Assembly: GCA_035570235.1 (NCBI GenBank)
Contig: DATMML010000019.1
Coordinates: forward strand, 1-40,451
Direction: 5' to 3'
Source: Vicinamibacteria bacterium
GTDB lineage: Bacteria > Acidobacteriota > Vicinamibacteria > Fen-336
Length of the DNA: 40,451 nucleotides
Part shown: piece after piece, positions 1 to 40,451 of the stretch
Layout of the letters: every line of letters begins with the position of its first letter
How positions within the stretch are numbered: the first letter of the stretch is position 1
Position numbers and translations under genes: made by a program
The notes under the pieces: model-generated
The model's database searches: none
Seen by the model: only the letters and a program-made list of their open reading frames with translations
Told to the model about the DNA's origin: nothing

Positions 1-98
1 GTCGCCTGGTCGTCATTCCCAAGGCCGGTCACCTCGCCAACCTCGAGCAGCCGGAGGCCGTCAACCTGGCCCTAAGGGAGTTCCTGGCCAATACCTGA
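1..98 (+). CDS. alpha/beta hydrolase, C-terminal end only
   Basis: The gene enters from the left edge; its last 31 residues are read in the frame starting at base 3 and stop at TGA 96-98. The segment has the pattern LVVIPKAGHLANLEQPEAV followed by a helix LALREFL. This is the classic end of alpha/beta hydrolases of the esterase/3-oxoadipate lactonase type, where the His of AGH is the third member of the catalytic triad. The nucleophile and acid residues lie outside the window, so the substrate cannot be stated. It converges with the minus-strand gene ending at 215; the gap contains the 10-base palindrome cgggcgcccg near 127-136 but no T-run that would make a clear terminator. Confidence 0.8.
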   Translation, partial: RLVVIPKAGHLANLEQPEAVNLALREFLANT

Positions 99-214
99 GG
101 CGGAAGGGCGGTGCGCGGCTGGCTCGGGCGCCCGGGTTGAGGGTGGTGGCGTGTCAACTCCTCGACGTCCGCCTTCGACACGAGGCGGCCGAGTATGAAT
201 CTGCGGTGCCTAAC

Positions 215-1387
215 TTACTTCCTTGCCATGGCCTTCACCATTTCCAGCAACTGCCTCTGCTCGGCCTCGTCGCCAACGGAGTAGCTGCGGAACGGGTCCG
301 AACGCACGGAGTCACCGTTATCTTGGATGGCAGCCGTAAGCCCTGAGGCAGCTTTGGCCCTCTCGCCGAGGGAGTGCAGCGTCTCGGCCAGGCCGAGGGC
401 CGCGGCTTGGCCGCCGGGCCAGGCATCGAGCGCCTGCCTGAACTCCGGGCGCGCGTCCACGAGCCGCGAGCCACGACGGAGGATGTCGCCCGAGAAGAGG
501 TGGGCCAGATAGCGGAGGCGGGCATCGTTACCAGTCGCCACGACGCGAAGCTCGCCCAGCGCCAGATCGGCGCGGCCGGTGAGCGCCAGGACCCGCCCCA
601 GGCGCAACTTGGCCTCGCCCAGCAAGGGATCCCGGGCAAGGAGGCTACGGTAGATGTCTTCTGCCGCGCGCAAGGGGAACTTTCGCTCTTTTGAAGGGTC
701 GGGCCGCACGAACACGAGCTCACCCTTCCGGGGGACGGTGCCGATGGACTCGCTGGCCTGCCCGAGCGCCAGCGCGATCGAAACATCGTCGGGGAAACGC
801 TGGAGACCACGTCCGAGGAGGGCGAATGCCTCAGGATGCAGGTAGCTGCCCAGAAGGTACAGACCGAAGGCGTGGTACCACGCACGGAGAAAGGCGCCCT
901 GCTCTGACGTCACGGGCTTGAGTTCGGCCAGGCGCATCGCCAAGGGCCATTGGTTGGGCCCGACGCCGCGCCGGTAGTTGAGGTAGAGGCCGGCCTCGGT
1001 GTGCAGCATGACAGCCGCCGGAAACGACGCCAGAACATCCCTTGCGGGCCCACCGGCGAGAGGTGGCCTCTCTGCTTTCTCGACCTCCTGGATTGCGTCC
1101 AAGACGGCCTCCGGTTTCCAGTCGATGACCTCCGCAATCGCGCGGTTACTGTCGCCGTGCCGGTACTCCTCCACTAGCTTCGCGTACGCGATCACGGTCC
1201 GGTCGATGGTCTCCGTGATCGCCGGCTGACGGTCACCGTGCCGGTACTCCTCCACCAGCTTCGCGCATCCGATCCCGCCCGCCATGGGACTAGTGCGGGA
1301 CTCCTCACCTCTGGCAAAAGCAGCCTCCCGCGCGCTGGAAGCCTGGGCCCCCATGCTCAAAGCGACGAGCACACCAGCCAAGTTCAT
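215..1387 (-). CDS. secreted helical/TPR-like repeat protein of unknown function
   Basis: About 390 residues. I start at the ATG whose first bases overlap the stop of the upstream VWA gene (ATGA at 1387-1384), because it begins a plausible signal peptide (MNLAGVLVALSMGAQASSA) and the 4-base overlap suggests translational coupling. The longer frame back to 1462 has no better start. Residues about 42-95 hold two near-identical copies of AKLVEEYRHGD with a 27-residue period. The rest is helical and tetratricopeptide-like (for example AEDIYRSLLARDPLLGEAKLRLGRVLALTGRADLALGEL, about residues 240-280). No enzyme motif is visible. Coupled to a VWA protein, it may form an extracytoplasmic protein-binding pair; this is inference. 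Confidence 0.75.
   Translation of the reverse strand: MNLAGVLVALSMGAQASSAREAAFARGEESRTSPMAGGIGCAKLVEEYRHGDRQPAITETIDRTVIAYAKLVEEYRHGDSNRAIAEVIDWKPEAVLDAIQEVEKAERPPLAGGPARDVLASFPAAVMLHTEAGLYLNYRRGVGPNQWPLAMRLAELKPVTSEQGAFLRAWYHAFGLYLLGSYLHPEAFALLGRGLQRFPDDVSIALALGQASESIGTVPRKGELVFVRPDPSKERKFPLRAAEDIYRSLLARDPLLGEAKLRLGRVLALTGRADLALGELRVVATGNDARLRYLAHLFSGDILRRGSRLVDARPEFRQALDAWPGGQAAALGLAETLHSLGERAKAASGLTAAIQDNGDSVRSDPFRSYSVGDEAEQRQLLEMVKAMARK
1103..1264 (-). repeat. 81-base in-frame tandem duplication
   Basis: Two adjacent 81-base units lie inside the preceding gene, each beginning with the codons for AKLVEEYRHGD. The first 33 bases of the units differ at only two sites (including GTG/AGTG-type third-base changes); the remainder has diverged. 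The unit length keeps the frame, so it adds one extra helical repeat to the protein. Confidence 0.75.
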
Positions 1388-2340
1388 GGCGTGACCAGGT
1401 AGCCTTTTCGCAGCAGCACCTTTGCAGGCCGTCCCTTCACGCGTACGTCGAGGCGGTGCCAACCCTCCCGCTTGATGCCCCGCGGCGTGTACCTCAGGAG
1501 GTACCGGGTCCGAAACTCCCTCAGGATCTCGAGAAAAGCCTGTTGCAATCCCTCGGGCGACCCCGCCTGCAAACGCCGGCCGCCCGTCGTGGATGCGACA
1601 TCGTCTAGGAAACCCGAGTCCTCCCCACCCACGCGCACGCCGTAGACCACGACTTCACTACGCTTGGCCGCGTCCAGAACGTCGCTTTGGCGAAGCCAAC
1701 TCGTATTCTCCTGACCATCAGTGAAGACGACAGCTAGGACGCGCCCCGGGACAGCATCGCCCAGGGCGATCGCGGAAAAGGTGCCGTCCACCAGCGACGT
1801 GCCCCCCTCTCCCTCGAGGGCGTTGATGCGGGTATGAAGGGCGGTGAGATCAGAGGTGAGGGGTTGGCGCAGGCGAACCATCGTCGCGAAGGTGAGAAGG
1901 GCCGCCTGATCGCCCGGCCGCAAGCCGGCGACGAGCGCGTGAGCCGCGCTTTTCAGCGCGGTCATCCTCTGTCCCTTCACGCTTTGGCTAACGTCGAAGT
2001 TCATGCTCCCGCTCACGTCGAAGTCTAGGATGACGTTCAGCGGGAGTTCCTCGAAAACCACGCCTTCGAGTGCCTGCGGCACTCCGTTGTCACGTACCTC
2101 GAAATCCGTGGAGCGGAGACCCAGGATCGGACCCTCGGCTCCGTGCACGAGGACACTGACCTTCACGACTTCGACTCGCGTTTCAAAGCGCGGCGCCGGC
2201 TGGTCGGCAGCTTGGGCACCGAGCGCGCCGAACCAGCAGCTGAGAGTTATGGGAAGCAGGTGAACCACGAAGGGGACCCCGGTAAGGAGGCTACGAGAGC
2301 GTACCCTCAATAGAGAGTTTACCGCCCCGGCGCAACACAC
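1384..2340 (-). CDS. VWA-domain protein, Acidobacterial VWFA-related type
   Basis: About 318 residues from the GTG at 2340, which follows cgggaggact; an alternative GTG 24 codons later would start closer to the hydrophobic export segment (LLPITLSCWFGALGAQA). The mature N-terminus (FETRVEVVKVSVLVHGAEG, LRSTDFEVRDNGVPQALEG) is the beta module that precedes the VWA fold in the VWFA-related family typical of Acidobacteria. The MIDAS metal site is visible as DFDVSGSM (DxSxS), with a later TDGQE. These proteins are exported and usually bind protein partners through the metal site; they are not enzymes. Its stop overlaps the start of the downstream repeat protein by 4 bases, so the two are probably made together. 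Confidence 0.88.
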   Translation of the reverse strand: MCCAGAVNSLLRVRSRSLLTGVPFVVHLLPITLSCWFGALGAQAADQPAPRFETRVEVVKVSVLVHGAEGPILGLRSTDFEVRDNGVPQALEGVVFEELPLNVILDFDVSGSMNFDVSQSVKGQRMTALKSAAHALVAGLRPGDQAALLTFATMVRLRQPLTSDLTALHTRINALEGEGGTSLVDGTFSAIALGDAVPGRVLAVVFTDGQENTSWLRQSDVLDAAKRSEVVVYGVRVGGEDSGFLDDVASTTGGRRLQAGSPEGLQQAFLEILREFRTRYLLRYTPRGIKREGWHRLDVRVKGRPAKVLLRKGYLVTP

Positions 2341-2708
2341 AGTCCTCCCGCTTCAGATCGATTAGTCAAGACACCGTCAGCGCTTTGGGACCCCACCCCT
2401 GAGATTGGCTCGCCAGGGCATCTGAGTTGACGTGGCGTAGCGATGCATTGTCGCAACCTTGTTCATCCGTGGGGCCCATGCACCCATTCCGGGCGGACGC
2501 GTGGTGCCTGGGCTGGCACGGGCCCGAGTTCACAAGTCTCATCGGTTGTCTTCGGCGACTAAGGAACCAAGGTGACAGCGTCGGAGGTTGACAGAAGGAT
2601 TGAGCGGGGGCGCGACACTCTGGCCTACCCTTCCGGAGCTGCGCGGGGGGCTCCAAATCCTCGCCGCGTTTGGTCGCGGCGTTCGAAGGGCGGGGCGCGC
2701 CGCCGGGT
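2341..2708. other. gene-free stretch between histidine kinase and VWA gene
   Basis: About 370 bases between two minus-strand genes. Open frames that cross it overlap the kinase gene in the wrong frame and have no family-like sequence. On the minus strand a TTGACT lies near 2365-2370, but no good -10 follows at the right distance. It should contain the VWA promoter and the kinase gene's 3' end; no terminator hairpin with a T-run was recognised. Confidence 0.4.
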
Positions 2709-5700
2709 TCAGCCGGCCTGCTTGACGCTGGTGGCGGAGCTGGCCCCGAGGCCCGTTTCCGCCAGGGGGAGCTCGACCAGGAAGCGCGCGCCCCGCCCCG
2801 GGCCATCGCTCTCCGCCCAGATGCGCCCCCGGTGCAGGTCCACGAGCTGCTTCACGATAAACAGGCCCAAACCGGTCGCGGACTCGCCCCCCGTGGGCTG
2901 GGCGGAGAGACGCTGGAAGCGCCCGAAGAGCTTGGCCTTGTCCTCCTCCGTCAGACCGGGGCCCTCGTCGCGGACCTCGATGCGCACGACGGCCGGCGTC
3001 CGCTCCACGCTCAGCCAGATCGAGCGGCGGGGCGGCGAGTACTTGATCGCGTTGCCCAGTAGGTTCTCCAGGACCTGGCTCAGCCATTCCTCGTCGCCCT
3101 CCACCGGACTGGCGTCGGGGGCGGAGACGTGAATCCGCTGCTTCTTGGCCTCGGCCTGCGACTCCAGGACGCTGGCCACGGCCAGGGCCAAACGGCCGAC
3201 GTCGACGGCATGGGTGACGACGGGCAGGCCTGCCCGCTCCAGAGCGTCGCTCTGGAGCAGCCGATTCACGATGTCGAGCATCCGCTGGGCAGCACGAGCG
3301 CTTTGCCCCGCGAACTCCAAGGTGGGGGGGGAGGCGGCGGCATCCGCCCCCATGAGCTCGGTGTATCCGATGATCGACTGCAGGGGGCTCTTAAGGTCGT
3401 GGGCCGCGATGGAGAGCAGTTCCCCCTTCATGCGGTCCGCTTCCTGGGCGATCTCCTTCTGCCTCTCCGCTTCCCCCCGCGCCCCCTCCGCCCGCTCCTT
3501 CTCCCGCATCACGTCTCGCGTACGGGCCTCCACTAGCCCCTCGAGCTCCCGCTGGCGTGCTTGCAGGGTGCTGACGCGAAGGCGATAGGCGCCGGCCGCG
3601 CCGAGGACGACGACTAGGCCGGAAAGCGCGTAGAACCAGGGCGTCTCGTAAAAGTGCGGCCGGATGAGGAGCGCGCGCGTGTCGCCGGCTTCGTTCCACA
3701 CCCCGTCGTTGTTGGAGGCGGTGACCCGGAAGGTGTAGCGGCCGGGGGGGAGGCGGGTGTAATAGGCCGTCCGCCGCCGCCCCGCGGGAATCCACTCACG
3801 ATCGAAGCCGTCGAGCCGATACTTGAACTCGACCTTGCCGGGGGCCAGGAAGCTGAGAGCGGTGTACTGGAATTCCCACCGCTCCTTGCCCGGGGGTGCC
3901 TCGGGGGCGGTCACGGGCACACCGTCCGCCACGATCTGCTCGACCTTCACCGGAGGGGGGAGCGTGTTCCGGGGGATGCGCGCGGGGTCCACCACCACCA
4001 CGCCCAAGGCGGTGGGGAACCAAAGCCGCCCGTCCCGGCCCTTCCAGCCCGCCGGCTGAGCCACTCCGGCGCACTCGTTGGTCTTCATGCCGTCCGCGGT
4101 GCCGAAGCCCACCGCGGCCACTGTCCGGCGGCTCCCCGAAGCCACCGCCTCCAGGTCGCTCCGGGCCACGCGGGAGATTCCCCGGTTGCCGCTCAGCCAG
4201 AAGCGCCCGTCCCCGTCTTCCAGGATCTGAAAGACCACGTCATCCAGAAGGCCCTCCCGGGTGGTCAAGGTCGTGAGCTTCCCGTCCTGGAGCCGGGAGA
4301 GGCCCCCCGAGGTGCCGATCCAGAGCGTTCCCCCTGCGTCCTCGTGGAGGCAGAACACGATGTCGCTGGCCAGTCCGTTCTTGCGGTTGAAGACGGTGAA
4401 GCGTCCCTGCTCCAAGCGGGAGAGCCCCGCGCCGTCCGTTCCCACCCACAAGATCCCGTTGCGGTCGGCGTGGGTGGCGAGAACGAAATTCCCGGCCAGG
4501 CCGTCGGCGGTGGAGAGGGTCGTCCACCGTCCGCCCGTGAACCGGCTCAGGCCTCCTCCGTTGGTCCCGATCCAGAGGCCGCCCTGGCCGTCGGGCGAGA
4601 TGGCGGAGACGTTCAAGTGGGCCAGGCCCTCGGCGGTGGTGTAGCGAGTGAACCCGACATCCTTGGCCCGGAACAGCCCCGCCCCCGCCGTTCCCACCCA
4701 GAGTACGCCCGCCGCGTCCTCGTACAGGGCACGCACGTCCGGGGCCAGCCCATCCCGGGCGTCGTAGCAGCGGAAGGCCCCCTGCCGCAGCCGGCAGAGA
4801 CCGCCCCCGGTGGTGCCGATCCAAAGGGAGCCGCTCCGGTCCTCCAGGACAGTGCGGGCGAAGTTGTGGGAGAGCCCTTCGCGGGTGGTGTAGGTGGTGA
4901 ATTTTCCGTCCCGCAGCCGGCAGAGCCCTCCGCTGTAGGTGCCGATCCAGAGGCTCCCTTCCCGGTCCGACCACACCGCGCGCACGAAGTCGTTGGACAG
5001 CCCATCCCGGCTGGTGAAGGCGGTGAACTCTCCGTCTCGGAAGCGGGCGAGCCCTCCCCCGTAGGTGCCCACCCAGAGGCTGCCCTTGGCGTCCTCGTGG
5101 AGGGACCAGATGATGTTGCTGGGGAGGCCCTCGCGGGTGGTGAAGGTCTCGAGCCGGCCATCCTTCTGCCGGCAGAGCCCGCCCCCGTTCGTCCCGATCC
5201 AGAAAGCGCCGTCCCGGGCCCGGAGGAGGGCGAAGATGAAGTTGCTGGGAAGGCCGTCCTTGGTGGTTGTGGCCCGGAAGCGCTCCCCCTCCCGCCGTTC
5301 GAGCCCGCCTCCGTTGGTCCCGATCCAGAGCACCCCCGATTGATCCTCTCCGATCGCGCGCACCACCCCGTTGGTCAGGCCATCCCGGGCGGTGTAAGTG
5401 GTGAAGTGACCGTCCCGGAAGCGGCAGAGCCCGTCGTTGGTGCCGATCCAGAGGTTCCCCTCGTGGTCCTCATGCAGCGCGCGGACGATGTCGCTGGAGA
5501 GGCCGTCGGCGGCGGTGAAGGTGGTGAAGCGGCCGTCCTGGAAGCGAGAGAGGCCCCCCCCGTTGGTCCCGATCCAGAGCGCGCCCCGGCCGTCCTCGAG
5601 CAGAGCCTGGATGCCGTTGCTCCGCAGCTCGGGGGTGTTGGCGGTGTCAAAGACGGTGAAGCGGACCCCGTCGAAGCGACCGAGGCCGCCATAGGTGCCC

Positions 5701-5921
5701 AGCCACAGGTAGCCATCCCGGGTCTGCACGAGGGCGGTCACGGAGTTCTGGGGCAGGTCCTCGGCGGTGGTCCAGACGTCTAGCTTGAACTGGGTGAGGG
5801 CTTTCCGCGGGTCCAGGCCCTGGGCGTCCACTCCCGGGGAGACGAAGAGGAGAGCCCCCGCGGCCAGGACCGCGAGCGTGCCCTTGAGGCGCGGGGGCCG
5901 ACGGGAACCCTTCGGGGCCAT
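2709..5921 (-). CDS. sensor histidine kinase with about 14 propeller blades and a Y_Y_Y domain
   Basis: 1070 residues. A signal peptide (residues about 10-33, ending VDAQG) leads into about 14 repeats of the two-component-regulator propeller type. Twelve clear copies of the motif G-x-LW-(I/V)GT-xGG and two weaker ones span about residues 40-640 and would make two seven-bladed periplasmic propellers. A Y_Y_Y domain follows (about 695-755), then one membrane helix (PWFYALSGLVVVLGAAGAY), a coiled coil and the kinase core. The H-box is SIAAHDLKSPLQS; the N-box is ENLLGNAIKYSP; the G boxes are RDEGPGLTEEDK and GLGLFIVKQL. The chain ends right after the ATPase domain, so it is a plain kinase without the receiver or AraC module of hybrid relatives. 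No partner response regulator adjoins it. Confidence 0.95.
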   Translation of the reverse strand: MAPKGSRRPPRLKGTLAVLAAGALLFVSPGVDAQGLDPRKALTQFKLDVWTTAEDLPQNSVTALVQTRDGYLWLGTYGGLGRFDGVRFTVFDTANTPELRSNGIQALLEDGRGALWIGTNGGGLSRFQDGRFTTFTAADGLSSDIVRALHEDHEGNLWIGTNDGLCRFRDGHFTTYTARDGLTNGVVRAIGEDQSGVLWIGTNGGGLERREGERFRATTTKDGLPSNFIFALLRARDGAFWIGTNGGGLCRQKDGRLETFTTREGLPSNIIWSLHEDAKGSLWVGTYGGGLARFRDGEFTAFTSRDGLSNDFVRAVWSDREGSLWIGTYSGGLCRLRDGKFTTYTTREGLSHNFARTVLEDRSGSLWIGTTGGGLCRLRQGAFRCYDARDGLAPDVRALYEDAAGVLWVGTAGAGLFRAKDVGFTRYTTAEGLAHLNVSAISPDGQGGLWIGTNGGGLSRFTGGRWTTLSTADGLAGNFVLATHADRNGILWVGTDGAGLSRLEQGRFTVFNRKNGLASDIVFCLHEDAGGTLWIGTSGGLSRLQDGKLTTLTTREGLLDDVVFQILEDGDGRFWLSGNRGISRVARSDLEAVASGSRRTVAAVGFGTADGMKTNECAGVAQPAGWKGRDGRLWFPTALGVVVVDPARIPRNTLPPPVKVEQIVADGVPVTAPEAPPGKERWEFQYTALSFLAPGKVEFKYRLDGFDREWIPAGRRRTAYYTRLPPGRYTFRVTASNNDGVWNEAGDTRALLIRPHFYETPWFYALSGLVVVLGAAGAYRLRVSTLQARQRELEGLVEARTRDVMREKERAEGARGEAERQKEIAQEADRMKGELLSIAAHDLKSPLQSIIGYTELMGADAAASPPTLEFAGQSARAAQRMLDIVNRLLQSDALERAGLPVVTHAVDVGRLALAVASVLESQAEAKKQRIHVSAPDASPVEGDEEWLSQVLENLLGNAIKYSPPRRSIWLSVERTPAVVRIEVRDEGPGLTEEDKAKLFGRFQRLSAQPTGGESATGLGLFIVKQLVDLHRGRIWAESDGPGRGARFLVELPLAETGLGASSATSVKQAG

Positions 5922-5965
5922 TGGTGGGCATTCTATGCCTCCTTTCGCCTGCGCGCAGTCTTGCC

Positions 5966-5994
5966 TTGGCCACGCCGGTCACGGATGCTAGAAT
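5966..5994 (+). promoter_or_regulatory. sigma-70-like promoter for the ATP-grasp gene
   Basis: TTGGCC (5966-5971), a 17-base spacer and TAGAAT (5989-5994). The predicted start point near 6001 leaves a leader of about 40 bases with a good ribosome site (aaaggag) before the ATG at 6040. Confidence 0.5.
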
Positions 5995-6039
5995 CCGCGT
6001 CTCGGGCGCGTCCCGCCGGCCTCTCGCAAAGGAGATCCC

Positions 6040-6963
6040 ATGCGAATCGGCGTCCTCCGCGGTCGCGAGAACTCCTTCCCCGACGCCTTCATCGCGAAGG
6101 TCAACTCCCTGGCCAAGGGCGTCACCGCCGAGTACATACACCTGGGCGGGACCAAGCTGAACGAGCCTGTGCCCTACCGGGTGGTGCTCGACCGGATGAG
6201 CCATGAGGTTCCCTACTACGCGGTCTATCTGAAGATGGCGGCCCTGCAGGGAACCTACTGTATCAACAACACATTCTGGCGCACCGCGGACGACAAGTTC
6301 TTCGGGTACGCGGCGGCAGAGAAGCTGGGCATCGCGGAACCGCGGACGGTGGTCCTGCCCAACCGCGCCTATGTGGAGGACGTGACCGCAGACAGCTTGC
6401 GCAACCTCTGGCCCACCGACTTCACCATGTACCTCGACTACGTCGGCTGCCCCTGCATCATGAAGCCCGCTTTCGGCGGGGGCTGGAAGAACGTGAACAA
6501 GATCAACTCCCTGGAGGAGCTGCTCCACCACTACAACACCTCGGGCACCTCGACCATGATGCTCCAGCAGTTCATCGAGTGGGACACCTACATCCGGATC
6601 CCCACCATCGGCCGGCGCTGGGCGCGGGCTATCCGCTACGACCCCGCGCCCGGGGGCCTGGGCGGCTACCACCAGGACTACGACATCCTTCCCCGCCCCC
6701 TGCGCGACAAAGCGGAGGAGCTCTCCCTGAAGTTCAACGAGGCCCTGGGCTACGACATGAACGCACTGGAGTTTGCGGTGAAGGACGGCCTCTTCTACGG
6801 GATCGACCTCACCAACTACACCCCGGACATGGACTACAAGAGCTTCAAGGACGCCCATTTCCCCTGGGCCGTCGAGAAGATGGCCGCCTTCGCCGTGGAG
6901 AAGGCTCTCTCCTCTGAGCCCACCCCCGCCCTCCCCGACTGGAGGGCGCTCTTCTTGAAGTAG
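6040..6963 (+). CDS. RimK-like ATP-grasp protein
   Basis: 307 residues, ATG preceded by aaaggagatccc. The N-terminal half starts MRIGVLRGRENSFPDAF and is an alpha/beta pre-ATP-grasp domain. The ATP-grasp core follows: CIMKPAFGGGWKNVNKI (phosphate-binding strand and loop, about residues 145-160), MMLQQFIEWDTYIRI, and the metal/nucleotide segment ALGYDMNALEFAVKDGLFYGIDLTN (about 235-260). Enzymes of this fold join a carboxylate to an amine or thiol by way of an acyl phosphate; the substrate here cannot be read from sequence. It has its own promoter and lies 157 bases before a potassium channel gene on the same strand. No signal peptide, so cytoplasmic. Confidence 0.82.
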   Translation: MRIGVLRGRENSFPDAFIAKVNSLAKGVTAEYIHLGGTKLNEPVPYRVVLDRMSHEVPYYAVYLKMAALQGTYCINNTFWRTADDKFFGYAAAEKLGIAEPRTVVLPNRAYVEDVTADSLRNLWPTDFTMYLDYVGCPCIMKPAFGGGWKNVNKINSLEELLHHYNTSGTSTMMLQQFIEWDTYIRIPTIGRRWARAIRYDPAPGGLGGYHQDYDILPRPLRDKAEELSLKFNEALGYDMNALEFAVKDGLFYGIDLTNYTPDMDYKSFKDAHFPWAVEKMAAFAVEKALSSEPTPALPDWRALFLK

Positions 6964-7120
6964 GGCAGGTGCTTGCCGGGAAGGAGCCGATCGAGACCAT
7001 GAGGCAGGAGCCGGGAGCGGAAGGGCTCCCCCTCGCCCGCCGCGACCTGTTAGTCCCCCGGAGCGGGGCCTCGAGAGCTTCCGCCCCCCGGCCTAGCGGG
7101 CGGGAGACGGAGGCCCGGGC

Positions 7121-8149
7121 GTGAAGCGGGAAGGGCACTTAAATCGACCGGGGGCAGGAGTACACACGGCGGATGAGGGGAGGTCAGGAGCCGTCCTGAC
7201 CGCCACTCCCCTCCGGGACGACCCCAACCAGGACCTGGGCCTCGGGAGCCGGGTCGCCCAGAAGAGCCGCCAGCGCTTCCTCAACCGGGACGGCAGCTTC
7301 AACGTCAGCCGCCGGGGGCTCTCCCCCCTCCGCTCCCTGAGCCTCTACCACTGGGTTTTGAACGTCACCTGGACGCGCTTCTTCCTGCTCATCGCCCTCG
7401 GCTACTTCGCGGTCAACGCGTTCTTCGCAACCGGCTATTACCTTTGCGGGCCGGGGGCCCTGCTGGGCAGCGCCGGCGGCTCCCCAGCGGAGCGCTTCGC
7501 GGAGGCGTTCTTCTTCAGCGTGCAGACCTTGGCCACCATCGGCTACGGCCGGATGAGCCCGAGCGGGGTCCCCGCCAACCTGCTCGTGACTTTCGAGGCC
7601 CTGTTCGGGCTCATGGGCTTCGCCCTCGCCACCGGCCTCCTCTTCGCCCGCGTCTCCCGCCCCAGCGCGCAGATCCTCTTCAGCGAGAGCGCGGTGGTCG
7701 CCCCCTATCGCGACATCACCGCCTTCATGTTCCGGATCGTCAACGAGCGCAGCAACCAGCTCACCCAGGTGGAGGCCACGGTCAGCCTCGGCCTTTGGGA
7801 GCAGGTGGAGGGGGCGCCGGTCCGCAAATTCCACGAGCTGGCCCTGGAGCGCAAGCGGGTCGTGTTCATGCCCTTGCACTGGGTGATCGTTCACCCCATC
7901 AACGAGTCGAGCCCTCTCTACGGGATGAGCGCGCAGGAGTTCGCGGCCGCGGACGCCGAGGTCCTGATCCTGCTCACCGCGCTCGACGAGACCTTCTCCC
8001 AGACCGTGCATGCCCGCTCCTCCTACAAACCCCAAGAGGTGATCTGGGGGGCCAAGTTCGCCGACATGTTCCACGACTCGCCCGACGGCCGCGTCAGCAT
8101 CGACGTGGCAAAGCTCCACCTGGTCGAGAAGGTCATCGAGAAGGCCTAG
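7121..8149 (+). CDS. inward-rectifier-type potassium channel (KirBac family)
   Basis: 342 residues from a GTG preceded by ggagacggagg. A slide-helix region leads to the first membrane helix (WTRFFLLIALGYFAVNAFFATGYY, about 85-108), the pore helix and selectivity filter TIGYG (139-143) and a second membrane helix (LVTFEALFGLMGFALATGLLFA, about 155-176). The cytoplasmic immunoglobulin-like Kir domain fills the C-terminus, with motifs ILFSESAVVAPYRDITAF, FRIVNERSNQL, HPINESSPLYGMS and DETFSQTVHARSSY. The family forms tetramers in the inner membrane and conducts K+. The protein is full length. The first about 50 residues are poorly conserved in type and the true start could be slightly later. It may be co-transcribed with the ATP-grasp gene upstream. 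Confidence 0.95.
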   Translation: MKREGHLNRPGAGVHTADEGRSGAVLTATPLRDDPNQDLGLGSRVAQKSRQRFLNRDGSFNVSRRGLSPLRSLSLYHWVLNVTWTRFFLLIALGYFAVNAFFATGYYLCGPGALLGSAGGSPAERFAEAFFFSVQTLATIGYGRMSPSGVPANLLVTFEALFGLMGFALATGLLFARVSRPSAQILFSESAVVAPYRDITAFMFRIVNERSNQLTQVEATVSLGLWEQVEGAPVRKFHELALERKRVVFMPLHWVIVHPINESSPLYGMSAQEFAAADAEVLILLTALDETFSQTVHARSSYKPQEVIWGAKFADMFHDSPDGRVSIDVAKLHLVEKVIEKA

Positions 8150-8218
8150 CCCGGCCGCCCGCCGTGCCCTGGCGGCTTTCTCACACCGTGGCCCGGCCCA
8201 TGCCGAGCCGCTTGGCCC

Positions 8219-8980
8219 TCAACCAGCGAGACGCTCTCGCAACCAAGCGCTCAGAAGGTCGACCAGGGCGACGATGACGAGCATGGCAATGAGCACCGAG
8301 GCCGCTTCGCTCTGCTTGAAGAGGGACAGCGAGACGTAGAGCATCTGCCCCAGCCCGCCCGCTCCCACGAAGCCCAGCACGGTGGCCATGCGGATGTTGT
8401 TTTCCCAGCGATACAGCGTGTAGGAGCTGAACTGCGGCAGCGCCACGGGCAGGGTACCGTAGAGAAAGGAGGCTACCGCCGAGCCACCCGAGTCGCGCAA
8501 CGCGGCCGTGGGACCCGGCGGCGAGTTCTCCAGGGTCTCCGCAAACAGACGGCCCAGCACGCCCGTGGTGTGAACGGCAAGGGCCAGGGTCCCCGCGAAC
8601 GGCCCCACCCCTGCCGCCAGCACCATCAACACCGCCCACACCAGCTCTGGAATCGAGCGCAGCAAGTTGAGCCCAACGCGTGCCGGCCCCCGGGCCATCC
8701 GACCCAGTCGCCCCCCCGCGGGCAGGGCCGCGAGTACGCCGAAGACTGCCGCCAGAAGGGTGCCCACGGCGGAGATGGCCAGAGTCTGGAGGGAGCCCTT
8801 AAAGACCCTGGCCAAGAATGCCGGGGAGGTCTCGGGCGGAAAGAATGCGGCCACGAATTCCAGCATCCGGCGCTGCCCTTCGCCGCTCGTCAGCCCGGAG
8901 AGATCGAGACCGAGGTACGCGAAGCTCGCCACCGCCGCCGCACAGAGTCCGGCCAGCAGCAGCCAAGGCATGAAGTTCAT
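8219..8980 (-). CDS. phnE: ABC importer permease, PhnE type (second copy)
   Basis: 253 residues starting [11 protein letters not shown]; the ATG at 8980 overlaps the stop of the upstream permease by 4 bases (ATGA). Several membrane helices are evident, and the cytoplasmic coupling loop carries the family signature (ALRDSGGSAVASFLYGTLPVALPQFSSYTLYRWENNIR, then [23 protein letters not shown]). It matches the PhnE/PtxC group of permeases for phosphonate, phosphite and related oxyanions. It is last in the D-C-E-E operon. With the other permease it would form a heterodimeric channel. A longer open frame runs upstream to 9727 but is antisense/out of frame to the first permease and is not part of the protein. 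Confidence 0.9.
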   Translation of the reverse strand: MNFMPWLLLAGLCAAAVASFAYLGLDLSGLTSGEGQRRMLEFVAAFFPPETSPAFLARVFKGSLQTLAISAVGTLLAAVFGVLAALPAGGRLGRMARGPARVGLNLLRSIPELVWAVLMVLAAGVGPFAGTLALAVHTTGVLGRLFAETLENSPPGPTAALRDSGGSAVASFLYGTLPVALPQFSSYTLYRWENNIRMATVLGFVGAGGLGQMLYVSLSLFKQSEAASVLIAMLVIVALVDLLSAWLRERLAG

Positions 8981-9807
8981 ACCAACATCCGCCGCATCGC
9001 CGCGCTTAGGCCGTCCGCCACCAGGACGAGGAGGAAGAAGACCAGGAGGATGGTGCTGACTTCGCCCCCCGAGAGCATGCGCATCGAAAGCTCGAGCTGC
9101 TGTCCGAGGCCACCCGCGCCCACGAAGCCCATGACGGCGGAGGCGCGCACCGCGCACTCCCAGCGGTAGATGCTGTAGGAGACGAACTCGGGTAGGGCGA
9201 GGGGAAAGGTGCCGTAGAAAAAGGCGCTGAGGCGGCCGCTGCCCGCTTCGAGGATCGCGCGTGTGGGGAGCCCGTCCACGGACTCGAAGATCTCGTGGTA
9301 GACCTTGCCCAGCATGCCGCCGTAGTTGATGGCGATCGCCAGCACGGCCGCCGCGGGCCCGAGGCCGAGGGCGCGCACCAGCAGCAGGGCCCACACGATC
9401 TCGGGGACGCTGCGGAGCAGGAGCAGGACCCCGCGCGCCGGCATGCGCCCGCCGGCGGCCAGCCGGTGGCCGCGGGTCGGCCCGATGGCGGAGATCGACA
9501 GCCGGCGCGTGACTATGAGGGCCAAGGGAAAGCCGATGAGCACCGCGAGCGCGCTGCCCGCGGTCGCCATGGCCAGCGTCTCCAGGGTGGACTTCCCCAC
9601 CAGCCGTAGGAACTCCCGGGAAGTCTCGAGGGGAAAGAAGCTGCGGAGGAAACGCACCGTGACCTCGCTGCTCCGGGGGTCGAACAGCGTCGCGGGGCTG
9701 AACTCCGTGAGGCGAAGCCCCGGCCACAGCAACCCGATGGCGAGGAGACCGATGAAAAGGCGGGGCAGCGCCGCGGGGTCGCGGCGCTCAGCCGGAGGGG
9801 TGCTCAT
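8977..9807 (-). CDS. phnE: ABC importer permease, PhnE type (first copy)
   Basis: 276 residues from the ATG at 9807, which overlaps the phnC stop by 4 bases (ATGA). The N-terminal helix ([20 protein letters not shown]) precedes a periplasmic stretch, then the permease core. The EAA-type coupling loop reads [39 protein letters not shown], with [20 protein letters not shown] after it, closely parallel to the second permease. The two permeases are therefore paralogues that have diverged in sequence but keep the FVGAGGLGQ core. Both chains sit in the inner membrane and bind the PhnC ATPase. Confidence 0.9.
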
Positions 9808-10622
9808 CGGTAGATGGGGTGGGGTTTGACGCCCCGCTCCGGCAGCTCGATCAAGCGATTGTCCTGAGTGGGGGGCACCGGAGATTCTGAGGCATACAGG
9901 TCGGTGAGCAGCGCGGTGGTGACGCTCGCGCGGGGAAGGTCGAAGGCGATGGTACCGTTCCGCACCCCCACAATGCGCGGGAACCAGGTCAGGGCGAGAT
10001 CCACGGCGTGAAGGCTGGCCACCAGAGTCACGCCGCGCAGGGTCGCTTCTCGGTTCAACTCGCCGATCACCCGGTCGGCAAGTTGCGGATCGAGGGAGGA
10101 GACGGGCTCGTCGGCAAGCATCAATTGGGGCCGCTGGTACAGCACCCGGGCCACACCGACCCGTTGCAGCTGCCCGCCGGAAAGGCGGCCGCACCGGTCG
10201 AACAAGCGATCCGCCACCTCGAGCCGGGTGAGGGTATCCCGCACCCCGGGAATGTCCAGCGGATAGAGGAGCGAAGCTAGGCTCTTCCAGAGCGGCCAGA
10301 CGCCCAGGCGCCCGGCCAGAACCGCCGTGACCACTCGTTGTCGGGGGGGCAGCGGCGGAGACTGGTGGATGAGGCCAATGCGCGCACGCAGGAAGCGCAG
10401 GGCCGCCCGCGATAGACCCCAGGGGTCGGCGCCGTCAAGCTCCACGGTGCCCGAAGTTGGCCGGATCGACGAGGCAATGACGCGAAGCAGGCTCGTCTTG
10501 CCTGCCCCCGACGGGCCGATAATGGCCACCCGCTCCCCGTACTCGATGGCAAGGCTCAGCCCGGCGAGGGCGCGATGGTCGCCGGGCAGCGTGAGCGTCA
10601 GCCCGTCAATGAGGACTTTCAC
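9804..10622 (-). CDS. phnC: ABC importer ATP-binding protein, PhnC type
   Basis: 272 residues. The nucleotide-binding motifs are intact: Walker [10 protein letters not shown] (about 37-45), Q-loop [16 protein letters not shown], signature LSGGQLQRV, Walker [13 protein letters not shown] and the H-loop SLHAVDLAL. The sequence around the Q-loop and the tract [19 protein letters not shown] are characteristic of the PhnC branch, which powers uptake of phosphonates or similar oxyanions. The C-terminal tail past residue 240 ([26 protein letters not shown]) is longer than the usual ATPase end and of unknown role. Its stop overlaps the following permease start. Confidence 0.93.
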
Positions 10623-10661
10623 TGGCGCTCAAGGGCGGCGAGGGAGGGGCGAGTCTGCCCT

Positions 10662-11507
10662 CTATTTGAGGAGCCCGGATGCACGGGCCGCCTCTTCGAT
10701 GCCCTTGTAGTTCTCCGCCTTGGTCGGGATGAAGCGGCTCGCACGCTGGAGCTGCAGGATCTCCTTGTGCGCGGGATTGCTTGGATCAAGCTTCAAGAAG
10801 GCATCGGTAAGCTTCTTGACCAGCTTGGGGTCGAGGTCGCCGCGAACGGTCCAATTGTAGTCGTAGTAGGGGGGCGTGGTAGCGATGACCTTCACCTTGC
10901 TGATATCGACCTTCTTCTGCTCGACAAGCCTGTCCCAAACGGACGCGTTGAGCACGCCCGCTTGGACGCGGCCCGACTCCACCCAGGCCGCCGTCGCGTC
11001 GTGGGCCCCCGAGAAGGCGACGCTCTTGAAGTCCTTGTCCGGATCGATTTTCTCCTGAAGCAGGAAATAGCGGGGCATCAGGTGCCCGGACGTCGAGGAG
11101 ACGGAGCCGAAGGCAAAGGTCTTGCCCTTCAGATCGGCAAGCCTGTTGATGCCGCTGTCCTGCGCGGTGATGAAACGGCTGGTGAACTTCTCGTCCTCCG
11201 CCCGCTGGACGATGGGGATGGCGGTGCCGGTCTTGAGCCTCGCCTGCACGAAGGTAAACCCGCCCAGCCAGGCCAAATCGAGCTTGTTGGCCGCCAAGCT
11301 CTCGACCACGGCCGCGTAGTCGGTCACGGGGAAGAATTCCACCGGAATGCCGATCTCCGCCTCGAGATACTTGCCGAGGGGCGCGAACTTGCGCAGGAGT
11401 TCGGTGGGCGCCTCGTCGGGAATGGCAGACACCCTGAGAACGTCGGCGGCGGAAGCCGTCAACGGCCACAGGAGCAGGGTCGCCAGCAAGGCTCGCACAC
11501 AGAGCAT
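10662..11507 (-). CDS. phnD: periplasmic binding protein, PhnD family (phosphonate, phosphite or selenate-type oxyanion)
   Basis: 281 residues with a Sec signal peptide (MLCVRALLATLLLWPLTASA). The mature chain begins DVLRVSAIPDEAPTELLRKFAPLGKYLE, then VTDYAAVVESLAANKLDLAWLGGFTFVQARLKTG and FGSVSSTSGHLMPRYFLLQ; these are the PhnD-type ligand-binding segments. From memory, the run AWLGGFTFVQAR with QRAEDEKFTSRFI is closest to the subgroup annotated as putative selenate-type binding proteins, so phosphonate should not be assumed. It is first in the operon, 39 bases before phnC. No phosphonate C-P lyase, phosphonatase or selenium gene is in the window to settle the ligand. Confidence 0.9.
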   Translation of the reverse strand: MLCVRALLATLLLWPLTASAADVLRVSAIPDEAPTELLRKFAPLGKYLEAEIGIPVEFFPVTDYAAVVESLAANKLDLAWLGGFTFVQARLKTGTAIPIVQRAEDEKFTSRFITAQDSGINRLADLKGKTFAFGSVSSTSGHLMPRYFLLQEKIDPDKDFKSVAFSGAHDATAAWVESGRVQAGVLNASVWDRLVEQKKVDISKVKVIATTPPYYDYNWTVRGDLDPKLVKKLTDAFLKLDPSNPAHKEILQLQRASRFIPTKAENYKGIEEAARASGLLK

Positions 11508-11699
11508 GGTCAGTTCCGCAGAAAGAGGCCCAGAGGGCTCGTTTGGATCGGTACGGGCCGGGGCCCGCGTGTCTCACCCAATCTCATCGTGGGCGGTTAA
11601 CGGTCGACGCGACAGGGATGCGCCAATACCGGGCAAGCCTACCTGATCAGGGGTGAGCATACCAGCGAGCATGAGAATTAAATCGCCGTAAGCGCACAG

Positions 11700-12060
11700 T
11701 TGTACCCGCAATCGCGGAACCGAAGCCTCGCGGCCTTCATGAGCGGTTACATCATGATCAGCGAGGGGGCGATCGCCGAGGACCCCCGGCTGGCCCATCA
11801 GATCCTTGACCGAACGCGATCCTTGTCGCCGTCGCTTCTGGATCTAGGGCCCGGCCCAGGGGTCGAGAACTCGTTGTCGGGAAGACATCGTCGTTGAGAC
11901 GCGCGGCGAGGCGGGGTTGGACCGGGCCGGGCAAGCCTGCGAGAGGCGGCCCTGCGTGCTCGACCTCGGGAATGTGATGGTGGGCGGCAACGATGTGCTG
12001 GCGGAAGGCACCCTGGGCCGCCTCTCCCACCCGGTCGAGACGGTCGTCGAGAAGACTTGA
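11700..12060 (+). pseudogene. possible remnants of a response-regulator-like gene
   Basis: One frame reads AAFMSGYIMISEGAIAEDPRLAHQILDRT (from about 11728), resembling the FMSGY strand and following helix of receiver domains. A second frame, from about 11885 to the TGA near 12060, reads VVETRGEAGLDRAGQACERRPCVLDLGNVMVGGNDVLAE, resembling the segment around the phospho-acceptor of a receiver. The pieces are in different frames, in an order unlike a normal receiver, and no intact domain exists. I treat it as weakly supported debris; chance resemblance is possible. Confidence 0.2.
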
Positions 12061-12215
12061 GCACACCCGCAATTCCGCCCTTGCCGTCGTCAATGGGCCC
12101 TGCCGCCTGGCGGGCCACCCGTCATTACCTCATCAAACACTTGAAGTCGTTCCCTGGCCGTAGCCCTTAGGCAAAAGACGCAGTCTCTGAGTTCATGTAA
12201 AGATCTTGATCGTTT

Positions 12216-12231
12216 TGTGACTCACGTCACG
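12216..12231. promoter_or_regulatory. CRP/FNR-family-like operator
   Basis: TGTGA (12216-12220), six bases, then TCACG (12227-12231), one mismatch from the TGTGA-N6-TCACA consensus. It lies about 180 bases before the small frame at 12395 and 440 before the LuxR gene. No CRP-type gene is in the window. Confidence 0.35.
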
Positions 12232-12394
12232 GCCGTGCCCGTTCAGGAAATTGTAGTGTTCCGCCCAACCCGCGTTGTCTCCGGGTGGATCGGACCGTCC
12301 CGACACCCATGCGGACGGGCACCGGGCGAGAGAATCTCCGCTCCTGCTGGGCCGCGGAAGGGGCGTTGCGCCACCGCTTCGCAGAAAGGACCCC

Positions 12395-12658
12395 ATGAGA
12401 CACAGGAGGCTCGGCCCGCCCTACGAGTCCTCCCCGCATGAGATCCCGCCAGGCTCTCAAAAGACCTGGCTCAAAGACGTGCGGTCCGGGGCCCAAAGGC
12501 TCTTCGGCACCGCCGGAGCGGGCCCGTTATCGTGCCGGGAATCACTGGAGGCCGCGGCAGCCCCTTGTATAACCCCGTTCGTGCCGCCCGTCTCTCGCCG
12601 GCTCCAGTTCGTGAACCCTGGGTCGCAAACCCTGCCCCTCAGGACCATGCGGTCATAG
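12395..12658 (+). CDS. possible small protein, unknown function
   Basis: 87 codons (MRHRRLGPPYESSPHEIPPG...) with a well-placed ribosome site (agaaagga, 4 bases before the ATG) and an end 12 bases before the LuxR gene start, so it could be the first gene of a two-gene unit. It has no recognised domain, no membrane helix and an unremarkable arginine- and proline-rich composition that random GC-rich frames also give. Low confidence. Confidence 0.25.
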   Translation: MRHRRLGPPYESSPHEIPPGSQKTWLKDVRSGAQRLFGTAGAGPLSCRESLEAAAAPCITPFVPPVSRRLQFVNPGSQTLPLRTMRS

Positions 12659-12670
12659 GTCACGGTTCGA

Positions 12671-13336
12671 GTGGCGATCCCGATCCAAGTCTTGAGTGCG
12701 CATCCTCTCCTCACGCGTGCCGTGGAGGAGGTGGTATCCGGCATGAAGGACGTGCCTGTTCACATGTTGCCTTCAGCAGTGCACGAGGCCGAGGTCGTCA
12801 GAGCGCCCCGCCCCTCACGGCTCCTTCTCCTAGACGCATGCTCATTGAAGGCGGACTTGGGGCCTCTCGCGGGCCGGTTTCGCGCGCAGTTGCCGGGCAG
12901 CAAGTTTCTGGCGCTTCTTTCGCCGGGAGACTGTAGCCTCGCGGAGAAGATGCGGCTTTTCTTTTGGGGCATCGATGGCTTCGTGGAACTGCACGAGGCG
13001 TGGCAGAGGGAACTGTCCCAGGCCATGCGGAAGATCCTCCGGGGAGAAGTCTGGGTGCCCCGCGCGGTCATGTTGGCATTCATCAAGACCACCAAGGCGC
13101 TGCTGAACGCCCCCTTGCTGTCCGGTCACTCTCTCACGGCCCGGGAGGGACAGGTGCTTTGGCTTCTGATGCGTCATTTGTCGAACAAGGAGATTTCCAG
13201 TGCCCTGGGCATCTCGGAACGCACGGCTAAGTTTCACGTCTCAAATGTTCTCAGCAAGCTGCAGATCGATGACCGGCGCGGTCTTTCTCCCGACAAACTC
13301 GCGCTGAAGGGCGAGGGGTTCGCGGCCGAAGACTGA
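12671..13336 (+). CDS. LuxR/NarL-type regulator with degenerate receiver domain
   Basis: 221 residues from GTG. The C-terminal DNA-binding domain is clear (about 150-205): LTAREGQVLWLLMRHLSNKEISSALGISERTAKFHVSNVLSKLQI, a LuxR-type helix-turn-helix. The N-terminal about 125 residues have the layout of a NarL receiver (strand IQVLSAHPLLTRAVEEVV, strand LLLLDAC, GIDGFVELHEAWQRELSQAMRKILRGEVWVPRAVM). However, the acidic pair at the end of the first strand is replaced by SAH, and the conserved Lys expected near GFVEL is missing; only the central Asp of LLLLDAC is present. Phosphorylation control is therefore doubtful. No kinase adjoins. The target could be the phn operon or the exported-protein operon on either side; this is inference. 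Confidence 0.85.
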   Translation: MAIPIQVLSAHPLLTRAVEEVVSGMKDVPVHMLPSAVHEAEVVRAPRPSRLLLLDACSLKADLGPLAGRFRAQLPGSKFLALLSPGDCSLAEKMRLFFWGIDGFVELHEAWQRELSQAMRKILRGEVWVPRAVMLAFIKTTKALLNAPLLSGHSLTAREGQVLWLLMRHLSNKEISSALGISERTAKFHVSNVLSKLQIDDRRGLSPDKLALKGEGFAAED

Positions 13337-13372
13337 CCCAATGGCCGGCCTTGGCCCAAGGGCAGGGCCTGC

Positions 13373-13410
13373 GGGGGCGTGGATTCCCGCGGCCCGAGGC
13401 TAACGCCCCC
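13373..13410. terminator. possible hairpin between convergent genes
   Basis: GGGGGCGT (13373-13380) can pair with ACGCCCCC (13403-13410) across a GC-rich loop, between the ends of the LuxR gene and the minus-strand redoxin gene. There is no T-run on either side, so a classical intrinsic terminator is not shown. Confidence 0.3.
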
Positions 13411-13538
13411 ACCCACCCTCGTGGCTCGTACCCGCGGCCGCACGTCCACTTCCAGTGACGCGCGCCATCGACAGAAGCGCGGGCCATCCCCGACGGGGCC
13501 CATGGTCTGCTATGGGCAAGCCCGCCGATCGCGGATCT

Positions 13539-14150
13539 CTAGCGATCCGGGTCCATGACCAGCGCGGGTTCCCGCGAGGGAGAAAGAGCCGGGCGCTCGC
13601 GGGTCGTCGCTCCCGCGCTCTCCTTCAGAAGGGTCTCAATGAGATCGCGCAAGTGGCTCTCGTCTTCCAAGGCCGATTCACGCACCGGCCGACTCTGGGC
13701 CCGTATGGTCCCCTTGCGATCGATGACAACAATCTGGGGCACCATGACCCGCTCCGCCGCGGTGCGACCCAAGTAGCTATCGACAGCGGCGGCGGTGCTG
13801 TAGCCGATGGGATAGGTGGCTCCAACGCGCAGCGCAAAGTCCGTAGCTTTCTTCCCGCTAATGCCGTTGTCGAAGGCCACGCCGACGGGCTGAAAGCCAC
13901 GGGGACCCAACTCCTTGTGGAGCTTAGCTAGCAGTTGTGACACGCGGGCGCAGTGTGGGCAGTCGACGAGTACGAACTCCAGCACCACCACCTTGCCCTT
14001 CCAACGGGACAGCAGCGTCTGCCCCCCGGTGGGTTCCACGATCGCAAAGTCCTGTGATGTGCGGGGCACGGGTGCGGTGGCAGACGCCCCCGACGCAAGG
14101 GCCACGAGAGCGATCGAAAGGCCAAGCCTCCGGACGGGTTCAGTCATCAT
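13539..14150 (-). CDS. exported thioredoxin-fold (TlpA/redoxin-like) protein
   Basis: 203 residues starting at the first ATG of an ATGATG pair. A signal peptide (RRLGLSIALVALASGASATA) precedes a thioredoxin fold: GGQTLLSRWKGKVVVLEFVLVDCPHCARV with the active-site CPHC (Cys64, Cys67), then FQPVGVAFDN and the cis-Pro strand VMVPQIVVIDRKG. Family members act in the periplasm as disulfide reductants or in metallocofactor assembly. The C-terminal 25 residues look unstructured. It is the last gene of the minus-strand row with the solute-binding protein, the SCO protein and the multicopper oxidase. CPHC differs from the CxPC of most TlpA proteins, and it could instead be an oxidoreductase serving the copper site proteins. 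Confidence 0.88.
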   Translation of the reverse strand: MMTEPVRRLGLSIALVALASGASATAPVPRTSQDFAIVEPTGGQTLLSRWKGKVVVLEFVLVDCPHCARVSQLLAKLHKELGPRGFQPVGVAFDNGISGKKATDFALRVGATYPIGYSTAAAVDSYLGRTAAERVMVPQIVVIDRKGTIRAQSRPVRESALEDESHLRDLIETLLKESAGATTRERPALSPSREPALVMDPDR

Positions 14151-14230
14151 CGACCTCGGGTCTCCGGCACATCGCGATCGCGTCGCGGGGCGGAGCGTCG
14201 TGCGCTTCGCCCAAGCCACGGCGCCCTTGG

Positions 14231-15592
14231 TCAGGCGCGCTTCCATTTCTCGCAGATGTGCCCAATCTCGGCGGCCGCCGCCCGGGCGGCCTCCTCCGCG
14301 CTCAGTCCGCCCCTCACCACTCCGAGGAACATCCTCGGGATGACAAACGTGTTGAACACCTCCATGGCTACGGGATTGGCGTATCCCGGTAAGCCCAGAT
14401 TGTGGGTCCAATGCAGGGCATCCTTCAGCTCCTTGTACTTTCCGGGAGGGTCGGCCTTGGGATCGCTCTCCAGGCGGACGATGAGGTTGGGAAGGGTCTT
14501 CTGAAAGATCGGAAGGTTGCAGCCCTCGGACTTGTCGTAGATGGTCTTAGAGCTGTCAATCAGGTCGACCAGGAATTGTTGGGCCCCGCCCTTATTCTCG
14601 GCAAAGTTCCACACGCCGGAGCAGCTGGTGACGTGCGGAAGCCCGAGAACGCCGGCTCCGCCGGAGCCGAGAAGGGGCGGGCTAAGCCGGAGGACCTTGG
14701 CGACGTCGGGGACCTTGTTTTCCGCTGTCCGCAGAAGGCTGATGCTGTTGATGGTGCAGGAGGCTTTCTTGGCGAGGACGGCCTGAACGTTGGCGGAAGG
14801 GCCCCAAGTGAGCTGCTCGGGAGCCCCCGTCTCCCGGTGAAGAGCCTTGACATAGTCCAATGCGGCGACGGTGCGATGGGTCTTGTCGATGACGGTATTC
14901 CCGTCTACGTCCAAGATGCGGCTGTTGAATGCGAACAGGAGACTGTGCAAGGCGACGTTGCTCTCGAGGCTGGGGGTCAGGGGCAGGCCCGTGGGAATGC
15001 CCAGCTTGTCTCGCAGCCTTTTTCCACCGCTGCGCAAGCCATCGTAGTGAATGGGCCCGAGGGGAATGTCGACTGCTCGCCAGTAGTCTTCCAAATATTG
15101 GAAAGGGGCCGGAATCCAGGAGTCGGCGAAGGCAAAATATCTCCCGGTCGCGGGATCGTAGGTCGACCGGTGTCCGAGCCGGTCGACATTCCCGTACTTG
15201 GAGGCGATCCTCTCGTAGATCTCCGTGTGGTCGATCAGCTGTCGCTGAAACTCGGCCGGCGGCCAGGGAAACATGAACAGGTCGTGGCCACTGCCGCCCT
15301 TCGCCTCCGCCATCGCGGTCGCGTGGACCTCTTCCACGTGAACGCGATCCACGATGACGGTGGTATCGTGCTGAAGGCCCCATTCGCTGGCCATCTCGTC
15401 GAACCACACGTCGAACTCTGGCAGAAAATGCGCCCACTTCGCGACCCTCAAGGTCTTCCCGTTGGCTCTGGCGCGGCCAGGAAAGGCAAAGAAAGGCCCC
15501 ATGGCCGCGGCCCCCGCTACGAGCCGGATGAAATCGCGGCGGGATCCCGGAGGTTTCGGCGGACCGGGCATCGGGGCGGTCGTCTTTACCAT
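14231..15592 (-). CDS. Tat-exported extracellular solute-binding protein (family 1 type), orphan
   Basis: 453 residues. A twin-arginine signal (SRRDFIRLVAGAAAMG, about residues 17-32) is followed by LRVAKWAHFLPEFDVWFDEMASEWGLQHDTTVIVDRV, the opening of large periplasmic binding proteins of carbohydrate/polyamine-type ABC importers. Further family-like segments are HDLFMFPWPPAEFQRQLIDHTEIYE and YFAFADSWIPAPFQYLEDYW. No permease or ATPase gene is nearby on this strand, so it is an orphan binding protein or has another role. It lies 80 bases before the redoxin gene and 56 after the secreted unknown protein, and probably shares their transcript. Tat export implies folding in the cytoplasm, perhaps with a bound ligand or metal. 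Ligand unknown. Confidence 0.88.
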   Translation of the reverse strand: MVKTTAPMPGPPKPPGSRRDFIRLVAGAAAMGPFFAFPGRARANGKTLRVAKWAHFLPEFDVWFDEMASEWGLQHDTTVIVDRVHVEEVHATAMAEAKGGSGHDLFMFPWPPAEFQRQLIDHTEIYERIASKYGNVDRLGHRSTYDPATGRYFAFADSWIPAPFQYLEDYWRAVDIPLGPIHYDGLRSGGKRLRDKLGIPTGLPLTPSLESNVALHSLLFAFNSRILDVDGNTVIDKTHRTVAALDYVKALHRETGAPEQLTWGPSANVQAVLAKKASCTINSISLLRTAENKVPDVAKVLRLSPPLLGSGGAGVLGLPHVTSCSGVWNFAENKGGAQQFLVDLIDSSKTIYDKSEGCNLPIFQKTLPNLIVRLESDPKADPPGKYKELKDALHWTHNLGLPGYANPVAMEVFNTFVIPRMFLGVVRGGLSAEEAARAAAAEIGHICEKWKRA

Positions 15593-15648
15593 GAGACGCA
15601 GCTACCCCTAGCAGGGCCTTGACCCTGCCAGGGGCAATGAGTCCCCTC

Positions 15649-16809
15649 CTACCTAGATCCCTTAGCGGAGAGTCTCGATGTCGACGCCCTCGTTTCGCCG
15701 GCCTGCGCGGCCGCGGCCTGGAACGAAGTGAGCTCGCTGCAGAATGCTCCTCCAAACTTCAGGCACAGGAAGTTGGCCGTGATCGCAAGATCGAGCGGGG
15801 CCCCATTGGGTTTCCGGACTTGGTCCAAGAAGGCATCCCCCGCGATTCCTCCGTTTCGCGGATCCGGGATGGCAGGGCAGACCAGCCATATGGCTCCTCC
15901 ATCGGCGCCCCCGGGATCCTCCTTGCCCTCGGCACCGCATCCGTTGGCCTCGAGTTGGTTGTTGAGCTCGTCCGCGGTCTTGATGATGGGGGTTCCATCC
16001 AGGCTCAACCCATTCTTCTTGCCCAGCGCTTGGAGGATCGGTCCACACGTCGGGCCCGGGTTGGCGGGGTCGACGGTGTACCAGAAGTAGGTGATGATCC
16101 ACATCCCTAGGAGATCGTCGCAGAAATAGCCGAACGGGCTATTGCTCGGGGGATTGCCCAATGGATTGTTGTTGTCGCTGCCGTCGATGGCACTGCGATT
16201 GGTGGCAAAACGCCAGTCCTGACGGAGTTGGGGCGTGGCGACGCTGGTCACGGGAAAGCACGGCGTCGCACCCGTGCCCATGGTGCCGCAGGGCGTAAGG
16301 GCAAAAGTACCATCGGGCAGCCTCTGCTTGAGCGCAGCATAGGCCTCGAAGTTGCTCACCACGTCCACCATTTGGATGTTGCGGGGGTTGGCCACGCCGG
16401 TGAAGACATTCTGGTTGGTCAGGAAAGCTAGGATGGAGATGAAATCGGTCGGGGATCCGGTGCCATCATCCACGTAACCCCCCGTAGTGGCCAGAATGCG
16501 CACGTTCCTCCGCGTAGGATCGTTGCTCGTGCAGGTGCGGTCGTTGACCCAGTTGACCTGGTTTGGTCCCGCGGGAGGGCCCGTCAGTCGGAAGGTGCCG
16601 AAGCGTCCGGCCACGGACTGGTTGAGCTGGGCCACACTAATGCCGTTCGCAGTGTAGAAGTTGTCGTTGAAATCGCAGGGCGGTGGGTTGAAGCGGTCGT
16701 CGGCCTGCCAACCGCTCGCCCCTTGAGTCGCGAGGGTAGAGGCCGCCCATAGCAGCACGAGGGTGGCCTTGAGCCTCCAGACAGCGTGGTTCCTAATGCC
16801 TGTCATCAT
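15649..16809 (-). CDS. secreted cysteine-containing protein of unknown function
   Basis: 386 residues from the first ATG of an ATGATG pair with a strong ribosome site (ggaggaggga). A signal peptide (LKATLVLLWAASTLATQGASG) is followed by PPPCDFNDNFYTANGISVAQLNQSVAGRFG. I recognise no family. The mature chain has about nine Cys spread in a pattern suggesting disulfides (PPPCDF, DRTCTSND, LTPCGTMG, TPCFPV, GYFCDDLLG, GPTCGPIL, GANGCGAEG-type, WLVCPAIP, FLCLKFGGAFCSEL). It is rich in Asn, Pro and Gly, fitting a beta-rich exported protein. It sits between the SCO and solute-binding genes downstream of a multicopper oxidase, so a role as partner or substrate of that oxidase is possible but unproven. 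Confidence 0.82.
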   Translation of the reverse strand: MMTGIRNHAVWRLKATLVLLWAASTLATQGASGWQADDRFNPPPCDFNDNFYTANGISVAQLNQSVAGRFGTFRLTGPPAGPNQVNWVNDRTCTSNDPTRRNVRILATTGGYVDDGTGSPTDFISILAFLTNQNVFTGVANPRNIQMVDVVSNFEAYAALKQRLPDGTFALTPCGTMGTGATPCFPVTSVATPQLRQDWRFATNRSAIDGSDNNNPLGNPPSNSPFGYFCDDLLGMWIITYFWYTVDPANPGPTCGPILQALGKKNGLSLDGTPIIKTADELNNQLEANGCGAEGKEDPGGADGGAIWLVCPAIPDPRNGGIAGDAFLDQVRKPNGAPLDLAITANFLCLKFGGAFCSELTSFQAAAAQAGETRASTSRLSAKGSR

Positions 16810-16898
16810 TTGATCCCTCCTCCGAGGCGTGCCCGCGGCCGCTCGGCCAGGGCCCGGACTCTCGAAGACTCCGCAACCAGAGGTCCTGGGCTCGCCCT

Positions 16899-17549
16899 TC
16901 ACGGTGCTTGCACTCGATTCGTGTCGGGGTGGACCATCCAGGAAATGGATTCCGCGACAAACGGCGGATGGGCCATCCCGGGGCAGGCGCCCCACAACAT
17001 CAGAGGTTCATTGCCGTAGCGGACGTTCCCGATGTGCTGCGTCTTATCCTTGTCGATGGCCGGGTCGGGATAGGAGAACCCGATTGCTTTCCGAAGGCTC
17101 TCTATGTCGTCCGGCTTGCCCGTTAGGAACGTCCAACCGGGCCGGGCGCCGAAGCTCGCGCGGTAGCGTTTGATTGCGTCGACGGTGTCCTCTTCCGGCT
17201 TGAGCGTGAACGAGTACATGAATACTTCTTTGCCTACCTGGTCTCCGAGCAGCTTCTGGACCTTGGCCAGATTCGCGCTCACCGTCGGACAGATCCCGTC
17301 ACAACGGGTGTAGAAGAAATTGAGGGTAACGACCTTGTCCTTGACCAGATCATCGTAGAAACGCACCGTCTGCCCCTCGTGCGTGGTCAGGGGAACGTTC
17401 GGCAAGTGGAGCTCCTGTATGCGCCTCCGCCCATACTCCGCGGTTGCCGCGGCGAAGGCGGGGGCGCCATGGGTTGTTCGCGGCAGGAGCGCGGCAACCG
17501 GCGTCATCGCCGCCATCCCCAGCAGGTTTCGCCTTGACAAGCTTGTCAT
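16899..17549 (-). CDS. SCO1/SenC/PrrC-type copper chaperone
   Basis: 216 residues; ATG at 17549 preceded by aaggag. A Tat-like leader (SLSRRNLLGMAAMTPVAALL) exports it. The thioredoxin-like SCO core contains VVTLNFFYTRCDGICPTVSANLAKVQ with the copper-binding CxxxC (Cys83, Cys87) and the third ligand candidate His172 in KTQHIGNVRYG. The segment MYSFTLKPEEDTVDAIKRYRASFG matches the family. SCO proteins deliver copper or reduce thiols at copper sites, classically of cytochrome oxidase. Here the gene lies 64 bases downstream of a multicopper oxidase and no oxidase subunit is visible, so the multicopper oxidase is the likeliest client; this is inference. Confidence 0.93.
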   Translation of the reverse strand: MTSLSRRNLLGMAAMTPVAALLPRTTHGAPAFAAATAEYGRRRIQELHLPNVPLTTHEGQTVRFYDDLVKDKVVTLNFFYTRCDGICPTVSANLAKVQKLLGDQVGKEVFMYSFTLKPEEDTVDAIKRYRASFGARPGWTFLTGKPDDIESLRKAIGFSYPDPAIDKDKTQHIGNVRYGNEPLMLWGACPGMAHPPFVAESISWMVHPDTNRVQAP

Positions 17550-17613
17550 GACCAACTCCTTACCTGCGCCCTTCGCGCAACGGCCGCGGCGAGCGTGGCT
17601 TTCCAACTCGCCG

Positions 17614-19536
17614 CTACGGGACCAGGACTTCGTCTCCCTCCGGCTGAACGTGCCAAAGCGCCATCATGGCGTGGTCTTCATGGACAACGTTGTGGCAGTG
17701 AATCGGGTATTTGCCCAGCCAATCGCGGAAGCGGAAGAAGAGCTGCACGCGCTCGTTCGGACGCAACTGCGTCACGTCCTTGCGGGAACGCTCGACGGCC
17801 GGTATCCGGCGGTCGCGGTTGCGCGAGAGGATCTGGTGTTCCTCCAGATGGATATGCACGGGGTGGGTCCAATCGCCGGTCAGGTTGGTGAGGAGCCACT
17901 GTTCCGAGCTGTTCTGCTGGACCGTGAACCGGAATTGGTTGCAGTCCATGAACTGCCCGTTGATGGACCACTGGCCATTCAGGCGGTCGAACTTGAAGGT
18001 GCGGACGACCCTCGGCTCTACCGCCGTGCTCGGGAGCTGATAGAAGGACGGATTGGTGGCGGGATCCACACTGTCGTCCCGGACCGCGCTTCCGCTCACC
18101 CGGAACTGCAAGAGCAGATTTCCCTGGCCCGGCGACAGAATCTGATTGATGGTCGTGCCCAAGACTTGGGTACATTCCCGGGAGGTGCCGTTTGGCCCGA
18201 AGTTGTCCACCGGGCCTTGACCATTGAGCTGGTTCAAGCGGTTCTCCAGATAGATGGTCTTGCCGGCAAACTTGCTGAAGTCGATGATGATGTCCACGCG
18301 CTCGGCGACACCGATGCGCACGCTCTGCGCCTGGACCGGGTTTGGCAGAAGATTGCCGTCATTGGCGATCACGAAGAACGGATTGACGGTGGAGAGGTTG
18401 TTGAGGTCGGTCAGGAAGAATTCATAGAACCGCGAGGGACCTGTGTCGAGGAGCCGGAAGCGGTATCGGCGCGGCTCAACCTCGAGGAACGGCTGGATCT
18501 TCCCGTTCACCAGGAACTTGTCGCCCAGGATCCCGTCGAGATTGAACAGATCGAAGGCCAGAAGGCCAGTCGTCGGATCGTAGACCTTGTCCGCGAAGAC
18601 CAGCGGGATATCGTGCTGCGGGAAATCGGGAAGACGGAACCCGGTGTCGTCACTGCCCGTATCGAACTGATTGAACAGGCAATAGAACCCCACCAGACCC
18701 TTGTAGGTGTTCTGGGAAGTGAAGTCGACGCGGTGATCGTGGTACCACAAGGTACTCAAGGACTCGTTGATGTCACCCTCGGGTTGGTGGTCGGAGTTGA
18801 ACCCGGCTAGGACGTTCGGATAGTACTGGTCACAGAAGTGCCCAGGGCTGTAGAAGTCACAGGGGTTGCCGTCACTCTCCGATGGATTGTGGGCGTTGTG
18901 AAGATGGGTCGTGACCGACGGTATCCCAAAGCCACCGTTCTGGCTCGCGGGGGGAAGGGCATTGATGTTCCGCGTGAGCTGCGGTTTCCCGTATTGAGCC
19001 CGATAAGTTGGGCCGGGGCTCGTGCTGTGCACGCCGTCGCTGAAGCCCCAGATGGCTTGCGGCGGAAGGTCCGGCGACTGCACGGCTTGAATCACCTGCT
19101 GGGTGAATCTGTACAGTGCGGATGGTACGACCGGGAAGCGGCTGCCATCGAGTTGGGGGGCTTGGTGGCAAGCCGCGCGAACCTCGCCCGCCCCCGTGTT
19201 CGGGCAGAGGGTAGGCGTCGGACTCAGGAATGGAACCGTCTGCGCGACGGGCATGATGGGAAGAGGCTCGATGAACGGCCTCGTCGGTGGACTGGCCGGC
19301 TGGTTGTTGGGCAGACAGTTTTGGTTGGTCCCGCCGTTGACGGTCTGGGCATACGCGCGGGAACTCAAGCCGCTCTTGGCCACCAGCATCCCCCCCGCGG
19401 TGAGAAGCCCCATCTTAAAAAGCTCGCGCCTGCTCGTGAGCCCGGCCGCAATCAGCTCACGGCGGTTCTTCGCCGCGTTGAGCATCTCGCGGTAGCGCGC
19501 TCCGGAGACCCTCTCGCCGAATACGTTGAAGTACAT
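17614..19536 (-). CDS. Tat-exported multicopper oxidase (CotA/bilirubin-oxidase-like)
   Basis: 640 residues; ATG preceded by ggaggtgatggc. The twin-arginine signal is TSRRELFKMGLLTAGGMLVA (about 34-53). All four copper motifs are present: HLHNAH (211-216), HDH in LWYHDHRVD (266-268), HPVHIHLEEH (558-567) and HCHNVVHEDHAMM (613-625). The last contains the type-1 Cys614, His619 and axial Met624. The enzyme oxidises a substrate outside the cytoplasm and reduces O2 to water. Long insert-bearing relatives include CotA laccases, bilirubin oxidases and some Mn(II) oxidases; which one this is cannot be told. It is first in a five-gene minus-strand row, with the SCO chaperone immediately downstream. 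Confidence 0.95.
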   Translation of the reverse strand: MYFNVFGERVSGARYREMLNAAKNRRELIAAGLTSRRELFKMGLLTAGGMLVAKSGLSSRAYAQTVNGGTNQNCLPNNQPASPPTRPFIEPLPIMPVAQTVPFLSPTPTLCPNTGAGEVRAACHQAPQLDGSRFPVVPSALYRFTQQVIQAVQSPDLPPQAIWGFSDGVHSTSPGPTYRAQYGKPQLTRNINALPPASQNGGFGIPSVTTHLHNAHNPSESDGNPCDFYSPGHFCDQYYPNVLAGFNSDHQPEGDINESLSTLWYHDHRVDFTSQNTYKGLVGFYCLFNQFDTGSDDTGFRLPDFPQHDIPLVFADKVYDPTTGLLAFDLFNLDGILGDKFLVNGKIQPFLEVEPRRYRFRLLDTGPSRFYEFFLTDLNNLSTVNPFFVIANDGNLLPNPVQAQSVRIGVAERVDIIIDFSKFAGKTIYLENRLNQLNGQGPVDNFGPNGTSRECTQVLGTTINQILSPGQGNLLLQFRVSGSAVRDDSVDPATNPSFYQLPSTAVEPRVVRTFKFDRLNGQWSINGQFMDCNQFRFTVQQNSSEQWLLTNLTGDWTHPVHIHLEEHQILSRNRDRRIPAVERSRKDVTQLRPNERVQLFFRFRDWLGKYPIHCHNVVHEDHAMMALWHVQPEGDEVLVP

Positions 19537-19813
19537 GCCATCACCTCCAAGCTAAGGGGAGCTGCTTGATCGGCGCTTCGTCCGGCGGCGGGGCGAGGCA
19601 GGAGCATGGCTCGAGTACGGGTGACGCTGAACCGCACCTGGGAAGCCTGCTCGCAATGCTCATAAGCCCTCGCGTGCGTGTCTGAGGCGGAGCGAGTTTC
19701 GCTTGCGCGACCTGAGCGAGCTTGAAGGTAGCCCTGCGTGCTGCCGAGAGACAACGACCCCCGCGGAGATTCGTGGTGCAGGTTTTCCTGCCCCTGCCAG
19801 GGCATCTCCAGGA
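19537..19813. other. gene-free leader region upstream of the multicopper oxidase
   Basis: Several open frames cross this stretch but none looks like a protein family. It should contain the promoter of the multicopper-oxidase operon on the minus strand; a TTATGA near 19660 is the only -10-like element I noticed and no good -35 pairs with it. Confidence 0.35.
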
Positions 19814-19853
19814 CAGCAAAGAAAAAGCAAACTAGGCGGTTCGCTCGCCTAGT
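19814..19853 (-). terminator. intrinsic terminator, minus strand
   Basis: A perfect 8-base stem, ACTAGGCG (19831-19838) with CGCCTAGT (19846-19853) and a 7-base loop, is followed on the minus strand by the T-rich tract ttgctttttctttg (19817-19830). It would end transcripts of the epimerase/purE operon and the decayed gene at 19982-20331 before they enter the multicopper-oxidase promoter region. Confidence 0.7.
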
Positions 19854-19981
19854 CCCATCTCTTCGCCGACCCTGCCGCCTGGAGGGCGCGGGGAAGCGCC
19901 CCCGCTCCCAAAGAGGTGGGAAAGGCCCGGTCCTTTTGCTCGGGCGGCGCCTGTGGCGTCAGGGCCCCGCCCGAGCGGGGC

Positions 19982-20331
19982 TCAAGAACTCGTCGCGGGG
20001 GAAAGCTCGTAGTTCAGGCCGCGCCGGGTGGTGGGATTAGACTGGGCCGGCCGCGCTTGGGAGAGGCGTTCCAGGATGCCCACCGCCACCTCCGGGGCAG
20101 CGAAGAGGCGCAGGGCGCGGCGGGGATCGACGCGGGCGCTCAGGAGGCCCCCGAGGTGGCTGCCGAGGCCGAGGCCGGCCCCATGAACGCGGCCACGATC
20201 AAGGCCCTGTGCAGGGCCAGGATCCGCTGCCAGACCACCCGGTAGACGAGGGCGGCGGCCCCGCTCAACAAGAAGGCCAGGCCGACGAGGGCCGTGCGCA
20301 AGGGTCCTAACCCACCGCGGGCGGGGACCAT
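19982..20331 (-). pseudogene. remnant of a fused MFS/spermidine-synthase-like protein
   Basis: From the ATG at 20331 the frame reads GLGPLRTALVGLAFLLSGAAALVYRVVWQRILALHRALIVAAFMG. This is the first membrane helices of the fused transporter/spermidine-synthase family, but a few residues normally between LALH and ALIVAAFM are missing. Just after AFM a frameshift occurs: the next family segment, GLGLGSHLGGLLSARVDPRRALRLFAAPEVAVG, continues in another frame and runs to the TGA at 19982. The normal proteins are several hundred residues longer, so this is a truncated, frameshifted relic with the methyltransferase-like half gone. It abuts the epimerase stop and shares its transcript. Confidence 0.7.
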
Positions 20332-20380
20332 CCGTTGGGCCCAGTCATGCGTGCCTCCCGCCTCCCGGAGAGACGGTGAT

Positions 20381-21385
20381 TCAGGCAATCATGCCCGCTA
20401 GGGCCACCTCCGCCTCGCGCCCCTTGTAGCTGGCCGGCGGCTCCAGGGGGGGATGGGTGAGGAAGGCGGTCACGATCTTGTCGAGGTAGTGGCGGAGGGG
20501 CTCGTGGCGGAAGCCCAACTCCTCCTTGGCCCGCGAGGGATCCAGGAAGGACATCCAGCGGCCGCTGAAAGGGGAGATCTCCACGGGGTCGAGGCCGGCC
20601 TCGCGTAGCCGGCCGGAGGAGACGGCGACCAGGCGGGCGGGCGCCCCGAGGACCTCCGCCGTCGTACCCACGAGTTCGGCCAGGGTCGGCGTCTCGTCCT
20701 GGGCCAGATTGAAGGCCCGGCCGAAGGTTGCCGGGTTGCCGAGCAGACGGAGGGTCTCGCGGGCGACGGCATCCCCGTAGACATGGCGGGTGGGCGTCTG
20801 GCCGCCGTCGGGGAGGAGCAGGGGGCCCCCGTCCAGGAGCCGCCAGAGGTAGCTCTCCAGGCGGCGGAAGTGGTCGCGCTCGCCATTCACCATGGGAATG
20901 CGCAGGCGCGTGGCCGGGAACCGGGAGCGGGCCCAGGCCTCGGCCAGCACCTCCTCCGCCCCCCGCTTCCCCATCCCATAGTCCCATTCCTTCCACTCCT
21001 CGGGGTCGGGGGGAGCGGGCATCGTGGGGCCGTCGTAGTCGCTCTCCCGCGCGGGGCGGGGGCAGGAGTCACGCACCAGGTAGACCTGGCCGGTGCTGAT
21101 CATCACGTAGTGGCCCACGCGGCTCCCGCCCAGGACGTCCACCGCCTGCCGCGTGTCCTCCGCGCGATAGGCGGTGAAGTCGACCGCGGCGTCGAACTCG
21201 CGGCCGGCCAAGAGTCGCGCGAAATCGCCCGTGGTGCGGTCGCCGCGCAGCCGCTCCACGCGCGCCTGGAAGGGATCTCCGCGCTGGCCCCGGTTGAAAA
21301 GGGTGACCCGGCAGCCCGCGGCCAGGAGCCGCCACGTCAGCTGGTAGCCGACGAAGCGGGTCCCTCCCACCACCAAGACCTTCAG
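20381..21385 (-). CDS. NAD-dependent epimerase/dehydratase (extended SDR), probable CTG start
   Basis: About 334 residues. The Rossmann motif VVGGTRFVGYQLTWRLLAAG and the catalytic YGMGK (Tyr and Lys of YxxxK) are intact; FNRGQ and ISTGQVY also fit the extended short-chain dehydrogenase family of nucleotide-sugar epimerases and isoflavone-reductase-like proteins. No ATG, GTG or TTG gives the usual N-terminus (MKVLVVGGTRFVG). The CTG at 21385 does; it overlaps the purE stop as CTGA and has aggag 8 bases upstream. The alternative is TTG 21376, three codons in. The substrate is unknown. Last intact gene of the thioesterase-purE-epimerase operon. Confidence 0.9.
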   Translation of the reverse strand: MKVLVVGGTRFVGYQLTWRLLAAGCRVTLFNRGQRGDPFQARVERLRGDRTTGDFARLLAGREFDAAVDFTAYRAEDTRQAVDVLGGSRVGHYVMISTGQVYLVRDSCPRPARESDYDGPTMPAPPDPEEWKEWDYGMGKRGAEEVLAEAWARSRFPATRLRIPMVNGERDHFRRLESYLWRLLDGGPLLLPDGGQTPTRHVYGDAVARETLRLLGNPATFGRAFNLAQDETPTLAELVGTTAEVLGAPARLVAVSSGRLREAGLDPVEISPFSGRWMSFLDPSRAKEELGFRHEPLRHYLDKIVTAFLTHPPLEPPASYKGREAEVALAGMIA

Positions 21386-21885
21386 GGCAGCGTCTCCTGC
21401 TCAATGGCCCGGGTTTGTTCGCTTCGGAACTTCCGCAGGGCCCTCCTGAGCTCCGGCCGCCCGTTGGCAAGGATCGCCACCGCGAAGAGCGCCGCGTTGA
21501 TCGCTCCCGCCTTGCCGATGGCCAGGGTCCCCACGGGAATGCCCCCCGGCATCTGCACCGTGGAGAGGAGGGAGTCGAGCCCCTTCAAGGCCGGGCTCTC
21601 CATGGGCACGCCTAGGACGGGGAGCAGGGTGTGGGCGGCCACCACTCCCGCCAGGTGAGCGGCGCCGCCCGCGGCGGCGATGATCACCTCCAGGCCCCGC
21701 TCCTCCGCCTTTCCGGCGTAATCCTGGGTCGCGGCGGGGGTGCGATGGGCGGAGAGAACCCGGCATTCGTGGGGGATGTCGAAGCGGGACAGGGTCTCGT
21801 CCGTGTGGCGCATGGTCTCCCAGTCGGACCGGCTCCCCATGATGACGCCGACCAGGGGCCCGCTCCCGGCGCTCTTCTTTCTCAT
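21382..21885 (-). CDS. purE: N5-carboxyaminoimidazole ribonucleotide mutase PurE
   Basis: 167 residues, the normal length of class I PurE. Signature motifs are VGVIMGSRSDWETM (about 12-25), CRVLSAHRTPAAT (about 41-53) and AAAGGAAHLAGVVAAHTLLPVLGVP. The enzyme moves the carboxyl group of N5-CAIR to C4 in purine synthesis in the cytoplasm. Its usual partner purK is not in the window. It overlaps the epimerase start downstream and lies 10 bases after the paaI-type gene. A 14-base duplication spans its ribosome site and start codon. Confidence 0.97.
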   Translation of the reverse strand: MRKKSAGSGPLVGVIMGSRSDWETMRHTDETLSRFDIPHECRVLSAHRTPAATQDYAGKAEERGLEVIIAAAGGAAHLAGVVAAHTLLPVLGVPMESPALKGLDSLLSTVQMPGGIPVGTLAIGKAGAINAALFAVAILANGRPELRRALRKFRSEQTRAIEQETLP

Positions 21886-21905
21886 GCTTCCTTTCTCATG
21901 CTTCC
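21878..21905 (-). repeat. exact 14-base tandem duplication at the paaI/purE junction
   Basis: Two exact adjacent copies of ggaagcatgagaaa (minus strand). Each carries a ribosome-site-like ggaag and an ATG. The upstream ATG overlaps the thioesterase stop as ATGA but opens only a five-codon frame, which ends at the ATGA of the second copy, the real purE start. Confidence 0.85.
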
Positions 21906-22324
21906 TTCCGTTTGCGGTTGATGTTGTAGACGCCCCGGCCCTCCGCCACCAGCACGCCTTCCTGGGTGAGGGTGACGCGAACGTGGCAGACGCGGTTGCC
22001 CTTGCGGACGAGCTCGGCCTCCGCGCGCAGGGGTCCGGAAAGACCGGCCGGTTCTAGGTAGTCGACCCGCAGATCCACGGTGGAGACGGACTCCCCCGGG
22101 CCGAGGGCGGACCAGGCGGCCACGCCGCCCGCGGTGTCGATGAGGCTGGAGAGCACGCCGCCGTGGAGCGCGGGCCGCCGGAAGTCCCCCACGAACTCCG
22201 GGCGTACGGGGAGAACAAGAACCGCCCGGCCCCGCTCCACCCGCTCCCCGCGGATGCCCAGGAACCTGTTGAAGGGGACCTGCTCCTCCATGATCTTGAG
22301 CACGTCGCGGGGGCCGAAGCTCAT
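21896..22324 (-). CDS. PaaI-type hotdog-fold thioesterase
   Basis: 142 residues. The hotdog fold is shown by FNRFLGIRGERVERGRAVLVLPVRPEF, then the active-site helix region PALHGGVLSSLIDTAGGVAAWSAL (the HGG with a downstream Asp is typical of the PaaI subgroup) and the strands VDLRVDYLEPA and RAEAELVRKGNRVCHVRVTLTQEG. Family members hydrolyse acyl- or aryl-CoA thioesters in the cytoplasm as homotetramers. Physiological substrate unknown. It is first in the operon with purE and the epimerase, and its promoter lies so close that the mRNA may be nearly leaderless. Confidence 0.9.
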   Translation of the reverse strand: MSFGPRDVLKIMEEQVPFNRFLGIRGERVERGRAVLVLPVRPEFVGDFRRPALHGGVLSSLIDTAGGVAAWSALGPGESVSTVDLRVDYLEPAGLSGPLRAEAELVRKGNRVCHVRVTLTQEGVLVAEGRGVYNINRKRKEA

Positions 22325-22333
22325 GGCCCCGCC

Positions 22334-22362
22334 ACTCTAGAGGCCCGGCGGCGGTGGGTCAA
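22334..22362 (-). promoter_or_regulatory. sigma-70-like promoter of the thioesterase-purE-epimerase operon
   Basis: On the minus strand TTGACC (22362-22357), 17 bases, TAGAGT (22339-22334). The expected start point (about 22327) is only a few bases from the ATG at 22324, and no Shine-Dalgarno sequence precedes that ATG. Confidence 0.6.
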
Positions 22363-22444
22363 ACCGCGCCCGCACCCATGGCGTCGGGAGGGTCCTCCGG
22401 CATCTCCGCGCTGGTCAAGGCGTGTTGAACCGCCGCTGGATGGT

Positions 22445-24556
22445 TCAGGGTGTCGCGGTGGGCGAGGGCCTGGGACCCTCCGCATCCTTGATCTTCCGCT
22501 CGAGGGCCGCCTTCTGCCCCGGCCACCGCAGGTCGCCCAAGGCCGGTCGGGCCAGAGCGCTCCTCCAGTAGTCCAGGGCCTCGTCTCGCCGCCCACGCCG
22601 GGAGAGGACGTCGCCCATGTGATCGAGGATGGTCGCGCCCTCGTAGGTGGTGAGGGCCTTTGCGATGGCCCGCTCCGCCTCCTCCAAGCGGCCCAGGCGG
22701 AACAGGGCCCATCCCTGGCTGTCCAGGTAGGCGGGCGAGTCCGGCCGCGTCGAGAGGGCCCTGTTGATGAGCGCGAGCCCTTCCTCCACGCGTACGCCGC
22801 GGTCCGCATAGAGGTAGCCGAGATGGTTCTGGAGCACGGAGGAGTCTCCATGGCTCTTCAGTCCCGCGCGTAGCACCCCCTCCGCCTCCTCGAAGCGATC
22901 ACGCGCATCGAGAAAACCCGCGAGGGAGGCGTAAGCCTCGGGGGCGTCCGGGCGGGTCGCGACCGCATCGCGCAGCACGGCCTCCGCCTTGTCCCAGCCT
23001 TGGTGCCGCTCGAAAAACCGCGCCGCCTCGACGCTGACCCGGAGGTTCTTGGGATTGGCCTGCCGGGCGGCCAGGATCGCCCGCTCTGCATCCGGCAGCC
23101 GCTCGTCCTTCTCGTAGAACTCAAGGAGCGCCCGCAATGCGTCCGGGTCGCTGCGAGTCCAGCCGAGGACCGCGTCCTCCGTCCGGCGGGCGTCGTCGGG
23201 CCGGCCCAGCTTCACCAGGACGCGGGCCTGGAGGAGGGCATGGGCGGGGCTCGAGAGGGTGAGGTCCGCCGCCTTCTTTGCGAGATCGAGCGCCTCCGGC
23301 AGGTCCTTGCCCGAGTTCAGGTCCATCCAGGCCAGATGCGCCAGCGCGGGGGGCCAGGCCGGGTTGATCGCGATGGCCCGCCGGAGCTCCTGCCGATGAC
23401 GCTCGACGACCGCTTCTCCCTCCTCGGCCTCGGACGTGGCGTGATAGTAAAGGGCCAGGTAGTTTTGCGGAGAGAGCTCGGCCGCGCGGGCGAAGCAGGC
23501 CGTCGCCTCCCTCGAGCGCCGCTGGTGCCTCCGGAGGTGGCCCATCGCCTCCGGGGCCAGGCCCAAGCTCGGATCCAGGCGCTGCGCCTCGTCCAGGAGC
23601 GCTTCCGCTTCACGGCTTCGGCCCGTGCGCATGAGGAAGTCCCCCTTGAGGGCCGCCGATTCTGCCTCCGACATGGTCCAGACCTTGAAGGTGGCGGGAA
23701 GCAGGATGGCCTGGGTCCTCAGAGACGGAAACCGGAGCTGGCTTACGTAGGAGTAGAGGGCCGACTCGAGCGCGCCCAGATCACCGAAGGCCTCGCGGGT
23801 TGCGGTCTGCTCGTCCTCGCCCGCCTGCAGCCGTTTCACGAAGTCACTGAGGACGAACTTCTTCTGCTGCCGCTGCTCGATCATCATGTAGTGGGTGAGC
23901 GCCCAGGCCTGGGCGTAGAAAATCGACGTACGACTTGCCTCGTTGAAGTAATACGACGTCTTGTCGACGTCCAGGAACTCGCGGAGCGGGAGCAGCTTGG
24001 TCGCCCGCAGGCGCTGGATGTGGGCGGGCAGCGGCAGACCAAAGCGGATCTCCTTGTCATCTATCCGCGCGCTGCCGTAGAACTCGGCCAAGCCCTCGTT
24101 GAGCCAGACGGGCAGGTGCCGGAAGTTGAGCCGGGTCAACAGGTGCACGTATTCGTGGTAGATCACGTGGTAGGGTTGCGTCTCACCCACGCCCACCGCT
24201 CCCGCCCCCAGTTGGAGCGCGATGTAGTGCTTGTCCTCCTGGCTCACGAAGATGCCCGCGGGGTGCGGTCCACCCTTCCGCTCCCACGCACCGGGGACCA
24301 GCTGCCTCATCCCCCCTTCGTCCCTGACGGCGAGGATCAGGATGGGCTCGCCGGGGTCCACCCGGGCCTGGAAAACGGTCTGGAACAACCCCCGGATCTG
24401 CTCGAACTGGTGCGCCACCTCCAGGCCCTGCTTCTGACTCCCGTCGGTGGCTACGATGAAGTGCGGGCTCCTCACGCCCAGCCAGGGTGGGGGGCCCGAC
24501 CATACCGGCGCCGCGCTGGCTAGAAGGGTGGCGGCGGCTATGGCTGTCGTTCGCAT
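22445..24556 (-). CDS. secreted gluzincin-type zinc peptidase fused to TPR repeats
   Basis: 703 residues with a signal peptide (MRTTAIAAATLLASAAPVWSG). The N-terminal about 250 residues have the zinc-peptidase motif HEYVH (134-138) in VIYHEYVHLLTRLNFRHLPVWLNEGLAEFY, where Glu154 of NEGLAEF is the likely third zinc ligand. This arrangement matches the DUF1570-like/peptidase MA group. From about residue 290 to the end are roughly ten tetratricopeptide repeats (for example AEALLDEAQRLDPSLGLAPEAMGHL and YASLAGFLDARDRFEEAEGVLRAGL). It is expected outside the cytoplasm. The substrate is unknown; the TPR array may recognise a partner or substrate. It has its own promoter at 24633-24661. Confidence 0.92.
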   Translation of the reverse strand: MRTTAIAAATLLASAAPVWSGPPPWLGVRSPHFIVATDGSQKQGLEVAHQFEQIRGLFQTVFQARVDPGEPILILAVRDEGGMRQLVPGAWERKGGPHPAGIFVSQEDKHYIALQLGAGAVGVGETQPYHVIYHEYVHLLTRLNFRHLPVWLNEGLAEFYGSARIDDKEIRFGLPLPAHIQRLRATKLLPLREFLDVDKTSYYFNEASRTSIFYAQAWALTHYMMIEQRQQKKFVLSDFVKRLQAGEDEQTATREAFGDLGALESALYSYVSQLRFPSLRTQAILLPATFKVWTMSEAESAALKGDFLMRTGRSREAEALLDEAQRLDPSLGLAPEAMGHLRRHQRRSREATACFARAAELSPQNYLALYYHATSEAEEGEAVVERHRQELRRAIAINPAWPPALAHLAWMDLNSGKDLPEALDLAKKAADLTLSSPAHALLQARVLVKLGRPDDARRTEDAVLGWTRSDPDALRALLEFYEKDERLPDAERAILAARQANPKNLRVSVEAARFFERHQGWDKAEAVLRDAVATRPDAPEAYASLAGFLDARDRFEEAEGVLRAGLKSHGDSSVLQNHLGYLYADRGVRVEEGLALINRALSTRPDSPAYLDSQGWALFRLGRLEEAERAIAKALTTYEGATILDHMGDVLSRRGRRDEALDYWRSALARPALGDLRWPGQKAALERKIKDAEGPRPSPTATP

Positions 24557-24615
24557 GGAGGCCTCTCGGGCGCGGGGTACCCCCAGGGCACGAGCGCGGA
24601 GCCGTATGCTTTGTG

Positions 24616-24635
24616 GAACCGAGGTTCAGTTGAAC
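24616..24635. promoter_or_regulatory. overlapping inverted repeats at a promoter start point
   Basis: GAACC-GA-GGTTC (24616-24627) and GTTCA-GT-TGAAC (24624-24635) overlap each other and cover the -10 edge and start point of the minus-strand peptidase promoter. They look like an operator for a dimeric repressor. Confidence 0.35.
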
Positions 24636-24661
24636 ATAGGCAGGCCGCCGCACCCTGTCAA
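24633..24661 (-). promoter_or_regulatory. strong sigma-70-like promoter of the peptidase-TPR gene
   Basis: On the minus strand TTGACA (24661-24656), 17 bases, TATGTT (24638-24633). It lies about 75 bases upstream of the ATG at 24556. Confidence 0.7.
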
Positions 24662-24792
24662 GGCCGCGCCTGGCTCCGTCCAGAGCCCGATCAGGCGCCG
24701 CGTCCGGGCGCCGTATTGAGTCCCAGGTTGGCGAGCCGAGCCGGGTTAACGGGCACCGGCGGGAGCTCGGCCACGCCCATCGCCCGCTCGGC

Positions 24793-24822
24793 TTGACCCT
24801 AGTCCGCCCCCTCCAGTCTAAT
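24793..24822 (+). promoter_or_regulatory. sigma-70-like promoter of fabH
   Basis: TTGACC (24793-24798), 18 bases, TCTAAT (24817-24822), about 30 bases before the fabH start. It points away from the peptidase promoter in the same intergenic region. Confidence 0.55.
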
Positions 24823-24853
24823 AGCGGACTACCTCGCCGCCCGCGCGGCGAGG

Positions 24854-25873
24854 ATGAGGAAGGAGCCGATGAGCCAGAGACGGGCCTGCATCACCGCCCT
24901 CGGACTCTACGTCCCCGAGCGGGTCATGACCAACGCGGACTTCGAGAAGATCGTGGACACCTCCGACGAATGGATCCGCTCCCGCACCGGGATCCAGGAG
25001 CGGCACGTGGTGGAGCCGGGCACCCCCACCAGCCACCTCGCCCTCCGCGCCGCCCGCGACGCTCTGGCCCGGCGGGGCGTTGAGCCGGGCGAGGTGGACC
25101 TCATCATCGTGGCCACCGTCACCCCCGACATGATCTTTCCCGCCACCGCCTGTCTGATCCAGGACAAGCTCAAGGCCACCCACGCCTGGGGCTTCGACGT
25201 CTCCGGAGCCTGCTCGGGCTTCCTCTACGCCCTCACCATGGGCGCCCAGTTCATCGAGACGGGGGCCCACAAGAAGGTCCTCGTCATCGGGGCGGATGTG
25301 ATGACCTCCATCCTGAACTACCAGGACCGGGCCACGTGCGTGCTCTTCGGGGACGGGGCGGGGGCGGTGCTCCTGGAGGCGGGCGAGGACGGGTCCGGAA
25401 TCCTCGACTTCCAGCACGAGGTCGACGGTTCCGGGGGCTGCTTCCTCTACATGCCCGCGGGGGGGAGCGCCCATCCCGCTTCGCACGAGACAGTGGACAA
25501 GAAGATGCACACCGTCCACCAGGAGGGCCAGCAGGTCTACAAGTACGCGGTGCGGAAGTTCCCCGAGGCCAGCCGGCGGGTGCTGGAGCGGAATGGCCTC
25601 ACCGTGGACCAGGTGGACCTCTTCGTGGCCCACCAGGCCAACGCCCGTATCATCGAAGCCGCCCGGGAGCGGCTGGGCCTGCCGGAGGCGAAAGTGGTGA
25701 GGAACATCCACAAGTACGGCAACACCACCGCCGCCACCATCCCCCTGGCCCTGGGCACCGCCCTCGACGAGCGGCGCCTGCACCAGGGCGACCTGGTCCT
25801 GCTGGCCGCGGTGGGGGCGGGCTTCACGGTGGGGTCGGTTCTGCTGCGCTGGTCGGGAGTGGACTGGCCCTAG
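24854..25873 (+). CDS. fabH: beta-ketoacyl-ACP synthase III (FabH)
   Basis: 339 residues. The thiolase-fold catalytic triad is complete: Cys120 in [13 protein letters not shown], His260 in [11 protein letters not shown] and Asn290 in [14 protein letters not shown]. The N-terminus [33 protein letters not shown] is typical. FabH condenses acetyl-CoA (or a branched starter) with malonyl-ACP to begin fatty-acid synthesis in the cytoplasm. I use the ATG at 24854; a second ATG at 24869 begins closer to the conserved part and has aaggag just upstream, though only 3 bases away. No other fab genes or plsX adjoin, so this is a stand-alone copy, possibly with the SDR gene 13 bases downstream. Confidence 0.96.
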
Positions 25874-25886
25874 ACCTTCCCGCCGC

Positions 25887-26597
25887 ATGCCCACGATACT
25901 GATCACGGGAGCAAACCGCGGGCTGGGCTTGGAGTTCGTCCGCCAGTACGCGGCCGAGGGCTGGGAGGTGCACGCCTGCTGCCGGAGTCCGCAGGGGGCG
26001 GACGAGTTGCGCGCGCTTGCGGCGACGAGGGCTCGCTTCCGCGTGCATGCCCTGGACGTGGCCGACTTCCCCCAGATCGACGCGCTGGCCCACGACCTTG
26101 CCGGGACCGCCCTCGACGTCCTCCTTAACAACGCCGGGATCTTCGGGCCCCGGCTCCGGGCCGGGGGAGATCGGGGCCAGTTCTTCGGGGCCGTCGACTT
26201 TGAGGCCTGGGCCCAGGTGATGCGCGTGAACACCATGGCCCCCTTGAAGATGGCGGAGGCCTTCGTCGAGCACGTGTCGGCGAGCGAGCAGCAAAAGATC
26301 ATCACCCTTGGAAGCTCGATGGGCTCCATCGCGGAGACCAGCGGAGGCTTCTACGCCTACCGCTCCAGCAAGGCGGCCGTGAACATGGTCATGGCCTCCC
26401 TGGCCCGGGACCTCGCGGGCCGGGGCATCAAGGTGGCGGTCCTCTGTCCGGGGTGGGTGCGAACGGACATGGGCGGCCCCGATGCCCCCGTGAACAAGGA
26501 GGACAGCGTCCGGGGCTTGCGTCGCCTCATCGCCGGCCTGACCGCGCAGCGGTCGGGGACCTTCACCCACTACGACGGCAGCGCGGTCGCTTGGTAG
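25887..26597 (+). CDS. short-chain dehydrogenase/reductase (C-factor/sniffer-like)
   Basis: 236 residues. The cofactor motif TGANRGLGLEFVRQ (about 7-20), NNAG (LLNNAGIFGP), the catalytic Ser in ITLGSSMGSI and the YRSSK catalytic pair (FYAYRSSKAAVNMV) are all present, followed by PGWVRTDMGGPDAPV. The GANRGLG variant and the C-terminus resemble the C-factor/carbonyl-reductase-like branch. It would use NAD(P)H on a carbonyl or alcohol in the cytoplasm; substrate unknown. It follows fabH closely on the same strand and ends two bases before the convergent stress-protein gene, around the palindrome gtaggcctac. Confidence 0.92.
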   Translation: MPTILITGANRGLGLEFVRQYAAEGWEVHACCRSPQGADELRALAATRARFRVHALDVADFPQIDALAHDLAGTALDVLLNNAGIFGPRLRAGGDRGQFFGAVDFEAWAQVMRVNTMAPLKMAEAFVEHVSASEQQKIITLGSSMGSIAETSGGFYAYRSSKAAVNMVMASLARDLAGRGIKVAVLCPGWVRTDMGGPDAPVNKEDSVRGLRRLIAGLTAQRSGTFTHYDGSAVAW

Positions 26598-26599
26598 GC

Positions 26600-27064
26600 C
26601 TACTCTTCGACGAACTCGTGCTCGGACAGGCGCACGGTGAGGACGGGGCAGGGGGCCTTGCGCAGCACCCGCTCGGCGGTGGACCCGAAGAGGGCCTGGT
26701 CGAGGAGACCCTTGCCATGGGTGCCGAGCACGATCATGTCCACCGTCTCCTCGCGCGCGATGCGCAGGATCTCGGCGGAGGGCTTGCCCTGGATCACGCG
26801 CTCCCGGACCTCCGCCATCTTGGAGCGGACCTCGGCCGCCAGCTTGCCGAGCTCGATCTTGGCGTAGCCGGAGATCTCTTCGAAGACCTCGGCCATGGGC
26901 ACGGGAAAGAGGTCGCTCGCGTAGCCCACGGTCAGGTTCTCCACCACGTGAAGGAGGATGATCTCCGCTTTGTACTCGCGGGCGAAGGAGACGGCGTAGG
27001 TCAGGGCGTGGCGCGCGCTCTCCGAGAAGTCGGTGGGAACCAGGATCCGTTTGAGGTTGATCAT
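26600..27064 (-). CDS. universal stress protein, UspA family
   Basis: 154 residues. I start at the ATG at 27064 because MINLKRILVPTDFSESARHALTYAVSFARE is the standard N-terminus; the longer frame to 27268 only overlaps the citrate-synthase promoter and start. The ATP-binding motif is seen as VLGTHGKGLLDQALFGSTAERVLRKAPCPVLTV (G-2X-G-9X-G-S/T). UspA proteins are small cytoplasmic homodimers induced by growth arrest and stress. The divergent promoter region to the citrate synthase gene is only 133 bases. Confidence 0.95.
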   Translation of the reverse strand: MINLKRILVPTDFSESARHALTYAVSFAREYKAEIILLHVVENLTVGYASDLFPVPMAEVFEEISGYAKIELGKLAAEVRSKMAEVRERVIQGKPSAEILRIAREETVDMIVLGTHGKGLLDQALFGSTAERVLRKAPCPVLTVRLSEHEFVEE

Positions 27065-27089
27065 CCTTGGGGGGACTCCAACAAACGAG

Positions 27090-27118
27090 ATTCTAGACCT
27101 CCGGGTTCTGGCGGTCGA
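27090..27118 (-). promoter_or_regulatory. promoter-like element for the uspA-type gene
   Basis: On the minus strand TCGACC (27118-27113), 17 bases, TAGAAT (27095-27090), about 26 bases before the ATG. Confidence 0.45.
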
Positions 27119-27146
27119 GCCTTTTTTCCCCGCCTCCGCACCCACC

Positions 27147-27189
27147 TTGACCTGGCGCGCCCGGGGACGGAATAATCCCCCTAAAGGGG
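27147..27189 (+). promoter_or_regulatory. sigma-70-like promoter plus a hairpin over the ribosome site of the citrate-synthase gene
   Basis: TTGACC (27147-27152), 18 bases, AATAAT (27171-27176). A small inverted repeat CCCCT-AA-AGGGG (27178-27189) lies at the start point and would hide the aagggg ribosome site of the ATG at 27198 if transcribed. Confidence 0.5.
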
Positions 27190-27197
27190 CGCGGGGC

Positions 27198-28331
27198 ATG
27201 GCGGAGACGGAGAAACCGGCGGGCGGGCTCCGCAACGTGGTGGTGAGCGAGAGCCGCATCTCGTCCATCGACGGCGAGCGCGGGATCCTGGCCTACCGGG
27301 GCATCGACATCCACGCGCTCGCCGAGAGCTCCACCTTCGAAGAGGTGGTGTTTCTCCTCCACCGGGGCGTCCTCCCCCGCCCGGCCGAGCTCAAGGCCTT
27401 CACGGAGGCATTGGCCGCGGAGCGGGAGGTGCCTCCGCCCGTGGTCCGGGTCCTGCGCGACCTGCCCGCGGGAACCCATCCCATGACCGCCCTCCGCACC
27501 CTGGTCTCCGCCTTGGGCGCCCTCGACCCTGCGGCCGAGGACGACGGCGTGGCCGCGAGCGAAGCCAAGGCCCGGCGCCTCACCGCCCAGATGAGCACCC
27601 TGGTGGCCCTCATCGACCGCGTCCGCCGGGGCTCGGACCCCGTGGCCCCCGACCCCGCCCTCCCCCACGCCAGCAACTTCCTTTACATGCTCACCGGCCA
27701 GCGGCCCACCGCGACCGCGGCCCGCGCCCTGGACGTGGCCCTCGTCCTGCATGCCGACCACGAGTTCAACGCCTCCACGTTTGCCGCCCGGGTGGCGGCC
27801 TCGACCCTGGCCGACATGCATGGCGCCATCACCGCCGCCCTCGCCACCCTCAAGGGCCCGCTCCACGGGGGAGCCAACGAAGCGGTCATGCACATGCTGG
27901 AGACGGTGGGGACCCCCGATCGGGCGGAGGCCTTCCTGGCCGAGGCCTTCGCGGCCAAGCGGAAGATCATGGGGTTCGGCCACGCGGTCTACCGCACCGA
28001 GGACCCGCGGGCCACCCACCTCCGTCCCCTCGCCCGCGCCCTGGGCGAGGAGGCGGGGGACGGCCGCTGGTACGCCCTCTCCGAGAGGATCGAAGCGATC
28101 GTGCGCGCCCGCAAGGGGCTCAACACCAACGTGGACTTCTACTCCGCCTCCGCCTACCGCTCCCTCGGCATCCCCACCGACCTCTTCACCCCCGTCTTCG
28201 CGGTCTCGCGCATCTCGGGCTGGACCGCCCACGTGCTCGAGCAGCTCTCCAACAACAAGCTGATCCGCCCGGAGAGCGCCTACACCGGCCCCCGCAACGT
28301 CCCCTACCTCCCCCTCGACCAGCGGGGGTAG
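27198..28331 (+). CDS. citrate synthase family enzyme (citrate or 2-methylcitrate synthase)
   Basis: 377 residues, the size of short type II bacterial enzymes. N-terminal landmarks are VVVSESRISSIDGERGILAYRGIDIHALAESSTFEEV. Active-site landmarks are VALVLHADHEFNASTF, GPLHGGANEAVMHML, IMGFGHAVYRTEDPRA and the catalytic Asp in GLNTNVDFYSASAYRSLGIP. It joins acetyl-CoA (or propionyl-CoA) to oxaloacetate in the cytoplasm. No prpB/prpD or other cycle gene adjoins, so citrate and 2-methylcitrate synthase cannot be told apart by context. It ends 75 bases before the microcompartment operon, which has its own promoter. Confidence 0.93.
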   Translation: MAETEKPAGGLRNVVVSESRISSIDGERGILAYRGIDIHALAESSTFEEVVFLLHRGVLPRPAELKAFTEALAAEREVPPPVVRVLRDLPAGTHPMTALRTLVSALGALDPAAEDDGVAASEAKARRLTAQMSTLVALIDRVRRGSDPVAPDPALPHASNFLYMLTGQRPTATAARALDVALVLHADHEFNASTFAARVAASTLADMHGAITAALATLKGPLHGGANEAVMHMLETVGTPDRAEAFLAEAFAAKRKIMGFGHAVYRTEDPRATHLRPLARALGEEAGDGRWYALSERIEAIVRARKGLNTNVDFYSASAYRSLGIPTDLFTPVFAVSRISGWTAHVLEQLSNNKLIRPESAYTGPRNVPYLPLDQRG

Positions 28332-28347
28332 GCGGGAGGGGCCCGCG

Positions 28348-28376
28348 TTGACGCCCTCCGCGGGACGACCTATTCT
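28348..28376 (+). promoter_or_regulatory. sigma-70-like promoter of the microcompartment operon
   Basis: TTGACG (28348-28353), 17 bases, TATTCT (28371-28376); the expected start point is about 28383, 24 bases before the first ATG. An inverted repeat CCCGCG (28342-28347) / CGCGGG (28359-28364) brackets the -35 box and could be an operator or the end of the citrate-synthase transcript. Confidence 0.65.
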
Positions 28377-28406
28377 TGATCTTCTGCGCTCTCATCCGGT
28401 CTGGGC

Positions 28407-28997
28407 ATGAAACGCGAACCAATGGTCTTTGCGGTGGGGGGAATGCTCTTCGGCTTCGTTCTGGGCTACATGGTGGCGAACCTGGGGAGCAGCCCTGGCG
28501 ACCCCCGGCCGGTCGCTCCTTCCATGGCCGGAGCGGCGGACCGCTCCCGCCCCCCCGCGAGCCCCCCCGCTCTCGATCCCAACGAGCTCAAGGCCCTGGA
28601 GTCCCTGGCCGCGCGCGAGAAGGGCAACTCCCAGGTGCGGGTGGAGCTCGGCAACCTGCTCATGGACCACTCCCGCTTCGATGAAGCCGCGCGCTACTAC
28701 CGGGAGGCCCTGGCCCTGAACCCGGACCAGCCGGACGTCCGCGTGGACCTGGGGGCTTGCCTCGTCAACGGGGGCAAGCCAGCCGAGGGGCTCATGGAGT
28801 TCGAGAAGGCCCTCCAGAAGGACCCCGGCCACAAGAAAGCCCTCTTCAACAAGGGCATCGCCCTCATGGAGACGGGCCGGCCCCAGGAGGCGGTGGCCGT
28901 CTGGGAGAGCCTCTTGAAGCGCTTCCCCGACGACCCCCAGCTCCAGGGTCTGCGCAAGCAGATCGACCAGGTCCGGGCCGCCCGGAGGTCCTCTTGA
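28407..28997 (+). CDS. membrane-anchored TPR protein
   Basis: 196 residues. An N-terminal membrane helix (MVFAVGGMLFGFVLGYMVANLG, about 6-27) lacks an obvious cleavage site, so it probably anchors the protein. A Pro/Ala-rich linker follows (about 28-55), then three or four tetratricopeptide repeats (NSQVRVELGNLLMDHSRFDEAARYYREALALNPDQPDVRVDLGACL...). The TPR face would recruit another protein; partner unknown. It is first behind the promoter at 28348-28376. Its TGA overlaps the TTG start of the next gene (TTGA), coupling it to the zinc-ribbon gene and through that to the aldolase and shell genes. Confidence 0.85.
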   Translation: MKREPMVFAVGGMLFGFVLGYMVANLGSSPGDPRPVAPSMAGAADRSRPPASPPALDPNELKALESLAAREKGNSQVRVELGNLLMDHSRFDEAARYYREALALNPDQPDVRVDLGACLVNGGKPAEGLMEFEKALQKDPGHKKALFNKGIALMETGRPQEAVAVWESLLKRFPDDPQLQGLRKQIDQVRAARRSS

Positions 28998-29269
28998 TCC
29001 GACTCTTGGCCATTCTGTTCCGCTTCCTGATGGCCCTTCTCTTGGTGCGGCTGGGCATGCGGGCGCTCTCCTCCTGGCTCGGTCCCCGGGGGGCCGCTCC
29101 CGGGCCCGGGAAACCCCCGCCCCCCGAGGATCTGGTGCGGGACCGGATCTGCAACACCTTCCTGCCCCGGAGCCGCGCGCTGCGGGCGGTGGTGGGCGGG
29201 CACGAGGAGTATTTCTGCTCGGCCGCCTGCCGCGACCGGGCCCTCCTCGCCGTCTCCCAAGCCTCGTGA
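28994..29269 (+). CDS. small membrane protein with zinc-ribbon-like motif (PP0621-like)
   Basis: 91 residues from TTG 28994, whose start overlaps the preceding stop (TTGA). A membrane helix (IRLLAILFRFLMALLLVRLGMRAL) and a Pro/Gly linker precede VRDRICNTFLPRSRALRAVVGGHEEYFCSAACRDRALL. The single Cys of RICNTFLP, then FCSAAC, with an intervening His, matches the zinc-ribbon/TRASH-like layout of the PP0621 group of small bacterial proteins, whose function is unknown. One Cys of the usual first CxxC pair is replaced (DRIC), so metal binding is uncertain. Its TGA overlaps the GTG of the aldolase (GTGA). Confidence 0.75.
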   Translation: MIRLLAILFRFLMALLLVRLGMRALSSWLGPRGAAPGPGKPPPPEDLVRDRICNTFLPRSRALRAVVGGHEEYFCSAACRDRALLAVSQAS

Positions 29270-30033
29270 GCGAGGGGGCGCGCATCCGGGCCGAGATCGT
29301 GGAGGTGGGGCGCCGGCTCTATGCGCGGGGGCTGATCTCGGGCAACGAGGGGAACATCTCCGTCCGCGAGGGGGACCATCTCTTCATCACCCCCGCCGGC
29401 GCCTGCAAGGGCTTCCTCACCCCCGAGGCCATCGTGCGGACCGACCTCGAGGGGCGGGCCGAGGGCAGAGGCCGCGCCTCCACCGAGGTCCTGATGCACA
29501 CCGCCATCTACCGGCGCCGGGCCGACGCGGGAGCGGTGGTCCACGCCCACCCCCCGACCGCCACCGGCTTTGCGGTGGCGGGGATCCCCCTGGACCGCCC
29601 CCTGATCGCGGAGGCGGTCGTGACCCTGGGTCCGGTGCGGGTGATCCCCTACGCCACCCCCTCCACCCCGGAGCTGGCCGACAACGTGGGCCGGGCGGCC
29701 TGCGAGGGCCACGGCTTGCTCCTCGCCAACCACGGGGCGCTCACGGTGGGGGAGCACGTGTTCCGGGCCTGGGAGCGGATGGAGACCCTGGAGCAGCTGG
29801 CGCGGGTGGCCCTGGTGGCGCGCACCCTAGGCCAAGACAACCTGCTCCCCCCCGCCGACGTGGAGCGGCTGCGGGACCTTCGGGTGGCGGCCGGCTACCC
29901 GCCGCCCTCCTGCGTGGACTGCCCGTCCTGCGGCCACCCCGTGCCGGTGGGCACCGGCGAGAGCGTGGTCCTGTCGCGGGAGGCCCTGGTGCGGCTGGTG
30001 GCGGAGGCGGTGGAACGGTTCGCGGGCGCTTGA
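29266..30033 (+). CDS. class II aldolase with Cys-rich linker and C-terminal helix, likely microcompartment cargo
   Basis: 255 residues from GTG, overlapping the previous stop (GTGA). The fuculose/rhamnulose-phosphate aldolase fold is shown by SGNEGNISVREGDHLFITPAGACKGFL, the catalytic Glu74 (STEVLMHTAIYRRR) and the zinc ligands His93 and His95 (VVHAHPPTA) and His156 (LLANHGALTVG). Such enzymes split a sugar phosphate into dihydroxyacetone phosphate and an aldehyde, the aldehyde being what some microcompartments contain. After the normal core (about 210) comes PSCVDCPSCGHPVPV (Cys216, 219, 222 and His224, a possible metal knuckle). It ends with an amphipathic helix SREALVRLVAEAVERF (238-253) of the type used as encapsulation peptides. 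The substrate is unproven. Confidence 0.9.
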   Translation: MSEGARIRAEIVEVGRRLYARGLISGNEGNISVREGDHLFITPAGACKGFLTPEAIVRTDLEGRAEGRGRASTEVLMHTAIYRRRADAGAVVHAHPPTATGFAVAGIPLDRPLIAEAVVTLGPVRVIPYATPSTPELADNVGRAACEGHGLLLANHGALTVGEHVFRAWERMETLEQLARVALVARTLGQDNLLPPADVERLRDLRVAAGYPPPSCVDCPSCGHPVPVGTGESVVLSREALVRLVAEAVERFAGA

Positions 30034-30082
30034 CTTTTGAGGTGGGGCGCGGGAAAGCTTAGGCCGTCCGAGGGGAGGCAGC

Positions 30083-30367
30083 ATGGGTGAAGCGCTGGGG
30101 ATGATCGAGACGCGGGGCTTGGTGGCCATGATCGAGGCCGCCGACGCCATGGTGAAAGCGGCCAAGGTCACCCTCGTGGGCTACGAGAAGATCGGATCGG
30201 GATACGTCACCGCCCTCGTCCGCGGGGACGTGGCCGCGGTGAAGGCCGCCACCGACGCGGGGGCGGCGGCCGCCCGGCGGGTGGGCGAGCTCGTCTCCGT
30301 GCACGTGATCCCCCGGCCCCACACCAACCTGGAAGACGTCCTCCCCATCGGCAAGGCCGCCAAGTAA
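30083..30367 (+). CDS. BMC-H hexameric microcompartment shell protein
   Basis: 94 residues, the standard single-domain size; ATG preceded by ggggaggcagc. The BMC fold is unmistakable: [79 protein letters not shown]. The edge Lys and the GSG pore loop (EKIGSGYV) are in place. Hexamers tile the facets of polyhedral protein organelles and pass small substrates through the central pore. This is the only BMC-H gene in the window and no BMC-T is present, so if the locus is complete the shell would be made from one facet tile type. Confidence 0.97.
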
Positions 30368-30382
30368 GCCCGGAGGCCCGGC

Positions 30383-30652
30383 ATGATTCTGGCCCGGGTC
30401 GTCGGCACCGTCGTCGCCACGAGGAAGGACGAGCGCCTCTTGGGGGCGAAGCTTCTGGTGGTGCGTGCCCAAGACCCGCACGGCAAGGACGAAGCATCGT
30501 ACCTGGTGGCGGTGGACACCGTGGACGCGGGCTTTAGGGACCGGGTCCTGATCGTGACTGGCTCCTCCGCCCGCATGGCCTCCGGCCTCAAGGACTGCCC
30601 CGTGGACGCCGCCATCGTGGGGGTGGTGGACGCGGTCGAGGTCAAGGAGTAG
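30383..30652 (+). CDS. BMC-P pentameric vertex protein (EutN/CcmL family), copy 1
   Basis: 89 residues; ggaggcccggc precedes the ATG. The EutN/CcmL beta-barrel reads MILARVVGTVVATRKDERLLGAKLLVVRAQDPHGKDEASYLVAVDTVDAGFRDRVLIVTGSSARMA and ends in DAAIVGVVDAVEV. Pentamers of this family close the twelve vertices of the shell. It begins 15 bases after the hexamer gene. Confidence 0.96.
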   Translation: MILARVVGTVVATRKDERLLGAKLLVVRAQDPHGKDEASYLVAVDTVDAGFRDRVLIVTGSSARMASGLKDCPVDAAIVGVVDAVEVKE

Positions 30653-30659
30653 CGCGCGC

Positions 30660-30926
30660 ATGTTCCTGGCCCGGGTTGTGGGCACGGTGGTGGCCAGCCG
30701 CAAAGACGAGGGCCTCCTCGGCACCAAACTGCTCGTGATCCAGCCCCTGCGCCCCGACCGCGCGGTCGCGGGCCCGCCCCTGGTGGCGGTGGACTCCGTG
30801 GGGGCGGGGGTCAGCGAGGAGGTCTTCTACGTGCGCGGCCGCGAGGCCTCCTTCCCCTTCCTGCCCGCGGAGGTCCCCACCGACGCCGCCATCATCGGCA
30901 TCGTGGACCATTGGAACGTGGGCTGA
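30660..30926 (+). CDS. BMC-P pentameric vertex protein, copy 2
   Basis: 88 residues; the ribosome site (caaggag) overlaps the stop of copy 1. It opens FLARVVGTVVASRKDEGLLGTKLLVIQPLRPDRAVAGPPLVAVDSVGAGVSEEVFYVRGREASFPF and ends AAIIGIVDHWNVG. Loops after strand 3 and the segment FPFLPAEVP differ from copies 1 and 3, so it is a distinct paralogue, not a recent duplicate. A specialised vertex, or a mixed pentamer, is possible. Confidence 0.95.
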   Translation: MFLARVVGTVVASRKDEGLLGTKLLVIQPLRPDRAVAGPPLVAVDSVGAGVSEEVFYVRGREASFPFLPAEVPTDAAIIGIVDHWNVG

Positions 30927-30927
30927 C

Positions 30928-31200
30928 ATGCTCATCGCCCGGGTGTTGGGGAACGTGGTCTCGACCCAGAAGAACGGCAAGCTCGAGGGCTCCAAGCTGC
31001 TGCTCGTGCAGCCGCTCGACCTCGAAGGCCAGCCCCGCGGGACCCCCGTGCTGGCCATCGATGGGGTGGACGCCGGCCCCGGGGATCGTGTTCTCCTCGT
31101 GCAGGAGGGCCGGGCGGCGCAGCTCGTGCTCGGCCAGGGCACCGCCCCGGTGGACGCGGCCGTGGTCGGGGTCGTGGACACGGTGGAGCACCTGGACTAG
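30928..31200 (+). CDS. BMC-P pentameric vertex protein, copy 3
   Basis: 90 residues, starting 1 base after the stop of copy 2. It reads MLIARVLGNVVSTQKNGKLEGSKLLLVQPLDLEGQPRGTPVLAIDGVDAGPGDRVLLVQEGRAAQLVLG and ends in DAAVVGVVDTVEHLD. Sequence divergence from copies 1 and 2 is spread along the chain. Three different BMC-P genes beside a class II aldolase recall the planctomycete/verrucomicrobial-type and Haliangium microcompartment loci. Confidence 0.95.
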   Translation: MLIARVLGNVVSTQKNGKLEGSKLLLVQPLDLEGQPRGTPVLAIDGVDAGPGDRVLLVQEGRAAQLVLGQGTAPVDAAVVGVVDTVEHLD

Positions 31201-31203
31201 GCC

Positions 31204-31479
31204 ATGGACGACGAACGCATCCGACAACTCGCGGAGGAGGTGCTCCTCGACGTCCGGGGCGCGGTGCCCGGGCCGGGAGATGCCCCCAGCCTGGAGGCCC
31301 GGGTGGCGGCCTTGGAGGCGGCGGTGCGCGAGGGGGGAGCCGGCCGCGCGGCCGTGGTCGTGGCCCTGGTTCACCCCAGCCACTCCCTCCTCGGCGTCTC
31401 CGCCGGTGGGGACCGGTGCGTGATGGAGCCGGACAAACCCTGCGTGCAGAGCGGCATGTGCCGGACCCTCGGCCACTAG
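31204..31479 (+). CDS. small microcompartment-associated protein with helical N-terminus and Cys-rich tail
   Basis: 91 residues; ATG three bases after the previous stop. It starts with an amphipathic helix, DDERIRQLAEEVLLDVRG, resembling N-terminal encapsulation peptides, followed by a Gly/Pro linker (AVPGPGDAP) and a second helix, LEARVAALEAAVRE. After a hydrophobic strand AAVVVALVHPSHSLLGVSAGG comes the tail RCVMEPDKPCVQSGMCRTLGH, with three Cys and a terminal His that could bind a metal or cluster. I do not recognise a family. Position directly behind the shell genes and the N-terminal helix suggest a cargo or assembly factor; this is inference. Its end overlaps the dinB start. Confidence 0.75.
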   Translation: MDDERIRQLAEEVLLDVRGAVPGPGDAPSLEARVAALEAAVREGGAGRAAVVVALVHPSHSLLGVSAGGDRCVMEPDKPCVQSGMCRTLGH

Positions 31480-32681
31480 AGAAGCTCCCCCGCACCATCC
31501 TCCACGTCGACATGGACGCGTTCTATGCCGCGGTGGAGCAGCGGGACCGCCCCGAGCTGCGGGGGTTGCCCGTCATCGTGGGGGCCGACCCCATGGGAGG
31601 TCGGGGTCGCGGGGTCGTGTCCACCGCCTCCTACGAGGCGCGGCCCTTCGGGGTCGCGAGCGCCATGCCCATCTCCCAGGCCTACCGTCTCTGCCCCCGG
31701 GGCGTCTACCTTCCCGTAGACATGGAGAAGTACGCGCGCGTTTCCACAGAGATCATGGAGGTCCTCCGCCGATTCACGGATTGCGTGGAGCCGATCTCCA
31801 TCGACGAGGCCTTCCTGGATGTGAGCCAGAGCCGGCGCGCCCTGGGCCCGGGGGAGGAGATCGCGCGCAAGCTCAAGGACGCGGTGCGACGGGAGACGGA
31901 GCTGACCGCGTCGGTGGGGGTGGCCTCCTCCAAGCTCGTGGCCAAGATCGCCTCCGACATGAGAAAGCCGGACGGCCTGGTGGTCGTGCCCCCCGCCCGA
32001 GAGGCGGAGTTCCTGGCCCCCCTCCCCGTCCGCAAGCTCTGGGGGGTTGGCCCCAAGATGGAGGAGCAGCTGCAGAAGGTGGGTATCGTCACCATCGGGG
32101 ACCTTGCCGCCGCCGAAGCCCGCCTCTTGCAGCGGCGCCTGGGCACGCACGGCCACGACCTGCGCCTGCTGGCCCGGGGGATTGACGACCGCCCGGTGGT
32201 GGCTGACCCGGGCGAGGCCAAGAGTCTCGGCCAGGAGCACACCTTCGCCACCGACACCGCCGACCGTGAGGTCCTGCGGCGGACCCTCCTGGACCTGGCC
32301 GACGGCGTGGCCCGGCGGCTGCGGGGCCAGGGACTCCGCGGACGGACCCTCACCCTCAAGTACCGAGATGAGACCTTCCGGACCCTGACCCGGGCGGAAA
32401 CGCTGGCCGAACCGACTGATTCGGGAAACGAGCTCTTCCGGGTGATCCGCCGGCTCTTCGATGGTGTCCACGGCTCCCGCAAGGTGCGCCTGCTCGGAGT
32501 CTACGCCTCCGGGTTCGGGGGCACCGCCTCCCAGCTCGACCTCTTCGCGCCGCCCGTTCTCCCCTCCGCCGCCGACCAGATCCGCGACCGCGTGGCCAAC
32601 CGCTTCGGGGAGGGGACCCTCACCCGGGCCAGCCTGCTCCGCCCGAGCCCGCCCCTGCCCAAGCCGCCCCGCGGGCGCTGA
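31458..32681 (+). CDS. dinB: DNA polymerase IV (Y family)
   Basis: About 407 residues from the GTG at 31458, which overlaps the preceding gene by 22 bases; the GTG at 31416 is a possible longer start. The metal-binding palm motifs are ILHVDMDAFYAAVEQRD and EPISIDEAFLDVSQS, with the steric-gate Tyr/Phe after DMDAF. The fingers (VVSTASYEARPFGVASAMPISQAYRLCP), the helix-hairpin-helix thumb (LWGVGPKMEEQLQKVGIVTIGDLA) and the little-finger domain are complete. QLDLF near the C-terminus is a clamp-binding motif, followed by a longer tail than usual. The enzyme copies damaged DNA with low fidelity. It looks like a bystander that shares the microcompartment transcript. Confidence 0.95.
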   Translation: MPDPRPLEKLPRTILHVDMDAFYAAVEQRDRPELRGLPVIVGADPMGGRGRGVVSTASYEARPFGVASAMPISQAYRLCPRGVYLPVDMEKYARVSTEIMEVLRRFTDCVEPISIDEAFLDVSQSRRALGPGEEIARKLKDAVRRETELTASVGVASSKLVAKIASDMRKPDGLVVVPPAREAEFLAPLPVRKLWGVGPKMEEQLQKVGIVTIGDLAAAEARLLQRRLGTHGHDLRLLARGIDDRPVVADPGEAKSLGQEHTFATDTADREVLRRTLLDLADGVARRLRGQGLRGRTLTLKYRDETFRTLTRAETLAEPTDSGNELFRVIRRLFDGVHGSRKVRLLGVYASGFGGTASQLDLFAPPVLPSAADQIRDRVANRFGEGTLTRASLLRPSPPLPKPPRGR

Positions 32682-32737
32682 TCAGGCGAGATTAGAGAGC
32701 AGTGCCGCGGACGCTCGTCCCCACCCCTACGCCAGAA

Positions 32738-34459
32738 TCAGGCGGTCACCGCGGTTCCATCGAACCTTGTGATCCTGAAGCCTGAGAACGTCTCGCCGTA
32801 GACCTCCTTTTGATCCCGGAGGATGCTCAGGGCGATGGCTTCTCCGAGTTTCAGACCATCAGAGTAGTCGGTTCGCCAGTGAACGCCCGCATGGTTGCGG
32901 GCAACTCCGACATTGGAGGCGAGTTTGTTGATTTCGCCGGTGACGTTGATCTGGTTCGCATCCGAACCCGCGTACGGAACCAGAGAGAGGCCGTCCTCGC
33001 TGGCCATCTGGATGGTGCCGCCGGTCAGGGTGTTGAATTGGACGTCCCCGTCTATTGCCACTTTCAGAATGGTTGCGCAGGCACCCGCGACAGAGCCATG
33101 GCCCTGTGCGTAGGAGGGATGCTGCGGGCATCCTTCCGGATAAGCCTGGGCAAGAAAGTACGTGCCGTACTGCGCGAGGGTCCGGGCAAGCGCGTTCGAT
33201 TTGAGCACGTCGGTGTGTAGTGGATAGCTGGCCTGGCCGGTCTTATGGACGTGCACGAGCCCACCGTAGTCTTCCGGCCTTAGAGTGCGGTGCACAAACC
33301 ACTTCGCGTACCACACCGCCTTGAGCGCGCGGTTTGCGGCTTCGGCCAGCAGGGTCAAGAAATGGGGCCCGCCAAAGGTCGCAAAGGACGACTGCTTCGA
33401 AAGGCCCGAGTAGGGATTGCCCAGGTTCGCGGGCGCCCCGTGGGTGAAGAGCCAAATTCCGGCGTTGTAGAACGCCTCGAAAACCTGGTCGGCGTGAACA
33501 TACGCACTCAGATCACGCCCGTTCCGAATGTACCGGAGATCGGGATCGTTCTGGTTTTTGGCGAATGGTCCCTGGCCGTTGCGTGCCGCTAGCCACGCCG
33601 CCTGGGTAGTTAAGTAGTCTATTCCCGGAAGATAAGTCGTGATCTGCCCCCTGATGGGGATTTGCCCATAGTTAAAGGGCTTCAGGAGGAATTGTGAGAC
33701 ATAGGGCCCAATCACGTCGTCCCCAGTAAAACCCCGGAAAAGCGACTGCGCGGTGACGTCGCCGCCAGATCTCGGCCCCGCGAAGGCAGCAAGAGAGGAC
33801 AGCTCGGCAGAGGCTGCCTGCGCCGTTGGATCACTGCCGTAATCGGTGAAATTCACGTCCCGACACAGGGCCATCCAGTAGAGTTCCACCATATCGTCGG
33901 CACGGGTCTGGCTGGCGACGGCGGGCGGGGGTCCGATGGCTAGTTGGTGGGAGTCCGTCCCTTCCAAGTCGAAGGCCAGGCCGGCCATAGGATTTACAAG
34001 CTTGACGTTTCCACCGAGGGGAACCTTCTCAAAGGCAGCCGCCGTACCATCGCCCGCCGCATCGAGGAGCTGCTCATAGGATTCCCGGTCTACTTCGCCG
34101 ATCGAGTTGTGGGGCAATCCCTTGGAAAAATTCCCTAGGAAGTTGCGATAGCGCTTTTCATCTCCGTTTGGAACCTGGGGGGGAATCGGAAGTTCCCGTT
34201 CTTCCTCTGCGGCGCGCTCCCGAACCTCAAAGGATTCTCGGGCGCGCTCGTCCCCCCCCCGCGTCCTTTCTTGGGCGCCGACTGGTCTCGTTAAGGGGCC
34301 CAGTTCTACTGCGCTCGCGGCAAGAGTGGCCGCGGCCGCTCCCCGGATCTGGCCCAGAAACGCACGCCGGCTGGAGCCCGCGCAAGACTCAGCGGTGGAG
34401 ACTTGGCCTTGATTCTTCGCGGCCCCGTTTCCGATTCTGAGATTGCTTGTCTTGTCCAT
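32738..34459 (-). CDS. Tat-exported vanadium-dependent haloperoxidase-family protein
   Basis: 573 residues from the ATG at 34459 with aaggag 9 bases upstream. A twin-arginine signal (SSRRAFLGQIRGAAAATLAAS, about 30-50) exports it. The vanadate-binding motifs of the haloperoxidase/PAP2 fold are in the C-terminal third: KWFVHRTLRPEDYGG, PQHPSYAQGHGSVAGACATIL and VARNHAGVHWRTDYSDGLKLGEAIA. These hold the Lys/Arg/Ser/His/Arg/His set expected of the site. Members oxidise halides with H2O2, or act as acid phosphatases; sequence alone does not decide. A long N-terminal helical domain of about 300 residues precedes the motifs. No neighbouring halogenation gene is seen. Confidence 0.9.
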   Translation of the reverse strand: MDKTSNLRIGNGAAKNQGQVSTAESCAGSSRRAFLGQIRGAAAATLAASAVELGPLTRPVGAQERTRGGDERARESFEVRERAAEEERELPIPPQVPNGDEKRYRNFLGNFSKGLPHNSIGEVDRESYEQLLDAAGDGTAAAFEKVPLGGNVKLVNPMAGLAFDLEGTDSHQLAIGPPPAVASQTRADDMVELYWMALCRDVNFTDYGSDPTAQAASAELSSLAAFAGPRSGGDVTAQSLFRGFTGDDVIGPYVSQFLLKPFNYGQIPIRGQITTYLPGIDYLTTQAAWLAARNGQGPFAKNQNDPDLRYIRNGRDLSAYVHADQVFEAFYNAGIWLFTHGAPANLGNPYSGLSKQSSFATFGGPHFLTLLAEAANRALKAVWYAKWFVHRTLRPEDYGGLVHVHKTGQASYPLHTDVLKSNALARTLAQYGTYFLAQAYPEGCPQHPSYAQGHGSVAGACATILKVAIDGDVQFNTLTGGTIQMASEDGLSLVPYAGSDANQINVTGEINKLASNVGVARNHAGVHWRTDYSDGLKLGEAIALSILRDQKEVYGETFSGFRITRFDGTAVTA

Positions 34460-34816
34460 GGAAGACGACTCCTTGAAAAGTGGAGGACCATCCCGCCGAG
34501 AGTGATTCATCGAGCCCTATCTGCGAGTGGGGTGGCCCCGCCAGCAACTCTCGACGACCTCGTTTCGCGCAGGAGTGTGACCGCATCGCCCGCCCCCGTC
34601 GGTGGCGTGCGTCACGTTCGGGTCCGAGAAGAGTCCGATGAGCCGCCCGGCAGGCTACCTTGAGGCCGGCCCGGCGCGGACCCGCCCCTCGTTTCCGCAC
34701 CGGCCGACCGCCCGTATCGTGGGGAGCTCCAGCGAGTGATACCCTTGGCGCGCTCCATGAGGTGGCTGGCGCTACGACCCGGGCGTCCCCCGGTCGCTCG
34801 TCCCCTGTCCGGAGAC
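34460..34816. other. gene-free stretch upstream of the haloperoxidase gene
   Basis: About 360 bases. Open frames cross it on both strands but none resembles a protein family, and none has a convincing ribosome site. The haloperoxidase promoter should be here on the minus strand; no good -35/-10 pair stood out. Confidence 0.35.
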
Positions 34817-35089
34817 GACCCTCCTGGAGCTCTTGGCGGAGACCGCCCTTCGGCGGCCCGACCACCCGTTCGTCGTTCTCAAGAGCGCTCGGCTGGGGCG
34901 GGCACGCTGGAGGGCCTCTCCGACGCCTTCGCGACCGCCCTTCTTAGCCTCGGGGTTCGCAAGGGCGATCGGGTGGCGGTCACCCCTTCAAAGCTTCCTC
35001 CCGGGGGGGTCGAGTTCCGGAAGGACCTCCAAGGCGATGGTGGGAAAGGTGCTGAGGTGCTCCTCCAGGAGGAGCGCGCGGGCCATTGA
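34817..35089 (+). pseudogene. remnant of an AMP-dependent synthetase/ligase
   Basis: One frame gives TTLLELLAETALRRPDHPFVVLKSARLG, the N-terminus of acyl-CoA synthetase-type ligases. A frameshift near 34895-34905 moves to LEGLSDAFATALLSLGVRKGDRVAV, the next conserved segment. Then about 430 residues are missing, and the extreme C-terminus follows across two frames (VEFRKDL in one, MVGKVLR in another, then LLQEERAGH), matching the usual FRKxLPxTxVGKxLRRxL ending. Catalytic and nucleotide motifs are gone, so this is a deleted, frameshifted relic. Confidence 0.7.
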
Positions 35090-35125
35090 CGGGAGGGGGT
35101 TGCCGGGCCCGGGCAAGGGCAACGA

Positions 35126-35131
35126 TATACT
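35126..35131 (+). promoter_or_regulatory. -10-like element of the amidohydrolase gene
   Basis: TATACT with no good -35 at 16-18 bases; instead the inverted repeat TTGCC (35100-35104) / GGCAA (35112-35116) lies where -35 would be, hinting at activator control. The distance to the TTG start is 28 bases. Confidence 0.35.
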
Positions 35132-35158
35132 GCTGACCCGTAGAAAGGAGCCTTGGTC

Positions 35159-36862
35159 TTGAAGCTCAAGAAATGGACCCACCCCGGGGGGGTGGCCCTG
35201 GCCCTGAGCGGCCTCGCCGCCCTCGCCCAGGCGCAGAACCCCAAAGCCGACCTCGTCCTCAAGAACGGCACCGTATACACCCTGGATGCGCAGAGGCCCA
35301 AGGCCCGGGCGGTGGCGATCGCCGGCAACCTCATTCGCGCCGTGGGCACGGACAAGGAGGTGGCGGCTCTGGTGGGCCCCACTACCCGGGTCATCGACCT
35401 CAAGGGCCAGACCGTGATCCCCGGCTTCAGCGACAGCCACGTCCACCTTCTCTCCGTCGGGGCCGCGCGCCTAGGCGTGGACCTCCAGGGGACCCGGAAC
35501 TATCGGGAGGTCGTGGAGAGCGTAGCCGGGGCCGTGAAGGGCAAGAAGGCGGGGGACTGGATCCGCGGCCGGGGCTGGAACGAGGGCAAATGGACGGAGC
35601 CCAGCGTCCCCACCGTTCGCGGCTTTCCCACCCAAGACGCGCTCTCCGCCATCTCTCCCGACAACCCGGTCGTGCTCACGCGCGTCGACGGCCACGCAAT
35701 GCTCGTGAACCGGAGAGTCCTGGAGCTGATGGGGATCACGCGGGAGACCCCCGCCCCGAAAGGGGGGGAGATCATCAAGGACGAGGCCGGCCGGCCCACT
35801 GGCATCTTGGTGGACCGGGCGCAGGAGCTGGTGCACATCCCCAAGCCCCCGCCGGAGGAGATGCGACGGGCCCTGCAGATTGCCCTCGAGGACTGCGTGA
35901 GGAAGGGGATCACCAGCCTGGCCGATGCCGGCGTGGACCTGGACACGGTAGCCCTCTACAAGGAAGCCGTGCAGCAGGGCAAGCTGCCCGTGCGCATCTA
36001 CGTGATGTTGTCCGGCCTCGAGACCCTGCGCCGCGTCACGAAGCCCGAGATCAACTTGGGAGAGGGGCTGCTCACGATCCGGGCCGTCAAGCTCTACGCG
36101 GATGGGGCCATGGGCTCGCGCGGGGCAGCCCTCCTCGCCCCCTACAACGACGACCCCGGGAACTCCGGGTTCTTCACGACCCCCCCAGAGACCATCCTGG
36201 AGGCCTCGCGTTACGCCCTGGCCCACGGCTTCCAGGTCTGCACCCACGCCATCGGAGACCGAGCCAACCGGATGGTCCTCGACGTCTACGAGAAGGCCCT
36301 CAAAGAATTCCCCCAGGTCAAGGATCCGCGCTTCCGCGTCGAGCATGCGGAGATCCTGGACGCGGCCGAGGTCCCGCGCTTTGGTCGTCTGGGCGTGATC
36401 GCCTCCGTCCAGGGAATTTTCTGCCCGTCGGACGGGCCCTGGGCGGAGAGCCGCCTGGGCCGCGCCCGGGTCCAGGACGAGCTCTACGTCTGGCGGAAGC
36501 TCCTCAAGGCGGGGGCCCGCCTCATCAACGGCACCGACGCCCCCGTGGAGGACCTGAGCGCGATCCAGAACTTCCACGCCTCCGTCACCCGCCAGGACGC
36601 GACCGGGAACCCGCCCGGGGGGTTCAACCCGGAACAGCGCATGACCCGCGAGGAGGCGCTCCGCTCCTACACCCTGGACGCGGCCTACGGCGCCTTTGCG
36701 GAGGAGACGCGGGGCTCCATCCAGCCCGGGAAGCTCGCCGACCTCGTGGTGCTGTCGAAGGACATCATGACCGTCCCCGACGGGGAGATCATGAAGACCG
36801 AGGTCATCTATACGATCGTGGACGGGAAAATACGTCTCGAGAAGACCACCCCCGCCCGTTGA
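35159..36862 (+). CDS. exported amidohydrolase, YtcJ-like
   Basis: 567 residues. I choose TTG 35159 because the ribosome site gaaaggag lies 8 bases upstream; the TTG six bases earlier is too close. A signal peptide (MKLKKWTHPGGVALALSGLAALAQAQ) precedes the amidohydrolase fold: ADLVLKNGTVYTLDAQRPKARAVAIAGNLI, metal motif DSHVHLLS (HxH), then CTHAIGDRANRMVLD, RVEHAEILD and the late Asp in LINGTDAPVEDL. This is the pattern of the YtcJ/NfdA branch of metal-dependent hydrolases, which act on N-acyl or N-formyl compounds. The true substrate is unknown. It ends 3 bases from the convergent PIG-L gene. Confidence 0.92.
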   Translation: MKLKKWTHPGGVALALSGLAALAQAQNPKADLVLKNGTVYTLDAQRPKARAVAIAGNLIRAVGTDKEVAALVGPTTRVIDLKGQTVIPGFSDSHVHLLSVGAARLGVDLQGTRNYREVVESVAGAVKGKKAGDWIRGRGWNEGKWTEPSVPTVRGFPTQDALSAISPDNPVVLTRVDGHAMLVNRRVLELMGITRETPAPKGGEIIKDEAGRPTGILVDRAQELVHIPKPPPEEMRRALQIALEDCVRKGITSLADAGVDLDTVALYKEAVQQGKLPVRIYVMLSGLETLRRVTKPEINLGEGLLTIRAVKLYADGAMGSRGAALLAPYNDDPGNSGFFTTPPETILEASRYALAHGFQVCTHAIGDRANRMVLDVYEKALKEFPQVKDPRFRVEHAEILDAAEVPRFGRLGVIASVQGIFCPSDGPWAESRLGRARVQDELYVWRKLLKAGARLINGTDAPVEDLSAIQNFHASVTRQDATGNPPGGFNPEQRMTREEALRSYTLDAAYGAFAEETRGSIQPGKLADLVVLSKDIMTVPDGEIMKTEVIYTIVDGKIRLEKTTPAR

Positions 36863-36865
36863 GGG

Positions 36866-39553
36866 CTAGCGGGCTCGCGGCCGACTCACGAGGTTGGCCA
36901 GGATCCGGTAGGCCCCGGGCGTCCCCGCCGTGAGCTGCCGGAAGAGGCCGAGGCCCACGTAGGTCCAGGTCCCCCGGCCGACCCTCGCCTCCACCAGGAT
37001 GCCCTTCTTCTCCCCCGGGTTCAGAGGGAAGGGATCGGTGGCGGCCAGGAGCTCGAGGTAGCGGGGATCGCGGGCCTCCAGGAACTGGATGCCGCGCTCC
37101 TGCACCCAGCCCTCCCAGTCCCGCGCCCCGATGCGGTTGGGAGTGGTGAGGAGCCAGTGCTCGGGGACCAGGACCTTCATCGGTGCCGTCTCGTCCGTGA
37201 TCCGATTGGACGTGACGTGGGCGGGATAGGGCACGTAGGGGCTGTCCGCCACCGGCTGGCCCGCGGCCGGGGGCCGCGCGCCGGGAAGGGAGTTGAAGGA
37301 AGCGCGGTTGTACTGCACGACCAGGTGCCCTCCCCCCTCCACATAGGCCATCAGCCGATGGTTGTAGGCCTTGAGGTCCTCGCGCACCTCGTAGGCCCGG
37401 ATGCCGGCCACGATCGTGGTGTAGGTCGAGAGGTCGGCATAGGCCAGGTCGTCGGGGCCGAGGAGGCTCACGGGCACGCCGAGCTGGCGCAGGGCGTCGG
37501 GCCCGGCATCGCCAGGGCCCAGCACGTACCCCACGCTCGCGCCGGGCAGGGTGCGGACGTCGAGGCCCAGGACCCGGGCGGCCGCGGGACGCACGAGGTG
37601 CCGCTCCTGGATGTGGTCGTAGGCCACGACCTGGATGCCCTCCCGGAACTCCTGCCCCCCCCGGACGGCCACCGCCTTGAGCGCGACCTCGCCCTCTTTG
37701 AGGCCGGGGGGGGGACTCACGAAGAAGCGGGCCGCGATCTCCTCGCCCTCGTAGCGGAAGTCGAGCGGGGCCTCGGGAGGCTGGATCGCGAATCCCGCAG
37801 GGCCCTCCAGCCGCACCTTGACCGCGGCTGCTCCCTTGTCGTTGTTCCGCACGGAGACGCGGAACTCGCGGCGGGGCGTGGTCCCCACGGGAAGGATCGC
37901 GATCTCGGGGGAGAGCCGCACGGAGAGCGCGGGCACGACCTCGAGCACGTGCTGCTTCTCGCCTCCCACGAACGGCCCCTCGTAGCGCCACAGGGCGGCC
38001 GTCTCCAGGCGGCCAGAGACGCCGGCGACCCCGTAGCGGAGCGAGGCCGTGACGTCGGGAGGGCTCCAGGGCTGCGTCTCGTCCGCGGGAACGTCCAGAT
38101 CCAGCCGGTCCCCTTGCGGCCGGCGATGCCAATAGGGCTGGGAGTAGCGTGCTCTCTCCCCCACCGTGACCGCGAAGGCCAGGCGGAGGCCCTCTCTTCC
38201 CGGCAAGACCGGCGGCGGATCCCCGGACGTGCGCCGGACCGTCCATCCCGCGGGCGCGCGAAGCTCGATCCCGGCGACGCTCACCGGCCTCGCTCCCTGG
38301 TTGAAGAGGGAGACGCTCACCCCGACGGTCTGGCCGGGCACGACCTCCCCGTCGTCCACCCGGGCCTCGAAAACGAGACCCTGAGCCAAGGCCAGGGCGG
38401 CGAGCAGGCCCTTCTCTTCCTGACCCAGGCGGTCCGTGAGCTCGAAGCGCGCTGCCTCCGGGAGCTCCTTCGTCGCGTCCTCTAGACCGTGCAGCGTCCT
38501 CAAGGCCTCGGCCAGGGGCGCCGCCGTGTTCTCCGGGGAGCGGACATCGAAAACCGACTGCGCGGCCACGATCTTCGCCTGGAGTGTGTCGAGGGCAGGA
38601 GCGAAGAGCGCCGCCTTCCCTTCCGTGCCGGGCAGGAACCGGAGCAGGCTCTTGAGGGAGATGTCGATGCCGTCGAGCACGTCGCTCTCCGGGCCCGGGA
38701 CCCGGGGCTCGCTGTCCACGAGGTAGTAGACGCCTTCTGCGGGCCCGGGGTCGGCCTTGATCTGGGAGGCGCCCTGGCAGCGGTGGCTGGCGCGGGCGAG
38801 GCTCCCGAACTCTTGCCAGGACATGCCGAGCAGGGGGTCGTAGTTGCCGGTGGAAACGCGCACCGGCGTGCCCCCGATCTTCTCCGGGAAGCCCCCGGTC
38901 CCTCCCTGGTAGATCTTGCGGGCCTGCCAGGCGTGGAGCCCCGCCCGAATCTGCTCGGGGAAACGGGCCGGGTCCGCGGCGGCCCGGAAGGCGTCCCGGG
39001 CCAAGCGGGCCGAGGCCTGGTGGTGCAGGCCTCCGCCTCCCGCCTCCAGGGGGAGGGTGAGGATCACATCCGGACGGAACACCCGCACGACCCGCACCAC
39101 GTCCCCCAGGGTCTCCTCCCGCCCCCACTTCTCGAACGTCTCCTCCACGCTGAAGGAGTAGCCGAACTCGTAGGCCCTCGAGAAGTACTGCTCCACCGCG
39201 TCGTAGCGGTGCAGGGCCAGGAGCTCCTCCGTGCGCAGCACGCCCAGGGCCTCGAAGAGCTCGGGGCCAATGGCGTTCTGGCCGCCCTCGCCGCGCGTCA
39301 AGGTCAAGAGCCCGGTGCGGAGGCCGAGGCCGCGGGAGAGCCGGACCAGCACTCCGTTGTGCTCGTCGTCGGGGTGGGCCGTTATGTACAGCACGCGGCC
39401 GGTGACGGGCAGCCGCCGGAGGGCGAGGCCGAGGCCATTGCCGCCCCGGTCCGGGGGGAGGGGGACGAGCTGGGCCCGTGCAGGGGCCGCCACGGTCTCG
39501 AGGAAGACCAAGAGGAGGGCGACGCGATAGAGGGTGCGGCGGAGAGCGGTCAT
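36866..39553 (-). CDS. secreted PIG-L family deacetylase with C-terminal beta and amidotransferase-like domains
   Basis: 895 residues from the ATG at 39553 (aaggag 5 bases upstream); the frame continues to 39640 but without a better start. A signal peptide (LYRVALLLVFLETVAAPARAQ) precedes the zinc-dependent LmbE/PIG-L domain: RVLYITAHPDDEHNG (zinc ligands in AHPDDE, 59-64), TLTRGEGGQNAIGPE and GGGGLHHQASARLARDAFR. Middle beta domains follow, including an NEW3-like segment (PGQTVGVSVSLFNQGARPVSVAGIELRAPAGWTV). The C-terminal about 220 residues (ARVLGLDVRTLPGASVGYVLGPGDAGPDALRQLGV... YVEGGGHLVVQYNR) look like a glutamine-amidotransferase-fold domain. It probably deacetylates an N-acetylated sugar outside the cytoplasm; the substrate is unknown. 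Confidence 0.93.
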   Translation of the reverse strand: MTALRRTLYRVALLLVFLETVAAPARAQLVPLPPDRGGNGLGLALRRLPVTGRVLYITAHPDDEHNGVLVRLSRGLGLRTGLLTLTRGEGGQNAIGPELFEALGVLRTEELLALHRYDAVEQYFSRAYEFGYSFSVEETFEKWGREETLGDVVRVVRVFRPDVILTLPLEAGGGGLHHQASARLARDAFRAAADPARFPEQIRAGLHAWQARKIYQGGTGGFPEKIGGTPVRVSTGNYDPLLGMSWQEFGSLARASHRCQGASQIKADPGPAEGVYYLVDSEPRVPGPESDVLDGIDISLKSLLRFLPGTEGKAALFAPALDTLQAKIVAAQSVFDVRSPENTAAPLAEALRTLHGLEDATKELPEAARFELTDRLGQEEKGLLAALALAQGLVFEARVDDGEVVPGQTVGVSVSLFNQGARPVSVAGIELRAPAGWTVRRTSGDPPPVLPGREGLRLAFAVTVGERARYSQPYWHRRPQGDRLDLDVPADETQPWSPPDVTASLRYGVAGVSGRLETAALWRYEGPFVGGEKQHVLEVVPALSVRLSPEIAILPVGTTPRREFRVSVRNNDKGAAAVKVRLEGPAGFAIQPPEAPLDFRYEGEEIAARFFVSPPPGLKEGEVALKAVAVRGGQEFREGIQVVAYDHIQERHLVRPAAARVLGLDVRTLPGASVGYVLGPGDAGPDALRQLGVPVSLLGPDDLAYADLSTYTTIVAGIRAYEVREDLKAYNHRLMAYVEGGGHLVVQYNRASFNSLPGARPPAAGQPVADSPYVPYPAHVTSNRITDETAPMKVLVPEHWLLTTPNRIGARDWEGWVQERGIQFLEARDPRYLELLAATDPFPLNPGEKKGILVEARVGRGTWTYVGLGLFRQLTAGTPGAYRILANLVSRPRAR

Positions 39554-39608
39554 GACGGCTCCTTTCTCTGCGAATTCTAACCGGGGGCGGTTGTGGTAGC
39601 CTCCGCAC

Positions 39609-40451
39609 GTGCCCGCACCCAAAGACGGCGAGCCGCCCAAGGCCGTGGCCGGCCTTCTGGCCCGGGTGGAGGAGGATGGGGGTCACGTGCTGGCCGTCTA
39701 TCGCGAACCCCTGGGGGGACACTGGCAGGCCTTCTGCGCCCTCCCCCTGGAGAAAGTGGTGGCCACTCCGTATCAGCGGGACCTCTCCCCCACCCATGCG
39801 AAGCGGCTCCAGGAGATGGTGCGGAAGGTGGGCCGCTTCATCGACCCGATCGTGGTCGTCTCCCCGCAACCCGGGGTCTACTGGACGCCCAACGGCCACC
39901 ACCGCCGCACCGTCCTCGAGAAGCTGAAGGCGGAGTGGGTGCCCGCTATCCTCATCCCGGAGGCCGAGGTGGCGTATCAAATCTTGGCCCTGAACACGGA
40001 GAAGGCCCACAACCTGAAGGAGAAGTCGCTCGAGGTCATCCGCATGTACCGGGGGCTCGCCAAGGAGGACCCGAGGAGCGGAGAGGACGACTACGCCTTC
40101 CAGTTCGAGGCCCCCCACCTCATCACCCTCGGCCTCCTCTATGAGGAGAACCGCCGCTTCGCGGGGGGGGCCTTCGCCCCCATCCTCAAGCGGGTGGACA
40201 AGTTCCTGAAGGGGAAGCTCGTGGAGACCCTCGAGACGCGGGTCGAGCGGGCGGACAAGGTCCGGGCCGTGGACGAGGCCCTGGCCAAGGTCGTGGCGGC
40301 CCTGAAGAAGCGGGGGATCAAGCATCCTTTCGTCAAGAACTACGTGCTCGCCCGCACCACACCCCTGACGCGGCAGCGCAAGACGCTGCCCTCCTTCGAC
40401 CAGACCTTCACCAAGCTGCTCTCCGCCCTCGAGGCCTTCGACACGACCAAG
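39609..40451 (+). CDS. ParB N-terminal domain protein, 3' end beyond the window
   Basis: The first 281 residues are present, from GTG 39609 to the right edge without a stop. Visible segments are LPLEKVVATPYQRDLSPTHAKRLQEMVRKVGRFIDPIVVVSPQPGVYWTPNGHHRRTVLEKLKAEWVPAILIPEAEVAYQILALNTEKAHNLKEKSLEVI. This is the ParB/sulfiredoxin-like nuclease fold; GHHRRTVLEKL corresponds to its GxxR box. ParB folds bind CTP and partition chromosomes or plasmids, or regulate transcription. No parA, parS-like site or second partition gene is seen, and the C-terminal half has KKRGIKHPFVKNYVLARTTPL rather than a typical helix-turn-helix, so it is a stand-alone ParB-like protein. It diverges from the PIG-L gene across 55 bases. 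Confidence 0.85.
   Translation, partial: MPAPKDGEPPKAVAGLLARVEEDGGHVLAVYREPLGGHWQAFCALPLEKVVATPYQRDLSPTHAKRLQEMVRKVGRFIDPIVVVSPQPGVYWTPNGHHRRTVLEKLKAEWVPAILIPEAEVAYQILALNTEKAHNLKEKSLEVIRMYRGLAKEDPRSGEDDYAFQFEAPHLITLGLLYEENRRFAGGAFAPILKRVDKFLKGKLVETLETRVERADKVRAVDEALAKVVAALKKRGIKHPFVKNYVLARTTPLTRQRKTLPSFDQTFTKLLSALEAFDTTK

Follow-up and report, generated by a model that had tools for sequence, protein, structure and literature searches.

Organisation of the locus

The gene analysed here, ORF91, lies within a 40,451-nucleotide stretch of DNA from a Vicinamibacteria genome (the window). It is the last in a series of genes on one strand that encode, in this order, a class II aldolase, a BMC-H protein, three BMC-P proteins and ORF91 itself (Table 1). 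Only three bases separate its start from the stop codon of BMC-P gene 3, and its 3' end is overlapped by the longest dinB frame. Further downstream, at 32738-34510 on the minus strand, the window encodes a 589-residue protein showing no Pfam match at E 1e-5, which by eye resembles vanadium haloperoxidase/PAP2 proteins.

Table 1. Positions of the compartment genes, of ORF91 and its elements, and of the downstream neighbour in the window.
Feature	Position	Strand	Remarks
Class II aldolase (PF00596, 1.2e-47)	29266..30033	+	C-terminal encapsulation peptide (EP) ~29974-30030, tail SREALVRLVAEAVERFAGA; linker with CVDCPSCGHP
BMC-H shell hexamer protein	30083..30367	+	PF00936, 3e-31
BMC-P vertex protein 1	30383..30652	+	PF03319, 9e-29
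BMC-P vertex protein 2	30660..30926	+	PF03319, 5.8e-26
BMC-P vertex protein 3	30928..31200	+	PF03319, 4.5e-28
ORF91, 91-residue EP-like/Cys-tail protein	31204..31479	+	ATG start; no Pfam or NCBIfam family
ORF91 N-terminal EP-like helix, residues 3-18, DERIRQLAEEVLLDVR	31210..31257	+	AlphaFold helix; family similarity to aldolase EP
ORF91 middle helix, residues 30-43, LEARVAALEAAVRE	31291..31332	+	AlphaFold helix; heptad spacing
ORF91 HxS element, residues 57-60 (HPSH)	31372..31383	+	second conserved element, ahead of Cys tail
ORF91 Cys tail, residues 72-91, CVMEPDKPCVQSGMCRTLGH	31417..31476	+	invariant; ends the protein
dinB-type DNA polymerase IV (PF00817)	31416..32681	+	incidental neighbour; adjoins ORF91 only in two families

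The locus was compared with the ACI type of microcompartment locus as outlined in the main text of Sutter et al. 2021 (PMC8217296), and agrees with it in four out of five features. These are the class II aldolase (PF00596) with a C-terminal EP, the BMC-P triplet accompanied by at least one BMC-H, a satellite aldehyde dehydrogenase, and the occurrence in Acidobacteria, to which the host belongs. The satellite enzyme is of the acylating type and is encoded elsewhere in the host genome beside a second BMC-H gene (G000:C42, ~19.9-21.9 kb; locus L243); at its C-terminus, a linker rich in Pro leads to what may be an EP (LIDKVAAFVEGRLG). A hydroxyacid dehydrogenase (PF00389/PF02826), which sits behind ORF91 in many relatives, was not found in the window stretch searched. 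Paralogues of this enzyme with 42-43% identity are present in the host genome; the query for the own-genome enzyme was joined from two relatives (start from L054, rest from L049) and is fit for homology search only. As the stretch of the window that was searched has no such enzyme and the paralogues are only candidates for its counterpart, the locus is termed ‘ACI-like’.

With 125 loci, ACI is among the commonest compartment types of Acidobacteria, and its loci hold several proteins of unknown function, which appear in the main text without sequence, motif or function (PMC8217296). ORF91 is likely to be one of these unnamed families.

Two further observations concern the enzymes of such loci. 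The linkers that precede the aldolase EP hold Cys clusters: the window has CVDCPSCGHP, Blastocatellia-type loci have RCQACGYLH...C, and CQVVQAP is the form seen in most of the class. In two classes, pdxJ (pyridoxine phosphate synthase) is situated close to the compartment locus (L057, L194, L226 and about 30 other loci); since the loci also encode a dehydrogenase of the PdxB superfamily and an aldolase resembling OtnC, the substrate might conceivably be a tetronate or erythronate phosphate.

ORF91 represents a previously undescribed protein family

ORF91 is a real gene. The GC content at its three codon positions is 0.84/0.52/0.90, in line with the neighbours in the operon, and in a codon comparison with five family relatives dN/dS came to about 0.4-0.5 for the window protein and to 0.21 in the closest pair, while values between other relatives, the window protein included, were mostly 0.4-0.7. 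Codon-position GC and dN/dS thus identify a translated gene under constraint. A search of the 5.7-Mb host genome with the DNA pattern of the tail gave a single match, and the control gave none, so that the signal lies well beyond chance.

The protein returned no matches with Pfam and NCBIfam models, and no convincing known family emerged when 37 relatives were scanned individually. A PDB fold search was likewise without a match. The earlier note on this DNA had described an unrecognised small protein at this place, and this description holds, down to the letters given for the N-terminal helix and the C-terminal tail, which are exactly as first written. ORF91 constitutes a previously undescribed protein family, found across the Acidobacteriota.

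Single-sequence searching recovers only part of this family. Among 100 related genomes it returned 14 credible homologues (a fifteenth match was discarded as an unrelated frame), and a profile search of the same sample raised the count to 71 genomes. Since single-sequence scans of viral and genome collections showed no relatives, profiles are needed. In a class-wide profile search, ORF91 was present in 123 of 193 genomes, and in a phylum sample of 396 genomes the other classes of Acidobacteriota contributed members that were weaker though consistent. No member was found in a plasmid search, nor was the tail pattern in the viral contigs scanned for it. When 84,980 named species genomes were scanned for the pattern, 50 loci were confirmed, all labelled Acidobacteria bar a few Acidimicrobiia. 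One of the latter (L121, VFZH01000036.1) encodes a 70-residue protein identical to that of an acidobacterial genome of the same class (G046), and its Acidimicrobiia label is probably wrong; other Acidimicrobiia records of the same project (L125, L139, L153) are similar in look.

ORF91 accompanies BMC-P genes

Almost without exception the family is restricted to BMC loci, an association that the earlier note had proposed to test. In the 100-genome sample, ORF91 was detected in 71 of the 84 genomes with BMC-P, whereas the 16 genomes that lack BMC-P gave no credible match. In 69/81 sampled class loci, ORF91 is the next gene after BMC-P and has the same orientation, with a median of 244 bp from the BMC-P stop to the ORF91 stop, and this arrangement was also seen in 37/40 loci of other acidobacterial classes.

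Twelve class loci have no ORF91 behind BMC-P: two are cut by contig ends, with the remaining piece on another contig, four are other BMC types, and six are ACI-like loci of one family in which the gene is truly missing. The gene is therefore dispensable in some lineages. These six genomes (f8 family; L114, L116-L120) have otherwise complete loci, in most of which the dehydrogenase comes directly after BMC-P; a fusion of the Cys tail to another protein was looked for in them and none was seen. They provide a natural comparison set for the function of ORF91. In the other classes there are three exceptions. Two Blastocatellia-type genomes have ORF91 beside pdxJ, and their contigs carry the BMC-P triplet ~20-30 kb away. 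The third exception is a fragment at the end of a contig, and its genome has a second, normal copy.

The N-terminal helix and the middle region

AlphaFold models residues 3-20 of ORF91 as a helix, with a pLDDT of ~94-96 at the N-terminus (~94 over residues 1-10), which is followed by a low-confidence, probably flexible linker. This is the form of EPs, which are amphipathic helices of 15-20 residues on a flexible linker (PMC8217296).

The helix is also similar in sequence to the EP of the aldolase. Over 59 loci, the best 14-residue BLOSUM match between the aldolase EP and the ORF91 N-terminus had a mean score of 20.5; shuffled N-termini scored 10.4 (SD 4.6), and the ORF91 linker scored 5.1. The best-matching segment begins at residue 1 of ORF91 in 31/59 loci and the alignment is usually in register, e.g. 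LTYGELTALIADAV / MTEQELRALVREAV. The aldolase and ORF91 of the window give, as a single pair, a modest match (score 13), and the window helix by itself has an unremarkable hydrophobic moment (P 0.16); the EP claim consequently rests on the family. No within-locus covariation of aldolase EP and ORF91 helix was detected (permutation P 0.40, 59 loci), which is a point against the EP reading, although it would be expected of two helices that share one conserved target on the shell. The resemblance of the N-terminus to the aldolase tail, which the earlier note had pointed out, is thus upheld at family level and by a confidently modelled helix, and we infer from it that the N-terminus would be an encapsulation peptide binding to the shell.

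The Gly/Pro linker proposed to follow this helix exists, but the middle of the protein is not linker throughout. It also holds a second predicted helix, formed by residues 30-43 (pLDDT ~81), which has a Leu/Val heptad pattern and is kept as DLESRVxALExAV in the family of the window; from the model, a short coiled coil is possible. In most of the class this helix is replaced by a linker that is short and disordered. The HxS element is found in 103 of 138 distinct ORF91 members.

The cysteine tail

All 126 distinct tails conform to the pattern C-x7/8-C-...-C-x3-G-[H/F/Y/L]-COOH. Cys72, Cys80 and Cys86 (C1, C2 and C4) as well as Gly90 never vary, and Gly90 is always followed by exactly one more residue, the last of the protein, which is His in 87, Phe in 30, Tyr in 8 and Leu in 1. 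At or beside the position of Ser83 of the window protein, 109 of the tails carry an additional Cys (CxxCxxC); where this third Cys is absent (17/126), a fixed His does not compensate for it. Of 13 five-Cys members, 10 combine the extra Cys (CxCxGH) with an absent upstream His; these come mostly from one genus, and this is a hint only. The tail of a four-Cys member was modelled by AlphaFold with a pLDDT of 83-84, whereas the three-Cys tail of the window protein was modelled at low confidence.

Of the ‘three-Cys/His’ tail first proposed for the window protein, the three cysteines are therefore fully conserved, while the His is not. Most tails have a fourth Cys and many end in Phe or Tyr instead of His, so that the three-Cys/His set is, judged by the aligned tails, a local variant. 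A Cys3-His ligand set was rejected, given a last residue that may be H, F, Y or L and a His that does not reliably replace the missing Cys.

The core of the tail bears a local likeness to the structural-zinc lobe of MDR alcohol/ketose dehydrogenases, with its IEPxVxCxxCxYC motif (IEPAVxCxHCGYC / IEPGVPCGHCRYC; 5vm2, E 0.09; 1e3j, E 0.9), which extends over only 14-21 residues and is not significant (E 0.09-0.9). Unlike in these enzymes, the fourth Cys of ORF91 precedes the triad instead of following it, and there is no dehydrogenase domain. Most likely, the tail would form a small metal knuckle around one ion, with zinc likelier than an iron-sulfur cluster. Zinc is favoured by the likeness to the MDR zinc lobe, by the tolerated loss of one Cys and by a proposed chemistry that involves no electron carrier, each of these three arguments against an iron-sulfur cluster or a disulfide being weak.

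Longer members of the family

Some ORF91 members are longer (L202, ~8045-8749, minus strand; L209, L196, L212) and have, after the N-terminal helix and ahead of the Cys tail, a region resembling TIGR02536 (eut_hyp, an uncharacterised ethanolamine-utilization family). L202 matches this model over 155 residues (7e-10), and members of family f18 match it weakly (0.003-0.007). All scores are under the cut-off of 152.6 bits, the best relative attaining 38.9 bits. The window protein gave no match with TIGR02536. A PDB sequence search with the long member returned nothing. The short ORF91 proteins may have arisen by reduction from a longer protein of the lumen.

Discussion

In terms of its proposed action, the nearest functional analogue of ORF91 is CcmN, the adaptor of the beta-carboxysome, to which it shows no homology. 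Both are small and non-enzymatic and combine an encapsulation-type helix with a second docking region. In CcmN, the latter is a beta-helix domain, which binds CcmM. The EP of CcmN is C-terminal (PMC13370225), whereas the EP-like helix of ORF91 is N-terminal, and ORF91 differs further in its Cys tail, in having no Pfam match and in its mainly disordered AlphaFold model.

We see about an even chance that ORF91 is a lumenal, shell-tethered accessory of the ACI-like compartment, equipped with an EP helix and a metal-knuckle tail and acting as a shell-cargo tether or assembly adaptor, not as an enzyme. Small size and lack of an enzyme domain fit an accessory and not a catalyst. The N-terminal amphipathic helix would bind the inner face of the shell, as the C-terminal helix of the aldolase is thought to do, and the flexible linker, which includes the short helix in the family of the window, would give reach. 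The HxS element and the C-x7-C-x2-[C/S]-x2-C-x3-G-aromatic-COOH module would fold round one metal ion, and the resulting knuckle, with its exposed Gly-aromatic C-terminus, could dock an enzyme of the lumen or a vertex of the shell. One candidate client, the 2-hydroxyacid dehydrogenase encoded next to ORF91 in relatives, was rejected: an adaptor role would lead one to expect an EP of its own where ORF91 is missing, but the enzyme has none, whether ORF91 is in the locus or not. No other protein emerged as the partner.

The cysteines could serve other ends. A cluster-bearing redox module, in which the tail passes electrons inside or across the shell in the manner of the cluster-bearing shell protein PduT, seems unlikely to us; four Cys would serve as ligands in most members, whereas the window protein would supply three and take the last from outside. 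The spacing C-x7-C-x2-C-x2-C is compatible with a cluster, one member matches Fer4_2 (E 0.7) and one long member the EFR1 ferredoxin (E 0.0087), and there is a precedent in that cluster-bearing BMC accessory proteins exist (PMC6325248). However, the third Cys is lost in 17/126 tails with no fixed His in exchange (the last residue being H, Y or F), and the class consensus is nearer to the structural zinc lobe than to a ferredoxin motif. To our knowledge, neither the aldolase nor the acylating aldehyde dehydrogenase nor the hydroxyacid dehydrogenase needs an electron carrier of this kind by its established chemistry, which also speaks against such a module in these compartments. Alternatively, disulfides that join Cys of the tail to one another or to those in the aldolase linker might act as a redox latch that regulates cargo condensation or shell closure during assembly. 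Conserved Cys in the aldolase linkers are in keeping with this; yet their number and spacing do not, by eye, track the ORF91 tail, and the bacterial cytosol is reducing, so that we rate a latch as distinctly improbable.

Gene order invites a different explanation. The near-invariant place directly behind the BMC-P triplet in several classes would be accounted for if ORF91 acted on BMC-P pentamers as a vertex or shell-assembly factor with no role for cargo. Gene order alone, however, cannot tell shell partners from cargo partners, and EP-like helices normally bind BMC-H or BMC-T faces; we give this explanation no better prospects than the latch. That ORF91 is a coincidentally conserved neighbour with no microcompartment role, linked for instance to dinB, is scarcely credible. 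It is true that dinB comes after ORF91 in the window and a few relatives, but it follows directly only in the family of the window and one other, and lies some distance away in a few loci, whereas adjacency to BMC-P is nearly universal and all 16 sampled genomes free of BMC-P are free of ORF91. A true association with dinB, an outcome the earlier note had said would count against its reading, was rejected on these grounds.

Within the reading of ORF91 as a shell-tethered accessory, a more specific form can be put forward tentatively, although we would lean against it at present. ORF91 may be a phylum-specific, metal-dependent cargo-to-shell tether that docks by its free C-terminus of Gly plus His, Phe or Tyr, and may descend from a longer, TIGR02536-like lumen protein by loss of the core domain. 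If true, this would be a tether of a kind not described for any other microcompartment.

Acidobacteria can form a large share of soil bacteria, and both the substrate and the assembly route of the ACI compartment are not known. The ORF91 family is nearly universal in ACI-like loci, can be recognised by its C-terminal C..EP...C..[CS]..C...G[HFY] and is small enough for direct tests. It offers a marker gene for the locus and a potential native encapsulation tag; should metal binding by the tail be true, it would also represent a new way to fix cargo to the shell.
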